64,000 nt of DNA from the NCBI GenBank assembly GCA_003215655.1, contig QCKB01000001.1, positions 1-64,000 of the forward strand, given 5' to 3'. The notes beneath the pieces are model-generated. The model worked only from the letters and a program-made list of their open reading frames with translations, did no database searches and was not told the origin of the DNA. Made by a program: the position numbers and the translations under genes. Shown here piece by piece: positions 1-64,000 of the stretch. The stretch is from Prochlorococcus sp. AG-409-J16 (GTDB lineage: Bacteria; Cyanobacteriota; Cyanobacteriia; PCC-6307; Cyanobiaceae). The stretch's first letter is position 1. Every line of letters starts with the position of its first letter.

Positions 1-1415
1 ACATGTCGATCTCTCCCCCTGTAGGAGCACTTTCGACTTACTTAAATCGGATGCGTCATAGTCCACCAATTCAATTCCTTTCTGACAGCGTTCAGGAGAG
101 TGTGAAGAATTTGCCTTTTATGGGAGGTGAGCTTCCTCCAGAACTCAAGTCTTTATCTGGAAGTATGAGACGTCTTGCGGTGCCAAAAGTAGGAGCAGTA
201 TTTGAAGAACTTGGTTTTTCTTATATGGGTCCTGTTGATGGTCATGATATTTCCGCATTGATTCGTATTTTTCAAGCTGCTCATAGAGTTGGTGGTCCTG
301 TTTTAGTTCATGCTGTTACCACAAAAGGTAAGGGTTATCCTTATGCTGAAGCCGATCAAGTTGGATATCATGCACAGTCAGCTTTTGACTTAACGACTGG
401 GAAATCAATACCGTCAAATAAACCAAAACCACCAAGTTATAGCAAGGTTTTTGGGCAGACACTAATTAAACTTTGCGAGCAGGATAGTTCTGTTGTTGGA
501 ATAACAGCAGCTATGGCCACAGGTACTGGGCTAGATCTTCTTCAAAAAGCGTTGCCAGATCAATATGTTGATGTGGGCATTGCTGAACAGCATGCCGTAA
601 CTCTTGCTGCCGGAATGGCTTGCGAGGGGCTAAAGCCTGTAGTGGCGATATATAGCACTTTTCTTCAGAGAGCTTATGACCAGTTGATTCATGATGTAGG
701 GATACAAAAGTTGCCTGTGACTTTTGTCCTCGATCGGGCAGGAATTGTCGGGGCAGATGGCCCTACTCATCAAGGTCAATATGACATTAGTTATTTAAGG
801 TCAGTTCCAAATTTTATTGTTATGGCACCAAAAGATGAAGCTGAGTTGCAGCAAATGCTAGTAACTTGTCTTGCTCATGATGGCCCAGCTGCTCTTCGAA
901 TTCCAAGGGGTTCTGGCGAGGGTGTACCTCTATTAGAAGAAGGTTGGGATTGTTTAAAAATAGGTAGAGGAGAAGTGCTTAAAGAAGGAGATGATCTTTT
1001 AATAATTGCTTATGGATCAATGGTTGCTCCTGCTGTAGAAACTCATCAAATTTTGTCTGAATCTGGCATTAGATCCACAGTTATAAATGCCCGTTTCTTA
1101 AGGCCCTTAGACCAATCTCTCATTCATCCTTTGGCAAGACGCATTGGAAAAATAGTCACTATGGAAGAAGGGGCTCTAGGTGGGGGATTTGGTTCTGCTG
1201 TAATTGAATCCTTAAGTGATGAGGATTTATTGGTTCCTACTTTCAGAATAGGGATACCAGATAAGTTGGTTGATCATGCAAGTCCTGATCAGAGTAAGGA
1301 AGCCTTAGGACTAACTCCTTCTCTAATGGCAGAACGTATTAAGGAAAGATTTGGATGGGATTCATCTAATTTATTAATTGGAAAGAAAGCATCTAATTCG
1401 ATTCAAAACAAATAA
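1..1415 (+). CDS. dxs: 1-deoxy-D-xylulose-5-phosphate synthase, 3' part
   Basis: Thiamine-diphosphate enzyme that condenses pyruvate and glyceraldehyde 3-phosphate, the entry step of the non-mevalonate isoprenoid pathway feeding carotenoids, phytol and quinones. The window opens inside the gene: about 470 residues are visible where the family has about 640, so the N-terminal cofactor-binding part is missing. Visible residues include GPVDGHD (about 76-82 of the visible part), the transketolase-type [10 protein letters not shown] (about 189-198), and a complete C-terminal transketolase domain. The frame runs open to the left edge, and the first ATG at base 3 is internal. The stop lies 2 nt before the TTG of the next gene, so the two are probably co-transcribed. 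Confidence 0.95.
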
Positions 1416-1417
1416 TT

Positions 1418-2632
1418 TTGACTGTTTTGGTTGCTGGAGCCGGTCCAGCAGGAGCTCGTGTAGCTCAGTTACTTTCAAGAAGAGGAATTTCAGTAGTTTT
1501 AGTAGAGCGTTTGAAGCGGCCTCAAGATCAAATATTTTCTAGTGCAGTAATACCTATTCGAGCATTACATGAACTAAGAGTACCTATATCAGCAGTATCT
1601 ACATTTTGGAGCGGTTGGCAATTATTTGACCCCAATGGCATTAGCCATGAATGGTTTAGCGATGAGAATATTGGCGTGGTTCTAGATTTTGCTGAGTTTA
1701 GAAAGCAGTTATGGGCAAAGGCCTCTGAGTCAGGTGTGGAACTCCTTCTAGGTTGGAGAGTCTCTTCTGTTCAATCACATATAAATTCTGTTGAGGTTTT
1801 GCTTGTTGATCCAAATGGATCTAAGCAGATAATGATGGTTGATTGGGTGATCGATGCTACTGGCAATAGAAGAGCATTATTAGGTAAACCAGAACTAAGA
1901 CAGTTAAGTTCAAATGACCATTTGATGGAAGGTAGTGGAATTGAGTGGATTCTTCAAGGGGATGAAATGAATACCTTTAGTTGGATGAATAGGGTTACCT
2001 TCTTCTTGGGTACTAAATGGATCCCATATGGTTACGGATGGATATTCCCAATGGCCTATAACAGATTAAAGATAGGTGTTTGCAGACTCCCTCCAGCAAA
2101 AGAGAAAAGATTGGTTCCATTACTTGACCAGCTGTTAAACCTAATAAATGAAAATGGATTAAATAATCTTTCAGTTATTGATCGCCATGGAGGGACCATA
2201 AGGAGCACATTGCGGAGGAGCGAGCCGCATCTGAGTGAACGTATATTTGGGGTTGGAGATGTAATTAGTACAGCAAATTTATTAGGAGGAGAGGGTATAA
2301 GACATGCTCTTGCTAGTGCAGAGGTCCTCGCAGATTTTATTTCTAAATTATGCTTATCAAAGCATTCATCTGAGATAAGTAGTAAGGCAATTGATTCGAC
2401 TTATAAAAGTTTGCTAAGGCGACGTCTTGGATTCAGATGGAATATTTCAAACAAGATTGCTAAAAGAACTTGGTTAAGCCTCTCGAATGAAAAGGCTGAT
2501 ATGAAAATGACAGCATTAATAAATGGCATGTCAAAAAATTCGAGCGCTGAAGACCTCAGCGCTCTTTTGTTTGATTACCGGTTTGAGCGATATGGGTTTC
2601 GCCTTATGCCGTATTTGTTTGGATGGCGTTAA
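1418..2632 (+). CDS. FAD-dependent oxidoreductase, geranylgeranyl-reductase / lycopene-cyclase-like
   Basis: A 404-residue flavoprotein of the Rossmann-fold group that includes geranylgeranyl reductases and lycopene cyclases. Visible are the N-terminal dinucleotide motif GAGPAGA (7-13), VIDATGN (144-150), GYGWIFP (205-211) and the C-terminal GVGD...GGEGIRHAL (about 278-298), which contacts FAD in this group. It starts at TTG 2 nt after dxs; this is the last start that keeps the whole nucleotide-binding motif, and no ATG is available before it. Linkage to dxs suggests a job on an isoprenoid product (carotenoid, phytyl or prenylquinone), but this is inference. The substrate is unknown; it may be neither a true ChlP nor a true CrtL. 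Confidence 0.75.
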   Translation: MTVLVAGAGPAGARVAQLLSRRGISVVLVERLKRPQDQIFSSAVIPIRALHELRVPISAVSTFWSGWQLFDPNGISHEWFSDENIGVVLDFAEFRKQLWAKASESGVELLLGWRVSSVQSHINSVEVLLVDPNGSKQIMMVDWVIDATGNRRALLGKPELRQLSSNDHLMEGSGIEWILQGDEMNTFSWMNRVTFFLGTKWIPYGYGWIFPMAYNRLKIGVCRLPPAKEKRLVPLLDQLLNLINENGLNNLSVIDRHGGTIRSTLRRSEPHLSERIFGVGDVISTANLLGGEGIRHALASAEVLADFISKLCLSKHSSEISSKAIDSTYKSLLRRRLGFRWNISNKIAKRTWLSLSNEKADMKMTALINGMSKNSSAEDLSALLFDYRFERYGFRLMPYLFGWR

Positions 2633-2653
2633 CTAGAAGCTTGCAATTAGGTT

Positions 2654-2956
2654 TTAAAGAACGCCTTGTGAGGCAAGTCCAAGAATGCTACCTATTCCGA
2701 GCACATGTCCTAGACAGTTGGCTGCAACAACCGAAGCGTGACTCATTCCACCAAAGTATTGGGAGTTAGGAATTTCAAACCCTTCGTTGGGTCTTGCGAT
2801 ATTTGCTCTGGCTATTGCGTAGGCAAGAACGTTGCAAGCGATCATCACCACAGCACACTTTGGAGACCAGTGGAAGGTAGCTGGAGCTGAGGCAGCTGCT
2901 AATAGGGGTGTGATCATGAAGAAGACTATGGAAGCGACTTTCCCATTTTCGGTCAT
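2654..2956 (-). CDS. psaK: Photosystem I subunit PsaK
   Basis: Small two-helix subunit at the edge of photosystem I in the thylakoid membrane. The core HWSPKCAVVMIACNVLA followed by NSQYFGGM and a C-terminal GHVLGIGSILGLASQGVL matches the PsaK pattern of two membrane segments joined by a short loop. About 100 residues from the ATG at 2956; a second ATG at 2917 (MITPLLAAAS) would give 87 residues, closer to the usual mature length, so the first 13 residues may be an extension or lie outside the protein. It converges on the preceding FAD gene with 21 nt between the stops. Confidence 0.88.
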   Translation of the reverse strand: MTENGKVASIVFFMITPLLAAASAPATFHWSPKCAVVMIACNVLAYAIARANIARPNEGFEIPNSQYFGGMSHASVVAANCLGHVLGIGSILGLASQGVL

Positions 2957-2990
2957 CAAAGGGGAATTAAGTACAAAGAATTAACTCCTC

Positions 2991-3329
2991 TTAAGAGTTA
3001 TTCACCACATTTTTCCTTGAAAGCCCATAAAAACCAATAACGATTAGGGCATCACTAAGGGTTAGGAAGGCCTCGGCAATACCGTGTAATGGATCTACAT
3101 CAGTTAGTTCTCCTTGATAAAGAAGCTTTGCTACGACTGCTAAAACGATTGTCATAAAGACAAATAAAAGCGTTAGTCGAAAACCCAATAAAGACAATTG
3201 AGGTATTGATTTACTCTTTTGTGCCCAATAAAGGAAGGCAAGGTATGGAATTAGGGATAGTACAAAAAAAGGACTCGGATCAATCCCATTGAGTGCATCA
3301 AGAATGCTTTGAAAAGAAGCAAAATTCAT
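2991..3329 (-). CDS. DUF3593 membrane protein
   Basis: A 112-residue membrane protein of unknown function. The N-terminal block NGIDPSPFFVLSLIPYLAFLYW and the middle GIAEAFLTLSDALIVIGFYGL fit the DUF3593 family of cyanobacteria and plastid-bearing eukaryotes. About three hydrophobic segments are visible (17-36, 48-70, 88-106). It overlaps the DUF2499 gene by 4 nt (ATGA), so the two are translationally coupled, and psaK follows 35 nt downstream on the same strand. The usual pairing of the two families suggests a common role, probably at the thylakoid or envelope, but no activity is known to me. Confidence 0.75.
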   Translation of the reverse strand: MNFASFQSILDALNGIDPSPFFVLSLIPYLAFLYWAQKSKSIPQLSLLGFRLTLLFVFMTIVLAVVAKLLYQGELTDVDPLHGIAEAFLTLSDALIVIGFYGLSRKNVVNNS

Positions 3330-3628
3330 ATTTTCTGTCCTTCAAGCCTTTGCAGATTCCAGGCTGCCACGGCAAGACAACAGTTCCCTAGCATTGTCAG
3401 ACCAGCCTGAAGTACAACTAGGCCTCTTAAAGCCTCAGCGTTATCAAAAATATGCCATGTTATTGCGGCCATGGCGCTGGTTAAATTCGGTAGCATTGCT
3501 AATCCGAGCCAAAACAATGCATGGTTTTGATTGATGGCACTGCAGCGTGAAATCAAAAAAATTGCGAGCATCCATTCCAATAAGGTGGCTAGGTGGATGA
3601 ACCAGGTTCCAAGTGAAAGAGAGTGCAC
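3326..3628 (-). CDS. DUF2499 membrane protein
   Basis: A 100-residue membrane protein beginning MHSLSLGTWFIHLATLLEW, a start characteristic of DUF2499 in cyanobacteria and plastids. The start is GTG, chosen because it restores this conserved N-terminus. Three hydrophobic stretches are visible (about 7-25, 37-55, 70-90). It overlaps the DUF3593 gene by 4 nt and lies at the head of a probable DUF2499-DUF3593-psaK unit. Function unknown; placing it near photosynthesis rests on family distribution and on the psaK neighbour. Confidence 0.75.
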   Translation of the reverse strand: MHSLSLGTWFIHLATLLEWMLAIFLISRCSAINQNHALFWLGLAMLPNLTSAMAAITWHIFDNAEALRGLVVLQAGLTMLGNCCLAVAAWNLQRLEGQKI

Positions 3629-3735
3629 TTAATCGTGTCGATACCTAATCTTACTAAGTTTCCAATAATTAAGGAATCACTTTTGTTCAAAGTAATTCTT
3701 TTATCTACAAATAATTTTATTATCTAATTCTAAAT

Positions 3736-4722
3736 TTAATATTTTAGGAGTTTGTTAACTCTATAACCTGTTTTTTTATTAAAATAATGCTCCTTGTCTT
3801 GAGCCCAGCCTATATATGCATCCTCTGGAATTTCATCTGAGCCTTTGCATAGCATTTTAATTGAACCTTTTGATGTTTTGAAGAGTATTAATTGTTCAGA
3901 ACCTAACCATTCCTTGTATTCTAGCTTTGCCCTTAAGCCGTTAGATTTAAATTTTATGTCCTCTGGTCGAATGCATTTTAACTCTTCTTTTCTTTCTTCA
4001 ATTATATTTATCTGAGGCCTACCTATGAATTTAGCTACAAATAATGATGAAGGATTTTCATATAACTCCTTTGGCGTACCAACTTGTTCCAAAACTCCTT
4101 CATTTAATATCGCTATTTTATTAGCCATAGCCATTGCTTCATGTTGATCATGGGTAACATAAATTACTGGCTTGTTTCCACCTAATATTAATGTTCTTAT
4201 TTCGGGTCTTAGATCTTCCCTTAGTTGAGCATCCAAATTACTCATTGGCTCATCTAATAAATATATAAGTGGGTCTCTTAATAATGCTCTTGCTAAGGCA
4301 ACTCTTTGTCGTTGCCCGCCTGATAATTGTGCAGGAAGCCTAATGGCAAATTTCTCTAATTTCATAAGTTCAAGTATTGCGAAAACGCGTTTTTTCTGTT
4401 CTACTTCTGAAACGCCCCTGACTTTAAGGCCTAATGAAAGATTTGCTGCTACTGAAAGATGAGGGAAAAGAGCATAACTTTGAAATACCATACCCACTTT
4501 TCGTTTAACAGGAGAGATATTTGTTACGTCTTCTCCTCCTATAAGGATTGATCCTTCATCTGGCTTATCAAGTCCTGCGATAAGTCGTAGGGTGCTACTT
4601 TTTCCGCATCCACTAGGCCCAAGTAATGCCAAGCACTCACCCTTATCAACTTTTAGATTTAGCTTATGTATTATCCAGCTGTGATTGACTTTACGCCCTA
4701 GATTCTTAAGTATTAAGCTCAT
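3736..4722 (-). CDS. ggtA: ABC transporter ATP-binding protein, glucosylglycerol/sugar importer (GgtA-like)
   Basis: ATPase of a MalK/UgpC-type importer. Visible motifs are Walker A GPSGCGKS (35-42), the Q-loop VFQSYALFPH, signature LSGGQRQR (133-140), Walker B IYLLDEP (153-159) and the switch histidine in YVTHDQHEA. At 328 residues it is somewhat shorter than typical MalK proteins, with a reduced C-terminal regulatory domain. It is the last gene of the operon; its ATG overlaps the upstream permease stop (ATGA). The specificity is inferred from the cluster, which includes ggpS. In Synechocystis the ggtA ATPase gene lies apart from ggtBCD, so its inclusion here is a rearrangement. A general sugar or trehalose ATPase is the alternative. 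Confidence 0.82.
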   Translation of the reverse strand: MSLILKNLGRKVNHSWIIHKLNLKVDKGECLALLGPSGCGKSSTLRLIAGLDKPDEGSILIGGEDVTNISPVKRKVGMVFQSYALFPHLSVAANLSLGLKVRGVSEVEQKKRVFAILELMKLEKFAIRLPAQLSGGQRQRVALARALLRDPLIYLLDEPMSNLDAQLREDLRPEIRTLILGGNKPVIYVTHDQHEAMAMANKIAILNEGVLEQVGTPKELYENPSSLFVAKFIGRPQINIIEERKEELKCIRPEDIKFKSNGLRAKLEYKEWLGSEQLILFKTSKGSIKMLCKGSDEIPEDAYIGWAQDKEHYFNKKTGYRVNKLLKY

Positions 4723-5537
4723 CCTTTTATCGCTCCTTGGGTTAACCCAGAGACAATTTGCCTTTGGAATATTAGGACTAAAAGTAGTAATGGGATTGAA
4801 CCTAATACCGTTGCCGCTGCATAGGCTCCATAAGGGACAGAGTAAACAGATGACCCTGCAATTCTAGCGATTGCAACAGGGAGTGTTAGGAGTTTTTCAT
4901 TGCTTAGCCATGTTAAAGCTATAGGGTATTCATTCCATGAAAATAAAAAGACTAAAATAGCTGTACTTGCTGTAGCAGGGGCTATTAGAGGTATTAATAC
5001 CCAGCGTAATCTTTGCCATATGTCCAACCCTTCCAGGCGAGCAGCTTCTTCTAATTCTGATGGAATGTCCTTAAAAGCAGATGATAATAATAATAGTGCT
5101 AGTGGCATAGATAATGCAGAGTAGGGAATAGTAAGTGCTATTAAGTTGTTTCCTATATTTAGAGTACGTGCTATTTCTAGCAAAGCTAAAAATAAAAGAA
5201 CATAGGGAAATAAAGCTGCAGAGAAAAATATTAATTTGACAATTTTTTGAGGTTTTGCCTTTAGTTTTACCAAGCTATATGATGCTGGAATACTTATTAT
5301 TAATGTAATAATAGTAGATATTAGACCAACTATTGTACTATTCATTAAATATCTCCAAAAGGGTGGGTTCGCTGTTAATACCTGTTGATAATTGTCCAAT
5401 GTCCATCTGGATGAAACTGTGAAATTGAATGGTTCGATAAGTGCTTCTGTGGTCGAAAATGATGTGTATAATTGCCATAACAATGGCGCTAATGACCATG
5501 TAATGATGACGATATATAGAGTATAAGTTCTCTTCAT
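4719..5537 (-). CDS. ggtD: ABC transporter permease, GgtD-like (MalG type)
   Basis: Inner-membrane permease with about six transmembrane helices. The cytoplasmic EAA loop, containing EEAARLEGLDIWQRLRW, contacts the ATPase. The start at 5537 (MKRTYTLYIV, 272 residues) gives a four-base ATGA overlap with the preceding permease; the open frame extends 51 nt further upstream but that part has no family resemblance. The 3' end overlaps the ATPase gene by ATGA as well. With the MalF-type partner it should form the channel of the osmolyte importer. The substrate assignment is inferred from linkage to ggpS. Confidence 0.82.
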   Translation of the reverse strand: MKRTYTLYIVIITWSLAPLLWQLYTSFSTTEALIEPFNFTVSSRWTLDNYQQVLTANPPFWRYLMNSTIVGLISTIITLIISIPASYSLVKLKAKPQKIVKLIFFSAALFPYVLLFLALLEIARTLNIGNNLIALTIPYSALSMPLALLLLSSAFKDIPSELEEAARLEGLDIWQRLRWVLIPLIAPATASTAILVFLFSWNEYPIALTWLSNEKLLTLPVAIARIAGSSVYSVPYGAYAAATVLGSIPLLLLVLIFQRQIVSGLTQGAIKG

Positions 5538-6403
5538 GAGGTTATCTTTTCTTGTACATTTGTTGAATGATAGACAAGTATAAAGCATGTAAATGATGAA
5601 ATTATTAAAAGGATAAATCCACCTAGCATTACCGTTGCACTATAACCAAAGTCTAAAAAGCGCATTGCATTTATGTATGCATACATAGCAATACTCTCTG
5701 TGCTACTAGCTGGGCCACCTCCAGTCATAACCTGTATAAGATCAAAAACCCCAAATGCTTGAGCCATTCTAAATAATATCCCAAGAAATATATATGGCTT
5801 AAGAAGAGGGATTGTTATTTTTGTAAGAGCTTGAATAGGTGTTCCTCCTTCTAATCTAAAAGCCTCATATAAGTCCTCTGGTATTGTCTGTAGGCCTGCT
5901 AATAGTATTAAAGCTACGAACGGGGTTGTTTTCCATACATCTGCGATTACAGTAGCAATCCAAGTCAGGTTAGGACTTGATAATATATTCAATGAGCCTA
6001 TATTTAAGTGATTCAGTAGTTGATCAATTGGTCCATAAGGTGTATTAAATATCCATCGCCAACCCAAAGCCATAATTGTAGTCGGAAGTGCCCAGGGAAG
6101 TAATGTTAATGATCTTACGACTCCTCTTCCCTTGCAGCTTTGATCAAGTATTAATGCTATAAATAGAGCTAGGACTATTTCAATTGTCACTGATACAAAT
6201 GAAAATCGTATTGTTTGTATTGTGTCTTGCCAAAAACGTAAATCATTAATTAACCTTATCCAGTTACCTCCATTATTAGGTATAGGTATTAGGCCAGTAA
6301 TTACAGATGAAGCATGAAAACTAAGCCATACGTAACGAATAAGTGGCATTCCAAATACCAGGAAAATTAATAAACTAGCTGGAATTAATAGAAGACTAAT
6401 CAT
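5534..6403 (-). CDS. ggtC: ABC transporter permease, GgtC-like (MalF type)
   Basis: A 289-residue inner-membrane permease of the sugar ABC family, with about six hydrophobic helices and the EAA signature (EAFRLEGGTPIQALTKITIPL) in the last cytoplasmic loop. It lacks the large periplasmic insert of enteric MalF, as is usual for this group. Both ends overlap neighbours by ATGA (ggtB upstream, ggtD downstream), which predicts translational coupling and equal subunit amounts. Assignment to glucosylglycerol uptake rests on position in the ggpS operon. Confidence 0.82.
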   Translation of the reverse strand: MISLLLIPASLLIFLVFGMPLIRYVWLSFHASSVITGLIPIPNNGGNWIRLINDLRFWQDTIQTIRFSFVSVTIEIVLALFIALILDQSCKGRGVVRSLTLLPWALPTTIMALGWRWIFNTPYGPIDQLLNHLNIGSLNILSSPNLTWIATVIADVWKTTPFVALILLAGLQTIPEDLYEAFRLEGGTPIQALTKITIPLLKPYIFLGILFRMAQAFGVFDLIQVMTGGGPASSTESIAMYAYINAMRFLDFGYSATVMLGGFILLIISSFTCFILVYHSTNVQEKITS

Positions 6404-7662
6404 TGCAACTTACCTGTTGATATTAGTATTTGCTCTGTATTTAATTGAGCATATTCCATCGCTTCGATAGCAGTTACTTCATCTGTCAGCAGAGAACTTA
6501 GTTGTCTTTGCAATACATCACTTATTTGTGCATATAGTGGAGTTATAGGTCTAGGAACAGCAGAATTCAAAGCATCTTCCAGGACAGGTAGGATAGGTGA
6601 ATTATTTATTAGCTCTTGATCATTAAATAGTGACTTTCTGGTTGGCGTATAACCATTATTTAGAGACAAATATTTCTGTGAAGTCTCGGATGAAAGGAAA
6701 TTAATAGCCTTTAATGCTGCTTCTGGATTATCTGTGTGTTTAAGAATCGAGAATCCCCAGCTCCCTTGTGTTGCCGTGTTTTCTTGGCCAGGCTCTGAGA
6801 CCATTGTTGTTACTCCTACCTTCCCTTGAACAGAACTTCCTTTTTTTTGAAGCTCAGACCAGGCATATGGCCAATTACGCATAAATGCGGCATCTCCTGA
6901 TTCAAATGCTTGTAGAGCTTCTGGTTCTGAATAGTTGGTTACAGCGAGAGGGCTTGCTTGACTTGTTATAAGTTCTTTTAACCAACTTGCTGCTTTGATG
7001 CTTGATGGACTGTTTAAACCAACTTCATCATTTTTACTAATCCATTCTCCTCCAAAGCCTTTTAATACCTCAAGGAAAACACAACTTAAACCCTCATACT
7101 GTCTGCCTTGCCATACGTATCCATACTTTACTAGTCCTTTTTTCTGTAGTTCGCGACTAACTTTTAAAAGTTCCTGAGGAGTTTTAGGTGGACTAGTCAT
7201 AAGGTCTTTTCTCCAGTAGAGAAGACCCATGTCAGCAACAAGAGGCCATCTATATAGCTTCTTGTTGTATGTATTACCAATTTCTGCACCAGGTGCTAAT
7301 GAATCAAGATCTTCTTTAGTGATTAAATAATCAAGAGGCTTAAGCCAACCAGCAGCAGCATATTTTGGTAACCATGTTACGTCCATTAAAAGCACATCAA
7401 AAGAACCTTTATCTAAAAGTAAACTGCTAATCGCCAAATCAGAGACAGATTCTGTCTCAAGAGGACCTCTTATTACATTTAATTTTATTTGCCCAAGATA
7501 TTGTTTATTAAATTCGTTCACAAGTATAGATGTTGAATCAGCAAAGGGAGCAGGCATTAATATATTTATTTCCGTTGGTCTGTTATTAATAGCAAGTATT
7601 GACGTAATAGTAAATATTGTTAAAAGTATTGCTGGGATGAATAATTTAATTATCGACTTCAT
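6400..7662 (-). CDS. ggtB: Periplasmic solute-binding protein of glucosylglycerol/sugar ABC importer (GgtB-like)
   Basis: A 420-residue extracellular solute-binding protein of the maltose-binding type. The N-terminus has two lysines followed by a hydrophobic stretch (about 6-25) serving as signal peptide or anchor; no lipobox cysteine is visible. The rest reads as family 1 binding protein (LLMDVTWLPKYAAAGWL, AFMRNWPYAW, TQGSWGFSI). It lies 8 nt after ggpS and overlaps ggtC by ATGA. Its likely job is to recapture leaked glucosylglycerol and perhaps take up sucrose or trehalose, as described for Synechocystis GgtB. The binding specificity cannot be read from sequence. Confidence 0.8.
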   Translation of the reverse strand: MKSIIKLFIPAILLTIFTITSILAINNRPTEINILMPAPFADSTSILVNEFNKQYLGQIKLNVIRGPLETESVSDLAISSLLLDKGSFDVLLMDVTWLPKYAAAGWLKPLDYLITKEDLDSLAPGAEIGNTYNKKLYRWPLVADMGLLYWRKDLMTSPPKTPQELLKVSRELQKKGLVKYGYVWQGRQYEGLSCVFLEVLKGFGGEWISKNDEVGLNSPSSIKAASWLKELITSQASPLAVTNYSEPEALQAFESGDAAFMRNWPYAWSELQKKGSSVQGKVGVTTMVSEPGQENTATQGSWGFSILKHTDNPEAALKAINFLSSETSQKYLSLNNGYTPTRKSLFNDQELINNSPILPVLEDALNSAVPRPITPLYAQISDVLQRQLSSLLTDEVTAIEAMEYAQLNTEQILISTGKLQ

Positions 7663-7670
7663 CGTAATAC

Positions 7671-9173
7671 TTAATTATCAAGGCCAGATTCTTTTTGTAA
7701 ATTATTCATTTGTTCATCTGCCCAATCTTTAACTGTATATGTTTCTACTGCTTTAGTCATTGATGACATTCTAAACTCTTGCTCGTTTTTCGGCATTGCA
7801 ATTGCCTCTTCTATAGCTTCGTCCATTTTCTTATGAGAATATGGATTGGTAAGTATTGCTCCATCTAGCAATACGGATGCCCCTGTAAATTCAGATAGCA
7901 CAAGTACACCACCTCTACCTTTTCTGGCAGCTGCATATTCCTTTGCTACTAAATTAAGTCCATCTCTAAGGGGAGTAATCCAACAAATATCTGCTTTAGC
8001 GAACCATGCAACCATTTCTTCATATGGAATTCTCCTTGTGGAGAACCTTATAGGTACCCAATCAATAAGACTGAACTTACCATTAATTCTCCCTGCTATT
8101 TCCTCTATTGACCTTTGAGTTTCTTCGTAAATTTTCATACCTGAAGCTGCAGAAACACAGGCAAGCATTAATACTATCTCTCCGTGTAAATCTTTTCTTT
8201 TTTCTAATAGACGTTCAAAGGTAAGTAGCATCTCCTCATTACCTTTTGTATAATCTACTCTACTTGCTGAAAGTATTAATTTTCTACCTTTTTTTGTGCC
8301 CTTATCTATTTCTTCTATATGGTTTATAACATTAGGTTGTTTAATTAGATTTTGTATAAGTAAAGGCGATGTACCTACTGGAGATGAGGATAGTTTTATT
8401 CTTCTTCCAGCATGTGATAACCATGGTGTAACAGTTGGTTCTGTTAGGGCACTTCCTACGGCTATAAACTTACTATTAACTGATTCCTTTGGACCTTTCT
8501 TTGCACCTACTAGACAATTTGCTGCTCTAGCAAAATTTTCTGTATATCTAGGGATATGGAAGCCTACTAAGTCACATGAAAGCAAACTTTCTATTATTTG
8601 TCTCCGCCATGGAAGGATTGCAAATACGTCATTACCAGGAAATGGAGTATGGTGGAAAAAAGCAATTTTTATATCTGGCCTTTTAGCTTTTATAAATGAT
8701 GGTGCGAGCCAAAGGTTATAGTCATGTACCCAAACAGTTGCACCTTTAGAAGCTTCTAAACAAGCTGCCAATGCGAACCTTTTGTTTACTTCTTCAAATA
8801 TTGACCAATCAGCATTGTTGACGTCGAAATAAGTAGGAAATGTATGTAGTATCGGCCAAAAGGTCTCCTTAGATGTTACATGATAGAAGCTATTAATTTC
8901 GTTCAGAGAAAGTGGAATTCTTCTCAAGACAAATTCTGATGGGACTTCCATATTTATTCTTTCATCAGAACTAATATCAACACGTTTTACTTCTCTCCAA
9001 GCTATCCAACACCCATCAGATTTATTTTTGAATAAGTTGCGCAAGGTTGGAATTATTCCATTTGGACTTTTTTGGTCTAGCCAGATGCGCTCTCCTTTTG
9101 AATCAATACTTTCATCGAATGGTGATCTGTGGTAAAGAAGAATAAAGGGGCTTTTTCCTGATTGCTCCGACAT
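7671..9173 (-). CDS. ggpS: Glucosylglycerol-phosphate synthase (GT20 family)
   Basis: Transfers glucose from ADP-glucose to glycerol 3-phosphate to give glucosylglycerol phosphate, precursor of the main moderate-salt osmolyte of marine cyanobacteria. The 500 residues show the retaining GT20 fold: KSPNGIIPTL near the N-terminus, the acceptor-side segment FFHHTPFPGNDVF, the donor-site SRVDYTKG and the C-terminal LSEFTGASVLL. The opening FILLYHRSPFDE and its pairing with the importer favour GgpS over trehalose-6-phosphate synthase OtsA. It heads a minus-strand operon with the importer genes. No GgpP phosphatase gene is in the window; it is presumably elsewhere. Confidence 0.88.
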   Translation of the reverse strand: MSEQSGKSPFILLYHRSPFDESIDSKGERIWLDQKSPNGIIPTLRNLFKNKSDGCWIAWREVKRVDISSDERINMEVPSEFVLRRIPLSLNEINSFYHVTSKETFWPILHTFPTYFDVNNADWSIFEEVNKRFALAACLEASKGATVWVHDYNLWLAPSFIKAKRPDIKIAFFHHTPFPGNDVFAILPWRRQIIESLLSCDLVGFHIPRYTENFARAANCLVGAKKGPKESVNSKFIAVGSALTEPTVTPWLSHAGRRIKLSSSPVGTSPLLIQNLIKQPNVINHIEEIDKGTKKGRKLILSASRVDYTKGNEEMLLTFERLLEKRKDLHGEIVLMLACVSAASGMKIYEETQRSIEEIAGRINGKFSLIDWVPIRFSTRRIPYEEMVAWFAKADICWITPLRDGLNLVAKEYAAARKGRGGVLVLSEFTGASVLLDGAILTNPYSHKKMDEAIEEAIAMPKNEQEFRMSSMTKAVETYTVKDWADEQMNNLQKESGLDN

Positions 9174-9372
9174 TTCATGACTCCACTCTGGGAATTTCTT
9201 GATCTATTTATTTAACATACTTGATTTCTTTGTTTGCTGCAATTAGTCAACTCTTTTCTTATTTATTATTTTTTTTTACTTTTAAAGTATCGAATAGTCT
9301 TATTAAAGAATATTTTTTATTTATAAGTCTAGTTGGATTGACTTATTTTATGGTTTTATTGCTAGGCTTTAA

Positions 9373-9609
9373 TTAGAGTTTACTTAAGTCTATTCCTAGT
9401 GATTTTGCGTATGGTCCTAGGCCTTTCTTTTGGATCGTTTTTAAAGCACGTGTAGTCAAGCGAATATTTACCCAACGTTTCCCTTCAGCCCACCAAAGTC
9501 TTCTTTGTTGAAGGTTTGCTTGCTGTAGTTTTTTGGTTCGAATGTGGGAATGGCTTACGGCCATGCCGTTGTTTGCTCTAGTACCAGTTAGTTGACAAAC
9601 TCTTGACAT
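9373..9609 (-). CDS. rpmB: Ribosomal protein bL28
   Basis: Large-subunit ribosomal protein of 78 residues, the standard length. It starts [15 protein letters not shown] and carries the basic block [16 protein letters not shown] and the C-terminal [13 protein letters not shown] typical of bL28. It follows htpG on the same strand with 58 nt between, so it may have its own promoter or be read through. Confidence 0.96.
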
Positions 9610-9667
9610 GTTTACTTTCTAGTGCGAATAGGCTTATTCAAATCAGCTTAGCAAACCTCCATTCTAA

Positions 9668-11590
9668 TTAATGGCTCCTTTCCATGAGCCTGCTCATAAG
9701 GTCAGAAGCTTTAATTTGGAATTGAGTAATCTCCTCCGCCTCAAGTCCACCTACAGCTAGCCTTGCCATGTCATATATATGACTTGCAATCTCTTTTGAT
9801 AAGCCGTCTGTAGAGGTTTCACCTGTTGTACCAACAATTACAGCACCTGACTGTAGTTTCAAGACACCCTCAATTAGTGAATGCTTTCTGTTAAGCATTA
9901 GAACATGATGTTCTGGCAAGCCAGGGAGCCTTTGTTCGATTAATGCTCCTATGTCGTTCATCCTTCGCATCTGCTCAGGTAAAAGAATCAAGGCTGGTGG
10001 CGCTTTTTGATCTTTAAGGGCTTGGACTTGAACTGTGATTTTTTCATTATTAAGGGCGTCTTTAAACAAACTCCGAAGCCTTTCTGACTTTGTTTCACCA
10101 TCTTTTCCTGTTATTTCATCTTCTCCTTCTCCTTCTTCTTCTTTAAGTGCATCATCTATTTCTGAATCTACTCTCTGAAATTTTATATCTTCATTTTTGC
10201 TTTCTAACCAAGGTATGAACTGGGCATCAATTACTGTATCAGCTTTGATTACTTCATTGCCCTGTGATACCCAAAGATTAAGTGTATTTGCTTGAGAAAT
10301 TTCATCGGTACAATATATAACTTTTTTGGAACTAGTGTCAGCTGTCCTACTGAGATAGCCCTTTATGGTTGTGAAGTATTTTTCGCCGAAAGGGATGGGA
10401 TCAATATCTGTTGAGTTTTCATCTGATTTAGTTTCTGCAGTGGTTCCAAACAGAATAATTTCTGAAACCTGTTCGGCAAATTTCTCATCCTCCATAGCTC
10501 CAATTTTTACAAATGGTGCTATGGAGTCCCATACTTCTGCATAGAATTTAGGATTCTCACTCTTTAGATTTTTAAGATTATCAGCTACCTTTTTTGATAC
10601 AAAATTACCTATTGATTTAACTCTCCTGTCACTTTGCAGAGCACTGCGACTTACGTTTAAGGGGATGTCTGGTGAGTCAAGGACTCCTCTTAATGGAAGG
10701 AGATATTTAGGTACTACTTCTTTAATTGAGTCACTTACAAATACTTGGTTACAAAATAGTTTTATATCACCCTTCTCCCAATCTGCTCTACCAGTTAATT
10801 TTGGGAAAAAGAGGATTCCTTGAAGGTTGTATGGATAATCAGTCTTTAAATGTACCCAAAGCAATGGATCTCCTTGAAATGGGTATAGGTAATTATAGAA
10901 GTCTATATATTCTTTGTCTGTAATATCCTTGGGATTTTTTCTCCAAAGACTTTCTTTTTTATTAATAACTTCTCCTTCTAATTTAATATCAATAGGCATA
11001 AAATCACAATATTTTCTTATTAGATTTTTTATACGAGATGGTTCTAAATATTCAATATCTTCTTCTGAGAGATAAAGGATTATGTCAGTACCAGGTTCTT
11101 CTCTGGAGGCTGTGTCAATTGAGAATTTTGGAGAGCCATCGCAACTCCATTTGACTGCACTTTGCCCTTCTAATGCAGATAAAGTAATTAGTTCAACATT
11201 ATTGGCAACCATAAAGCAGGAGTAAAAGCCAAGACCAAAATGTCCTATTATTTGATCATCTTCTTGTTTATACTTCTCAAGAAAATGTTCAGCACTAGAG
11301 AATGCTACTTGGTTAATATATTTCTTTATCTCTTCAGTAGTCATACCTATTCCATTATCAGATATTGTTAAGGTTTTCTTTTCTCTATCAATACTTATAT
11401 CAATTTTTTCTTCTAGGCCCTCTTTACATTCACCAGACATCGAGGCCATTCTTCTTTTTGTAATGGCATCGACTCCGTTGCTAACTAGTTCTCTCATGAA
11501 AATTTCATGGTCTGAATAGACAGCCTTTTTGATAATTGGGAAGATATTCTCAGTGTGGATTTGGATTTGTCCTTCTTCCAAAGCAGTCAT
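9668..11590 (-). CDS. htpG: Molecular chaperone HtpG (Hsp90)
   Basis: Cytoplasmic Hsp90 chaperone, an ATP-driven dimer. The 640-residue length is normal. The N-terminal GHKL ATPase shows MRELVSNGVDAI (about 29-40), SDNGIGMT and GHFGLGFYSCFM. The middle domain carries LPLRGVLDSPDIPLNVSR, and the C-terminal dimerisation region follows an acidic linker (EEEGEGEDEITGKDGE, about 485-500). Hsp90 of cyanobacteria supports heat and high-light tolerance and phycobilisome or tetrapyrrole factors; here this is family knowledge only. Upstream on the same strand lies a ferredoxin gene, 76 nt away. Confidence 0.97.
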   Translation of the reverse strand: MTALEEGQIQIHTENIFPIIKKAVYSDHEIFMRELVSNGVDAITKRRMASMSGECKEGLEEKIDISIDREKKTLTISDNGIGMTTEEIKKYINQVAFSSAEHFLEKYKQEDDQIIGHFGLGFYSCFMVANNVELITLSALEGQSAVKWSCDGSPKFSIDTASREEPGTDIILYLSEEDIEYLEPSRIKNLIRKYCDFMPIDIKLEGEVINKKESLWRKNPKDITDKEYIDFYNYLYPFQGDPLLWVHLKTDYPYNLQGILFFPKLTGRADWEKGDIKLFCNQVFVSDSIKEVVPKYLLPLRGVLDSPDIPLNVSRSALQSDRRVKSIGNFVSKKVADNLKNLKSENPKFYAEVWDSIAPFVKIGAMEDEKFAEQVSEIILFGTTAETKSDENSTDIDPIPFGEKYFTTIKGYLSRTADTSSKKVIYCTDEISQANTLNLWVSQGNEVIKADTVIDAQFIPWLESKNEDIKFQRVDSEIDDALKEEEGEGEDEITGKDGETKSERLRSLFKDALNNEKITVQVQALKDQKAPPALILLPEQMRRMNDIGALIEQRLPGLPEHHVLMLNRKHSLIEGVLKLQSGAVIVGTTGETSTDGLSKEIASHIYDMARLAVGGLEAEEITQFQIKASDLMSRLMERSH

Positions 11591-11666
11591 AGCATCATTT
11601 ATATAGGTGACCTTAGTAAGTTTTCGGTAAACGACTCAAGTGATTAATTGGTGTGGTCACCGTACC

Positions 11667-11900
11667 TTAACTATCTACCTTAAGTTTTTGTAGATCTTTT
11701 CTTTCTTCTGCTAATACAGCTCCTTCTATAGGACATACCTGAATACAGATACCGCAGTCAATACATGTCGCAAAATCTATCCAGTAAAAATCAGTTCCTT
11801 TTTTGTTTTTACCTTGACCAGGCTTAATACATCCAACAGGACATGCACCCACGCAATCAGATATTCCTTCACAGACGTCAGTTACGATACTGTGAGGCAT
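11667..11900 (-). CDS. Two-cluster bacterial-type ferredoxin
   Basis: A 77-residue electron carrier with two cysteine clusters. The first is C10-x5-C16-x3-C20-x3-C24; the second is C-x2-C-x2-C-x3-CP in ATCIDCGICIQVCP. Cyanobacterial proteins of this type bind 3Fe-4S and/or 4Fe-4S centres. It is not the plant-type 2Fe-2S PetF. It sits between hisZ and htpG, which gives no clue to its redox partner. The start at ATG 11900 gives the usual short N-terminus (MPHSIVTDVCEG). Confidence 0.88.
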   Translation of the reverse strand: MPHSIVTDVCEGISDCVGACPVGCIKPGQGKNKKGTDFYWIDFATCIDCGICIQVCPIEGAVLAEERKDLQKLKVDS

Positions 11901-11938
11901 AATTTAATCAAAAGATAGGTGATCATTAACAGTTTATT

Positions 11939-13117
11939 TTAATTTCCAATCCAAATGAGGTCTGTACAACCTCTTAGAGCTATCAGCTGTGTAGCCTCGT
12001 TTTCATTCTTGCATGGTTCAAGTTCAACAATGGCCTTTTCTCCTTTCAAATGGCAAGATGTTTGTCTTAATAATGCCTTCTCTAGAGAATTATTTTGATC
12101 AAATGCTATGAGGAGTTTTTGGGGATACTGATTAGAAACATTTCTCTCAGGTAGAAGTTCTCTTATATCATCTATTGAAAAACTAAAGCCTACACCATAT
12201 GAATTAGAGATATCACCTCCACATCGTTCAACCAATTGGTCATACCTACCCCCACTTGCTAAGACGATAGGAGAGGATTTTCCTTCACAAACGAGTTGAA
12301 AAACTAAACCATTATATAAGTTAAAGTGTGGTTGAAATGATGGATCAAGTTGTAAAGATATACCATTAGCTTGTGCCAATGGTTCAATATGGTTGAATAC
12401 TCTTTCGAGATTATTTAGAACAGTACTTTTACCAAACTCTTGCTTGAGAGTCTGAATTATTTGGTTAGGTAAACCTCTTAGTTGAATAAAGTTTAAGATA
12501 GTATCTAAGATGTCTTGTTTAATGTTTAATCTTTCCAATGAAAGATGATCGTATTCAATTAGTAATCTTTTCACCTGAATTCTCTCCTTGTTACTTAAGG
12601 GTTTAAGGATTAAATCCATTATTTCAGTATGACCAATAAGTATTTGAGGCTTATTTTCCTGGTTTATTTCTAATGCTTCAAGGGATTTTAGAAGCAAAGA
12701 GAGCAATTCCATTTCTGCAGAAACTTCTTTTACACCAAAAAGTTCTACTCCGCTTTTTAGTTTCTCTTCAATCCGTATTCCTCCCTCGTCTGCCTGTTTG
12801 CTTTCAAATACGGTTCCTGTGGCCCAAAGCCGTAATGGCCTAGGCCTTTCTGAAAGTCTTGTACATGCAGCGCGAGCAATCGATGCTGTCATTTCTGGTC
12901 TGAGTCCAAGAGGTTCGTCTGCCACCAAGTGGACTATTTCCTTGCTTTCGATTGCGCCACCGGCCATCAAGGTTGCCAACCTTTCAACTCTAGGCGGCGA
13001 AACCTCGTCATATCCCCATTTCTTATAAACCTCGGCAAGTTTTTTGCTGAGAGAGTGGTTCTTTTCAACTTGTTGAGGGTTGAGATCGCGTGCACCCGCT
13101 GCAGGTTGCAGTGCCAT
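11939..13117 (-). CDS. hisZ: ATP phosphoribosyltransferase regulatory subunit HisZ
   Basis: Regulatory subunit that pairs with short-form HisG to make the first enzyme of histidine synthesis. The 392 residues follow the class II histidyl-tRNA synthetase core: motif 2-like RPRPLRLWATGTVFE, LVADEPLGLRPEMT near residue 70, and motif 3-like ASGGRYDQLVERCGG. No full HisRS anticodon-binding domain is present, and sequence drift at tRNA-synthetase positions argues against HisRS itself. Its partner hisG is not in the window. It starts 20 nt after the suhB-like stop, on the same strand. Confidence 0.88.
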   Translation of the reverse strand: MALQPAAGARDLNPQQVEKNHSLSKKLAEVYKKWGYDEVSPPRVERLATLMAGGAIESKEIVHLVADEPLGLRPEMTASIARAACTRLSERPRPLRLWATGTVFESKQADEGGIRIEEKLKSGVELFGVKEVSAEMELLSLLLKSLEALEINQENKPQILIGHTEIMDLILKPLSNKERIQVKRLLIEYDHLSLERLNIKQDILDTILNFIQLRGLPNQIIQTLKQEFGKSTVLNNLERVFNHIEPLAQANGISLQLDPSFQPHFNLYNGLVFQLVCEGKSSPIVLASGGRYDQLVERCGGDISNSYGVGFSFSIDDIRELLPERNVSNQYPQKLLIAFDQNNSLEKALLRQTSCHLKGEKAIVELEPCKNENEATQLIALRGCTDLIWIGN

Positions 13118-13137
13118 CTTGATATTTCAGACTTATA

Positions 13138-14025
13138 TCAGGATCTTATGTCTTGAAGCTCTGGAGCACCATAGGCATCACCCTGGAGTGGTTTTACTTG
13201 AGCCAGTTCATTCTTCAGCACTTTCTCTATACCAGGCGAACAAGCTAGAACTCTTCCTTTTGTAAGTTCAAATTCTCCATATGGGTAATCACTAATGCTT
13301 CCACCAGCCTGATCAACAATTGCAATTCCAGCAGCTAAATCCCAAGGAGCAAGCCCCCTTTCCCAATATCCATCTAATTTCCCTGAGGCAACAAAAGCCA
13401 GATCTACAGCTGCTGCGCCACCTCTTCTCACTCCGCGGGTTCGATGAGTTAACCAACAGAACTCGGCGTAATTATTATTTATTTGGGTAACACGATCATA
13501 TGCAAATCCCGTGACAAGAAGAGAATTAACTAATTCATTGCAAGACGAGACTTTGATTAATTGGTTATTGCAGAATGCACCATGTCCAGGAGCTGCCCAA
13601 TAGTTCTCTTTAACATAAGGTATATCAATTGCACCGAGTATTGGTTGTTGATTCCAAGTAAGGCCTATAGAAGTTGCAAAGAATGGATATCCATGGGCGA
13701 AGTTTGTAGTTCCATCTAATGGATCTACACACCAATTCAATAGATTATTACCATTAGAGGATCCACTCTCTTCTGCAATAATGGCGATTTCTGGACTATT
13801 TTCTTTTAAGAATTTGAGGATGACGTCCTCTGCTGCTAGATCTGCATTTGTGACAAGATCTCCTATACGTCCTTTGTCTTTGATTGAGGTTAGTCTCCCA
13901 TAATTTTCCATTAATACTCTTCCTCCAATCAATGACGCTTCTCTAGCTATTGAGATCAGATTATTGATATCTGATGAACTTAACCCTGCATTATTAGCAG
14001 AAATAGAACTTCTAAAATGGTTCAT
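13138..14025 (-). CDS. suhB: Inositol-1-monophosphatase family protein
   Basis: Mg-dependent phosphatase of the IMPase/FBPase fold, 295 residues. The metal-binding sites are visible: EESG (E of motif near residue 88), VDPLDGTTNFAHG (about 103-115) and APWDLAAG (about 228-235). The family hydrolyses inositol phosphates and related sugar phosphates, including histidinol phosphate in some lineages. Its place directly upstream of hisZ on the same strand, 20 nt apart, makes histidinol-phosphate phosphatase (HisN-type) a fair alternative. The symbol suhB denotes the family, not a proven substrate. Confidence 0.82.
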   Translation of the reverse strand: MNHFRSSISANNAGLSSSDINNLISIAREASLIGGRVLMENYGRLTSIKDKGRIGDLVTNADLAAEDVILKFLKENSPEIAIIAEESGSSNGNNLLNWCVDPLDGTTNFAHGYPFFATSIGLTWNQQPILGAIDIPYVKENYWAAPGHGAFCNNQLIKVSSCNELVNSLLVTGFAYDRVTQINNNYAEFCWLTHRTRGVRRGGAAAVDLAFVASGKLDGYWERGLAPWDLAAGIAIVDQAGGSISDYPYGEFELTKGRVLACSPGIEKVLKNELAQVKPLQGDAYGAPELQDIRS

Positions 14026-14224
14026 TGATTATGTTTTTTTTGATTATAACTAGATATAGCATTTCTACCAAAAAATTTAAAAAATAGAAAATAATTTGAA
14101 TAGTTTTTATATATTCAATAGTTAATTATGGGTTTTATTCTTAGATTTTGATCGTTTAGAATTTATTTATTGTCATTTCAACTCTTTTTTTAACGATTGA
14201 ATCTTATACCTTAGTTTAGGCGTT

Positions 14225-14230
14225 TATAAT
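14225..14230 (+). promoter_or_regulatory. Candidate -10 element for tRNA-Ser
   Basis: TATAAT, a perfect consensus -10 hexamer, lies 44 nt upstream of tRNA-Ser on the same strand. The best -35 (TTGAAT at 14197) would be 22 nt away, too far for a standard promoter, so the call rests on the -10 and on position. Confidence 0.35.
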
Positions 14231-14273
14231 CATAAGGTCATCATAACTGCTAGGTCCTAGCGGTAATACCTTT

Positions 14274-14360
14274 GGAGAGATGGCCGAGTGGTTGAAGGCG
14301 CAGCACTGGAAATGCTGTATAGGGGCAACTCTATCGAGGGTTCGAATCCCTCTCTCTCCG
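14274..14360 (+). tRNA. tRNA-Ser (anticodon GGA)
   Basis: An 87-nt class II tRNA. The seven-base acceptor stem GGAGAGA pairs with TCTCTCC, followed by discriminator G. The anticodon stem is CAGCA/TGCTG around loop CTGGAAA, giving GGA at 14308-14310. A long variable arm lies before the T-arm GAGGGTTCGAATCCCTC. CCA is not encoded. It reads UCC and UCU serine codons. Confidence 0.96.
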
Positions 14361-14431
14361 TTTTAATTCATTTAAGTAAATGCTTACTCCTAAAATATAA
14401 CCAACTAATGTTTTAGATATAGATTAAAATT

Positions 14432-15223
14432 TTAACCAAATCGACCTGAAATATAGTCTTTAGTTGCTTGTTGTTTTGGACTGTTAAATATCTTCTCTGT
14501 ATCATTGAATTCAACAAGATATCCAACTTTACCTGTCCCTCCCCCTTTTGCTTCTGCATTATAAAAGGCAGTCATATCACTTACTCTTACTGCTTGTTGC
14601 ATATTATGAGTAACAATAATGATTGTATATTCCTTTTTTAGCTCATGCATCGTCTCCTCAATCTTAAGAGTAGAGATTGGATCTAGAGCTGAGCATGGTT
14701 CGTCCATAAGTATCACATCGGGTTGTGTAGCTATGGTTCTTGCTATACATAATCTTTGTTGTTGACCACCAGATAGAGAGCAACCGCTTTCATTTAGCTT
14801 ATCTTTGCATTCTTCCCAAACAGCGGCTTTTTTTAGTGATTCTTCAACTAATTGATCCATGTTACCTGTATAACCATTAATTCTTGCCCCAAAAGCTATA
14901 TTCTCGTAGATACTTTTTGGAAAAGGATTTGGTTGTTGGAATACCATTCCTATCATTCTTCTAACTTCTACTGGATCAATCTCTGGGGAATATAAATCAA
15001 TACCTTCGTATAATACTCGACCTGTAATTGTACATCCTACAATAAGATCATTCATTCGATTTATAGACCTAAGGACTGTAGATTTTCCACAGCCAGATGG
15101 CCCAATAAGAGCTGTAACTTTACCTTTTGGAATATCTAGATAAAGGTTCCTTACTGCGTCAAAACCACCGTATTTTATGCTGACGTTTTCAAATGATATG
15201 CATGTATTCATGTTGTATGACAT
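14432..15223 (-). CDS. pstB: Phosphate ABC transporter ATP-binding protein
   Basis: ATPase of the high-affinity phosphate importer. Its 263 residues show Walker A GPSGCGKS (41-48), VFQQPNPFP, signature LSGGQQQR (about 150-157), Walker [13 protein letters not shown] and the switch [11 protein letters not shown]. The Q-loop form QQPNPFP is typical of PstB. It is last in the pstC-pstA-pstB order on the minus strand, 39 nt after pstA. No phoU follows, as is common in picocyanobacteria. Confidence 0.95.
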
Positions 15224-15262
15224 TGTAAAAATAGCATTTTCTTTGGTAGTTTTTTAATTTAA

Positions 15263-16177
15263 TTATCTAGAGGCTAATCTGCTTAGCCACCTTGATAGCA
15301 TGCTTAGGAATAATACTAGTATTATTAATACAAAAGAGGCTGCCCAAGCGAGTTGATTTTGTGCTTCATAAGGTTCTAGGGCAAAATTATATATTAATAC
15401 TGAGAGTGAAGCTATTGGATTAAGCAAAGAATTACTATCTGCCCAATAGTAAGAAAACAATGCGGTAAATATCAGAGGAGCTGTTTCTCCCGCAGCTCTT
15501 GCTATTGAAAGGATAATTCCTGTAGCAATGGCATTAAATGCACTAGGCAATGTAATTCTAGTTATTGATGTAAATTTTGTAGCCCCTAACGATAAGGCAC
15601 CTTTTCTTAAATTATCGGAAACTAATTTTAGACCCTCATCTGTTGTTTTTATTATCGTTGGGAGCATTAATATTGATAGTGCAATACTCCCAGCTGTTGC
15701 GCTAAAGTTACTTCCTAGTATTAATCGCGTTGAAACTATCATTCCATATATAAATACACCTGCAATAATTGATGGAACTCCAGATAATACATTAACGCCA
15801 AATCGTATGAACTTAGCAAATGAACCATTTTTAGAATATTCAGCAAGGTATATACCTCCTCCAACACCAATTGGTACAGCAATTAATGTTGCTAATATAG
15901 TAATAATAAATGTTCCCTGAATTGCATTACCAATACCTCCAGCGCCTAGATCATCTCCTGGAGGGCTTGGAAGCTGTGTAAATAAGGAAATGGATATCTG
16001 TGCTCCACCTTTTATAAGTATATATCCTATTACCAGTAGTAATGGGATTACTGCTATTGACGCAAAAATTGTTGCTAATAAGCTTAATAAGCTGTTTATT
16101 ATATTTCTTTTGTTTGTGGGATTGAACTTAAGATTAATTCCTAATTTGCTTACGGAATTATTAGTAATGTAATCCAT
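15263..16177 (-). CDS. pstA: Phosphate ABC transporter permease PstA
   Basis: A 304-residue inner-membrane permease with about six helices. Family-typical blocks are GVGGGIYLAEYSKNG, LSGVPSIIAGVFIYG and the EAA-loop region KGALSLGATKFTSITRITLPSA. It lies 1 nt after pstC, so the two are co-translated. PstA and PstC form the heterodimeric channel energised by PstB. Confidence 0.94.
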   Translation of the reverse strand: MDYITNNSVSKLGINLKFNPTNKRNIINSLLSLLATIFASIAVIPLLLVIGYILIKGGAQISISLFTQLPSPPGDDLGAGGIGNAIQGTFIITILATLIAVPIGVGGGIYLAEYSKNGSFAKFIRFGVNVLSGVPSIIAGVFIYGMIVSTRLILGSNFSATAGSIALSILMLPTIIKTTDEGLKLVSDNLRKGALSLGATKFTSITRITLPSAFNAIATGIILSIARAAGETAPLIFTALFSYYWADSNSLLNPIASLSVLIYNFALEPYEAQNQLAWAASFVLIILVLFLSMLSRWLSRLASR

Positions 16178-16178
16178 A

Positions 16179-17129
16179 TTAGTATTTTAATCTTATTTTT
16201 TTTACTAACCACTGCGCAAATATATTAACCAATAGAGTTAGTATCATTAGTATGAAACCAGCGTACATCAGTGAGGAGACTTGACTGCCATCTGCTTCTC
16301 CAAATTGGTTAGCTAGTAAGGCGGATATTGTGTTTCCAGGTGCTAGTAATGACCAACTAAAGTTATTTGAATTTCCAATTATCATTGTTACTGCCATTGT
16401 CTCTCCCATTGCTCTTCCTAAAGCTAAGAGGATCCCTCCTATTATTCCTGAAATAGCAGCAGGGAGAATCACTATGAAAATAGTTGTCCACCTTGTTGCT
16501 CCAACACCATATGCAGCTAGTCTAAGGTTTTGAGGAACTTGATTTAGAGAATCTCGCGAGATAGAGGTTATTATCGGTAATATCATGATAGCCAATATTA
16601 TTATTGCAGGTGCTATACCAGGCCCTATAGGTTCAGAACCAAATATTGGTAACCATCCAAGAAATTTATTTAAAAAAAGAAAGAAAGGTCTTAAGAAAGG
16701 TTCCATAATAAATATAGCCCATAAACCTAGTACAACTGATGGAATAGCCGCTAGTAATTCAATTAAATTGCTAACGAGATTTCTGATTTTTATAGGTACA
16801 AAATCCTCAGTTATAAATATTGCTGAACCTACACCTAGTGGAACAGCAATCAAGAGTGAAAGTATGGATGTAGTTATTGTGCCATATATAGCTGTAAATG
16901 CTCCATAGTTATCAAGTACTGGATTCCAGTCTGAAGTGGTTATAAATTGAAGACCATATCGTGCCATTGACTCAGTAGAGCCAGAAAAAATAACCAAAAA
17001 TATTGCAAATAGTATTAAGGCTACTGAATTAGCCATAATTAAAGCTAAGCCTTTAAAGCTTTTATCTATAAGCTTTTCAGTATCACTTCTTTTTCTAAGC
17101 TTAAAAATTGGTTTGGATTCAGTATTCAT
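16179..17129 (-). CDS. pstC: Phosphate ABC transporter permease PstC
   Basis: A 316-residue permease, partner of PstA. It shows a cytoplasmic N-terminus, a first helix at about 30-50, GVGSAIFITEDF, LLAAIPSVVLGLWA and the EAA-loop RLAAYGVGATRWTTIFIVILPAA. It is first in the pst operon; no pstS precedes it, so the phosphate-binding protein is encoded elsewhere. Upstream is a pair of TAACC half-sites with a -10-like hexamer, described separately, which would fit PhoB-type control under phosphate starvation. Confidence 0.94.
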   Translation of the reverse strand: MNTESKPIFKLRKRSDTEKLIDKSFKGLALIMANSVALILFAIFLVIFSGSTESMARYGLQFITTSDWNPVLDNYGAFTAIYGTITTSILSLLIAVPLGVGSAIFITEDFVPIKIRNLVSNLIELLAAIPSVVLGLWAIFIMEPFLRPFFLFLNKFLGWLPIFGSEPIGPGIAPAIIILAIMILPIITSISRDSLNQVPQNLRLAAYGVGATRWTTIFIVILPAAISGIIGGILLALGRAMGETMAVTMIIGNSNNFSWSLLAPGNTISALLANQFGEADGSQVSSLMYAGFILMILTLLVNIFAQWLVKKIRLKY

Positions 17130-17231
17130 CTTTAAACTTCAGAGAATTTTATGAATGATTGACTTTCTGAATCATTTACAGAAGCATGGCAGGCAATCCT
17201 CATCATGCAGTTAGCTCTGCGTATAATCAAT

Positions 17232-17268
17232 ATAGTAAATCCCTGAAAGAGGTTATCCTTTTGGTTAG
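17232..17268 (-). promoter_or_regulatory. Candidate Pho-type promoter upstream of pstC
   Basis: Read on the minus strand, two direct repeats, CCTAACCA and GATAACCT, carry TAACC cores 12 nt apart (17263-17267 and 17251-17255). Twelve bases further on is TACTAT (17232-17237), a plausible -10. Cyanobacterial Pho boxes are tandem TTAACC-like repeats with 11-nt spacing, so this one is 1 nt off. The leader to the pstC ATG is about 100 nt. Position and architecture support the call, but the match is partial. Confidence 0.4.
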
Positions 17269-17387
17269 GGCTCATCAATAAAATTTGATGCTTTGTTCGG
17301 GACTTGTCAGGAACTCATTTGAAAAAGATGCAAAACTGGAACTTTAGGCTAATTGGCCGTTACGGTGGTGAATCAGCAATATGAGCC

Positions 17388-19385
17388 ATGGGGCGCATAG
17401 TTGGCATTGATTTAGGAACGACCAACTCAGTTTTGGGCGTACTTGAGGCTGGTAGACCTCAAGTTATTGCCAATGCTGAGGGGAGTCGTACTACACCTTC
17501 TGTAGTTGGATATACAAAGGATTCAGAACTCCTTGTAGGTCAGCTTGCTCGTCGCCAACTTGTTTTAAGTCCAAGAAATACCTTTTCTAATTTGAAGAGA
17601 TTTGTAGGACGTTCTTGGGATGAACTCGAAGAAAACAGTCTTTCTGTGCCTTATACAGTAAGAGCAAATGATCAGGGCAATGTACGTATTACCTCTCCAT
17701 TTACAGAGCGAGAGTACGCACCAGAAGAATTGGTTGCTTGCATACTCCGAAAGCTTGTAGATGATGCAGAGACTTATTTAGGCGAACCAGTAGAAGCTGC
17801 TGTAATTACCGTCCCCGCTTATTTCAATGATGCACAACGTCAGGCAACTCGAGATGCAGGGAGGCTTGCTGGAATAAAAGTTGAACGAATACTAAATGAA
17901 CCAACTGCAGCTGCTTTAGCTTATGGGTTTGATAAAAGCTCTACAAGACGTGTTCTTGTCTTTGATTTGGGCGGAGGTACTTTTGATGTCTCATTAATGC
18001 GAATATCTAACGGAGTCTTTGATGTAAAGGCCACTTGTGGAGATACTCAATTAGGTGGAAATGACTTTGATCAACGTATCGTTGATTGGTTAGCTGAAGA
18101 ATTCAAATCAGCTCATGATATAGATCTAAGAAGAGATCGCCAGGCTTTACAACGACTTACTGAGGCTTCAGAGAAGGCAAAACAAGAGCTTTCAGGAGTC
18201 CAAAACACAGTAATTTCTCTTCCGTTTATTGCAACTGGTCCAGATGGTCCCCTTCATATAGAAACAACTATAGATAGGAAAACCTTTGAGAATCTTTGTC
18301 CTGACCTTCTTGACAGACTTCTTCTCCCAGTCCAGAAAGCTATCTCAGATGCTCAATGGATCCCAGAGGATATTGATGATGTTGTTCTAGTTGGAGGAGG
18401 AACAAGGATGCCAATGGTTCAACAATTAGTGAAAACATTAGTACCCATTTCGCCATGTCAGTCTGTCAATCCTGATGAGGTAGTTGCAATTGGTGCTGCG
18501 GTACAAGCTGGAATACTTACGGGTGAGTTGAGAGATTTATTGCTAAACGATGTCACACCTCTTTCGTTAGGGTTAGAAACTGTTGGTGGTTTAATGAAAG
18601 TCCTTATTCCTAGGAACACGCCTATACCAGTGAGACAATCAGACATATTTAGTACATCTGAATCCAACCAATCTTCTGTTGAAATTCATGTTTGGCAAGG
18701 TGAAAGGCAACTTGCTGAAGATAACAAGTCCCTAGGTAGGTTTCGTTTATCTGGGATACCTCCTGCTCCTAGAGGAGTTCCTCAAGTCCAAGTTGCCTTT
18801 GATATTGATGCAAATGGATTATTAGAGGTTAGTGCTACGGATCGAACTACAGGTAGGAAACAATCAGTAAGTATCCAAGGAGGATCCACCTTAAGTGAAA
18901 AAGAAATACAAGATTTGATAGAAGAAGCACAAACTAAATCAATAGAAGATCGAAGGAAGCGAGCATCAATTGACAGAAGAAATACAGCTCTTACTTTGGT
19001 TGCCCAATCCGAAAGAAGGCTTAGAGACGCGGCACTTCAACTTGGGCCGTATGGAGCTGAAAGGCAACAGAGGGCAGTAGAAATCGCGATGCGTGATGTT
19101 GAAGATTTTCTAGAGGAAAATGACATACAGCAACTTGAGCTGGCTGTTGGATCATTACAGGAAGCTCTTTTTGGCCTTAATAGGCGACTTTCAGCAGAAA
19201 GAAAAACTGAATCGAATCCTCTTCAAGGAATTCGCAATACTTTTGGCTCTCTTAAAGATGAGCTTTTTTCAGATGATTATTGGGAGGATGACCCATGGGA
19301 CAGTCCATCAAGGTCATCAAGTGGTAGAAGGTCCTCTATGGGAAGAGGAGAATTAGATCCTTGGGATGATGAGTTTTACCGCTAA
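17388..19385 (+). CDS. dnaK: Hsp70 chaperone DnaK (probable DnaK3-type paralogue)
   Basis: A 665-residue Hsp70. The nucleotide-binding domain opens GIDLGTTNSVLGVLE and shows VITVPAYFNDAQRQATRDAG, NEPTAAALAYG and VFDLGGGTFDVS. The substrate-binding domain includes VTPLSLGLETVGG. The C-terminus departs from the canonical EEVDKK-like end, running through an acidic, Trp/Ser/Gly-rich tail (DDYWEDDPWDSP, RGELDPWDDEFYR). The immediate neighbour dnaJ overlaps it by 20 nt. That arrangement and the odd tail resemble the Synechocystis dnaK3/dnaJ3 pair (sll1932-sll1933), tied to thylakoid membranes; this is inference. Family membership is certain, paralogue number is not. Confidence 0.93.
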   Translation: MGRIVGIDLGTTNSVLGVLEAGRPQVIANAEGSRTTPSVVGYTKDSELLVGQLARRQLVLSPRNTFSNLKRFVGRSWDELEENSLSVPYTVRANDQGNVRITSPFTEREYAPEELVACILRKLVDDAETYLGEPVEAAVITVPAYFNDAQRQATRDAGRLAGIKVERILNEPTAAALAYGFDKSSTRRVLVFDLGGGTFDVSLMRISNGVFDVKATCGDTQLGGNDFDQRIVDWLAEEFKSAHDIDLRRDRQALQRLTEASEKAKQELSGVQNTVISLPFIATGPDGPLHIETTIDRKTFENLCPDLLDRLLLPVQKAISDAQWIPEDIDDVVLVGGGTRMPMVQQLVKTLVPISPCQSVNPDEVVAIGAAVQAGILTGELRDLLLNDVTPLSLGLETVGGLMKVLIPRNTPIPVRQSDIFSTSESNQSSVEIHVWQGERQLAEDNKSLGRFRLSGIPPAPRGVPQVQVAFDIDANGLLEVSATDRTTGRKQSVSIQGGSTLSEKEIQDLIEEAQTKSIEDRRKRASIDRRNTALTLVAQSERRLRDAALQLGPYGAERQQRAVEIAMRDVEDFLEENDIQQLELAVGSLQEALFGLNRRLSAERKTESNPLQGIRNTFGSLKDELFSDDYWEDDPWDSPSRSSSGRRSSMGRGELDPWDDEFYR

Positions 19386-20268
19386 ACCTGATTATTGGTC
19401 TTTGTTGGGACTATCCCCGGGTAGCGATGCTGCTCAGTTGAAGCGTGCTTTTCGGCGAGAAGCTAGAAGATGGCATCCAGATTTAAATGGAAATGATGTT
19501 AATGCTGAAGAACGTTTCAAGTTAGTAAATGAAGCCTATGCCGTTTTAAGTGACCCTAGAAAAAAAGCTGCATGGGAATCTTCAGGTTTAGTTGAGAATA
19601 TAAGTAATGATCCATTTACAGAAGGATTTCCTAATTTTGAGGATTACCTTTCAATTGTTCTTGGTTTTGAACTGAATAAAGATTATGAGGAAAAAGAAGA
19701 GTGTCAAAATCCTACTGACTTTGATTGGCCAACAACTGCAGAACCACCTCCCCCTTTACCAGTTCAAGCCTCAGCAGATATAGAAACATTAGTCGAATTA
19801 ACACCTGACCAGGCATTAAATGGAAGTGAGATTGAATTAGAGCTAGAAGACGGGACTCTAGTAATAGTTGAAACGCCTCCTATGGCTGGAGACGGATGGA
19901 GGCTACGTCTTGCAGGTGTAGCAGCTGGAGGCAGAGACCATTTTTTGCACCTTCGGGTACAAACAGAAGATGGTTTGAGAATCGATGGCCTTAGAGTCCT
20001 TTACAAACTCGATTTATTCCCGGCAGAGGCTGTTTTAGGCTGTGCTGTCGATATTCCCACTCTTCAAGGACCTGTAACTCTTCAAGTCCCTCCAGGTTCC
20101 TCTAGTGGCAGATTGCTTCGTTTAAGGGGTAGGGGTTTGGAGTTTGATACCTCTAGAGGCGATCAGCTTGTAGAAATAGTGATTGTTATTCCAGAGGAGC
20201 TTTCTGACTCAGAAAGGGCTTTATATAAACGACTTCAAGAGTTGGCGATAGATCCTGATTCGATTTAA
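19366..20268 (+). CDS. dnaJ: DnaJ-type co-chaperone without zinc-finger domain
   Basis: A 300-residue J-protein. The J-domain (about 9-75) has the essential HPD at 37-39 that stimulates DnaK ATPase. A variable acidic and proline-rich linker (about 80-130) follows, then a DnaJ C-terminal substrate-binding domain (about 135-290) with repeats such as TLVELTPDQALNGSEIELEL and GSSSGRLLRLRGRGL. The cysteine-rich zinc finger of classical DnaJ is missing, making it type II (CbpA/DnaJ3-like). The ATG lies 20 nt inside dnaK, so translation is coupled; a second ATG follows one codon on. Confidence 0.92.
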   Translation: MMSFTAKPDYWSLLGLSPGSDAAQLKRAFRREARRWHPDLNGNDVNAEERFKLVNEAYAVLSDPRKKAAWESSGLVENISNDPFTEGFPNFEDYLSIVLGFELNKDYEEKEECQNPTDFDWPTTAEPPPPLPVQASADIETLVELTPDQALNGSEIELELEDGTLVIVETPPMAGDGWRLRLAGVAAGGRDHFLHLRVQTEDGLRIDGLRVLYKLDLFPAEAVLGCAVDIPTLQGPVTLQVPPGSSSGRLLRLRGRGLEFDTSRGDQLVEIVIVIPEELSDSERALYKRLQELAIDPDSI

Positions 20269-20319
20269 TATTTAAACGATAATTTTTACTTGTTAAAGTT
20301 AATTCACTCTCTAAATCTC

Positions 20320-20727
20320 ATGCGAGTTCACGTTCTTTTGTATGATTCTGGAGAAGAAAGCGAGGGTATACATTCGCTTGAGATTTCTGGTAAGACCATA
20401 GTTTTAATGTTTGAGAGCTCTGATGATGCTGAAAGATATAGTGGCCTTCTAGAAGCACAGGACTTTCCCGTACCTTCTGTTGAATCATTAGATCGTGAGG
20501 AAATCGAAGCTTTTTGTAGGGAAGCTGGATATGAGTTTCGTTTTATAGAGTCTGGATTTATACCTGAAAATGATGAAGAGAGAATTTTCCTAGCCCCACC
20601 AGAGTCCAACTTGGATGTAACTCATTGGAAGGATGAGAAGGTACTCCCTGATTCAAATGATGCAAATGAAAATGAAAAAATCAATCAATTGGATGATATA
20701 CGTAAGAAATTAGAAGGACTACTGTGA
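20320..20727 (+). CDS. DUF3110 protein
   Basis: A 135-residue soluble protein of unknown function. The N-terminal MRVHVLLYDSGEESEGIHSL and the block LMFESSDDAERYSGLLEAQDF match the DUF3110 family of cyanobacteria and plants. The start is the ATG at 20320; an in-frame TTG 30 nt upstream adds residues without family resemblance. The C-terminus (about 95-135) is acidic and variable. It follows dnaJ by 51 nt, and its stop overlaps the next gene's possible GTG start (GTGA). Confidence 0.72.
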   Translation: MRVHVLLYDSGEESEGIHSLEISGKTIVLMFESSDDAERYSGLLEAQDFPVPSVESLDREEIEAFCREAGYEFRFIESGFIPENDEERIFLAPPESNLDVTHWKDEKVLPDSNDANENEKINQLDDIRKKLEGLL

Positions 20728-20729
20728 AA

Positions 20730-21689
20730 ATGTCTGAAGGAATTTTATCTAGGAGTTCAAAAAACTTTATAAATAGAGGTCATATACTTACAGAAAAGAG
20801 TAATCCAAGGAGTACTCAATTAGATCGTTTATCTACCCAAGAACTTGTTAGATTATTTTCAGAAGAAGACTTAATTCCTCAAAGGGCTGTTTCTGATGTT
20901 TTGCCAGAAATCACTGAGGCTGTCGATAAGATTGCAGACAGAATAAATAACGGAGGCAAACTTTTCTATATAGGTGCAGGAACTTCTGGCAGATTAGGAG
21001 TACTTGATGCGTCTGAGTGCCCACCTACTTTTTGTACATCACCTGACTTGGTACAAGGAATCTTAGCTGGTGGAGACCAAGCTTTAAAAAGAAGCTCCGA
21101 GGGAAAGGAAGATAATAGATATGCAGCAAAAGAAGACCTTCTTAATCATGGAATTAACGACAAAGATTGTTTGATAGGAATAACAGCAGGTGGGACAACA
21201 CCATATGTCTTAGGAGCTCTTGACTACGCCAACTCCCTTGGTTGTTTAACAATTTCAATTTGCTGCGTCCCAATTACAAATGCTAAAATGCCTTCACTAA
21301 TTGATATTAGACTTATAACTGGGCCAGAACTGATAGCAGGTTCAACTCGCTTAAAAGCTGGAACAGCAACAAAGATGACACTTAATATTATTTCTACGTC
21401 AGTAATGATAAAGCTGGGCAAGGTCTATTCAGATAGAATGGTTGATATGTCTGCAACCAATGAAAAGTTATATGATAGGTCTTTGCGTATAATTTCTGAT
21501 TTGTTAGTTCTTGAAAGAAGTGCTGCTAATGATTTGCTGATTAAATCCCAAGGCTCGGTAAAACTTGCACTTTTAATTGGATCTACTGGTTATGATATTA
21601 AGAAAGCTGAGCTCATTTTAAGTCAAAATCAATTTAATCTACGAAAAGCAATGGACAGTCAGGGGGTTTCATTTCCAGGAATAAATTGA
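20730..21689 (+). CDS. murQ: N-acetylmuramic acid 6-phosphate etherase
   Basis: Lyase that removes D-lactate from N-acetylmuramate 6-phosphate, producing GlcNAc 6-phosphate during cell-wall recycling. The N-terminal part matches MurQ (TEKSNPRSTQLDRLSTQELVRLF), and the SIS domain shows GAGTSGRLGVLDASECPPTF, GITAGGTTPYVLGAL and GSTRLKAGTATKMTLN. The length, about 319, is slightly above the usual 300 because of an N-terminal extension. The GTG at 20724, overlapping the upstream stop as GTGA, is an equally possible start. The presence of MurQ implies some muropeptide salvage. Confidence 0.92.
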   Translation: MSEGILSRSSKNFINRGHILTEKSNPRSTQLDRLSTQELVRLFSEEDLIPQRAVSDVLPEITEAVDKIADRINNGGKLFYIGAGTSGRLGVLDASECPPTFCTSPDLVQGILAGGDQALKRSSEGKEDNRYAAKEDLLNHGINDKDCLIGITAGGTTPYVLGALDYANSLGCLTISICCVPITNAKMPSLIDIRLITGPELIAGSTRLKAGTATKMTLNIISTSVMIKLGKVYSDRMVDMSATNEKLYDRSLRIISDLLVLERSAANDLLIKSQGSVKLALLIGSTGYDIKKAELILSQNQFNLRKAMDSQGVSFPGIN

Positions 21690-21830
21690 AGATATCCTTT
21701 CTTGGTATTTCCCATTATTAACTCATTTCAAATTTAGTTATATGTAAATCATTCCTATAAATATTGGGGTTACAAGATTTAGCCATTTACTCTTGATTTT
21801 TTTGATTAGAATAAATTTTTATTTTCTACT

Positions 21831-22268
21831 GTGACTATTGCTGTTATTGAAACGGAGGTTGGTCGAATAGAGCTTGATCTGTTTGAGGCTGATGCTCCTA
21901 AAACCGTTGCTAACTTTATTAAGTTGGCTAAGGATGGTTTTTATGATGGATTAGCTTTCCATAGAGTCATTGATGGATTTATGGCTCAGGGAGGATGTCC
22001 AAATACCCGGGAAGGCTCTTCCGGAATTCCAGGAACAGGAGGACCTGGCTATACGATTAAATGCGAAATAAATTCAAATAAGCACTTGCCTGGTTCAATT
22101 TCAATGGCACATGCAGGCAAGGACACAGGAGGAAGTCAATTCTTTTTGGTTCATGAGTCCCAGCCTCACCTGGATGGAGTCCATACAGTTTTTGGAAAAA
22201 CTGAAAATATTGATATTGTTTTATCAATAAAAAAAGGAACAAAAATAAATAAGATCTTAATAAACTAA
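21831..22268 (+). CDS. Peptidyl-prolyl cis-trans isomerase, cyclophilin type
   Basis: A 145-residue cytoplasmic cyclophilin with no signal peptide. Active-site residues are visible in [13 protein letters not shown] (catalytic Arg and Phe/Met pair), [14 protein letters not shown] and [11 protein letters not shown]. The start is GTG, and the protein opens [10 protein letters not shown]-like (here [17 protein letters not shown]), as in small bacterial PpiB proteins. It catalyses proline isomerisation in folding proteins. It converges on ribBA with 18 nt between the stops. Confidence 0.94.
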
Positions 22269-22286
22269 TAGTTAAGATTTTTGATA

Positions 22287-24023
22287 CTATGACCAGTTTA
22301 TTAATGTCGGAAGCTTGATACTCTCCAAATCAATTAAGAATTTCTTCTCCTGAGAAAGAATCTCTTTGATAGAGCGACCTTCACTTTTAAGGTCACTAGA
22401 TGGATGAATAGCTTGCTGAGCAGAGTTTGTTAATAATAGACCTATCTTCCTTGTCCCCGACCAGTTTGCTAGCTCTCTTATCAGGGAGTCTAAAGCTTTT
22501 ATATCTATCTTATTGATTTTATTTACCACGGTTATTTCCCGTGGACTTATTCTCCATACAAACAAAGGCCGTTCCCAAAGTGCTAATAGCCTTGGTGATT
22601 TCTCTGGTTCTAAAGTTAATTTGTGAGTAGATGACCATTGATCGGCTCTAGATCTAAGCTCCATTAACAACTCACTATCTACATCTCCATCCCATGCAAT
22701 TACATAGCATTGACTTTTATCTGTTTGCTTCTTAAGAGTTATATTATCATTTTTCTCAATTAAATGGCCTAATTTTTCTCTCTTTACCTCTAAATATGCA
22801 GCATTATGCTCTCCTGGGCAAATAACTAAAGGAACCCTACTTTCAACATGTAGTCCATATCCACCCAAACCTGCGATTTTTCGAGGATTATTTGTAAGAA
22901 GCCTTAGTTTATGAATACCCAAATCAGTTAGTATTTGTGCACCAACTCCATAATTTCTAAGATCAGCTGGGAAGCCTAATTTCTCATTAGCCTCTACAGT
23001 ATCTAGTCCACCATCCTGCAAACTGTATGCCTTTAATTTGTTAATAAGTCCGATACCCCTCCCTTCTTGCCGTAGATAAACAACTACTCCTTCACCCTCT
23101 TCTTCAATTCTTGATAATGCAGCTTCTAATTGTGGACGGCAATCACATCTTAAAGAGCCAAATGCATCACCTGTAAGACACTCAGAATGCATTCTGACTA
23201 GCACAGGTTCTTTTAAATTACTAATATCTCCTTTTACTAAAGCTACATGCTCAGATCCATCAATTTCATTTTTATAGCCTATAGCATGGAACCCTCCAAA
23301 TAGACTAGGTAATTCAGCACTGGCCTTCCTATAAACAAAACGTTCATTGTCAAGTCTATAGCGAATTAGGTCTGCAATACTTATTAATTTCAATCCCCAT
23401 TCATTAGCATATTTATGTAATTCAGGTAACCTTGCCATAGAACCATCAGCATTTTGAATTTCGCAAATTACGCCCGCAGCAGATAGACCCGCTAATTGTG
23501 ATAAATCAACTGCAGCTTCTGTATGACCAGCCCTTTTTAGTACCCCTCCTTGTCTTGCTCTTAAGGGAAAAATATGCCCAGGACGTCTTAGGTCCATTGG
23601 ACGAGTCTCTGGATTTATAGCTACTTGTATTGTTCTCGCTCTGTCTTCGGCTGAAATTCCTGTTGTTACTCCATTCTCTGGCCCCGCATCAATACTGACT
23701 GTAAATGCTGTTTCATTGGCATCAGTGTTCCTATCTACCATTAAAGGCAGATCTAATTGATCGAGACGGCTACCTTGCATTGCGAGGCAAATTAGGCCTC
23801 TAGCTTCTGTAGCCATGAAATTAATTTGTTCTGGAGTGGCAAATTGTGCGGCACAGATCAAATCACCTTCATTTTCACGACGCTCATCGTCGACCACCAC
23901 AACACATTCTCCATTCCTTATAGCGGCCAGTGCGTCAGCTATCTCATCGAAGGAGATTTCTTTGTGATCCACTCTTTTTGAAGAATTATTCAGAGAAGAA
24001 GTGTCGAAATTTGTTCTATTCAT
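22287..24023 (-). CDS. ribBA: Bifunctional riboflavin synthesis protein RibBA with C-terminal extension
   Basis: Two enzymes that start riboflavin synthesis from ribulose 5-phosphate and GTP. The N-terminal 3,4-dihydroxy-2-butanone 4-phosphate synthase (about 23-222) shows [36 protein letters not shown] and HTEAAVDL. The GTP cyclohydrolase II domain (about 240-420) has the zinc ligands C282, C293 and C295, then [10 protein letters not shown] and [11 protein letters not shown]. About 150 further residues (425-578) match neither domain; typical RibBA ends near 400-430. This extension is intact and in frame. It is converged on by the cyclophilin gene, and argC starts divergently 34 nt away. Confidence 0.95.
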
Positions 24024-24057
24024 TATTTACAGAAGTACGATCAGCCTGTGTTAGTTG

Positions 24058-25170
24058 ATGGATGTGGAAAGTAATCCCTTGTCCTCCTCGGTTTCTAGGT
24101 CTCAAACATCGCGTAATAGGGTTGCGGTGATTGGAGCTAATGGGTATGGAGGCCTACAGACTCTTAGATTATTGGAAAGTCACCCTGAGTTTCAAGTTAC
24201 ATTTTTAGGTGGCAATAAAAGTGCTGGGAATAATTGGAGTGAAGTTTGCCCTTTTCTTCACTTGACTGAGGACTTAAGGATTCAAACTCCCAATCCTAAG
24301 GAGATCTCAGAATGTGCTGATTTTGCCGTATTGAGCCTGCCTAATGGAGTCGCCTCAAAGCTTGTTCCAGAACTCATCAATCATAATGTTCGAGTTGTAG
24401 ACCTTTCTGCTGACTATCGATACACTTCTCTTCATCAATGGAAGCAAGTATATGTTCAGGAAGCGTTGAAACTAAATAGAGAAGATAGTGATCTTTGTGA
24501 ATCAGCAGTTTATGGGCTACCTGAGTGGAACTCTTCTAGTATTTCAAAGGCAGATTTAGTTGCAGTTCCAGGATGTTTCCCTACTGCAAGTCTTCTTGGC
24601 TTATTGCCTTTTTTAAAGCAAGGACTTGTAGAAAATGACGGATTGATAATTGACGCCAAAACAGGAACCTCCGGTGGAGGAAGAACACCTAAGGAGAGCA
24701 TGCTCCTATCAGAAGCCTCTGAATCAATTTCTCCTTATGGAGTATTAGGTCATCGACATACATCTGAGATTGAACAGATGGCCACTAAGGTTTCAGGTCA
24801 ACTTATTAATCTCCAATTTTCTCCTCATCTGGTTCCTATGGTCAGAGGCCTTCTTGCAAATGTATACGCCCGACTCCGTGATCCAGGGCTAACTGCAGAG
24901 GATTGCAAAACTGTTTTAGAAGCAATATATAAAGGAAAACCCTGTATAGAGGTATTACCAGTAGGTATCTATCCAGCTACCAAATGGACTAGGCATACAA
25001 ATAAAGCTTTAATTTCGGTCCAGGTAGATAATAGAACTGGAAGACTTGTTATTATGAGTGCAATAGATAATTTAGTAAAAGGACAGGCAGGACAGGGGTT
25101 ACAGTGTTTAAATATTATGGCTGGATTTCCAGAAGAACAGGGTTTACCTCTTCTTACTTATTACCCTTAA
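24058..25170 (+). CDS. argC: N-acetyl-gamma-glutamyl-phosphate reductase
   Basis: NADPH-dependent reductase of arginine synthesis that converts N-acetylglutamyl phosphate to the semialdehyde. About 370 residues from the ATG at 24058; a TTG just before it is less likely. Seen are the Rossmann motif GANGYGGLQTLRLL, the catalytic cysteine in VPGCFPTASLLGLLP, TGTSGGGRTPKESMLLSE and FSPHLVPMVRGLLAN. An N-terminal stretch of about 22 residues precedes the fold. It converges on purN with 3 nt between the stops. Confidence 0.96.
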   Translation: MDVESNPLSSSVSRSQTSRNRVAVIGANGYGGLQTLRLLESHPEFQVTFLGGNKSAGNNWSEVCPFLHLTEDLRIQTPNPKEISECADFAVLSLPNGVASKLVPELINHNVRVVDLSADYRYTSLHQWKQVYVQEALKLNREDSDLCESAVYGLPEWNSSSISKADLVAVPGCFPTASLLGLLPFLKQGLVENDGLIIDAKTGTSGGGRTPKESMLLSEASESISPYGVLGHRHTSEIEQMATKVSGQLINLQFSPHLVPMVRGLLANVYARLRDPGLTAEDCKTVLEAIYKGKPCIEVLPVGIYPATKWTRHTNKALISVQVDNRTGRLVIMSAIDNLVKGQAGQGLQCLNIMAGFPEEQGLPLLTYYP

Positions 25171-25173
25171 TTA

Positions 25174-25818
25174 TTAAAGACACCTCCATCTTCTTCCGGC
25201 TATGCAAATGCCCTCTGGAAGTATTTTGTGCTCTTGTTCTTGAATTCGTTTTGTTAAACTCATAACATCATCATCTTGCAATATTGGTACAGCAGCTTGA
25301 ATAAGTATTTCTCCCGTATCTACTTCTTGTTCAACTAAATGAACCGAACAGCCTGTAATCTTTACTCCAGCTTCAAGTGCTCTTTCTACAGAATTTATAC
25401 CACGGAAACTTGGGAGGAGTGATGGGTGGATGTTTATAAGACGACCTGGATATTGATCAATTAGAACTGGTGTAACTATTCTCATCCAACCTGCCATTAC
25501 TATTCCCTCTACTTCGAATTCTGAAAATTTCTTTATTAATTCAGAATCCAATTCAGATCTAGAGGAAAACTTTTTATGGTTTATAATTAGATGAGGAATT
25601 TTAAGTCTAGAAGCTCTTTTAATAGCCCCGCAATTTTCGTTATTAACTATAAGAACAGAAATTTTTGCTTTAATTTTTGAAAGATTACATGCGTTAACTA
25701 GAGCTTCGAAATTTGTACCATTACCTGAAGCCAATACTCCCAAGTTTAATGGCGGGTCAAAATCGGGATGCTTTTGATGGGGAGGATTGAGGATGGCTGT
25801 TTCTGTATTTTTATTCAA
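25174..25818 (-). CDS. purN: Phosphoribosylglycinamide formyltransferase
   Basis: Third step of purine synthesis, transferring formyl from 10-formyltetrahydrofolate to GAR. The core begins NLGVLASGNGTNFEALV, and the active site has NIHPSLLPSFRG followed by GCSVHLVEQEVDTGEILIQAAV. The start is TTG at 25818; no ATG lies before the core, so the approximately 25-residue N-terminal extension is uncertain. Its tail abuts argC. Confidence 0.94.
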   Translation of the reverse strand: MNKNTETAILNPPHQKHPDFDPPLNLGVLASGNGTNFEALVNACNLSKIKAKISVLIVNNENCGAIKRASRLKIPHLIINHKKFSSRSELDSELIKKFSEFEVEGIVMAGWMRIVTPVLIDQYPGRLINIHPSLLPSFRGINSVERALEAGVKITGCSVHLVEQEVDTGEILIQAAVPILQDDDVMSLTKRIQEQEHKILPEGICIAGRRWRCL

Positions 25819-26014
25819 TTGTTTGAGATGGATTCATTGGACAAAGCCTTTGGATAGTAATTTGTTTATGATAAAAACGAAAGAATACCGAAGGTATAGC
25901 TTTGCTTATTATAGTTGTTACTAACATCTAATTGTTAGAATTCAACCTAAGCAGCTGAATATAAAATGAGCATGCGTCAATTTATATTAGAATCAAATTA
26001 TGAGACCTTAACTT

Positions 26015-27724
26015 TTGATACCATTGAATGAATCTGTAGAAGTTCATATCGACCTAAGCGATCCTGCCAGTCAGGTCTTTAAAGTTGATATTTTTTGGCA
26101 CCCTCAATCTAATCGTCAGACTCTCACCCTACCAATATGGACACCAGGTTCATATACAGTCAGAGACCATGTTCAATACCTTTATGGTTTAAAGGCAGAA
26201 CAAGATAATAAAAATATCGCCATTAAACGTTTAGATACAAGTCAATGGTCTATAGAAATTGATTTACTTAATCCCATATCGTTATCATATTTTGTAGAAG
26301 CGAGGAACAATACAGTAAGAACATGTTATTTAGATCCAGACTTCGCATCTCTCTGCCTCGCAGCAGCAGTTATACAAATTGTAGATTTTAGATGGTCACC
26401 ACATCTTTTGAAATTTTCAATTCCTCCAAATTGGACCATTTATACTCCTTTAATTAAAAAGAATGTGTTTTTCTCAGAAGATTATGATGAACTTATTGAT
26501 TCTCCTGTACATGCAGGAATTTTAAAAGCAAATAAGCTAAATGTAAGAAAAAGTCAGCATGACTTTATTTTAGTAGGAGAGCAGAAAAATATACTACCTG
26601 AAAAATTTCTAGAAGATGTTAGTTCAATTTGTAGAGCCGTTTGCAAGCTTATGGATGATGATCCCCCCTCTGGAGATAGATATCAATTTATACTTCAACT
26701 AATGGAAAATGGTTATGGGGGATTAGAGCATGACTTTAGTTCATTTCTACAGTATTCGTGGAGGGAGTTACATACTAAAAAAGGCTACAGAAGACTTTTG
26801 CAGTTAATAGGTCATGAATATCTTCACCAATGGAATGTTCGAAGACTAAGGCCTCAGGATTATTTTCCATATGACTACAATAATTCAATAATAAGTGATA
26901 GTTTATGGTTTGCAGAAGGAATAACAAGCTACTATGATCTAACCTTCCCATTTATAGCAAAAATTAGTAATTTAAATGATTTAATAGAGGATATTTCAGA
27001 AGAAATAATAATTTTCTTAGATACCCCTGGAAGATTCATACAAAGTCTATCTGATAGTTCTAGAGAGGCATGGATAAAGCTATATAAGTCCGTTCCTGCT
27101 AGTAAGGACAGTCAAATTAGTTATTATAGACTTGGAACATTATTAGCATTTTGCTTAGATGTTAGATTAAGGTTAATTGGATCCTCTTTAAGTAATCTTT
27201 TAAGATATCTATGGCTTAAACATGGAGATATGAAACGACCATATTCTAGACAAGATATATTATTGCAATTGTCAATGATTGACCGAGGGATTACACAAGA
27301 CCTTTCTTTATGGCTAGACACGCCTGGCTCATTACCAATTTTATCTACTATTAGATCTATAGGATTTAAACTTGAATTTACAAAAGAAAAGTCTAATAAG
27401 CATGGTCTTACATTATCTAATAATAATAACCATTTTATTATTACAAGAATAGAACGAAATAGTCCTGCTTTTTCATCCGATTTAGTTATAGATGATGAAC
27501 TTATAGCTATAGATGGACGCAGAATTGTTTCTTGTGATGATTTTAATGAATATATAGTTTCGAAATCTGATGTGAATATTGATTACTTTAGACGAGGTAT
27601 TCTAAGGAACAGCCGATTAGATCTTAATAATGATAAAATCAGTTATAAAAAAAGAATATCAATAGATCTAGAGGCTTCTGAAGATTGTAAGAATTTAAGA
27701 AATAAATGGCTTGAATTTATCTAA
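26015..27724 (+). CDS. M61-family metallopeptidase with PDZ domain
   Basis: A 569-residue zinc peptidase of the glycyl-aminopeptidase (M61) family. The N-terminal beta-rich domain carries TLPIWTPGSYTVRD; the catalytic domain has GGLEHDFS (about 235-242), HEYLH (267-271) and the downstream glutamate in WFAEGITSYYD (about E301). A PDZ-like domain at about 455-535 (SPAFSSDLVIDDELIAIDG) is followed by a short tail. No signal peptide is seen, so it is probably cytoplasmic, cleaving small peptides. The start is TTG at 26015, because the only nearby in-frame ATG (26000) runs into a stop. Confidence 0.88.
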   Translation: MIPLNESVEVHIDLSDPASQVFKVDIFWHPQSNRQTLTLPIWTPGSYTVRDHVQYLYGLKAEQDNKNIAIKRLDTSQWSIEIDLLNPISLSYFVEARNNTVRTCYLDPDFASLCLAAAVIQIVDFRWSPHLLKFSIPPNWTIYTPLIKKNVFFSEDYDELIDSPVHAGILKANKLNVRKSQHDFILVGEQKNILPEKFLEDVSSICRAVCKLMDDDPPSGDRYQFILQLMENGYGGLEHDFSSFLQYSWRELHTKKGYRRLLQLIGHEYLHQWNVRRLRPQDYFPYDYNNSIISDSLWFAEGITSYYDLTFPFIAKISNLNDLIEDISEEIIIFLDTPGRFIQSLSDSSREAWIKLYKSVPASKDSQISYYRLGTLLAFCLDVRLRLIGSSLSNLLRYLWLKHGDMKRPYSRQDILLQLSMIDRGITQDLSLWLDTPGSLPILSTIRSIGFKLEFTKEKSNKHGLTLSNNNNHFIITRIERNSPAFSSDLVIDDELIAIDGRRIVSCDDFNEYIVSKSDVNIDYFRRGILRNSRLDLNNDKISYKKRISIDLEASEDCKNLRNKWLEFI

Positions 27725-27935
27725 TGAAGCAATTCAGCAATAACTGAAATCAATTTCCTATAGTTTGTTTTGTATTGAAAGCGAAATATTATCTTTATTT
27801 CATAATTATATGTATTAATATATAAATTCTTTTTGCTTGATAGTTTGAAGTTCTCTTGTCTCAGGTAAAACTTTTTCGTTTAGAATAGGCTTCTTATTAA
27901 TCCCGGACATTTCCTTAATAAATTCTTGAACAGAA

Positions 27936-29537
27936 ATGAGCTTCCCTGACTTCAGTCCAACTAATCCAAATGTACAGTGGCAACGCTTTTGTGACTTAAA
28001 TTGGTTTCATGGCGGTTTAGGTATTTGGCTAGATATAAGTCGAATGCAGTTTAACTCAACAGAGTTAGAAGAACTTACCCCCTCCGTTGTAAAGGCCTTT
28101 CAAGCTATAAGCGAATTAGAGGGCGGCGCCATTGCCAATAAAGACGAGAACCGACAGGTAGGTCATTATTGGCTAAGGAGTCCAGATTTAGCACCTGATA
28201 TTGAATCCAGGGAGAATTTAGTTCGTCAAATAGAAGATATTGAGACATTTGGAAGCGATGTTCTTACAGGAGTTATTAAAACTCCTAATGGAGAGAAATT
28301 CACAGATGTCTTATGGATTGGTATTGGAGGAAGTGGCCTTGGCCCTTTATTGATGGTTAAAGCTTTGCAAGAATTTGGTAGTGGTTTGTCTTTTCATTTC
28401 TTAGATAATGTAGATCCATTAGGTATAAATAAAACTCTTCAATCCATAGGTGACAAATTAAAAACCACTCTAGTTGTCACTGTAAGTAAATCAGGAGGAA
28501 CTCCAGAGCCAAAATTGGCAATGGAGAAATCCAGAAGTTATTTAGAGAAGGTTGGCGGTCAATGGCCAGGTCAGTCAGTAGCGATAACTATGATAAATAG
28601 TAAGTTAGACAATTTAGCTAAGAGCGAGAACTGGTTAAAACGTTTTGATCTCCCTGATTGGGTTGGTGGACGCACAAGTATTACGAGTGCAGTTGGCCTA
28701 TTGCCTGGAGCTTTAATTGGTATAAATATCCGTCAATTTCTTTCAGGTGCAGCCCAAATGGATGAGGCTTCTAGAGTCCCAAGCCTGCGCAATAATCCAT
28801 CAGCTCTTCTTGCAGCATCTTGGTTCTTAGCAGGTAATGGTGTAGGAAAAAGGGATATGGTTGTACTTCCTTATAGAGATCAACTAGAGGTATTTAGCCG
28901 ATACCTTCAACAATTAGTTATGGAGTCGTTAGGTAAGAGGAACAACAGAGATGGAGAAATAGTATCTCAAGGAATCTCAGTTTATGGAAATAAGGGATCA
29001 ACTGATCAACATGCCTATGTTCAACAATTAAGAGATGGACTGGACAATTTCTTTGTTAATTTCGTTGAGATACTTGAGGACTCAAATCGAGACAATTCCT
29101 TACCAAAAGACAAATTAGGTGATTACCTTTCAGGATTTTTACAAGGAACTAGATCTGCATTAACTCAAGGTTCACGAAACAATTTAACAATTACAATGGT
29201 TAGATTAGACCCTCCAAGGCTAGGAGCATTAATTGCATTATTTGAACGAGCAGTAGGGCTATATGCCGAAATGATTAATGTTAATGCTTATGATCAACCA
29301 GGAGTGGAAGCGGGTAAATTAGCAGCTGCTGAAATATTGGATTTACAAGAACAAATTAAGGAATTATTGAAAGATGGTGTTCCTCGCACAGTAGATCAAA
29401 TTTCAAAAGCCCTAGGAAAGGACTCTAATGAAAGCATTTTCCTGATACTAAGGCATTTATGTTTTAATGATAAATCCTTTAGTTCAGAAGGCGATTGGCA
29501 ATTCCCTGCAACATTGAGGTTCTCTAAACAAAATTAG
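27936..29537 (+). CDS. pgi: Glucose-6-phosphate isomerase
   Basis: Interconverts glucose 6-phosphate and fructose 6-phosphate, linking the Calvin cycle, glycogen and osmolyte synthesis. The 533 residues are normal for the cyanobacterial form. Two SIS domains show WIGIGGSGLGPLL, VVTVSKSGGTPEPKLAM, GGRTSITSAVG and the C-terminal INVNAYDQPGVEAGK. Catalytic residues lie in FLDNVDP, GNKGSTDQHAYVQQLRDG and the last motif. It converges on leuS, 3 nt apart. Confidence 0.97.
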   Translation: MSFPDFSPTNPNVQWQRFCDLNWFHGGLGIWLDISRMQFNSTELEELTPSVVKAFQAISELEGGAIANKDENRQVGHYWLRSPDLAPDIESRENLVRQIEDIETFGSDVLTGVIKTPNGEKFTDVLWIGIGGSGLGPLLMVKALQEFGSGLSFHFLDNVDPLGINKTLQSIGDKLKTTLVVTVSKSGGTPEPKLAMEKSRSYLEKVGGQWPGQSVAITMINSKLDNLAKSENWLKRFDLPDWVGGRTSITSAVGLLPGALIGINIRQFLSGAAQMDEASRVPSLRNNPSALLAASWFLAGNGVGKRDMVVLPYRDQLEVFSRYLQQLVMESLGKRNNRDGEIVSQGISVYGNKGSTDQHAYVQQLRDGLDNFFVNFVEILEDSNRDNSLPKDKLGDYLSGFLQGTRSALTQGSRNNLTITMVRLDPPRLGALIALFERAVGLYAEMINVNAYDQPGVEAGKLAAAEILDLQEQIKELLKDGVPRTVDQISKALGKDSNESIFLILRHLCFNDKSFSSEGDWQFPATLRFSKQN

Positions 29538-29540
29538 GTC

Positions 29541-32126
29541 TTAAATAACAATATTAATTAGCTTTCCTGGAACTATAATTATTCTCTTCGGTTCTTTCTC
29601 TTGTATCCATTTTTTTGTTATATCATTATTAAGCCCTATTTTTTCAAGCTCTGATTTATTAGCTTTTGTCGGCACATCTAGACTTCCTCTTACCTTCCCA
29701 TTTATTTGAATAACCAGTTTGTAGGCCTTTGATTTCAATGCTTCTGAATCATATGATGGCCATTTTTGTTCATGAACACTCTCACTCTTTCCAAGCATTT
29801 TCCAGAACTCCTCTGAAATATGTGGTGCAAAAGGAGCCAGAAGAAGTACGAGGCTATGTATGGCTTGATTGGCTATTTTTATACGTACTTTGCTTAGGTT
29901 TTCTTGTAGATTATTGGATAGAATCATGAGCTCGGATATCGCAGTGTTAAATTGATAGTCATCAGTTAGGTCATTGGTAATCTCCTTAATTGCTGTATTA
30001 ACAGCTTTTATTACACTTTCTTCAATAGATGATAAATTATCAACATAATTTTCCGTTGTTAAATTCTTAGATGACTCTAATTGATCATTTGTATCTTGAA
30101 TATAATTATGAACCAATTTCCATATTCTCAATATAAATCTATTCTGTCCTTCTACATCTGAATCATTCCACTCTAAATCTTTTTCTGGAGGTGCTTTGAA
30201 AAGTATAAAAAGTCTTGTTGTATCTGCCCCATACTTGTCTATAACTATGCTTGGATCTACTCCATTATTCTTAGATTTGGACATCTTCTCATATATAACC
30301 TCTATAGCATCGTTCGTTTCTGGGTCTATAGGATTGCTTTTGTCTGAAATATGATCAGGATTAATATACTTTCCATTCTTAGAATTACGATAAGTAACTC
30401 CTTGGACCATTCCTTGTGTAAGCAATCTCTTAAAAGGCTCTTTTGATTTGAGTAGGCCTCTACTACTCAATGCCTTAGTGAAAAATCTTGAATATAATAA
30501 ATGAAGGATAGCATGTTCAATTCCTCCTACATATTGATCTACGGGCAGCCACTTATCAGCCTCTGATTTTTCAAATGCTTTATTATTATTTTTGGGATCT
30601 GTATATCTTAAATAATACCAAGATGAGCACATGAACGTATCCATAGTATCTGTTTCTCTTCTTGCTTGACTATTACAGATAGGACATTTAACTTTAATCC
30701 ATTTTGTATCTATATCTGCTAATGAAGTCTTTTGTGAATTTAATATTTCTAAATTTGGTAATTCTATTGGCAAATTCTCTACATCTTCTGGAATAGATCC
30801 ACATTTTTTACAGTGAATAATTGGTATTGGGCATCCCCAGAAGCGTTGTCTTGAGATTAACCAGTCCCGTAACTTGTATTGGACCTTTGATCTTCCCCAC
30901 CCTTCTTTTTGAGACAAGTTTGTTATTGACTCTATCGCTATTTTTGATTCGAGACCCGTGAATTTATCTGAATCAATCAATACTCCTTTTTCTGTAAATA
31001 ATTCTTCCTTTTCTGCTGATTCATTTATCTGTATGGATTTTGTAATTACTTGCTTATAGCCTAGATTGTACTTCTTAGAGAAATTGAAATCTCTTTTATC
31101 ATGAGAAGGAACACCCATTACTGCTCCACTCCCATAATCCTTTAAGACATAATCTGCTATCCATATTGGTATTTCTTCTCCATTAACAGGATTTATTGCA
31201 TTTATTCCTATGTATTGTCCAATCTTAGGTTTTTCATCTGATGTTCTATCCTGTATTGACATGTTAGCTACTGTTTGTCTAAATGTATTTATTGATTCTT
31301 GGAATTCAGTTCCAACTAATTGATCAACTAAATTATTGTCAGGCGCTAATACTATATATTTAACACCATAAATAGTATCTGCTCTTGTTGTAAATACGGT
31401 GATCTTTATATCCTTTCCAGTAACTTTGAAGTCAAACTCTGTACCCTCGGATCTTCCGATCCAGTTCTCCTGCATTGATTTAACTTTCTCTGGCCATCCT
31501 TTAAGGTTATTTAAATCAAAAAGTAATTCGTCGGCATATTTAGTTATCCGTAAAAACCATTGTTTAAGTTCTTTCTTTTCTACTATGGCTCCAGATCTCC
31601 AAGACCTTCCTTCACTGTCAACTTGCTCGTTGGCTAATACTGTCTGATCTACAGGGTCCCAATTAACAATTGCTTTTTTTTGGTAAGCCAGTCCCGACTT
31701 ATATAGTTCAAGAAACAGATATTGAGTCCATTTGTAATAATCGCTTTTGCAGGTTGTTTGTTCTCTATCCCAATCAATTGAAAGGCCTAAACGGTTTAAT
31801 TGTCCTTTCATTTGCTTTATATTCATCTCTGTCCAAGTCTCTGGATTAACCCTTCTTTCAATAGCTGCATTTTCAGCAGGAAGACCGAATGCATCCCATC
31901 CCATTGGATGCAGGACACATTTACCCAACATTCTTTGATAGCGAGCAATTACATCCGTTATGACGTAATTCCGCACATGTCCCATATGAAGAGTCCCAGA
32001 TGGGTATGGAAACATTGATAAGGCATAGAACTTTTCTTGACCAGGATTCGGAGACTTTGTCCGATTAGAACCATTGAGCCTCCATTCTTCTTGCCACCGT
32101 GGTTCTAACTCAGATGGTTGATACAT
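29541..32126 (-). CDS. leuS: Leucyl-tRNA synthetase
   Basis: Class I synthetase charging tRNA-Leu. The HIGH motif is in [17 protein letters not shown], the KMSKS motif in [15 protein letters not shown]; the editing (CP1) domain lies between them, with TTRADTIYG and [16 protein letters not shown] zinc-type CKKCGS...CPICNS element is present (about 480-530). The ATG at 32126 ([15 protein letters not shown], 861 residues) is preferred over an upstream in-frame GTG at 32174, which adds 16 residues. Usual family length is about 860. Confidence 0.97.
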
Positions 32127-32301
32127 GATCGTATCCCCTTGGGAGGCTAGATCTGAGTGGGTTGATTCCTTCACTTGAGTATTCGTTTAGATATTGATAG
32201 TACATTTGGAGTAGCCATTTGGGTTCAAATAATGTTTGAATCAAATGGTATCAATGGTAGTAAAAACCTTTCTAGGAAACAAACGTCTTATTAGCCCTGC
32301 A

Positions 32302-33159
32302 ATGCAAACTCTTGAATTTACAAAATACCATGGTCTCGGGAATGATTTCATTCTTATTGATGCCCGGAATTTTCCCATAAGCACTATTAAAGAAATTACC
32401 CATCCTAATTTCATAAAAAAAAGATGCTCTAGGCATACTGGCATAGGAGCTGATGGAATCATTCTTGCATTAAACCCAACAGATAATTCTATTATTAAAA
32501 TGAGAATATTTAACTCTGATGGATCAGAACCAGAAATGTGTGGAAATGGTATAAGATGTTTAGCAAAATTTTTAATTGATATTAATATTTCAAATACATC
32601 AGATAAATTAATTATTGAAACCAACGCTGGAAAAATTATCGCAGAAATTGAACAGGATGGAGAAATTACTGTAGATATGGGCAAACCAATTCTTGAATCG
32701 TTTGATATACCAACGAATTTTGAAGTTGGAATTTGTGGACTACCTCAAGGTAAGGTAGAAATAGATGGAGAAAATTATAATGTTGCAGCAGTAGGAATGG
32801 GTAACCCTCACCTCATATTGCCTATTCAGAATCTCGATTCATTTGATTTAGAACTTTGGGGGAAACAACTTGAATATGACAGTCATTTCCCTTCTCTTAC
32901 CAATGTACATTTTCTAAGAGTTGATAATCCAAATTCTTTGACATTAAAAGTATGGGAACGGGGTGCCGGAGCTACATTGGCATGTGGAACCGGGGCATGT
33001 GCTTCTTTAGTAGCAGCTAATTTGTTGGGATTATGCGAAAATAAAGCTGAAGTTAAGTTACCAGGAGGTGTTTTGTTTATCTCATGGCCAGATAAGATGG
33101 GTTCTGTCTATATGAAAGGCAGTGCTCAAAAAGTATATAAAGGAAGTATTGATATATAA
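32302..33159 (+). CDS. dapF: Diaminopimelate epimerase
   Basis: Converts LL- to meso-diaminopimelate for lysine and peptidoglycan. The cofactor-free active site has two cysteines, in EMCGNGIRC and in LACGTGACASLVA. The fold opens LEFTKYHGLGNDFILID, just after the ATG at 32302, giving 285 residues, the usual size; earlier in-frame starts (32236, 32245) add residues without homology. It is divergent from leuS. Confidence 0.95.
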   Translation: MQTLEFTKYHGLGNDFILIDARNFPISTIKEITHPNFIKKRCSRHTGIGADGIILALNPTDNSIIKMRIFNSDGSEPEMCGNGIRCLAKFLIDINISNTSDKLIIETNAGKIIAEIEQDGEITVDMGKPILESFDIPTNFEVGICGLPQGKVEIDGENYNVAAVGMGNPHLILPIQNLDSFDLELWGKQLEYDSHFPSLTNVHFLRVDNPNSLTLKVWERGAGATLACGTGACASLVAANLLGLCENKAEVKLPGGVLFISWPDKMGSVYMKGSAQKVYKGSIDI

Positions 33160-33241
33160 TATATTTCTAGAACCCAGATAATTTATAACTATGTATGTTA
33201 ACTAAAAATTACTATTTATAAAAAAAAACTAATAAATCTTC

Positions 33242-34438
33242 ATGGATTCAAAAAAACTCTATTCTGAACTAAATAATATTTATTTAGATGCGAGCTCTAC
33301 AACTCCTATTCTAGAAGATGTTATTACAAGTATGTTAGATGTTTATAGGAATGCATGGGCAAATCCTTCTAGTATTCATAATGATGGATTAAAGGCTTCA
33401 GATATATTATATAGAAGTAGAGTTAATATTAGTACTTTTTTGAATGCCAAGGAGGATGACTTAGTCTTTACATCTGGTGCTACAGAATCAGTTCATTTAG
33501 GACTTCTTGGTATAGCTAGATCTATGGAGCCTGGAAGATTTGTTATATCAGATGTAGAACACCCTTGTGTAAGACATGTAGCCCAAATCCTGAGCAAGGA
33601 AGGTTGGGATGTATATAGATGGCCAGTAGATAAGAATGGTGTTATAGAATTGAATCAAATTGAACATATATTAAAGTCACCTACTAAATTAGTATCTATT
33701 ATTTGGGGGCAAAGTGAAATTGGCTCGATACAACCAATAGATTTAATAGGCAAAATCTGTAGGGACGAGGGGATAATTTTTCATACAGACGCAACACAAA
33801 TACTATTTAATTTTTCTTTTAACTGGCAATCCCTTCCAATTGATATGCTAAGTGCATCTGCTCATAAGTTTCAAGGGCCCAAAGGAATAGGAATATTATT
33901 AGCCCGTAAAAATATTTTAAATTCTCTTATCCCATTACAAGGAGGAGGAATGCAAGAGAATGGTTTGAGATCAGGTACAGAATCTGCTTCTCTATCAGCA
34001 GGAATGTCTAAAGCATTATCTTTACTTTATACGGTAAATAATGAATACAATAACGAACCATATTATTCTGATCACCTTAGGAAGCTAAGAACTACAATGC
34101 ATAAAAAGATTACAAAAATACATGGAATATCATTTACCGGTCATCCATTAAATCGCCTAAATAATCATCTTTCTATTCTTGTGGGAGACTCAAATAATAA
34201 TCCTCTACCTAGTAATGTTCTTGTTTTAGAAATGGCAAGAAAGGGCATTTCAATAAGTTCAGGCACAGCTTGCAGTATTAGGAATAAAAGCTTTAACAAT
34301 ACTCTTAAAGCAATAGGTATCGAGAAAAAGTGGTTAAATTCTGGAATTAGGTTCAGCCTGGGACCATGGTTAGAAGAATCAGATATAGATTTTGTTTGTG
34401 ATCAACTCGTAGAATCTATAAATAATGTAGCATCATAA
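33242..34438 (+). CDS. Cysteine desulfurase, NifS/IscS type
   Basis: PLP enzyme that mobilises sulfur from cysteine for Fe-S clusters and thio-modifications. The 398 residues contain IYLDASSTTPI near the start, FTSGATESVHLGLLG, FHTDATQ, the PLP lysine in SASAHKFQGPKG (K209) and the catalytic cysteine in ISSGTACS (C344). The loop SSGTACSIRN is the IscS/NifS form, not the SufS form. It starts 82 nt after dapF, and a DUF1995-like gene follows 20 nt downstream. It could be the enzyme for tRNA thiolation as well as for Fe-S assembly. Confidence 0.9.
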   Translation: MDSKKLYSELNNIYLDASSTTPILEDVITSMLDVYRNAWANPSSIHNDGLKASDILYRSRVNISTFLNAKEDDLVFTSGATESVHLGLLGIARSMEPGRFVISDVEHPCVRHVAQILSKEGWDVYRWPVDKNGVIELNQIEHILKSPTKLVSIIWGQSEIGSIQPIDLIGKICRDEGIIFHTDATQILFNFSFNWQSLPIDMLSASAHKFQGPKGIGILLARKNILNSLIPLQGGGMQENGLRSGTESASLSAGMSKALSLLYTVNNEYNNEPYYSDHLRKLRTTMHKKITKIHGISFTGHPLNRLNNHLSILVGDSNNNPLPSNVLVLEMARKGISISSGTACSIRNKSFNNTLKAIGIEKKWLNSGIRFSLGPWLEESDIDFVCDQLVESINNVAS

Positions 34439-34458
34439 ATATTTTCTTTTTATTGATT

Positions 34459-35091
34459 ATGAAACCTTCTCTGCCTCCAGATTTGATCTCTGCACAAGAG
34501 ATGGCTGCTAATTCTGTAGTCTCATACCTGAAGAGTCAGATAAATAGTCGCCAAACGGTTAATTTCAAATTTGAGGGATTAAAGGATATGCCTATAGCAA
34601 AAAAATTATTTGATTATCTGAATGAAAATAAGTTAAAGCCACTATTGTTATGGTTGGATGCTGGAACAACAGCTTTGGCAAAAAATAATTTCTCTTCTAT
34701 ATCATCATCAATTTATTCATATAAGGAATTTATCTCAACAGACATTATTAGTAATAGCGATAATAATTTGATAGTTGTCTCACCTGGAGCCTATGACTAC
34801 AAAGAGATTGAAAAGCTATCTGAACTTTATTTAGGTTCGATTATAATCCTAAACGGTAAATTAGAAGATAGCTCCGTCGGAATAGGAAGTGTAGCTAGAA
34901 TGAGAAGAAAGACGTTCCTAAATACATGGTTAACTTCTTTTTGGTTGCAACCTTTAAATAGCGGCGCATTAATTCGTGCTTACCCTGATGACTGGCAACT
35001 ATTTAGATTAGATAATGATGGCTATCGATTCCTAGAATCATTTAAACAAAAACCTACAAATGAACAGATCTTTGAATTATTGCCAGATTAA
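34459..35091 (+). CDS. DUF1995-like protein
   Basis: A 210-residue soluble protein of unknown function. The opening LPPDLISAQEMAANSVVSYL and later VSPGAYDYKEIEKLSEL, FLNTWLTSFWLQPL and LIRAYPDDWQLFRL fit DUF1995, a cyanobacterial and plastid family that includes photosystem II accumulation factors in plants. ATG at 34459 is preferred to the TTG two codons before. Its stop overlaps the carboxypeptidase ATG by one base (TAATG). The link to photosystem II assembly is family-level inference. Confidence 0.7.
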   Translation: MKPSLPPDLISAQEMAANSVVSYLKSQINSRQTVNFKFEGLKDMPIAKKLFDYLNENKLKPLLLWLDAGTTALAKNNFSSISSSIYSYKEFISTDIISNSDNNLIVVSPGAYDYKEIEKLSELYLGSIIILNGKLEDSSVGIGSVARMRRKTFLNTWLTSFWLQPLNSGALIRAYPDDWQLFRLDNDGYRFLESFKQKPTNEQIFELLPD

Positions 35092-36365
35092 TGAATACTT
35101 ACATTACTTTAAAACAATATAAGCTATTGATATATACCTTTATTTTTATTTTATTAGCATCATCACAAATAGCGTATAGAACAAACATAATCAAGAGATT
35201 ATATGATTCATACAACTGGTCAAATAAGAACTTTAAAGTTATTGATTACAATAATACATGCAAAATTCTAACAGGTAAAATAACAAACTTCCTTAGAAAT
35301 GATGTTAATAAATGGTCGATTAGTTTATTGGATGATAAAGGCAGGCAATTGTTAAACATAAATGGTGAAAAGGCAATGATACCAGCTTCTAATATGAAAC
35401 TATTTACTACTGCTTATTTGCTGGATAAGATCTCCCCAGATAACACATTGGAAACAACACTTTCCATTGCTAATGATGGTAGTTATCATTTAAATGGAGA
35501 AGGAGATCCTGATTTAAATAAGGATAAGTTAGATAGGATAGTTAAATCTATTTACAGGAATATAGAATCAAATGATACAACTAAAACCACTTATAAATTG
35601 TATATTAATAATACAAATAAAGAAAATTATTGGCCTGCTACTTGGTCATCAGCAGACAAATTAGAATATTATGGGGCTCCAATAACAAAGCTAGCAGTTA
35701 ATAGTAATGCAAGTCCCTATGCTCTAACATACCCTACTGACAATGTTGTCTTAACTATTAAATCTATTCTAGATGTTAATAAACCTAAGATTTCTATAAT
35801 TAAAAGTAATCAGAATATTAATAATAAATACGCTAAAGTTATTCACAAAGAGAATTCTTCTTCATTTCTAGCACTATTAAGTTTGGCAAATTCAGAGAGT
35901 CATAATTATACATCGGAAGTTCTTTTACGCACAGCAGCAAATAATTGGTCAAATAATCTAGCAACATTAGCTTTAAGTAATTGGATTTCAGATAAGCAGA
36001 TACCGATGAAAGGAATTTATATATCTGATGGTAGTGGTCTTTCTCGAAAAAATTTGCTTACTACAAATTCTTTGACTACTTTGCTTTTCAGGATGAGTAA
36101 GCATCCTAGATTTAATTACTATAAATCTAGTATGGCTGTAGCTGGCATACGTGGAACACTCTCTGATATTGAATTTGATTCTTATAATTCATCCATATTT
36201 TGGGGCAAGACAGGAACACTTAATGGTGTTAGATCTATTTCAGGTATAGTTTCCTCTGAAAATTACAATCAATATCTGAGCATCATTTCATATGATGTTA
36301 ATGATACGGATCTAAAGATCAAAATGATACTAGATAAGATTAGTCATTCTAAGCTATGTCTTTAG
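35091..36365 (+). CDS. dacB: D-alanyl-D-alanine carboxypeptidase, PBP4 (S13) family
   Basis: Penicillin-binding protein that trims or hydrolyses peptidoglycan cross-links. It is 424 residues with an N-terminal hydrophobic segment (about 11-28) as signal or anchor. Catalytic motifs are SNMK (100-103, SxxK), the SxN-type SDGSGLSRKN, and KTG in WGKTGTLNG. The large insert of E. coli PBP4 is reduced. Acts in the periplasm. The end overlaps the opposing coiled-coil gene by 17 nt, tail to tail, which is unusual even in this compact genome. Confidence 0.9.
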   Translation: MNTYITLKQYKLLIYTFIFILLASSQIAYRTNIIKRLYDSYNWSNKNFKVIDYNNTCKILTGKITNFLRNDVNKWSISLLDDKGRQLLNINGEKAMIPASNMKLFTTAYLLDKISPDNTLETTLSIANDGSYHLNGEGDPDLNKDKLDRIVKSIYRNIESNDTTKTTYKLYINNTNKENYWPATWSSADKLEYYGAPITKLAVNSNASPYALTYPTDNVVLTIKSILDVNKPKISIIKSNQNINNKYAKVIHKENSSSFLALLSLANSESHNYTSEVLLRTAANNWSNNLATLALSNWISDKQIPMKGIYISDGSGLSRKNLLTTNSLTTLLFRMSKHPRFNYYKSSMAVAGIRGTLSDIEFDSYNSSIFWGKTGTLNGVRSISGIVSSENYNQYLSIISYDVNDTDLKIKMILDKISHSKLCL

Positions 36366-37281
36366 TTATATAGCTGTTATTGCTTTTGACTTGAGATTTA
36401 ATTGTACTCATATTTTCAGTATTATAATTATTTAGAGTTCTATTCTTTCTAGATTTAATATGTTGAATTTTCCCTAATTCCAATTTACCAGCTAAAACGA
36501 GCTTAACCATCTCTTTTAAGCGAAATTCTAATTCACCTAATGTTTGATCTGCATATTTAGTTGCTCCTTCTTGTAGGTTAAGTGCTTCTTCTTTGCTATG
36601 TAATAGCAAATTTTCGCATTGTTGTTGTGTTTGTTGTCTTAACTGGACAGCATCAGTATGAATCTTTTCTGCTTCTATCTGAGCGTCTCTTTTTAATTTC
36701 TTTCCTTCTTGGATAATTTGTTCGATTTCCTGTATAGCTTTCTTGCTAGCTATTTCATGGTGATCAGAGAGTTGATGTTTTAGTTCTGCTGCTTCTGCTT
36801 CTATCATTTGTCTTCTCTCTAATAGTTCTTTTTCCAATTGTTGCCTCTTTAGTACATATTGTTGCTCTAGCTGTGAGATTCTGCTTTGCATATCTGCCTC
36901 TAACTTGGTATTTTGTTGTCTAGCAGACTCAATCATCAAGTCACATTGTTTTCTGGTTTTTGATTTTATTTCTGTGAGTTGTCTTTCTGCCTCCTGCTTT
37001 ACCCCCATAGCATTTACAAGTTGATCCCTTTGCTTGGTTGCCTTTTGAATAAGATCCTCTGACTTTCTCTTTGATTTAGTTATTAGTTCATGGCTTTGTT
37101 CTAAGAGCTTGTCTGCTTTATTGATTTGAGACGGCAAGCATTCTCGAATCGCGTCCAAAACATCTATTGCCTCCTGCTCATTAACTAATCTTCCCCCTGT
37201 AAACGGAATGCGTGTCCCATAAAGGACTATTTCTTCAATTTGATCTAGGAAATCCAGGATTTCCATGCCTGCATCACTCAT
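36349..37281 (-). CDS. Coiled-coil protein, DivIVA/Cdv3-like
   Basis: A 310-residue protein that I do not assign to a proven function. Residues 1-50 form a small conserved head ([24 protein letters not shown]). About 55-260 is almost entirely predicted coiled coil, rich in Gln, Glu, Lys and Ala. A basic, Asn/Ser-rich tail follows. The architecture resembles DivIVA-like cell-division proteins (Cdv3 in Synechococcus) and also FoF1 subunit-b-like rods. It overlaps coaD by 4 nt (ATGA), so it is made with the CoA enzyme. Membrane segments are absent. Confidence 0.6.
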
Positions 37282-37772
37282 TCGACTTCATATAAAGCCG
37301 AATTAAAGTGCCTATAGAGGTCTTGCGCCACTATTTTGGGAACCATATGAGAGATATTGCCACCAAACCTTGCAACTTCCTTGACAACCGAACTACTCAA
37401 AAAGCTGTGGTTGGCTGCTGTAGCAAGGAAAACAGTCTCTACATTTGGATCTAATGTCCAATTTGTATGAGCAATCTGTAATTCATATTCAAAATCACTC
37501 ATTGCTCTAAGTCCGCGAAGAATAAGGTTCGCTTTGCTCTCCGTAGCGCATCTGACTGTTAGGCCATCAAAACCTATGACTTCAACATGTTTTAGGTGAC
37601 TGGTAGCTTCTCTAATCTGATCAATTCTTTTTTCAAGGGTGAAGGTTGGGGACTTTTGAGGGTTCTGAAGTACTGCTATTACCAGCTCATTAAACAAAGA
37701 AGCGCCCCTTTCTATCAGATCTAGATGACCAAGGGTTAGAGGGTCAAAACTTCCTGGATATAGAGCTCTCAT
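37278..37772 (-). CDS. coaD: Phosphopantetheine adenylyltransferase
   Basis: Fourth step of coenzyme A synthesis: 4'-phosphopantetheine plus ATP gives dephospho-CoA. The 164 residues have the nucleotidyltransferase motif in [19 protein letters not shown], the substrate site [20 protein letters not shown] and the ISSS-type element [17 protein letters not shown]. It heads a two-gene minus-strand unit with the coiled-coil gene and is divergent from the flavin-reductase-like gene, 73 nt away. Confidence 0.96.
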
Positions 37773-37845
37773 AGGTTGAATGAAGATTTAATATCGTTTT
37801 GATCGAGATATTGCTTAAAGTTAAAGCATACAAGCTATTGACTTA

Positions 37846-38328
37846 ATGGATCTTGATCTCGAAGCCAAAAAGGTACTTCTACGTAAAATCCCTCATGGAC
37901 TGTTCATTTGCGGTGTTAGAGAGGGGGACGAAGTCAACGGATTCACAGCTAGCTGGGTCACACAAGGCTCTTTTGATCCTCCTTTAGTTGTTATGGCTGT
38001 ACGAGCTGAAGGATCAAGCCATGGAATTATTCAACGAACGAAACTTTTTTCGCTGAATTTTCTGAAAAGTGATCAAAAGGATTTAGCTGCTGTGTTTTTT
38101 AAGCCTCAGACAGCCTTAGGAGGTCGGTTTGAATCTGCACCATTTGAATTTGGAGATCTAGGCCTGCCTATTCTTGACAACGCAATAGGTGCCATTGAAT
38201 GTGAACTAATAGGTGAAGTCGTCCATGGGGACCATACAGTCTTTGTAGGAGAAGTTAAAACAGCTACTCTTAAGAATGATGTACAACCTCTTAACCTTTC
38301 CTCAACAGGTTGGACATATGGTGGGTAA
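37846..38328 (+). CDS. Flavin-reductase-like FMN-binding protein
   Basis: A 160-residue split-barrel protein of the flavin reductase-like family. Typical blocks are VNGFTASWVTQGSFDPPLVVMAV near the start and GAIECELIGEVVHGDHTVFVGEV at the end. It resembles the C-terminal reductase module of cyanobacterial flavodiiron proteins but here stands alone. Likely binds FMN and uses NAD(P)H, role unknown. The uvrC start is next to or slightly inside its end. Confidence 0.82.
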   Translation: MDLDLEAKKVLLRKIPHGLFICGVREGDEVNGFTASWVTQGSFDPPLVVMAVRAEGSSHGIIQRTKLFSLNFLKSDQKDLAAVFFKPQTALGGRFESAPFEFGDLGLPILDNAIGAIECELIGEVVHGDHTVFVGEVKTATLKNDVQPLNLSSTGWTYGG

Positions 38329-38333
38329 TTAAT

Positions 38334-40256
38334 TTGGAAAGGATAGAAAAACAAAATATTAATGACCGCCAGATATTTATAAAAGAAAGGTTGAAACTAC
38401 TACCAAATCAGCCTGGATGTTACTTAATGAAAGACGAGGAAGAAAGGATATTATATGTTGGTAAATCTATAAATATAAAGAATAGAGTTAGAAGTTATTT
38501 TTCATCTTCTGCGGATCTAAGTCCTAGAATTAAGTTGATGACTATGCAAGTTGCTGATATAGAATTCATTGTAACTGATAACGAATCAGAAGCACTAGTT
38601 CTTGAATCTAATTTAATAAAGAACAATCAACCATATTTTAATATTCTGTTAAAAGATGACAAGAAGTATCCATATTTATGCATTACTTGGAGTGAAGAAT
38701 ATCCAAGATTATTTATAACAAGACGAAGAAGATTTAGGAATAAACTGGACAAATTTTACGGACCATATGTTGATGTAACAAATTTAAGAAGGACATTATT
38801 CTTAGTTAAACGGTTATTTCCTCTGAGGCAACGACCAAGACCTTTGCATAAAGATAGAACTTGTTTGAACTACGAAATTGGTCGATGTCCTGGAGTTTGC
38901 CAAGAGAAGATAACCACAGAGGAATACAAAATGACTCTTAGGAAGGTTGAAATGATATTTCAAGGTAGAAGTAATGAGTTAACACTTCTACTAGAAAGGC
39001 AGATGCATAAGTACTCGGAAAACATGAATTATGAAAAGGCTGGATTCATAAGAGATCAGATTAAACAAATTTCCGTCTTAACTGAAGATCAAAAAATGAG
39101 TATTCCTGACTCGACATTATCTAGAGATGTCTTGGCTATTGCTCATGATAACAGAGCAGCTGTTATTCAACTTTTTAAAATAAGAGCTGGTAAATTAGTA
39201 GGCCGTCTAGGATTCTCTGACGATAGTAAGAATCAAGAACCAGGAATTATCCTACAAAGGGTAATAGAGGAACATTATTCTTCTGTTGATTATTATGAGA
39301 TACCAGAAGAGCTTGTAATACAATTTGAATTACCGCAAAATAAGCTGATAGCTGATTGGCTATCTAAGCTAAAAGGAACAAAGGTAAATTTAGTTTATCC
39401 TAAGAGGGGTAAAAAGGCTGAGATTATTAATCTAGTCCATAAAAATGCTAATTACGAGTTATCTATAAAGAATAACGATCTTCAAAAAAATAATCTATCT
39501 TTAGAGGATATAGCTCAATTGCTAGAATTAACATCATTACCTAAACGAATTGAATGTTATGATATAAGCCATATCTCTGGTAGTGATGCTGTTGGTTCTC
39601 AAGTTGTATTTATAGATGGTTTTCCAGCTAAGCAGCACTATAGAAGATATAAGATAAAGAATAAAGATGTTAAAATAGGACATAGTGATGATTTCCTATC
39701 GTTAGCAGAAGTTATAAAGAGGAGGTTTAGGAGATGGGCAATTGCAAAATCAGAAGGTTTAGATATCGAAAAATTAAGTAATCAGAAAACGAGTATTCTA
39801 GATAATAATGGGCTTAATGATTGGCCTGATTTAGTTGTTATAGATGGAGGGAAGGGGCAACTTTCTAGTGTAATTAATGTTTTATCTGAACTTAAATTAA
39901 ATGCAGATTTAAATGTATGTTCATTAGCCAAACGTAACGAAGAAATCTACTTACCTGGAATGAACCAACCGTTGTCAACAGAAGTCGATCAATTAGGACT
40001 AATTCTCCTTAGAAGAATAAGAGATGAAGCTCATCGATTTGCTATTCAATACCATAGAGCCAAAAGAAGTTCTCGTATGACTCGCTCAAGACTTAGTGAT
40101 ATAAATGGGCTAGGTCCTAAAAGGATTAAGGATTTGCTTAGTTATTTCAATTCAATAGAGGCGATTCAATTAGCATCAGTCGATGAGCTTTCTAAGGTTC
40201 CAGGATTAGGGATAGCTATGGCAAAGAAGATTTGGATATACTTTCATTCAGATTAA
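38334..40256 (+). CDS. uvrC: Excinuclease ABC subunit C
   Basis: Nuclease of nucleotide-excision repair that cuts on both sides of UvrAB-bound lesions. N-terminal GIY-YIG domain (NQPGCYLMKDEEERILYVGKS), conserved cysteine region NYEIGRCPGVC, UVR motif (NYEKAGFIRDQI), the RNase H-like C-terminal domain (RIECYDISHISGSDAVGSQVVFIDG, VVIDGGKGQL) and two terminal helix-hairpin-helix elements. About 640 residues, as expected. The start is uncertain: TTG at 38334 falls just after the flavin-reductase stop; TTG at 38310 would overlap it by 19 nt. No ATG fits. Confidence 0.95.
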   Translation: MERIEKQNINDRQIFIKERLKLLPNQPGCYLMKDEEERILYVGKSINIKNRVRSYFSSSADLSPRIKLMTMQVADIEFIVTDNESEALVLESNLIKNNQPYFNILLKDDKKYPYLCITWSEEYPRLFITRRRRFRNKLDKFYGPYVDVTNLRRTLFLVKRLFPLRQRPRPLHKDRTCLNYEIGRCPGVCQEKITTEEYKMTLRKVEMIFQGRSNELTLLLERQMHKYSENMNYEKAGFIRDQIKQISVLTEDQKMSIPDSTLSRDVLAIAHDNRAAVIQLFKIRAGKLVGRLGFSDDSKNQEPGIILQRVIEEHYSSVDYYEIPEELVIQFELPQNKLIADWLSKLKGTKVNLVYPKRGKKAEIINLVHKNANYELSIKNNDLQKNNLSLEDIAQLLELTSLPKRIECYDISHISGSDAVGSQVVFIDGFPAKQHYRRYKIKNKDVKIGHSDDFLSLAEVIKRRFRRWAIAKSEGLDIEKLSNQKTSILDNNGLNDWPDLVVIDGGKGQLSSVINVLSELKLNADLNVCSLAKRNEEIYLPGMNQPLSTEVDQLGLILLRRIRDEAHRFAIQYHRAKRSSRMTRSRLSDINGLGPKRIKDLLSYFNSIEAIQLASVDELSKVPGLGIAMAKKIWIYFHSD

Positions 40257-40389
40257 TGGTTTTATTATTAGTAATTTGAGTAGAAATTTATTTTATTACT
40301 GACTAATTATAATAGTTATTTAAATTAATTTGCAATTCAGAGTAAATTAAGCCTATTGTTATGAGGTATATGAACGGTCACAGTGTTTC

Positions 40390-40956
40390 ATGACCATTGC
40401 ACCTGATGCTTATCTGTGGTTTAAAACCCTGCATATTATTGGGGTGGTTGTATGGTTCGCAGGTCTTTTCTATCTTGTACGACTTTTTATCTATCACGTC
40501 GAAGCAAGGGATCTAGATAATCCAATTAGACAAGCTTTTGAAGACCAATACAGTCTCATGGAAAGACGTCTTGCAAATATCATTACAACTCCGGGAATGG
40601 TTCTAGCCATTACGATGGCTGTTGGCCTGTTAATTTGTCAACCATCTTGGCTACAACAGACTTGGATGCAGGCCAAGCTTATTTTTGTTATAGGGCTTCT
40701 TATATATCATTTTTATTGTTACAGGTTAATGGGTCAGTTAAAGGCTAGATCTTGTAATTTAACTGGTCAGCAGTTAAGAGCCTTAAATGAGCTCCCTACT
40801 CTAATACTTGTCATTGTAGTAATGCTTGTAGTATTTAAAAATCAATTCCCAACAAGTGCTGCAACTTGGCTTACAGTCTCTTTAGTAATATTTATGGCTG
40901 CGTCAATACAATTCTATGCACGATGGCGAAGGCTCAAATCTAGTACGCAAAACTAA
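40390..40956 (+). CDS. hemJ: Protoporphyrinogen oxidase HemJ
   Basis: Membrane enzyme that oxidises protoporphyrinogen IX, a branch-point substrate for both heme and chlorophyll; HemJ is the form used by most cyanobacteria. The 188 residues have about four to five hydrophobic helices. The key block is LWFKTLHIIGVVVWFAGLFYLVRLF, with its conserved His and Arg, then RLANIITTPGMVL, LIFVIGLLIYHFYCY and LRALNELPTLIL. An ATG start at 40390 with 133 nt of AT-rich DNA upstream suggests its own promoter; the PHP gene follows after 9 nt. Confidence 0.94.
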   Translation: MTIAPDAYLWFKTLHIIGVVVWFAGLFYLVRLFIYHVEARDLDNPIRQAFEDQYSLMERRLANIITTPGMVLAITMAVGLLICQPSWLQQTWMQAKLIFVIGLLIYHFYCYRLMGQLKARSCNLTGQQLRALNELPTLILVIVVMLVVFKNQFPTSAATWLTVSLVIFMAASIQFYARWRRLKSSTQN

Positions 40957-40965
40957 AATATATAA

Positions 40966-41622
40966 ATGGCTTCTAATAACGCTTCATTTACCAAAATACT
41001 TTCATCATTAACAAAGAATAGTTGCCCTAGAGAATGTAATTTTCACACTCATACTACATGTAGTGATGGCAGCCTAGAACCTATACAATTAATCTCTCAG
41101 GCTTCTATAAATAGACTCAAACATTTATCAATTACAGATCATCACACTATAGACGCATATTATATTATTGATCAATGGATTATAAAACAAAAAGATTTGG
41201 GTAATTATGTTCCAGAGTTATGGACAGGCATCGAAATAAGCTGTTTGCTAAAAAATTGTTTGGTACATGTTCTTGGGTTCAATTTTGAATTGAGACACTC
41301 CTCGCTTAAGAATTACATAACTGGAGATTCAGCAACAGGAGAGTGGTTAAGAGCTGAATATGTAGTTAAGGGAATTCACGATGCGGGAGGAATTGCAATT
41401 CTGGCGCATCCAGCTCGTTATAGGCTTTCACATACTGAGCTAATAGATACTGCAGCCAATATCGGTTTTGATGGAGCAGAAGCATGGTATGACTATGAGT
41501 TTAAATCCCCATGGTCCCCAACTGAATTCTTGTGTAATCAGATTCACAATCAATTAAATGAATTAAGCCTCTATAGCACCTGTGGAACAGATACTCATGG
41601 CTTAACTTTATTAGGCAGATAA
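40966..41622 (+). CDS. PHP-domain phosphoesterase
   Basis: A 218-residue metal-dependent phosphoesterase of the PHP family. Metal-binding motifs are NFHTHTTCSDGSLEP, ITDHHTID, AILAHPARYR and the terminal GTDTHG. Stand-alone PHP proteins hydrolyse small phosphates or nucleotide phosphates (for example the YciV/RnaAP type). At 218 residues it is shorter than E. coli YciV (about 290), apparently complete. It lies 9 nt after hemJ. The substrate is unknown. Confidence 0.85.
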   Translation: MASNNASFTKILSSLTKNSCPRECNFHTHTTCSDGSLEPIQLISQASINRLKHLSITDHHTIDAYYIIDQWIIKQKDLGNYVPELWTGIEISCLLKNCLVHVLGFNFELRHSSLKNYITGDSATGEWLRAEYVVKGIHDAGGIAILAHPARYRLSHTELIDTAANIGFDGAEAWYDYEFKSPWSPTEFLCNQIHNQLNELSLYSTCGTDTHGLTLLGR

Positions 41623-41679
41623 TATGAAAATTTGGTTAGCTATATATTAAGATCTTACTCAACTAGTTTATTCAATCTG

Positions 41680-42693
41680 TTAACCTATTTCCTCTGCTAA
41701 ATGGAGATTTAGTTGTTGTATTAGCTCAGGTCCAGTTTTAATCATTTTTCCTTCGAGTTGTGCTGATTTTAGAAGTATAGGTTCTGTAGATGTAGATATA
41801 ATTATCCCTAGTTTTTTTTCTATGCCGATAACACAACCTGGTTTTGAAGAATATTCTGATGTATCATTTATCAATAGTGAAGCCTTATATGTTAATTGAT
41901 TTTTTATAGCGTTGATAAGTGGCTCTGTATTAATAATTTTAAGTCTTTTATTCCTTAAAAAGGTATATGCGTGAGGATATAAGGCTTTTACTTGCCTATG
42001 GATTTTGATACATTCTTGGTTCCAATCAATTATATAATCTTCCTTTTTTATCTGTCTAGCATATGTGATTTGATCGTTTTTATAATCCTGTTTTTTTGTA
42101 TTAAGGTCTGTTAATTTAAAGGTATTAGTATCATATTTTTCAAGGATTTTAATTAAATTTAAAATCTCATCAGCTGTAATATTGGCTAGTTTAGTAGATA
42201 ATTCATATGAATTATCATGTAGTGAAATTCCAATTTTCTTTTGTGTAAGTACTGGGCCTGTATCAAGCCCTTCTTCCATAAGCATTATAGCTACCCCTGT
42301 ATAACTATCTCCACTAATTATGCTCCATTGAATTGGTCCAGCTCCTCTCCATCTGGGCAATATTGATGCATGTCCATTCCAGCAACCAAAAATAGGATTT
42401 TCAATTAAGGATAGAGGTAGAATTTGTCCAAAGGCTACTACGATTGAAATGTCAGCTTTCAATTCCATTATTAATTTTTGATTTTCTTTGTCTGTTCGAA
42501 TGTTTTTTGGAGTAATAACATTTAGACCTAATTCATTAGCTCTTTGTTTAATAGGGGAGGGAATTATTTCTCTTCCTCTACCTCTTTTTTTATCTGGTTG
42601 TGTTACAACTGCAACAATATCTAGACCTGCTAGATATAAAGAATTAAGTGTTGGTATTGCAAATTCTGGAGTTCCCCAAAATATGACCTTCAT
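41680..42693 (-). CDS. fmt: Methionyl-tRNA formyltransferase
   Basis: Formylates Met-tRNAfMet for initiation. Start at ATG 42693 (MKVIFWGTPEFAIP), which overlaps the tldE stop by ATGA; 11 further in-frame residues upstream are not family-like. The N-terminal formyltransferase domain contains HASILPRWRGAGPIQWSI and DTGPVL; the C-terminal domain covers about 215-330. About 337 residues, normal size. It closes a tldD-tldE-fmt unit. Confidence 0.95.
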   Translation of the reverse strand: MKVIFWGTPEFAIPTLNSLYLAGLDIVAVVTQPDKKRGRGREIIPSPIKQRANELGLNVITPKNIRTDKENQKLIMELKADISIVVAFGQILPLSLIENPIFGCWNGHASILPRWRGAGPIQWSIISGDSYTGVAIMLMEEGLDTGPVLTQKKIGISLHDNSYELSTKLANITADEILNLIKILEKYDTNTFKLTDLNTKKQDYKNDQITYARQIKKEDYIIDWNQECIKIHRQVKALYPHAYTFLRNKRLKIINTEPLINAIKNQLTYKASLLINDTSEYSSKPGCVIGIEKKLGIIISTSTEPILLKSAQLEGKMIKTGPELIQQLNLHLAEEIG

Positions 42694-44075
42694 GCTTCGC
42701 CTGTAATGCTTAGATTGTCTACCCATATGTGTGGGCTTACTCCTCCGGGTGTGATTATTCCTTCCTCTTCTATAGAAACAATATTCATGAGCAGATCTTT
42801 TATATCTCCAGCTACTGTTGCAGCTTCTATTGACGTTTTATCACCTTGATTAATTAGATGACCATCAAATGGTAAAGAAAAACTACCTTGACTTGCTTTT
42901 ACACCTGCATGCAATGCAGTTAGATTCTCTATATACACATATTTATCTTTCATATCTTTATGATTAAAGTTACTTTTACTTAATCGATATTTGTCACTTC
43001 TACTTACTACAAACCAGTCTGGACCAACAGATACTTTTGCTCCTAGGCCTGCATGACCAGTAGGCTTGACACCAAATTGCTTAGCTGTTGATTCAGAGTG
43101 TAGGAAATTTACTAGTTTTCCTTCTTTTATCAAGCTCAGATTTTTAGTTGGTGTTCCCTCTCCATCGAAGGCTGAGGCTCCAATATTCGATTTATGGAGA
43201 CCATTATCATCAAGATTTAGACAAGGAACAGATATTAAAGTGTTTATGCTATCTTTTTGACTAAGGCTTATTCCATCTAGTACAGATCTAGCATTAAACA
43301 TACTACTAAATGAACCTAATAAATCTAGAAATGCATCAGGTGAAAAGCATATAAGGTAACGACCAGTGTCTATAGGCTGATAATTTAGATGAGATATTGT
43401 TTTATCTGAAGCCTCTTCAATACAGGATTCTACATCTATATCCTTAGCACCATAAGCAAGCCTTACAGCACCACTGCTTCTAGGCTTTCTTCCTGATTCT
43501 TCGGCTCTTGCGTAAAGATATAGACTTGCATGAGTACTTCTCATTTGTCTTAATGCACCATTACTATTTATATATATACGTTCTGATATACCTTCGGCTA
43601 TTCCATTATATGGAACTGATTTAATTGAATTATGTTTACCTATCAAATCAGCCTCAGCTTCCTTTAAAACACTATAAAGTGTCTTTATACCAAGAGGATT
43701 AATAATAGGTCTTTTTAGTTCAGGAAGAGGATCTTTTGACAGAGGTGAGAAATCTGGTATGTCATTTGGGTTGCCTAAATTACTAGCATCCTTAGCTCCC
43801 TCAATAGCTTTAAATAATCCATTATCAGTAAGGTCAGAGGTGCTTGTTATTCCTATAAGCCCTGATTCATTCCACACTCTTATTGTTATTGAATTTCTCT
43901 GTGCCGACTTCATTTGCTTAGCTTCTCCTTTATCAACCTGTACAGAGGAGTCAATACTTGAAGATGCTCCAAGATCCCATTTATTGATGTTTAGTTTCTT
44001 TGTGTACAAATGCAACCTGTCTCTAAGTACAACTTCATCAAGAAAGTTATTTTGATTAGTAGATTGATTGTTCAT
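42690..44075 (-). CDS. tldE: TldE/PmbA-family metalloprotease subunit
   Basis: Partner subunit of the TldD-TldE protease, 461 residues. The paired PmbA-type sequence shows SSSIDSSVQVDKGEAKQM, GAVRLAYGAKDID, AFDGEGTPTKNLSLIKEGKLV and GVSPHIWVDNLSITGEA at the end. The subunit lacks the HExxxH zinc site of TldD, as expected. The stop of tldD overlaps its start region closely, so the two are co-translated. In other bacteria the complex unwinds and cleaves peptides such as microcin B17 precursors; the substrate here is unknown. Confidence 0.9.
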   Translation of the reverse strand: MNNQSTNQNNFLDEVVLRDRLHLYTKKLNINKWDLGASSSIDSSVQVDKGEAKQMKSAQRNSITIRVWNESGLIGITSTSDLTDNGLFKAIEGAKDASNLGNPNDIPDFSPLSKDPLPELKRPIINPLGIKTLYSVLKEAEADLIGKHNSIKSVPYNGIAEGISERIYINSNGALRQMRSTHASLYLYARAEESGRKPRSSGAVRLAYGAKDIDVESCIEEASDKTISHLNYQPIDTGRYLICFSPDAFLDLLGSFSSMFNARSVLDGISLSQKDSINTLISVPCLNLDDNGLHKSNIGASAFDGEGTPTKNLSLIKEGKLVNFLHSESTAKQFGVKPTGHAGLGAKVSVGPDWFVVSRSDKYRLSKSNFNHKDMKDKYVYIENLTALHAGVKASQGSFSLPFDGHLINQGDKTSIEAATVAGDIKDLLMNIVSIEEEGIITPGGVSPHIWVDNLSITGEA

Positions 44076-45485
44076 TTATCTTCCTCCTACTGTTATTGAG
44101 TCTACCTTTATATGTGGTTGACCTACTGTTACATTTACGCTTCCACTAATTGAGCCACAGAAGCCTGCAGCTAAATCTAAATCATCTGCACACATTGATA
44201 TCCTAGGCATAACTTCTTTTGCCTCTCCTATCAGTGTTGCGCCTTTTACTGGTTTTGTAAGCTTACCATTTTTTATAATATAACCTTCCTCAACAGAAAA
44301 ATTAAATTGGCCTGTTGGCCCAACACTACCGCCGCCCATTGATTTACAATACAATCCATCTTCAATCGATAATATTAAATCTTCTGGCTTGTTAGTTCCT
44401 GCATCTATATATGTATTTCGCATCCTACTAGCTGCCGCAAATGCATAACTTTGTCTTCTGCCGCTTCCTGTCCGAATGTGTCCTGTACGTAATTCACCAG
44501 CACGGTCACTCAAAAAACATTTAAGTATTCCTTTTTCTATAAGGACTGTTTTTTTAGATTCCATTCCCTCATCATCCATAGAAATTGAACCAAAAGCTCC
44601 TGGTGTTATACCTTCGTCAATTGCAGTTACTGAAGGATGAGCGATTTGCTTGCCAATCATTTCTGAAAATGGTGTTGTGCCTCTTTCAATTTGAGTTGTC
44701 TCAAGCAAATGTCCACATGCTTCATGAAAAATGACTCCTCCAAATCGATTAGCTAGGACGACAGGCATTTGCCCTGCATCTACATAGTCTGCATAAAGCA
44801 TTGAAGAGGCACTATCACAGACTTCTTGGGCGCTGTTCTTTTCATCCCAATTGATAAGGTCATCGGGAGTATCTGAAGAACCATATCTTCTTCCAATACT
44901 GGTTCTATGCTCACCGTCTGCTGCTAATACATTTAGACCTGTTGATTGGTGAAGCCTTATATCATGAGCAAATGTTCCATCACTTCCAGCAACAATTACA
45001 TCTTGCCAAGATCGAGAATAGCTTCCTCTCCTAACCTGTAGGTGCTTCCCTAATACTTCTAATGATGAAGTGCCAGATAATAGTTTCTGTGTGGCTTCTT
45101 TTGTCTTAGGACAGTCTGATAACCAATTCCTTTTAGCATTACCAAAATCTCTTAATGAATTAAGGCCTTGGAATTTCGATCTATCTAATGCACTTACATT
45201 TAGTCCGAGCATTGCAAGAGCTTGTTCAAGTGCATCATTGAGACCTGATTCTGTAAGGTTATTCGTACTAACAAACCCATCTCGAAAGCCCTTAAATACC
45301 CTGATACCTGCCCCTATTCCAAAGGAAGGGCTAACATTAGTTATTATATTTTGTTCTGCAAGAATACTTATGTGATCAGTTTTTTCTAAGAATATTTCGA
45401 CAAAATCGGCGCCTGAGCTACAACCTTTGGCTAACAATAATTCAAGGTGTGGTTTCCATTTATCGTCAAATGTACTTGTATCCAT
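44076..45485 (-). CDS. tldD: Metalloprotease TldD
   Basis: Catalytic subunit of the TldD-TldE protease. The zinc motif HEACGH is in GGVIFHEACGHLLETT; the glycine-rich, substrate-gating region GRRYGSSDTP and the C-terminal SGSVNVTVGQPHIKVDSITVGGR are typical. The ATG at 45485 (MDTSTFDDKW, 469 residues) is chosen; an in-frame TTG 36 nt upstream adds 12 residues. It abuts tldE directly (no gap). No recognisable peptide-precursor gene is adjacent. Confidence 0.92.
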   Translation of the reverse strand: MDTSTFDDKWKPHLELLLAKGCSSGADFVEIFLEKTDHISILAEQNIITNVSPSFGIGAGIRVFKGFRDGFVSTNNLTESGLNDALEQALAMLGLNVSALDRSKFQGLNSLRDFGNAKRNWLSDCPKTKEATQKLLSGTSSLEVLGKHLQVRRGSYSRSWQDVIVAGSDGTFAHDIRLHQSTGLNVLAADGEHRTSIGRRYGSSDTPDDLINWDEKNSAQEVCDSASSMLYADYVDAGQMPVVLANRFGGVIFHEACGHLLETTQIERGTTPFSEMIGKQIAHPSVTAIDEGITPGAFGSISMDDEGMESKKTVLIEKGILKCFLSDRAGELRTGHIRTGSGRRQSYAFAAASRMRNTYIDAGTNKPEDLILSIEDGLYCKSMGGGSVGPTGQFNFSVEEGYIIKNGKLTKPVKGATLIGEAKEVMPRISMCADDLDLAAGFCGSISGSVNVTVGQPHIKVDSITVGGR

Positions 45486-45721
45486 TATTTTATAGCTTGT
45501 GGGGTTTGTAGTTGTGATCAATTAGTTAGTTAGTTAAGAGGTAATGTGTGAACTATTTAATTTTTAAATTAATAGTTCAAGTTTATAGGCGTAATTTTAG
45601 CCTAATGACTTTAATGTCATGTCTGCTTATGAAGGTCTAGTACCATCTTATTCTTTCCAGGTCCAGTTGAGTTGATGCATTAAGGCCTGTTTCCGGATTT
45701 AGAGCAAATTTTTCAGTAGAT

Positions 45722-46195
45722 TTAGTTTGAGCCCAGCCACTTCTGGCCATTTAGGCGTTGTAAGAGTCTGGAAACCAGTAGAGCTAGTGTTGTTTTTCTC
45801 TCATCTATAAGAAATGACTCTAGTGTGCTTGGTTGACTTTCTGATTCAGCAAGCGCAATAGTTTTATCTGAACTGATTGAATCCTTGTTAAAACAAAGCC
45901 AAAACTGCCTACCAGAATCAATTTTGCCTATAACCATCCAGCAATTCCCTCCAACAACTGGTCTTTCTCCTTGGCGAAGTTCGATAAATGCCAACTTCCT
46001 TCCACAAGCATCTAGGGCCTTTTTTATTCTCGGTATAAATTCATCATTAATAAACACATCAAAGGGCTTGTCCTCAGGTTTTTGGGGAACGGGCCTTGAG
46101 AGGTCTTCTGACTTAGGCGTTTTATTATCTAAATTTGTATTCAATTCATTGCTTTCAGTTTTAGGTTGTTTGGGCGCATTTGTTGGTTCATTCAC
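45722..46195 (-). CDS. Cyanobacterial conserved protein, DUF2996-like
   Basis: A 157-residue protein, GTG start. Residues 1-45 are low-complexity, rich in Pro, Asn, Lys and Glu. Residues 45-157 form a compact domain (FDVFINDEFIPRIKKALDAC, RQGERPVVGGNCWMVIG, FWLCFNKDSIS, LLVSRLLQRLNGQKWLGSN). It resembles the DUF2996 family of cyanobacteria and plastids, an assignment from memory. No membrane segment or signal is visible. It has 236 nt to tldD downstream and 68 nt to the next gene upstream, so it is probably transcribed alone. Confidence 0.6.
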   Translation of the reverse strand: MNEPTNAPKQPKTESNELNTNLDNKTPKSEDLSRPVPQKPEDKPFDVFINDEFIPRIKKALDACGRKLAFIELRQGERPVVGGNCWMVIGKIDSGRQFWLCFNKDSISSDKTIALAESESQPSTLESFLIDERKTTLALLVSRLLQRLNGQKWLGSN

Positions 46196-46263
46196 CTGAT
46201 TAGTGCCTTTTTTATAAATTTAAACAGGTTTGATCACTTTATTATAAATGTTAGTAATAGAAG

Positions 46264-46800
46264 TTACCAATCTTCGCTCTTAATGTCTTGCCAATCATCA
46301 TCAACTGCTTCTGATCTGATTTCATCTGTAGATTCGTTAATATCTTGTTTCTCATCGAAACTATAGTCATCGTATTGATTAGAGATATTTTTCCCTTGTT
46401 TAATTATTCTATACCTTACTGCTATGGTTGGCGATGGATCGCGAATATCTCTTTCTGGAGTGATAACTGTTTGATCATTTGAACTAACCAAATCATCAAG
46501 GTTATCTGATTGCAATTCTTCCTCTTCAAAATCTTGAAACGAATCAGTTGACGAAGTAACTGATTTTTTTACCGTTCTTCTATAGCTAAATTGGGCTAAG
46601 TTTGTTAATCCCGAACTCAGTGACAAGATAAATGCTGAGCTACTACTTACTGCGACCCATGAGCCAATACTAAGCTCTGGAGTCTCCCATAAAAGTATTC
46701 TTAACTTTAGAGGTTCCTTTATATTTAGAAACGAAATAAATATCAAAAGTGCTAATGGTGCTAGAGCAGGAATAAGGAGTATTTTTCTCAAGGTTTTCAT
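46264..46800 (-). CDS. Membrane protein with long acidic tail, unknown function
   Basis: A 178-residue protein. A basic N-terminus (KTLRK) leads to a first helix (about 8-27), and a second hydrophobic segment covers about 45-67. From about 80 on it is hydrophilic and strongly acidic (EEEELQSDNLDDL, near 95-107), ending DDDWQDIKSEDW. I do not recognise the family. The ATG at 46800 is 2 nt after the ubiX-like stop, so it is likely co-transcribed with it. The acidic tail would face one side of the membrane and could bind cations or partners; this is speculation. Confidence 0.55.
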   Translation of the reverse strand: MKTLRKILLIPALAPLALLIFISFLNIKEPLKLRILLWETPELSIGSWVAVSSSSAFILSLSSGLTNLAQFSYRRTVKKSVTSSTDSFQDFEEEELQSDNLDDLVSSNDQTVITPERDIRDPSPTIAVRYRIIKQGKNISNQYDDYSFDEKQDINESTDEIRSEAVDDDWQDIKSEDW

Positions 46801-46802
46801 GC

Positions 46803-47411
46803 TTATGCTTCTTTCCACCTATTTAAGTTGCCTATCTCCTCATCAAAAAGATCGAATGTTCTTATTACTATAAAATCAATCATATCATCGATATTTGTTG
46901 GTTTGGTATACCAACCTGGCAACGGAGGACATATACAAGCGCCAGCTTCAGCTAGGTTTGTCAAATTACGTAAATGTATCAAGCTCCATGGCATCTCTCT
47001 TGGAGCAATGACAAGTGTTCTTTTCTCCTTTAAATGAACATCTGCGCATCGCTCTATAAGATTTAAGGAAAAGCCAGATGATAATCTTCCAACAGTTCCC
47101 ATAGAACAAGGAATGATAATCATACCAGCGGTTTTAAAACTTCCACTTGCAATAGATGCCGAATTGTCATCCCATCTATGACAAGTCAAATTTTCTGTTT
47201 CTATATTGAGGTATTCTTTCCAGAACTTCTTTTGATTATCTGGATTTAATGGAATATTTACACCATTTTCTGCATTCCATACCTTATACGCACCTTTACT
47301 AAGTATAAGGTGAACTTCCTTTCCTTTCCTTAGTAGTAATTCTATTGACCTTGTAGCCAATGGTTGGGCTGATGCACCACTTACTCCTAATACATATGGG
47401 TAGTTACTCAT
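46803..47411 (-). CDS. ubiX: Flavin prenyltransferase UbiX-type
   Basis: Attaches dimethylallyl to FMN to make the prenylated flavin used by UbiD decarboxylases. The 202 residues start YVLGVSGASAQPLATRSIELL, the FMN-binding element, and show IIPCSMGTVGRLSSG, RTLVIAPREMPWSLIHLRN and ICPPLPGWYTKP. No UbiD is within the window. It lies between the membrane-protein gene (2 nt) and the Zam-like gene (6 nt), suggesting one transcript. Confidence 0.9.
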   Translation of the reverse strand: MSNYPYVLGVSGASAQPLATRSIELLLRKGKEVHLILSKGAYKVWNAENGVNIPLNPDNQKKFWKEYLNIETENLTCHRWDDNSASIASGSFKTAGMIIIPCSMGTVGRLSSGFSLNLIERCADVHLKEKRTLVIAPREMPWSLIHLRNLTNLAEAGACICPPLPGWYTKPTNIDDMIDFIVIRTFDLFDEEIGNLNRWKEA

Positions 47412-47417
47412 AGTTAT

Positions 47418-49748
47418 TTAGTTTTGTTCTAAATTGATTTTCGGATCTACACTTTCTTCACTATTGTCATTAGAAGGTTTATCTTCTACAGAATCTATAT
47501 TAAGCTCAAGATCTATTTGATTGCGTAGGACATCTACCTTTAATATTCTAACCATTACTTTTTCTCCTAATTGATAGACTCTTCTGTTCTTTCTTCCAAC
47601 TAATCGATTTTGCCTTGAGCGATATTCATACCAGTCATCATTTAGTGAACTTACATGAACTAATCCTTCAACATTAGCTGGTGGGATTTCAACAAAAAAA
47701 CCATAGCTTTGTACGCCACTTATAACACCTTCGGTTTCTTTTCCGATATAAGGTTCAGCTTCTCTAGCTTGTGCAATCGATATAATATCGTTTCTAACTT
47801 CTGAAGATTTTCTACGCTCTTCATTTAAATGATGTATTAGGCTATTTTTAAATAAATCACTTAATGATGCTAGTATGCTATCTTTAAATATTGGCCAATC
47901 TACATCTTCATTTGTTCCTTTTTTGCCGAGATCTATCTTAGCTTTTGTACGATTATTAGCTTTGTTTTTACCTTCATTTAACAAACTTACTATAACATGT
48001 TGATTTAGTATATCTATATAGTGATTTCCAGGACAACACCAGGGTGTTTGTGAAGGTATAATAGGTTCTTCTGATTTAAGTTCTTCATTGAAATTCCTAT
48101 TTTTTTCTCTGCTGAATTTATGCAAACATATTAAAGGGTCTGGAATAGCATGCTTTAATTGTTTGTCGAGAACTCTACGTTTGTCAGAATCCTTAAATGC
48201 TTTGGTAAGGTCAGATGCACTAGGACTGCCTCCTTCATCCAGTTGAATTGGTAACTCAAGAGAAACCACATTGCGAGCAACATCATTTAATGAGGCGATA
48301 TCAATTTCTTGAGGTTCAACTGATACTCCTTCAAGTTTATAATCGTTAGCATGAATATTCCAACAAATATTTGCTGATCTTATAAATGAAGATAATATAG
48401 AATTTGGATCTGTATTATCTATTGGTAATGACCATTGATTTCTTGTATTATCTGCTTCTTGCCAGGCAATCTCGCTAAGTGAATCTATTTTTAATATAGG
48501 AAGGTTTAATTCTATTTTTCCATTTTTCTTTTCATATTCATTTAGTAAATTAGATGCAAATATAATTGATTGAACCTGTGATATCTGATCTTTATAAGGC
48601 TTTAGTTTTATTGGGATTGTCCTTGCTTTCGGCTTTCTAGTTGCTATTGCTTCCATTATTTCAGGGTTTATTTGAGCTACTGGTTTAATTTTTGTGAGAC
48701 TGAATTGCCAATCTGTGACTTGGCCCTCTGCATTAATATCCATTAAAAGACTTACTGCATCATTTTGCTTTCCAATGACAAACTTAGCATCATTTAATAA
48801 GCTATTTGTTAATAATGGCTTCCATACTTGACCTATACAGTGAGCTTCAGCCCTTTCCTTCAGAAATAAATCTAATGAATTACCAATAACAATTCTTTCT
48901 GCAATCGATGGTGAATGAATCCATACTCTAAATCCACCAGAGTAACTCTCAATGTTTATCGCTGGCAGAGGTGGAGCATCCTTATTTTGCCAACTACTAA
49001 GCAAAAGGACGTCTTTGTCTGTTAGATCTATCCTGTTTTTTGATGAGGGTGTTTTTGGTGAGACCTTTGGTGGAGAGTCTGAATCTTGTAGATTATTTTT
49101 TGCAACGACTATTTCTCTATCACCTTTTGCTCCGCCAAATAACGTTAACGCTCTTTCAACGTGACCATGAGCTCCATATTGTGCAATTGGATAGCTATCA
49201 ATTTTAATTTCGACAACATTTTTATCGTCACCTTCAGCTATAAAGCTTTTATCAGTATCAGGCAAATTAATTGTTGCAAGAAGCCTGTCATCCAAAGGTA
49301 CTGCAATTATATTATCTTCATATGATTCTACGATTCCAATTATATTTCTTGAATTTCTATTTAAAATACATTGAACCACACCTTCTGGTGATCGACGACG
49401 TATACCATCCCTAGTTATTCTTACCAGTACACGATCTCCATTCCATGCATGATTTAAATTATGATCTCTAATATAAATATCCTCTCCACCATCATCTCTA
49501 AGCGCAAAACAATAACCTTTACTACTACATCTTAATCTTGCTTTTATAAGAGATTGATCAAAAGAATAATTTAATTGACCTTCATTATTTCTTTCAATAA
49601 TACCTAATTTAATTAATCCCTCTAATGCAATTGAAAGTTGACTTTTTTCAGATTTTTTACTTAGCTTTAGGATCTTCTCCAGTACCTTCTTATCTGTTGT
49701 TTGCCCTTCACACAAACTATCAATTATCTTGGTGGCTGTGAACTTCAT
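47418..49748 (-). CDS. Zam/RNase II-like protein with degenerate RNB active site
   Basis: A 776-residue protein with the layout of RNase II/R: N-terminal winged-helix and cold-shock-like parts (about 1-150), an RNB-like core (about 235-600) and an S1 domain (about 670-755; GVISGVQSYGFFVEI, EGLVHVSSL). The core follows the RNB pattern (FRVWIHSPSIAERIVIGNSLDLFLKERAEAHC), but the catalytic aspartate cluster is replaced by NKDAPPLPA (255-263), and the IRRYPDL-type motif reads CPGNHYIDIL (about 572-581) without its arginines. It resembles the cyanobacterial Zam (acetazolamide resistance) family. It probably binds RNA without exonuclease activity. Its catalysis should not be assumed. Confidence 0.75.
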   Translation of the reverse strand: MKFTATKIIDSLCEGQTTDKKVLEKILKLSKKSEKSQLSIALEGLIKLGIIERNNEGQLNYSFDQSLIKARLRCSSKGYCFALRDDGGEDIYIRDHNLNHAWNGDRVLVRITRDGIRRRSPEGVVQCILNRNSRNIIGIVESYEDNIIAVPLDDRLLATINLPDTDKSFIAEGDDKNVVEIKIDSYPIAQYGAHGHVERALTLFGGAKGDREIVVAKNNLQDSDSPPKVSPKTPSSKNRIDLTDKDVLLLSSWQNKDAPPLPAINIESYSGGFRVWIHSPSIAERIVIGNSLDLFLKERAEAHCIGQVWKPLLTNSLLNDAKFVIGKQNDAVSLLMDINAEGQVTDWQFSLTKIKPVAQINPEIMEAIATRKPKARTIPIKLKPYKDQISQVQSIIFASNLLNEYEKKNGKIELNLPILKIDSLSEIAWQEADNTRNQWSLPIDNTDPNSILSSFIRSANICWNIHANDYKLEGVSVEPQEIDIASLNDVARNVVSLELPIQLDEGGSPSASDLTKAFKDSDKRRVLDKQLKHAIPDPLICLHKFSREKNRNFNEELKSEEPIIPSQTPWCCPGNHYIDILNQHVIVSLLNEGKNKANNRTKAKIDLGKKGTNEDVDWPIFKDSILASLSDLFKNSLIHHLNEERRKSSEVRNDIISIAQAREAEPYIGKETEGVISGVQSYGFFVEIPPANVEGLVHVSSLNDDWYEYRSRQNRLVGRKNRRVYQLGEKVMVRILKVDVLRNQIDLELNIDSVEDKPSNDNSEESVDPKINLEQN

Positions 49749-49864
49749 GGTATTTTATTTAGATAGTGGTTGTGGAGAAGGATTTAATTTATTAATTGGG
49801 ACTAGTTAAAGCCTATTTAGTACATACTACAGACATTATAGGTCTAGCAGCTTTAAGCTAATTT

Positions 49865-50155
49865 TTAATCATCATTTTCATTAGTATCATCAGGCCACAA
49901 AAGTCTTGTACCTATAACTATAAAACCTAATGAGGCTACCAACTGAATAGAGTCTCTTGGAATAAGGTTCGCTAATGATCCGCCAGTTATCGCTCCAAGA
50001 AGGCTTGCTAATACAAGTGCCGATGATGAACCGATAAACACCGCTAATGGCCTTTTAGTGGTTCCACTTATGGCGACTGTTGCGAGCTGAGTCTTGTCAC
50101 CTAATTCAGCAAGAAAAATGGTGGCGAAGGTTGAAACGACTAAAGGGAGGGACAT
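49865..50155 (-). CDS. UPF0016 (GDT1) half-size cation transporter, second gene
   Basis: A 96-residue membrane protein with three hydrophobic segments and one ExGDK(S/T) motif (LAELGDKTQLAT). Full-length members carry two such repeats; here each gene codes for one. The start is ATG 50155 (MSLPLVVSTF), 2 nt after the upstream half's stop; the open frame continues 57 nt upstream but that part overlaps the neighbour. Known UPF0016 proteins export Mn2+ (Mnx) or Ca2+; half-size pairs are thought to act as heterodimers. The role here is likely manganese handling for photosystem II, by inference. Confidence 0.85.
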   Translation of the reverse strand: MSLPLVVSTFATIFLAELGDKTQLATVAISGTTKRPLAVFIGSSSALVLASLLGAITGGSLANLIPRDSIQLVASLGFIVIGTRLLWPDDTNENDD

Positions 50156-50157
50156 TT

Positions 50158-50526
50158 TTATACGATGTGTTTGGAGGCAATTAGCGATTGTGAAGCCTGA
50201 ATTCCTATCCAAACTCCAAGACCAACCATTAAGACACCAGCTAACTTTTCAAACCTTTCAGGTGGAAGGATACTAGCCAAGGTTCGACCTACTAATACAC
50301 CTACAAGACTAGAACAAATAAGCGCAATAGCAGCGCCAAGGAATACTAACCCTGGCTTTCCTGACTGAGCAGATAAGAGCAATGTCGCAATCTGGGTTTT
50401 ATCACCAATTTCGGCAATAAAAACTGTACTGAATGTAGTGAGGAAAACAGCTAGAAAGCCTTCATTATCTTTATTTATATTGGTGTTCTCGTTGCCTAAC
50501 GCATCTCTACCAGTGTTTTTATCCAT
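50158..50526 (-). CDS. UPF0016 (GDT1) half-size cation transporter, first gene
   Basis: A 122-residue membrane protein, the partner of the next gene. A hydrophilic N-terminus (about 1-22) precedes three hydrophobic segments, and the signature FIAEIGDKTQIAT matches the UPF0016 motif. The two products are similar but not identical (AEIGDKTQIAT versus AELGDKTQLAT), so they look like an old tandem duplication. Its ATG lies inside the 3' end of the cysteine-cluster gene (8 nt overlap). Likely forms one membrane transporter with its neighbour. Confidence 0.85.
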   Translation of the reverse strand: MDKNTGRDALGNENTNINKDNEGFLAVFLTTFSTVFIAEIGDKTQIATLLLSAQSGKPGLVFLGAAIALICSSLVGVLVGRTLASILPPERFEKLAGVLMVGLGVWIGIQASQSLIASKHIV

Positions 50527-50914
50527 GGTCTTTTATACCTTTACGTATAGCTTTAGTGAATTTTCTCATAACTAAACTTCTACCCCCATAAACAGATCGT
50601 ATCTGTTGCTTGCAGCATTTAATAGCAAAATCATCGATATCAGTAATTGGAATACTAAACAGGCTCCCTATACAAGAGACCCTGCAAAAGTCTGGTCTTT
50701 CATTGTAAATCCGACAAGTTCTACTTCCGCTATCGAAATTTCTGCACCATCCATTGGGTAAAACCATGTCCATAAAAACCTTTTGTTGATCTGCATTGAG
50801 AGCTTCCAGGGCTTCAGTTCTTTCTATCGGGTCTAACTTGCAACAAGCACCGCAATTAGGTATGCATTGCCATTTAGTAGCCTTCGAACCTTTTCTTATG
50901 CTGTGACAACCCAT
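50519..50914 (-). CDS. YkgJ-family cysteine-cluster protein
   Basis: A 131-residue protein with the CxxxCxxCC-type signature CIPNCGACCKLDP and later cysteines in WCRNFDSGSRTCRIYNERPDFCRVSC. This is the zinc- or Fe-S-binding YkgJ family of unknown function. ATG at 50914 is used; a GTG codon directly before it is the only alternative. It overlaps the first UPF0016 gene by 8 nt, which suggests a metal-related function shared with the transporter, though the family gives no proof. Confidence 0.82.
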   Translation of the reverse strand: MGCHSIRKGSKATKWQCIPNCGACCKLDPIERTEALEALNADQQKVFMDMVLPNGWCRNFDSGSRTCRIYNERPDFCRVSCIGSLFSIPITDIDDFAIKCCKQQIRSVYGGRSLVMRKFTKAIRKGIKDHG

Positions 50915-51021
50915 CACAGAGAAATGTATGAAAGGGACGTTATTGGTCTTTTTCAGCGTAGTGTGTAATAGGCAAAATCATTGCCCAGGGTAAAATTTCT
51001 CACTATTACTTCTAGCTTCAA

Positions 51022-51105
51022 ATGGGTAACCTCTTTCCTCTTGCTGTTCTAGCTCTAGCTGGCCCAGCAATCATCGCTCTCGTTTACTACAGAAAGGAGT
51101 TTTGA
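51022..51105 (+). CDS. psb30: Photosystem II subunit Psb30 (Ycf12)
   Basis: A 27-residue single-helix protein, MGNLFPLAVLALAGPAIIAL followed by VYYRKEF. The LAGP turn in the helix and the basic end match Psb30/Ycf12, a small peripheral subunit of photosystem II. It lies in the divergent gap between the YkgJ gene and the ClC gene on the plus strand, with only 11 nt to the ClC stop on the other strand. The short length makes the assignment depend on the LAGP motif and position. A different single-helix photosystem peptide is the alternative. Confidence 0.72.
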   Translation: MGNLFPLAVLALAGPAIIALVYYRKEF

Positions 51106-51116
51106 GACCTAAGACC

Positions 51117-52454
51117 TTAATTAACTAAAGCTCTCGCTTTTGGGTATGGCAGCTCCTTTATCAGCCTTGATGTCAAGGTTGACAGAGAAGCTGCCATGAC
51201 AATCACAGGTAGAAGGTCATTTCCAGCTATGGACCAGGCAATTAAAGACGATATCAATGGCAATTGAGTAAAGCCTCCCAATCCAGCTGAAACTCCAATA
51301 ACCAAACCTAGTTGGGCATTAACACCCAACATAGAACTTATCAACATGCCTATGACTCCGCCGAAGGCCATGGCGGGTTCAAAGATTCCAGGAATGAATC
51401 CAGTCAACATAACTATCAAAGGAGCAACAAACCTCATAAAAGCGATCCAGATCAACACGAAAATTCCTTTTATTGTCTCTGAGGATATGTTCACTAATGA
51501 AATGGAATCTGTTACTAATTTATTTGTAAGCAATAGACCATTACCAATAGAGGCTCCAAAACTAATAAAGGTAAAGATAGTAATAATTAATGCTAGTAAT
51601 AATGTAGTTTCTTTAGGTTTTGTTTGCATAGAAGCTGATACTAAACCAGATGCCTTATTAAATATAATATGAAAATATGCTCCACTTAATCCAATGATTA
51701 TTGCAATTGGTATGACTATTGTAAATTGCTCAACATACGGATTGATTATGTTAATTGAAATCTCTAGTAAGTTTCTAGAACTAAAAATATTTATCAATTG
51801 ATTCACAAAAACAGAAGCAAGTAAGACTATAACGATAGTTTTAACTTTTAAATGATTATACAAATACTCAAACAAAAAGATTGGTCCTAGTATTGGGATG
51901 TTAAAAGCTGCTGATATCGATATACAAGAGGCTATAGAAATTAAGCTATCGTAATTAAATGTGGAATACAATATTTTAAAACGACTCTTTAGATATATTG
52001 CCAATGTCGATCCGGTGTATAGATAAAGTATTTCATTGCCTATTGGAAGAAAAAATATAATCGCAATAATTGAAATTAAATAGTATAAAAAGAAGGAATA
52101 TATTATAGATTCTTTATTCTCGTCAGCTAAATCATTTATTAGGAAATATGATTTCCTGTTTAAAAAAGGATTGATTTTTTTATGACTTAATTTGCTTATC
52201 AATATAAATATGATAAACGGTGATAAAGCTATAATAACAAATATTATAGCTGAATGAGTTATATCTATATTAACTAAGTTCTCTTGAAATTTATAAGTAT
52301 ATAGAGTTGCTAACTTTATTGGTAAAAGAATAATTCCTATAGATAATGATAGAAAAATAAGTGCTAGTATATGCTTGAAATCTTCAAATAAATATAGCTT
52401 AGATAGAGATTTTTTAAGACTAAATTTATATAATCCTGTAATTCTTTTATTCAT
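51117..52454 (-). CDS. ClC-type chloride channel/transporter, divergent
   Basis: A 445-residue polytopic membrane protein. ClC features are AAFNIPILGPIFLFEYL (about 182-198), GIFEPAMAFGGVIG (about 356-369) and GLGGFTQLPL near the end. The usual GREGP filter segment reads GNEIL (139-143), keeping the glutamate but losing the flanking residues, and the GSGIP-type segment is hardly recognisable. The first 30 residues are basic. Its ATG overlaps the recJ stop by ATGA. It probably moves chloride or another anion, possibly as a proton exchanger; this is uncertain given the altered motif. Confidence 0.75.
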   Translation of the reverse strand: MNKRITGLYKFSLKKSLSKLYLFEDFKHILALIFLSLSIGIILLPIKLATLYTYKFQENLVNIDITHSAIIFVIIALSPFIIFILISKLSHKKINPFLNRKSYFLINDLADENKESIIYSFFLYYLISIIAIIFFLPIGNEILYLYTGSTLAIYLKSRFKILYSTFNYDSLISIASCISISAAFNIPILGPIFLFEYLYNHLKVKTIVIVLLASVFVNQLINIFSSRNLLEISINIINPYVEQFTIVIPIAIIIGLSGAYFHIIFNKASGLVSASMQTKPKETTLLLALIITIFTFISFGASIGNGLLLTNKLVTDSISLVNISSETIKGIFVLIWIAFMRFVAPLIVMLTGFIPGIFEPAMAFGGVIGMLISSMLGVNAQLGLVIGVSAGLGGFTQLPLISSLIAWSIAGNDLLPVIVMAASLSTLTSRLIKELPYPKARALVN

Positions 52455-54346
52455 GGAAGTATGCCTAATGCTATACCTGAAATTTGTATTAGTTTGCTTA
52501 CATATTGATTATTAAGATGCTTGTCAGATATGTTGATCATGCGGTCATCATCAATTTTTGCTTGAATTGACTGACCTTTTTGATTGGTTATATCTATTGT
52601 AGATTCATTAATAATTTTACATTTATATTTCCTACCCTGTTGAAAAATGATAGCATAATCTTGATAATCCCTAATAGCTTTAATTGTTAATTGTATTTTT
52701 TCCTCACCATTCCAATGATTTGTATCCAAATGATAAACTATATCAACTAATTTAGATGTTAGTAACTTATTATTCCACCCCCAAATGATTGCTTCTTGTC
52801 TTATATTATGATTTAGTAAGTCTAATTTTAGGTGAATACCTTTAAGCAACCTTTGATTTTTTATTAAACACTTTCTTGATGAAAATAATGGTTTTTTATT
52901 TCCAATTCCGAAAGGCTCCAGTTGGTTCAGTTCTTTTATAAATAATCTATTTATATCACTAAATCTTAAATTTGCATCTGGTTTTATGTTTACCTTATTA
53001 TTATGTAGTTGATAATGCTTTTGTGCTAGTTTATTCAACCTTCTATGTAATTCTATAACATTATCTGCTTTAATAGAAAATCCGGCTGCTGCTGGATGGC
53101 CTCCGTATTTCTCTAAAATATCAGCACATTGATCGAGAGCATTGATAACAGAAAAACCTTCAGGACCTCTCACAGAAGCTCGGAAGAAACCATCCTTATC
53201 TCCTGCAAGCATGGCTACTGGTCTATTAAATTTTTGCATTATTCTAGAAGCTACAATTCCTATCACGCCTTGATGCCAATGGCTTTGGGCCAGTAAAAAG
53301 AATGATTGACTTTCATCTCCTGAATCTATTAAGGCTAATGACTCAGCTTCAATGGCATCACAAAGCTCTTGTCTCTGACGATTTAGGATTTCACATTCTC
53401 TGGCCATCTGCAAAGCTTGATCAAAATCCATTGATATTAGTAACCTTATAATTAATTTTGGTTCTCCAATCCTTCCTACAGCGTTAATTTTAGGGGCTAA
53501 TTTGAATCCTATATCCTCTGCCTTGATAACCCTATTATCTATACCTGAAAGTTTCTGTAAAGCTTTAATACCTTGGCAATTCGTCTTATGAAGACGTTTT
53601 ATTCCTTTCTTAAGTATCGATCTATTTGCTCCATTGAGTGGAGCCATGTCAGCAATCGTTCCTATACAAAATAAATCTAATGCATTAGATAGTGCTTGAG
53701 GGGATTTTCGCCTTTCTGCTAATTTTGATGCCAATATATATGCTATTCCAACACCGGCCAAGCATTTATATGGTGAGTCATTTGGTATAGTACTTGGGTG
53801 TATTAATGCCAGAACTTCTGGTGTTTTTACTGAAACTGTATGATGATCAGTTAAGATAACATCCATTCCTAATTTATTTGTTTCTTTTAAGGCCTCAATT
53901 GCAGAAATACCGTTATCGACGGTTATAATTAAATTTATTTTTTGTGAATATATTTTATTTACAATATCTACACTCAATCCATATCCATCCTTTTTTCGAT
54001 CTGGTATTTCTGCTATTGGTTTTGCACCTAATATGTTGAGAGTAGACATAAGAAGAGCTGTGCTCGTCATTCCATCTGCGTCATAATCTCCGCAAATTGC
54101 GAGTTGTTCTCCTCTTTCACATGCTATCTCTAGTCTAGCTACTGCTTTTTCTAGATATGGATAGTGTTCGAATGGATTCGGTGGGTCTTTTGGATTAATG
54201 AGTTCCTGTACTTCCTCAGGACTTGCTAACCCTCTTCGAGCAAGTAATGCTCTTATAGGAAAGGAAAGGTTGATTTCTGCTAAGCAATTTGAATCTACCG
54301 GAGCTGGCAGATGCCATTCTAAATCTGATGAAAAACTAGAATTCAA
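52451..54346 (-). CDS. recJ: Single-stranded-DNA exonuclease RecJ
   Basis: 5'-3' exonuclease for recombination and mismatch repair. The DHH phosphoesterase motifs are visible: CGDYDADGMTSTALLM (motif I), DNGISAIEAL, TDHHTVS (motif III) and VGIAYILASKLAE; the DHHA1 motif GGHPAAAGFSI follows. The 631 residues fit RecJ. The start is TTG at 54346, supported by GGGAGG about 9 nt upstream, as no ATG lies at a suitable position. Confidence 0.94.
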   Translation of the reverse strand: MNSSFSSDLEWHLPAPVDSNCLAEINLSFPIRALLARRGLASPEEVQELINPKDPPNPFEHYPYLEKAVARLEIACERGEQLAICGDYDADGMTSTALLMSTLNILGAKPIAEIPDRKKDGYGLSVDIVNKIYSQKINLIITVDNGISAIEALKETNKLGMDVILTDHHTVSVKTPEVLALIHPSTIPNDSPYKCLAGVGIAYILASKLAERRKSPQALSNALDLFCIGTIADMAPLNGANRSILKKGIKRLHKTNCQGIKALQKLSGIDNRVIKAEDIGFKLAPKINAVGRIGEPKLIIRLLISMDFDQALQMARECEILNRQRQELCDAIEAESLALIDSGDESQSFFLLAQSHWHQGVIGIVASRIMQKFNRPVAMLAGDKDGFFRASVRGPEGFSVINALDQCADILEKYGGHPAAAGFSIKADNVIELHRRLNKLAQKHYQLHNNKVNIKPDANLRFSDINRLFIKELNQLEPFGIGNKKPLFSSRKCLIKNQRLLKGIHLKLDLLNHNIRQEAIIWGWNNKLLTSKLVDIVYHLDTNHWNGEEKIQLTIKAIRDYQDYAIIFQQGRKYKCKIINESTIDITNQKGQSIQAKIDDDRMINISDKHLNNQYVSKLIQISGIALGILP

Positions 54347-54410
54347 TGATTTCTACCTCCCTTGTTATTTTATGAATATTTATTATTAATCAACATTTTT
54401 ATAGAAAATT

Positions 54411-55154
54411 ATGACAACTCTTCAGGCAGTTATATGGGATGTAGATGGAACACTTGCAGATACGGAAATGAAAGGGCATAGAATTGCTTTCAATTATGCA
54501 TTTAAGAAATGTGGCATCAATTGGAATTGGGATGAAGAGACATATGCTCAATTATTAAAAATACAAGGAGGAAAAAGTAGAATTATTAAATATGGATTAG
54601 ATCAGAATTTTCATATTTCAAGTGAAAAATTAAGTAAGCTATTGGAATTAAAAAAGAACCATTATACTGAATTAATATTGTCAGGAAAGGTTTCTCTAAG
54701 GCTTGGTGTGAAGCGTTTATTAAAGGAAATTAATGCAGCTGGAATCGATCAATGGATTGTGACAACGAGCAGTTATGACTCTTTGCTTCCTCTAATTAAT
54801 TCCAATTTTCCTGTCAATACCTCACCTTTCAATGGCTTTATAACATCAGAAGATGTAATTAATCCAAAACCTCATCCAGAAGCATACCTAAAAGCATGTC
54901 AATCTTGTGGAGTACCTACTTCAAGAATTCTGGTTATCGAAGACTCAGTATGGGGACTACAGTCTGCAAACTCTGCTGGATTAAGTGTCCTAGTGACGCT
55001 TTCTCCTTGGATAAAAGAAATAAGTGCCATTCATAGTTCAGCAAAGTCTGTTGTAACCCATTTAGGAGATTCCCATGAAAGTTGTAAGGTTTTTAAAGGA
55101 CCTCCTTGCCCTAAAGGGCAAATTACGCTGAAGTATCTTCAGTCCTTAATTTAG
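54411..55154 (+). CDS. HAD-superfamily hydrolase, CbbY/phosphoglycolate-phosphatase-like
   Basis: A 247-residue HAD phosphatase. Motif I is DVDGTLADTE (9-18), motif II is VTTSS, motif III NPKPHPEAYLKA, and motif IV IEDSVWGLQSANSAG. The CbbY type acts on xylulose or ribulose phosphates or phosphoglycolate in the Calvin-cycle context. Cap domain about 18-90. It is divergent from recJ across 64 nt. The substrate cannot be named from sequence. Confidence 0.85.
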   Translation: MTTLQAVIWDVDGTLADTEMKGHRIAFNYAFKKCGINWNWDEETYAQLLKIQGGKSRIIKYGLDQNFHISSEKLSKLLELKKNHYTELILSGKVSLRLGVKRLLKEINAAGIDQWIVTTSSYDSLLPLINSNFPVNTSPFNGFITSEDVINPKPHPEAYLKACQSCGVPTSRILVIEDSVWGLQSANSAGLSVLVTLSPWIKEISAIHSSAKSVVTHLGDSHESCKVFKGPPCPKGQITLKYLQSLI

Positions 55155-55165
55155 AAGGCTCCAAA

Positions 55166-55501
55166 ATGAGCCTCCAGAAAACTAGGTTCAACGAAAACTT
55201 ACTTCTTCTTGGTGATTACCTCTTTGGATCATGGCTTGGTTCATGGAGAAGAGTTAGCTTTGGATTAATAACATTGTTATTAGGGTTTTATTTCGGCAGT
55301 ACTTTTACCGCTGCATATCTCCAGCAATTTGGTCAAAGACCAATAGTTGTAGTCACTATGGTAATTCTGTTTGAAATTCTTGTTCGCTTAAGAAGCAGAA
55401 TCAGCCGAAAACCATGGCCCATTCATTGGTTAGCGATTGATAACCTACGAATTGGGGCTGTATATGCTCTGGTATTGGAGGCATTTAAGCTTGGTTCGTA
55501 A
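55166..55501 (+). CDS. Ycf20-like protein (DUF565)
   Basis: A 111-residue membrane protein. The core GSWLGSWRRVSFGLITLLLGFYFG and PWPIHWLAIDNLRIGAVYALVLEAFKLGS match the Ycf20/DUF565 family of cyanobacteria and plastids, linked in plants and algae to non-photochemical quenching. About three hydrophobic segments are visible (33-54, 64-80, 95-108). It follows the HAD gene by 11 nt, and converges on rpmF. Confidence 0.8.
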   Translation: MSLQKTRFNENLLLLGDYLFGSWLGSWRRVSFGLITLLLGFYFGSTFTAAYLQQFGQRPIVVVTMVILFEILVRLRSRISRKPWPIHWLAIDNLRIGAVYALVLEAFKLGS

Positions 55502-55510
55502 GAATTATCT

Positions 55511-55687
55511 TTATTCCTCTGCTTCCTCTGCTTCGTTCATTGGGTAGACAAAGCCTTGAGCTCTTCCTGTAAGAACTGATTTACCTAAGGATAAAGCTTT
55601 TTGTGCAGCAGTTGCTGCTTTAGCTTTCCATATGGCACTACGCTGATTGCGTTTGCTTTTTGAGGTTTTCTTCTTAGGTACAGCCAC
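55511..55687 (-). CDS. rpmF: Ribosomal protein bL32
   Basis: A 58-residue ribosomal protein, reading [20 protein letters not shown] and on with [17 protein letters not shown] to an acidic EAEEAEE end. The N-terminal [17 protein letters not shown]-like block is diagnostic of bL32. The start is GTG at 55687, the only one that restores the conserved N-terminus. It is a small gene on the minus strand between the Ycf20-like and FtsH genes. Zinc-binding cysteines are absent, as in many cyanobacterial bL32 proteins. Confidence 0.95.
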
Positions 55688-55851
55688 GTGTCTTGGTTAT
55701 TTTAAGATCTATTCTCCTTCCTAAGCAGCCCTCGCGTCAAATCACTACGCTTAAATAAAGCTTCCATTGTCGTTTGGTTTATTGCCACTACAAACAACCA
55801 AATAATTAATCCTCTCTAATCTCTTTATCATCCTTAGCATTTAATCGATCT

Positions 55852-57615
55852 ATGAGTAATGGTTTCTTGAGGCCAGTGACAAATTCCTCTACTAGCTATA
55901 GCGAGTTACTTATTGATATCAGCTCAGGCTCGATTGAATCAATACAGATGATTCCATCAAGGCAAGAAGTTTATGTTAAATACAAAAATGGTACCCAGTC
56001 GAAAGTAAATATTCTTGTTAATGATCCAAGATTTCTTAGAACAGTAAAGGAATCGAATACTGAATTGACTATTAAGGATATAAGAAATGAACAATTTATA
56101 GCTTCATCTATATCAGGGTTCTCTTTCTTCTTAATTATTTTTATTGGGATTATTTTCTTAATAAGGCGATCTACACAAATAACAAATCGTACAATGGGCT
56201 TTGGAAGGAGTCAGCCAAAAATCAGAGCTTTAGATAAAGAACAAATACATTTCGATGATGTAGCTGGAATTAATGAAGAGAAAAGTGAACTTCAAGAAAT
56301 GGTTTCCTTCTTATTATTCCCTGATAATTATAAAAAATTAGGTGCAAAAATACCAAAAGGAGTCCTATTAGTTGGCCCCCCTGGAACAGGAAAGACAATG
56401 CTTGCTAAAGCAGTAGCTGGAGAGGCGAATGTCCCTTTTTTTAGTATTGCAGGTTCAGAATTTGTAGAATTATTTGTCGGTGTAGGAGCTAGCAGGGTCA
56501 GAGACTTGTTCAATCAAGCAAAGTCAAAAGCACCTTCAATAATATTTATTGATGAAATTGACTCAGTAGGTAGACAAAGAGGAGCAGGAATTGGTGGCGG
56601 CAATGACGAAAGGGAACAAACATTAAATCAATTGCTTACTGAAATGGACGGATTTGGAGACAATTCTGGAGTAATTATTATTGCAGCAACTAATCGTGCA
56701 GATGTATTAGATTCAGCTCTTCTTAGACCTGGAAGGTTTGATAGAAGCATCTATATATCTCTTCCAGATAGAAAGGGAAGAGAAGAAATATTAAGTGTTC
56801 ATGCAAGATCTAAACCCTTGGATGAAGATGTTTGTCTAAAAGATTGGGCACTAAGAACTCCTGGATTCTCTGGGGCTGAATTGTCTAATTTATTAAACGA
56901 AGCAGCGATACTTTCTGCACGCAGTAATAAAAAAAAGATAGTAACAATACATTTAGAAAAAGCCCTTGAAAGAATAACAATGGGACTTAGTTGTGCTCCT
57001 CTTCAAGACTCATCTAAAAAACGATTAATTGCTTACCATGAGGTTGGCCATGCATTAGTGGCAGCATTAACACCAAATGCAGACAAAATTGATAAGGTAA
57101 CTCTTTTGCCTAGATCAGGAGGAATAGGAGGATTTACTAGATTCTGGCCAGATGAGGAAGTGCTTGATTCAGGATTAATATCTAAAAATTATTTATTTTC
57201 AAAACTAGTTGTAGCATTAGGAGGAAGAGCTGCTGAACTTATTGTTTTTGGTCCAAATGAAATAACCCAAGGCGCAAGTGGAGATATCGAAACCGTATCT
57301 AGGATCGCAAGGGAAATGGTTACTCGTTTTGGCTTTTCTAGTTTGGGACCAATTTCACTTGATTCAACTAATGATGAGGTTTTCCTTGGTAGGGACTTAA
57401 TTAAAAAAGGGCCTACCTACTCTCAATCGACAGTAAAAGCGATTGATCAACAAGTTCGTGAACTAGCAAAAACAGCTATAGAAACCGCTATAAGTCTTCT
57501 TTCCCCAAGAAGACAAGTCATGGATCAACTTGTGGAGGCTCTTATAGAGGAAGAAACATTGCATACTGAGAGATTTCTAGAACTAGCTGGAGTGTCTCCT
57601 AAAACAAATGGCTAG
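55852..57615 (+). CDS. ftsH: FtsH-family AAA protease, lacking the first membrane helix
   Basis: ATP-dependent zinc protease of the inner or thylakoid membrane, degrading damaged or unassembled membrane proteins such as D1. Walker A GPPGTGKT (175-182), Walker B IIFIDEID, arginine finger region LLRPGRFDR, zinc HEVGH (396-400). The N-terminal part (1-85) is a soluble lumenal-like domain; only one membrane helix (about 87-104) is visible, where FtsH normally has two. An in-frame TAA precedes the ATG, with no earlier start codon in between, so no missing helix can be added. At 587 residues it is short. It may be a Prochlorococcus FtsH4-like paralogue; this is not certain. Confidence 0.92.
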
Positions 57616-57660
57616 ATCTTTTGCGAGATAGATCTAATATTATAAAAAGCTCCTAAAGTC

Positions 57661-60441
57661 TTGAAGCTTCTAAGTCTTATCCCTGAAGCATACCTTAAAA
57701 GGCTCAGACTGATAATTTTATTAATTCTTAGCGCTTATTTATTTTCTAGATTCCATTTTGAGATCATCTGGTTTTCTCAATTTGGATTTGAAAGTATATT
57801 ATTAAATAGATTATCATGGCAAGTAATAGCATTTATAGTAGGCATCCTGATACTTAGACTTAACACAAACTGGCAAACTAACTGGCTCAACACAAAATTC
57901 AAATCTGAATCTGAAATTAAATCATACGGTTTTAGAGGCCTATTATATTTAAATATTTTATTGGTTATTTATTCGCTAATATCTGTAAATATATTTTTGT
58001 TAATGAATTATGCATGGAATTCACATTCACAATTGCTAAATTTGACATCATATTCTACTATATTTAAACAAGGAAATTGGCTTATTTCCTTACCTATAGT
58101 TTTTACAACTTTTATATTTCACCAAATAGTAAGAAGGGATAAATGGTCAAGAGATGTATTGATATTAGGTAATATCTTATATACAATATCTATATCAAGG
58201 GCTTGGCAATATTGGGCATTAGCCTTGAATGTGACCAATACTGGCATTAAAGAAGAATTTTTTGGTACAGATATTAGCTTTTCACTAGCTAGGTATCCTG
58301 CAATATCTCTATTCATCCATCTAAATATACTTATCCTAACATTATTGCTATTAACTACATTATGGAAAAAATTTACTATTAGTAAAACTCTGAGTGATTG
58401 GGAATTCGAGGGATTTTCATCATTAGAGATTAATAAGTTCCGGCCTATTACTTCATTAATTTTACTTTTATCATCAATTATTTTATGGTTATCTCGTTAT
58501 CAATTCTTATGGAGTCAGGATGGAATTGTTTCTGGAGCTGGTTGGATCGATACACACGTTTTAATACCTGTTAGATCAATTTCCTCTATTTCTTTATTTA
58601 TTACAGCAATTATTACATTGCCGGTATCTACAAGATTTATAAGAAACAAATTTCGCTATTTGCTAGCAACTGTTTTATTTTTATCTACCATTATAGAGGC
58701 GTTAATATCACCTTTAATTCAATGGATGATCGTACTTCCAAGGGAATTGACATATGAAAAGCCTTATATAATTAGAAACATAAAATCTACAAGGAAGGCT
58801 TTTCAATTAGACTCTATTTCAACAAAATTATTAAAACCAAAAGGTAAATTATCCAAAAAAGATCTGGATGATAGCGCAAGTACTCTAAGAAATATAAGAC
58901 TCTGGGATAGTCTGCCTTTACTATCTACCAACCGACAACTACAACAATTAAGAGTATATTATCGATTTTCCAACCCATCTGTAGATAGATATAAATTACA
59001 AAGCGGAACTGATGAGAGACAACAAGTGATAATTACAGCTAGGGAGCTTGATCAAGAGGCTCTACCTGAAAGGTCTCGGACTTGGCTAAATAAACACTTT
59101 GTTTTTACTCATGGTTATGGTTTCACTATGAGTCCAGTTAATACAAAAGCTTTAGATGGATTGCCAGAATATTTCATAAGTGACTTAGGCGAATCTACTA
59201 AAGTAGAAGGTAGTAAGACATTAGGGATTAAACGTTCAGAAGTGTTAAATGCAATACCAATTAATAATGTAGGTTTATATTTTGGAATACTTCCATCTCC
59301 TTATGCGATAGCACCTTCGAATTTAGAAGAGTTAGATTATCCAGAAGGAGATAAAAACATTTATAATAATTATTCAGGCAATGCAGGCGTATCTTTAAAT
59401 AATCTTTGGAGAAAGTTAATCTCTGCAATTTACCTTTTTGAGCCAAGGATATTAACTACAGGAGCAATTAATGAACGTTCACGTTTATTAATTAGGAGAG
59501 AGGTAAGAGAAAGAGTCTCTACAGTAGCGCCATTTATAGAGACTAAAGGTGATCCATACCTAGTAGCAGTTAATGTAGAAAGAGACAATAATAATAGCGA
59601 TTTTTATTGGATAGTTGAAGGTTATACATCTTCTAATACCTACCCATATGCGGCTAGTCTGGAAGACCAGAATCAACTAAATTATATTAGAAACTCTGTA
59701 AAGATCGTAGTTAACGCTTATACTGGATTAATGAGTTTTTATATAAGTGAGCCAGAAGATCCTATAATCAATGCTTGGTCTAGAATATTTCCAGAACTAT
59801 TTCAGCCGATAGATAAGTTGCCAATTAATTTAAGAGATCATTTAAAGGTCCCAACTGAGTTATTTAATATTCAAGTACGACAATTACTTCGATACCATGT
59901 AACTGATCCGAGAATTTTTTATAGCGGAGATGATGTGTGGCAGGTTCCACAAGAGTTATATGGAAAAAAACAGGTACCAGTAGAGCCTTATCATGTAACA
60001 GCACAATTAAGCTCAAATTCTGCATCAGAATTTCTACTCCTACAACCCCTTACTCCATTAGCAAGGCCAAATTTATCAGCTTGGTTGGCAGCTAGAAATG
60101 ATGGGAAAGGTTATGGAAAATTGGTATTACTAAGATTCCCTAGTCAAACGTCTATCTATGGTCCTGAGCAAATTCAGGCATTAATTAATCAAGATGCAAA
60201 AATTAGCCAACAATTTAGTCTATGGGATAGAGCTGGTTCAGAAGTTATTCAAGGTAACTTGATAGTCCTACCATTAGGTGAATCCTTGCTATACGTAGAA
60301 CCTGTTTATTTAAAAGCCAGCCAAGGAGGTTTACCTACTTTGACTAGAGTAGTAGTAAGCGATGGCAAACGTATAGCTATGGAAGCTAGCTTATCTGAGG
60401 CGCTATCTGCTCTTATTAATGACAAAAGCTTAAATAAGTAA
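57661..60441 (+). CDS. UPF0182 membrane protein
   Basis: A 926-residue integral membrane protein of unknown function. The N-terminal third has about seven hydrophobic helices (first at 13-32). The rest is a large soluble domain with the UPF0182 blocks NIRLWDSLPLLSTNRQLQQL, YFRFSNPSVDRY-like text (VYYRFSNPSVDRYKL), HGYGFTMSPVN and VNVERDNN. The start is TTG at 57661, 45 nt after ftsH. The soluble part probably lies outside the cytoplasm, by helix count. It ends just at a strong inverted repeat that acts as a bidirectional terminator. Confidence 0.88.
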   Translation: MKLLSLIPEAYLKRLRLIILLILSAYLFSRFHFEIIWFSQFGFESILLNRLSWQVIAFIVGILILRLNTNWQTNWLNTKFKSESEIKSYGFRGLLYLNILLVIYSLISVNIFLLMNYAWNSHSQLLNLTSYSTIFKQGNWLISLPIVFTTFIFHQIVRRDKWSRDVLILGNILYTISISRAWQYWALALNVTNTGIKEEFFGTDISFSLARYPAISLFIHLNILILTLLLLTTLWKKFTISKTLSDWEFEGFSSLEINKFRPITSLILLLSSIILWLSRYQFLWSQDGIVSGAGWIDTHVLIPVRSISSISLFITAIITLPVSTRFIRNKFRYLLATVLFLSTIIEALISPLIQWMIVLPRELTYEKPYIIRNIKSTRKAFQLDSISTKLLKPKGKLSKKDLDDSASTLRNIRLWDSLPLLSTNRQLQQLRVYYRFSNPSVDRYKLQSGTDERQQVIITARELDQEALPERSRTWLNKHFVFTHGYGFTMSPVNTKALDGLPEYFISDLGESTKVEGSKTLGIKRSEVLNAIPINNVGLYFGILPSPYAIAPSNLEELDYPEGDKNIYNNYSGNAGVSLNNLWRKLISAIYLFEPRILTTGAINERSRLLIRREVRERVSTVAPFIETKGDPYLVAVNVERDNNNSDFYWIVEGYTSSNTYPYAASLEDQNQLNYIRNSVKIVVNAYTGLMSFYISEPEDPIINAWSRIFPELFQPIDKLPINLRDHLKVPTELFNIQVRQLLRYHVTDPRIFYSGDDVWQVPQELYGKKQVPVEPYHVTAQLSSNSASEFLLLQPLTPLARPNLSAWLAARNDGKGYGKLVLLRFPSQTSIYGPEQIQALINQDAKISQQFSLWDRAGSEVIQGNLIVLPLGESLLYVEPVYLKASQGGLPTLTRVVVSDGKRIAMEASLSEALSALINDKSLNK

Positions 60442-60473
60442 TAACCGCGTGGATTTACATCCAACGCGGTTAT
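60441..60473. terminator. Bidirectional terminator hairpin
   Basis: Ten-base perfect inverted repeat ATAACCGCGT / ACGCGGTTAT, extended by GGAT/ATCC with one unpaired A, around a TTAC loop. It lies between the convergent UPF0182 (plus) and peroxiredoxin (minus) stops, followed by T-rich stretches on both strands (GATTTTAG on plus). This is one of the few GC-rich stems in the window. Confidence 0.75.
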
Positions 60474-60492
60474 GGCTTGATTTTAGATTAAA

Positions 60493-61095
60493 TCAATTAA
60501 TTTGAGAGAAGAACTCCTTACTTCCAACAGGATCAGGTTTCATAGTCTTATCCCCAGGAGTCCAGTTTGCTGGACACACTTCATCAGGATGAGATTGAAC
60601 ATACTGGAAAGCTTGAAGTATCCTTAAAGTTTCATCTACGTTTCTTCCTACTGGTAGGTTGTTTACTGTTGAGTGCATAATTATTCCTTCTTTATCTATA
60701 ATAAACAATCCTCTTAGTGCTACTCCCTCATTATCATCTAGAACATTGTATGCTGTAGAGATTTCTTTTTTAAGATCTGCTACAAGTGGATAATTAATAT
60801 CACCTATACCACCTTCATTTCGAGGTGTTTGTATCCATGCAAGATGACTAAATTGACTATCGACTGATACACCTAGAACTTCTGTATTTTTAGATGAGAA
60901 ATCGTTATATTTATCGCTAAATGCCGTTATTTCGGTAGGGCATACGAAGGTAAAATCAAGCGGGTAGAAGAATAGGACTACGTATTTCCCTCTATACTGA
61001 GAAAGAGAGATTTCCTTAAACTCTTGATCTACTACAGCTGTAGCTGTGAAATCAGGAGCTGGTTGGCCTACACGTAGGCATCCGTTTGTACTCAT
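60493..61095 (-). CDS. 2-Cys peroxiredoxin (AhpC/TSA family)
   Basis: Thiol peroxidase that reduces hydrogen and organic peroxides. Peroxidatic Cys52 lies in [14 protein letters not shown], and resolving Cys174 in [11 protein letters not shown]. The 200-residue length and the C-terminal GSKEFF element fit the typical 2-Cys class. Thioredoxin (or NTRC) is the usual reductant. ATG at 61095, its own promoter region upstream, and a terminator directly after it indicate a single-gene transcript. Confidence 0.96.
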
Positions 61096-61258
61096 GATGA
61101 ATTAAGGTATGTATAGGAATTTCAGCAATTAACAAATCTGTTGTTGAATTTAAGTTGATTGCTGGAAGGCCATATCATCATATGACACTCATAACCACCG
61201 ATACATAGACTTTGGTATCGATTCCCACACCTTCATACATCAACTCAAGGAATAATCC

Positions 61259-61534
61259 ATGACCTGGGATCAAGTACTTTTAAAAAAATTCAGCTTCACT
61301 GGACACTTTAGGCTTCTCAATCAAGTTAGAGGTGAATTGAAGGTGAACCCTCTAGTTAGGGATCCTTTAACCCGGGTACTGATCTTGCAAGCAAAGTCAA
61401 ATAAAAATACTACAAGTCGAATTAATAAAAGGCCAAATGTGCTTGACAATGAACAGAAGTCAATGAAAGAAGCTTCAAATCAAAAGGATAATTTGTCTTT
61501 TCGTGACAAACTAAATTCGATAGAAGTGAGATAA
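61259..61534 (+). CDS. Small basic conserved protein
   Basis: A 91-residue protein that I do not assign to a family. The first half (WDQVLLKKFSFTGHFRLLNQ, ELKVNPLVRDPLTR) looks conserved in picocyanobacteria, but this is from memory. The second half is charged and low in complexity (Lys, Asn, Gln, Ser). ATG at 61259 with a GAGGAATAATCC-like purine run upstream. No membrane segment or metal motif. It stands alone between two genes on the other strand. Confidence 0.55.
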   Translation: MTWDQVLLKKFSFTGHFRLLNQVRGELKVNPLVRDPLTRVLILQAKSNKNTTSRINKRPNVLDNEQKSMKEASNQKDNLSFRDKLNSIEVR

Positions 61535-61652
61535 TATATATAAAAAATGAGATTAATTAATCGATATGATTAGGGTTAATAAAATATATATTTTATTATA
61601 TTTAGATTGAAGATATTATTATATGAATATTTCACCTTTGTAATTAATTCTA

Positions 61653-61726
61653 TGTCTCGGGGGAGACTTGAACTCCCGACCTCAGGGTTATGAATCCTGC
61701 GCTCTAACCAGCTGAGCTACCGAGAC
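61653..61726 (-). tRNA. tRNA-Met (anticodon CAU)
   Basis: A 74-nt class I tRNA, read on the minus strand. Acceptor GTCTCGG pairs with CCGAGAC, discriminator A. D-arm GCTC/GAGC, anticodon loop TTCATAA, so CAU at 61690-61692, T-arm GGGAG/CTCCC. It is of the elongator type. In the anticodon stem CAGGA/CCCTG, position 31-39 is an A-C mismatch. A CAU anticodon could also belong to tRNA-Ile2 (lysidine), but the body looks like elongator tRNA-Met. Confidence 0.92.
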
Positions 61727-62021
61727 ACGAATCCAATCATAACAATAGAACCACTTCACTAGGAGAAATGGTGGCATTTATGATGGAGAAAAGCTGATAA
61801 ATAAATCACTTTGCTTTTATTCTTTGACTTTTGGGCTTTCAAGCGACGTATAAAAGGAGCCCCAATGACCAGGAATTCAAGAAATGATACGATAAATATA
61901 GGACATTATTGTGCTTATTAAACTATCCTACTGTTCTAGATATTAGTTTTTAACTAAACTATATACCGATGTGACTGTTAATAAGAATAGAAATATATAT
62001 TATTCTACAACATAATTAAGT
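61727..62021. other. Intergenic region upstream of tRNA-Met
   Basis: About 295 AT-rich bases without a coding frame that I can support. A weak inverted repeat TTGGGCT / AGCCCCAA (about 61831-61865) spans about 20 unpaired bases. The tRNA-Met promoter must lie near its left end. I see no other structure. Confidence 0.5.
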
Positions 62022-62543
62022 TCACCATATTCCAAGGTTGCATCCAGCATAGTGAGCAATAATTCCACAAGAAACAGACAAATTGAGACTTCTTACACCA
62101 TTCTCACCATCCTTATTTGCTTTAAGAGGCATTGGTATTGTAGTAATTTTGTCGCATCTATTTCTTATTGCATCTGGTAATCCGTTGTCTTCTCTACCAA
62201 ATAATAAGACATCATTCAACATAAATTCTGTCTGTGAAAGTTGACTACCTCCATAACTACTACAACCGATTATTCTTTGATTATCACTTAAACTATTTTC
62301 AAAGCTATTAAAATCATCAAATAAGGATAGCTTTACATATTGCCAGTAATCTAATCCTGCTCTTTTTAAATATCTATCATCTAAACTAAATCCTAAAGGT
62401 TTAATAAGTGCTAGTTTGATACCTAGTGCAGCACATGTCCTAGCTATATTTCCTGTGTTAGGAGGAATCTGAGGTTCAAAGAGCGCTATTGTTAAACGAA
62501 CGTCCTTAGAATTATAATATACTGGATTTCTAATATTATTCAT
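62022..62543 (-). CDS. trmL: tRNA (cytidine/uridine-34-2'-O)-methyltransferase TrmL
   Basis: SPOUT methyltransferase that modifies the wobble base of some leucine tRNAs. The 173 residues contain ALFEPQIPPNTGNIARTCAALG at the start, LLFGREDNGLPD in the middle and IPMPLKANKDGENGVRSLNLSVS at the end, the usual SpoU motifs. The first 15 residues are extra relative to E. coli TrmL. It overlaps the CobU-like gene by 8 nt on the same strand, so the two are coupled. Confidence 0.93.
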   Translation of the reverse strand: MNNIRNPVYYNSKDVRLTIALFEPQIPPNTGNIARTCAALGIKLALIKPLGFSLDDRYLKRAGLDYWQYVKLSLFDDFNSFENSLSDNQRIIGCSSYGGSQLSQTEFMLNDVLLFGREDNGLPDAIRNRCDKITTIPMPLKANKDGENGVRSLNLSVSCGIIAHYAGCNLGIW

Positions 62544-63108
62544 ATATCTGATTACTAAAAAGCTTAATATTGATTACTTTGCCGTGGATGGCAAGCCAAC
62601 TATTATTTGAAATATCCTCTAGTAAAAAAGATAATTCTCCTAATCTATCTCTAAAAATATTTCCTATCCTAGATGAAGGTACAACTCCCCAGCCAGTTTC
62701 TTCTATTACAATTACTATTAACGATTTATAATTTTGAACAAAGTTAATAAAAATTTTTAATTTCTTCTGCCATTGATCATGATTTAGATCTAAATATTCT
62801 ACGACAATTCCTCCAAGAGAATCAATTAAAATAACATCATCTCTCTTCTTTAGATCATTTATCAAATCGATAAAGTCCTTATAGTTGTGATACAGTCTCC
62901 AATCCTTAGGCCTACGCTCTTTATGAATTTTAATTCTCTCTTCTAAATTTAAATCTGTTATATCTTCTTTAAGGGTAGCTATATATGAAACATTTTTGTA
63001 TTTAGATACGAGTTTTTCAGCTATAACACTCTTTCCACTTTTAGTGGGCCCTGAGATAATAGTCAATCCTTTTTTTTTCTTAGGAGCGTCTTGATTTAGA
63101 TCCGGCAT
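62536..63108 (-). CDS. cobU: Adenosylcobinamide kinase/guanylyltransferase-like P-loop protein
   Basis: A 190-residue P-loop protein. Walker A reads SGPTKSGKS at about residues 19-27, where CobU normally has GGARSGKS. Further blocks are VSYIATL, DVILIDSLGGIVVEYL and VIEETGWGVVPSSRIGNIFRDRLG, the last diagnostic of CobU/CobP (EVGWGIVP-like). It should phosphorylate adenosylcobinamide and attach GMP in nucleotide-loop assembly of the B12 cofactor. Start ATG 63108 is preferred over an earlier in-frame start that would encode an unrelated hydrophobic leader. Divergent from the CCB4-like gene. Confidence 0.8.
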   Translation of the reverse strand: MPDLNQDAPKKKKGLTIISGPTKSGKSVIAEKLVSKYKNVSYIATLKEDITDLNLEERIKIHKERRPKDWRLYHNYKDFIDLINDLKKRDDVILIDSLGGIVVEYLDLNHDQWQKKLKIFINFVQNYKSLIVIVIEETGWGVVPSSRIGNIFRDRLGELSFLLEDISNNSWLAIHGKVINIKLFSNQIYE

Positions 63109-63147
63109 AAAGCCTTTGCTTTTATATGCGTTATTCAGTATAATAAT

Positions 63148-63170
63148 ATATGCATATAGTATATGCATAT
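63148..63170. repeat. Tandem 10-bp palindromes
   Basis: ATATGCATAT occurs twice (63148-63157 and 63161-63170), 3 nt apart, so period 13. Each copy is a perfect palindrome. It lies in the gap between the divergent CobU-like and CCB4-like genes, 40 nt from the former ATG and 90 nt from the latter. It could be an operator or be an AT-rich accident. Confidence 0.6.
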
Positions 63171-63260
63171 ATTAGATTAGATTTTCTTAATTATTTAATG
63201 GTACACATCCAAGAACTACACTCAACATATTTTACTAAGACTAATTAACTTAACTAAGAC

Positions 63261-63890
63261 ATGTCACTCCCAGCACGAATTACATTTCTTTCAGGAATCT
63301 TAGTATTATTACTTTCCTTGATAAATGTAATAACTACTAATGAATTTAGTCCTAGTTTAGATAGAGCCGAAATCCTAGCTGCAATATCAGGTGTAGGTTT
63401 TATGCTTGTATCTGTTCTTTGGTCGAGAGCTAATCCTTTAAAAGCAAATAATAAAAAATTAGAAGGAGAGGAGGGCTTTATTCTAGATCAAAATTTAATT
63501 AATTCTATTTCTAAGGAAATTGCTTGGGGGAGTTATCAATTTTTAACAGCTACACCTGCAGCATCTTTATTAATATTTTGGAAGGGTAAAACAATACTTA
63601 AGAGAGGTATTATTAATAAAGATATATTTAAACTAGGTCCAATATCTCAGAAGTCTATAAGAGATAAGAAACTTATCTCTCTTGTTAATACAAATATGTT
63701 TCCTGGAAGCTACGAATTTGACTCTTTGGTTAAGGATCTACCAGCTGTAATGGTATATCCATTGGGAAGTGAAGGAGTTGTAATTATAGGTGGTTTATCT
63801 GAACGTTGCTTTAGTAAATCAGACGAAAAGTGGTTTACTGGATGGTGTGATAAATTAAACGATGAGTTATCAAATAAGGATTTTATCTAA
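63261..63890 (+). CDS. CCB2/CCB4-like cytochrome b6f cofactor-assembly protein
   Basis: A 209-residue membrane protein with two N-terminal hydrophobic helices (about 7-24 and 39-55) and a soluble domain (about 70-205). The helical hairpin RAEILAAISGVGFMLVSVLW and the soluble EIAWGSYQFLTATPAASLLIFW, MFPGSYEFDSLVKDLPAVMVYP and GVVIIGGLSERCFS match the CCB2/CCB4 (DUF2930) family, which attaches heme cn to cytochrome b6 in chloroplasts. By analogy it acts at the thylakoid membrane. The stop overlaps the next opposing gene tail to tail by 8 nt. Confidence 0.78.
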   Translation: MSLPARITFLSGILVLLLSLINVITTNEFSPSLDRAEILAAISGVGFMLVSVLWSRANPLKANNKKLEGEEGFILDQNLINSISKEIAWGSYQFLTATPAASLLIFWKGKTILKRGIINKDIFKLGPISQKSIRDKKLISLVNTNMFPGSYEFDSLVKDLPAVMVYPLGSEGVVIIGGLSERCFSKSDEKWFTGWCDKLNDELSNKDFI

Positions 63891-64000
63891 TATATTCTGC
63901 TTTTCCTATAGCTAATAGTTTTTCATTAATAATATCCCAACTACATGTTCTTGCTTTAATAAGTTGATCATTTTGATAGATTATACAATTGTCAATTTTT
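63883..64000 (-). CDS. 3' end of unidentified gene
   Basis: A frame open from the right edge ends at TAA 63883-63885 on the minus strand and reads CTCSWDIINE-like text (ARTCSWDIINEKLLAIGKAE, then YIR). 38 residues are visible, too few to name a family. It overlaps the 3' end of the CCB4-like gene by 8 nt. Whether it is a real gene rests on the open frame only, because the rest lies outside the window. Confidence 0.45.
   Translation of the reverse strand, partial: KIDNCIIYQNDQLIKARTCSWDIINEKLLAIGKAEYIR

Follow-up and report, generated by a model that had tools for sequence, protein, structure and literature searches.

The cyanobacterial protein Zam has been described as an RNase R-type protein with a degenerate catalytic site and two redox-active cysteines in its first cold-shock domain, CSD1 (Thomas et al. 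2022, PMC9145284). According to that paper, deletion of zam has phenotypes in strain PCC 7002, acetazolamide resistance being the trait recorded for Zam on deletion, and replacement of either cysteine by serine phenocopies the deletion, with phycocyanin lowered and the photosystem ratios altered. In vitro, the authors saw neither nuclease activity nor binding to RNA for the purified PCC 7002 protein with the substrates they used; aggregation qualifies this result, and the missing RNA binding is given as 'data not shown'. The same authors find the RNA-contact residues of CSD1 conserved in Zam, and propose a redox-gated action of Zam on RNase E (PMC9145284). Moreover, a review (PMC10989914) states that Alr1240, a protein of Anabaena PCC 7120, binds RNase E and raises its cleavage, and that it degrades unstructured RNA like RNase II.

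We identified a member of this family in the window, the whole stretch of 64,000 nucleotides analysed here from Prochlorococcus sp. AG-409-J16 (GC of the window 36%; genome 1.84 Mb). The zam ORF (47418..49748, minus strand) starts with ATG and encodes 776 aa, for which both the Pfam matches and the AlphaFold model give the architecture typical of Zam, CSD1-CSD2-RNB-S1. CSD1 (OB_RNB, aa 71-126) lies at 49371..49538, the RNB domain, devoid of its catalytic residues (aa 239-591), at 47976..49034 and the S1 domain (aa 667-748) at 47505..47750, all on the minus strand; CSD1 and S1 are the most conserved regions of the protein. All Pfam domain matches exceed their cut-offs (RNB 111.5 bits, cut-off 29.3; OB_RNB 62.5; S1 51; CSD2 35.6), which bears out the original prediction that the RNB-fold pattern and an S1 domain are kept. 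Rfam gave 0 matches on positions 42000-55000.

The best NCBIfam model was that of RNase R, at 182 bits far under its 598-bit cut-off. The AlphaFold model (mean pLDDT 90.2, pTM 0.90) was built on 69 aligned sequences, the alignment having taken 68 of the 80 fetched relatives: eight longer than 830 aa and two with N in their sequence were dropped, and L105 and L119, which run off the contig end, were omitted by choice. Its top Foldseek match was RNase R (8cdu, E 1.1e-44). VIA-align superposed it on 8cdu_C with Z 35.4 and an rmsd of 4.7 over 607 residues, so that it has the RNB fold of the RNase R/II exoribonucleases, and on the yeast pseudonuclease Ssd1 (7am1_A) with Z 29.5 and an rmsd of 4.2 over 604. 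Since the best sequence and fold matches are to RNase R, and since this genome encodes its RNase II-type enzyme elsewhere, as a protein of 445 aa, the label 'RNase II-like' given in the original prediction is better replaced by RNase R-like. The full-length matches of the window protein are Zam loci, Rnb being a different gene in the same genome, and in a tree with E. coli RNase R as outgroup and no Rnb rows the window protein falls among the picocyanobacterial Zams. Thus, the domains, the scoring of the catalytic site, the cysteine pair and the tree identify the ORF as encoding Zam, an RNase R-type pseudonuclease, in agreement with the family that had been proposed. Since a protein of this type with a degenerate site and both CSD1 cysteines belongs to a family already described, this observation is mostly known already.

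To score the site we used the RNase II numbering, D201/D207/D209/D210, Y253 and R500; the E. coli RNase II sequence carries D, D, D, D, Y, E and R at the site positions. In the window Zam, the four aspartate positions read S/D/L/P in one alignment and S/P/L/P in another, Y253 is replaced by C and R500 by N. The set of four acids and the equivalents of Tyr253 and Arg500 are therefore absent, confirming that the catalytic residues have been lost, and the RNB active site is degenerate as in other Zams. The former catalytic loop, SSWQNKDAPPLPA (aa 251-263), lies at 48960..48998, the codon of Cys304, at the Tyr253 position, at 48837..48839, and PWCCPGNHYIDI (aa 569-580), which replaces the SPIRRYPDL arginine motif, at 48009..48044, all on the minus strand. 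Both motifs on which the original prediction rested are present in the translation as quoted, the one in place of the catalytic aspartates within SSWQNKDAPPLPA and the degenerate IRRYPDL-type motif, WCCPGNHYIDIL, at aa 570-581.

The loss of the complete four-acid set extends to all Zams aligned. Identical sequences and duplicates of the window protein were removed before counting. The first alignment held 144 distinct Zams, 121 at ≥34.5% identity to the window protein (the close Zams) and 23 others, of which 45 have no acid at the site, 63 one, 31 two, five three and none four. A second set of 81 more distant sequences, overlapping the 23 others, gave none in 4, one in 38, two in 34, three in 5 and four in 0, so that four acids occur in 0 of 202 Zams (121 + 81 sequences). 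The same alignment procedure was applied to 36 cyanobacterial Rnb proteins as a control. One of them is truncated; the 35 that cover the site all carry the four acids (D-E-D-D in 30, D-D-D-D in 5), and Tyr and Arg are present in 36 of 36. The Rnb of the window's own genome (L157, G000:C1:66062-67396, outside the window), a separate RNase II-type enzyme of 445 aa about 17 kb from zam, reads DDDD under the same procedure and keeps Y and R. Since the controls retain all four acids, the loss of the site in Zam is not due to chance. Note that Pfam shows an RNB domain only in this Rnb, and that most other cyanobacterial Rnb frames are of about 650-700 aa.

Three Asp survive in the best-preserved Zams, Asp207 being absent from L187, L190 and L232 and Asp201 from L144, and in these the RRYxDL motif is present. 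The Zam tree was a quick search under LG+G4, and since it came with warnings that long branches, the picocyanobacterial one included, may meet, we used it coarsely only. The Asp209-Asp210 pair occurs in 14 of its 86 rows (E. coli RNase R included) and needs 2 changes, Asp207 in 2 rows with 2 changes and Asp201 in 8 rows with 8 changes, counts that do not tell gain from loss. Our results suggest that the site eroded stepwise from an active ancestor, on a tree too rough to order the steps. The fungal Dis3L2/Ssd1 proteins are reported to have followed a similar course, with at least four losses of the site (PMC8097288), and in Ssd1 the RNA site is said to have shifted to the outer surface (PMC8934651).

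The two cysteines are found in the L12 loop of CSD1, as in other Zams. From its place in this loop, Cys74 (codon 49527..49529, minus strand) was taken as the equivalent of the redox Cys73 of PCC 7002 Zam, and Cys80 (codon 49509..49511, minus strand) was taken as that of the redox Cys79, both roles being those described by Thomas et al. (PMC9145284). Each position is Cys in 120 of the 121 close and in 79 of the 81 other Zams. C74 is replaced by S in L019 and L023, C80 by S in L009 and by G in L029, and L142 has lost both, so the pair is close to invariant, not fully so. L142 belongs to genus f16, in whose Zam (L142/L245 in genome G039; L264:1098-3157 in G270) the two CSD1 cysteines and a large part of the RNB domain are missing. 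In G270, the second genome of this genus with the same cysteine loss, the protein is split over two overlapping frames. In f16 the redox switch may have been lost naturally, or decay of the gene may have begun.

Next to zam, ubiX (46803..47411, minus strand), encoding a flavin prenyltransferase (NCBIfam TIGR00421 161 bits, cut-off 108.9), starts 6 nt downstream. It is followed by a third gene (46264..46818, minus strand), whose product has a hydrophobic N-terminus and an acidic tail. This gene has no family match in Pfam or NCBIfam; a profile comparison shows it to be homologous to the one that follows ubiX in Nostocaceae (probability 95.7, E 1.1e-8; reversed sequences 1.5). ubiX lies downstream of zam on the same strand in 74 of 80 loci, with a median gap of 19 nt (75 loci have at least 700 nt downstream). 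Of 60 more distant loci, 34 show this arrangement, among these all 20 from Nostocaceae. Zam, ubiX and the membrane-type third gene thus form a unit that is conserved from Nostocaceae to Prochlorococcus. A literature search that covered titles and the starts of abstracts only found no account of a zam-ubiX unit, which is no proof of absence. Upstream of zam are two GDT1-type cation antiporter genes (Pfam GDT1; 49865-50212 and 50158-50526, minus strand), a pair found in 77 of 80 Cyanobiaceae-type loci. Here the antiporter is encoded as two half-size genes that overlap by the ORF calls (49865-50526). Further downstream of zam, on the same strand, positions 42690-46195 hold genes for a DUF2996 protein and two TldD/PmbA-like proteins, the first two of which are also downstream of zam in 67 and 63 of 80 picocyanobacterial loci, respectively. 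UbiX supplies the cofactor that a decarboxylation in quinone synthesis requires, and since it serves this pathway, a link of the zam unit to electron transport is plausible.

The original study on Alr1240 and RNase E is reportedly that of Zhou et al. 2020. In PCC 7120, alr1240, alr1241 and alr1242 are described as a single transcription unit (PMC10287535), and alr1242 as encoding a hypothetical protein of 221 aa (PMC2823733). All six Nostocaceae zam loci inspected have zam, ubiX and then a gene of 219-233 aa, of exactly 221 in L209; such neighbours are absent, within the short flanks covered, at six Nostocaceae Rnb loci. Since this gene order fits the alr1240 unit and the Rnb loci do not, our results support that Alr1240 is Zam, by synteny and the matching length of the third gene rather than by its own sequence. 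Thomas et al. also equate the two, with no reasons given in the part of their text consulted (PMC9145284); the idea that they had mixed up Alr1240, called RNase II-like in the review, and Zam was dropped, as the synteny fits Zam. If Alr1240 is Zam, the RNA degradation reported for it contradicts an inactive site, for the Nostocaceae members at least. In Nostocaceae, where the Zams share about 32-34% identity with the window protein, Tyr253, Arg500 and one or two of the acids are mostly retained (pattern xVEN). The window Zam lacks all of these; since they are kept in Nostocaceae, a weak or contaminating nuclease activity is possible in that family. Note that RNase E is encoded in the window's genome.

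Zam is present in 217 of 217 Nostocaceae genomes and, across the phylum, in 140 of 292; of the genomes without a match, those listed (all but 132) belong to other classes. Among 40 relatives, 36 gave a match; since that of G026 is to its Rnb, Zam is present in 35. The five without a Zam match are four incomplete genomes and G026, which is in 1150 contigs. In the window's genome there are just two phycobiliprotein genes, adjacent to each other, along with genes for several Pcb/CP43-like antenna proteins. In seven related genomes, phycobiliprotein matches numbered 1 each in three of one genus, 2 each in three others and 13 in a Synechococcus-type control, and Zam was present in all seven. Since Zam persists in genomes that have nearly lost their phycobilisomes, the phycocyanin phenotype is not its core role.

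Is the dead domain maintained? Median dN/dS, obtained from 31 disjoint close pairs (usable: 30 for the cold-shock domains, 31 for S1, 30 for RNB), was 0.05 for CSD1+2, 0.025 for S1 and 0.136 for RNB. The RNB domain is therefore under purifying selection, with the cold-shock and S1 domains far more constrained. Moreover, 18 RNB positions are conserved in ≥95% of the 121 picocyanobacterial Zams and in <30% of the 23 others, figures that shared descent inflates. Among them (Zam numbering) are W253, P259, W276, E284, R285, W309, R371, K372, R376, K383, K386, W570 and N582. Seven of these (W253, P259, E284, R285, W309, W570 and N582) reach 96-100% in the 121 and 0-22% in the 23 others. R371, K372 and R376, at 98% each in the 121 against 26%, 0% and 4% in the 23, belong to RKPKAR (aa 371-376; 48621..48638, minus strand), a basic motif that hardly varies in picocyanobacterial Zam. 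Of the 121 close Zams, 98 have Cys where RNase II has Tyr253, and C571 and C572, both at the site of the former arginine motif, are present in 78 and 83 of them.

The reading we favour, with a probability of about 0.55, is that Zam is a pseudonuclease acting through its two cold-shock domains and S1 as a non-catalytic, redox-coupled cofactor of RNase E. Zam would dock on RNase E, and perhaps on RNA, through CSD1, CSD2 and S1; once docked, it would raise RNase E cleavage, and a C74-C80 disulfide in CSD1 would couple this action to the redox state of photosynthesis. As for the RNB domain, it would be retained as a selected scaffold that has gained new conserved residues in picocyanobacteria. Against this reading stand the reported lack of RNA binding by purified PCC 7002 Zam, the RNA degradation ascribed to Alr1240, the distance between the window protein and the Zams of Anabaena's family, in which RNase E binding was measured, and the few lineages that keep Zam without the cysteine pair. 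The redox activity, the need for the cysteines and the binding to RNase E are taken from relatives, and by analogy the window protein may do the same and be an RNA-binding regulator.

Zam could instead be a pure protein scaffold, recruiting or activating RNase E by protein contacts alone, without RNA, the RNB shell being a docking frame. This is possible but on balance doubtful. It would account for the reported failure of the purified PCC 7002 protein to bind RNA (PMC9145284), and for an RNB domain still under selection, in which 18 residues, many of them aromatic or basic, have newly become near-invariant. It fits less well with CSD1 and S1 being the most conserved parts of Zam, and with the CSD1 RNA-contact residues that Thomas et al. 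describe as conserved. The picocyanobacterial residues might also mean that the RNB pocket has been rebuilt for a new ligand or as a second redox site, with Cys304, Cys571 and Cys572 around the old active site, as would suit the frequency of these cysteines and the seven residues near-invariant in the 121 and rare elsewhere. However, none of the three cysteines is invariant and descent within a single family inflates the conservation, so we regard a rebuilt pocket of this kind as decidedly unlikely.

Retention of exonuclease activity by a shifted or reduced acidic set is far less credible still. L187, L190, L232 and L144 keep up to three of the four Asp together with the Arg and, mostly, the Tyr, and Alr1240 is said to degrade RNA (PMC10989914), but the lineage of the window protein lacks the loop acids, Y253 and R500, no acid of the catalytic loop is conserved among the 121 closest Zams, and Thomas et al. 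saw no nuclease activity (PMC9145284). A shifted but complete acidic cluster, named in the original prediction as what would overturn it, is thus unsupported by the sequences. Acids conserved at 92-100% are found elsewhere in aa 206-665, for example D241, E284, D293, E301, E426, D489 and E498, and some of them may lie near the pocket. As for a decaying relic without function, the weaker constraint on RNB than on CSD and S1 would be expected, but the dN/dS values rule it out for practical purposes, and it would have to explain the retention of Zam in every Nostocaceae genome and in small Prochlorococcus-type genomes, as well as the deletion phenotypes in PCC 7002 (PMC9145284).

We also consider, as a rather improbable reading, that Zam is a bacterial counterpart of Ssd1. 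An RNase R would have gained a redox-controlled role directed at RNase E within an ancient zam-ubiX-membrane gene unit, passed through a bifunctional stage, as Alr1240 may show, and lost catalysis stepwise. Picocyanobacteria would then have rebuilt the dead RNB pocket with new conserved residues, cysteines among them, that read the photosynthetic redox or quinone state without phycobilisomes.

If the cofactor reading holds, RNA decay would be linked through Zam to the redox state of photosynthesis. Identifying Alr1240 as Zam joins two literatures, on a redox-regulated protein and on a partner of RNase E, and exposes a testable contradiction, a class that lacks the four catalytic acids yet is reported to degrade RNA. 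The persistence of Zam in Prochlorococcus-type genomes, where phycobilisome genes are nearly gone, implies that the phenotype studied so far is secondary. Beyond what Thomas et al. described, we add here the gene unit, the evidence on Alr1240, the exceptions to the cysteine pair, the selection on RNB with its 18 residues, the retention of Zam where phycobilisomes are nearly lost and the suggested stepwise erosion of the site.

Among known systems, yeast Ssd1 and the fungal Dis3L2 pseudonucleases resemble Zam in being RNase II family proteins that repeatedly lost the site and kept the cold-shock domains. Unlike Zam, Ssd1 has a separate origin, from Dis3L2 (PMC8097288); the resemblance observed between it and the window protein is one of fold. 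The abstracts on the fungal proteins mention no redox cysteine pair, and RNA sites are known for Ssd1, not for Zam. RNase R and RNase II share fold and architecture with the window Zam, which differs from them in lacking the catalytic acids, Tyr253 and Arg500. Alr1240, a Zam ortholog by synteny, differs from the window protein in its reported degradation of unstructured RNA (PMC10989914). The Zam proteins Sll1910 of Synechocystis PCC 6803 and A1543 of PCC 7002 share with the window Zam the domain order, the degenerate RNB site, the two CSD1 cysteines and a single copy beside an active Rnb. In contrast to these, the picocyanobacterial protein also lacks Tyr253 and Arg500 and carries a conserved residue set of its own, and a genome with only two phycobiliprotein genes leaves no room for the phycocyanin phenotype as its role.
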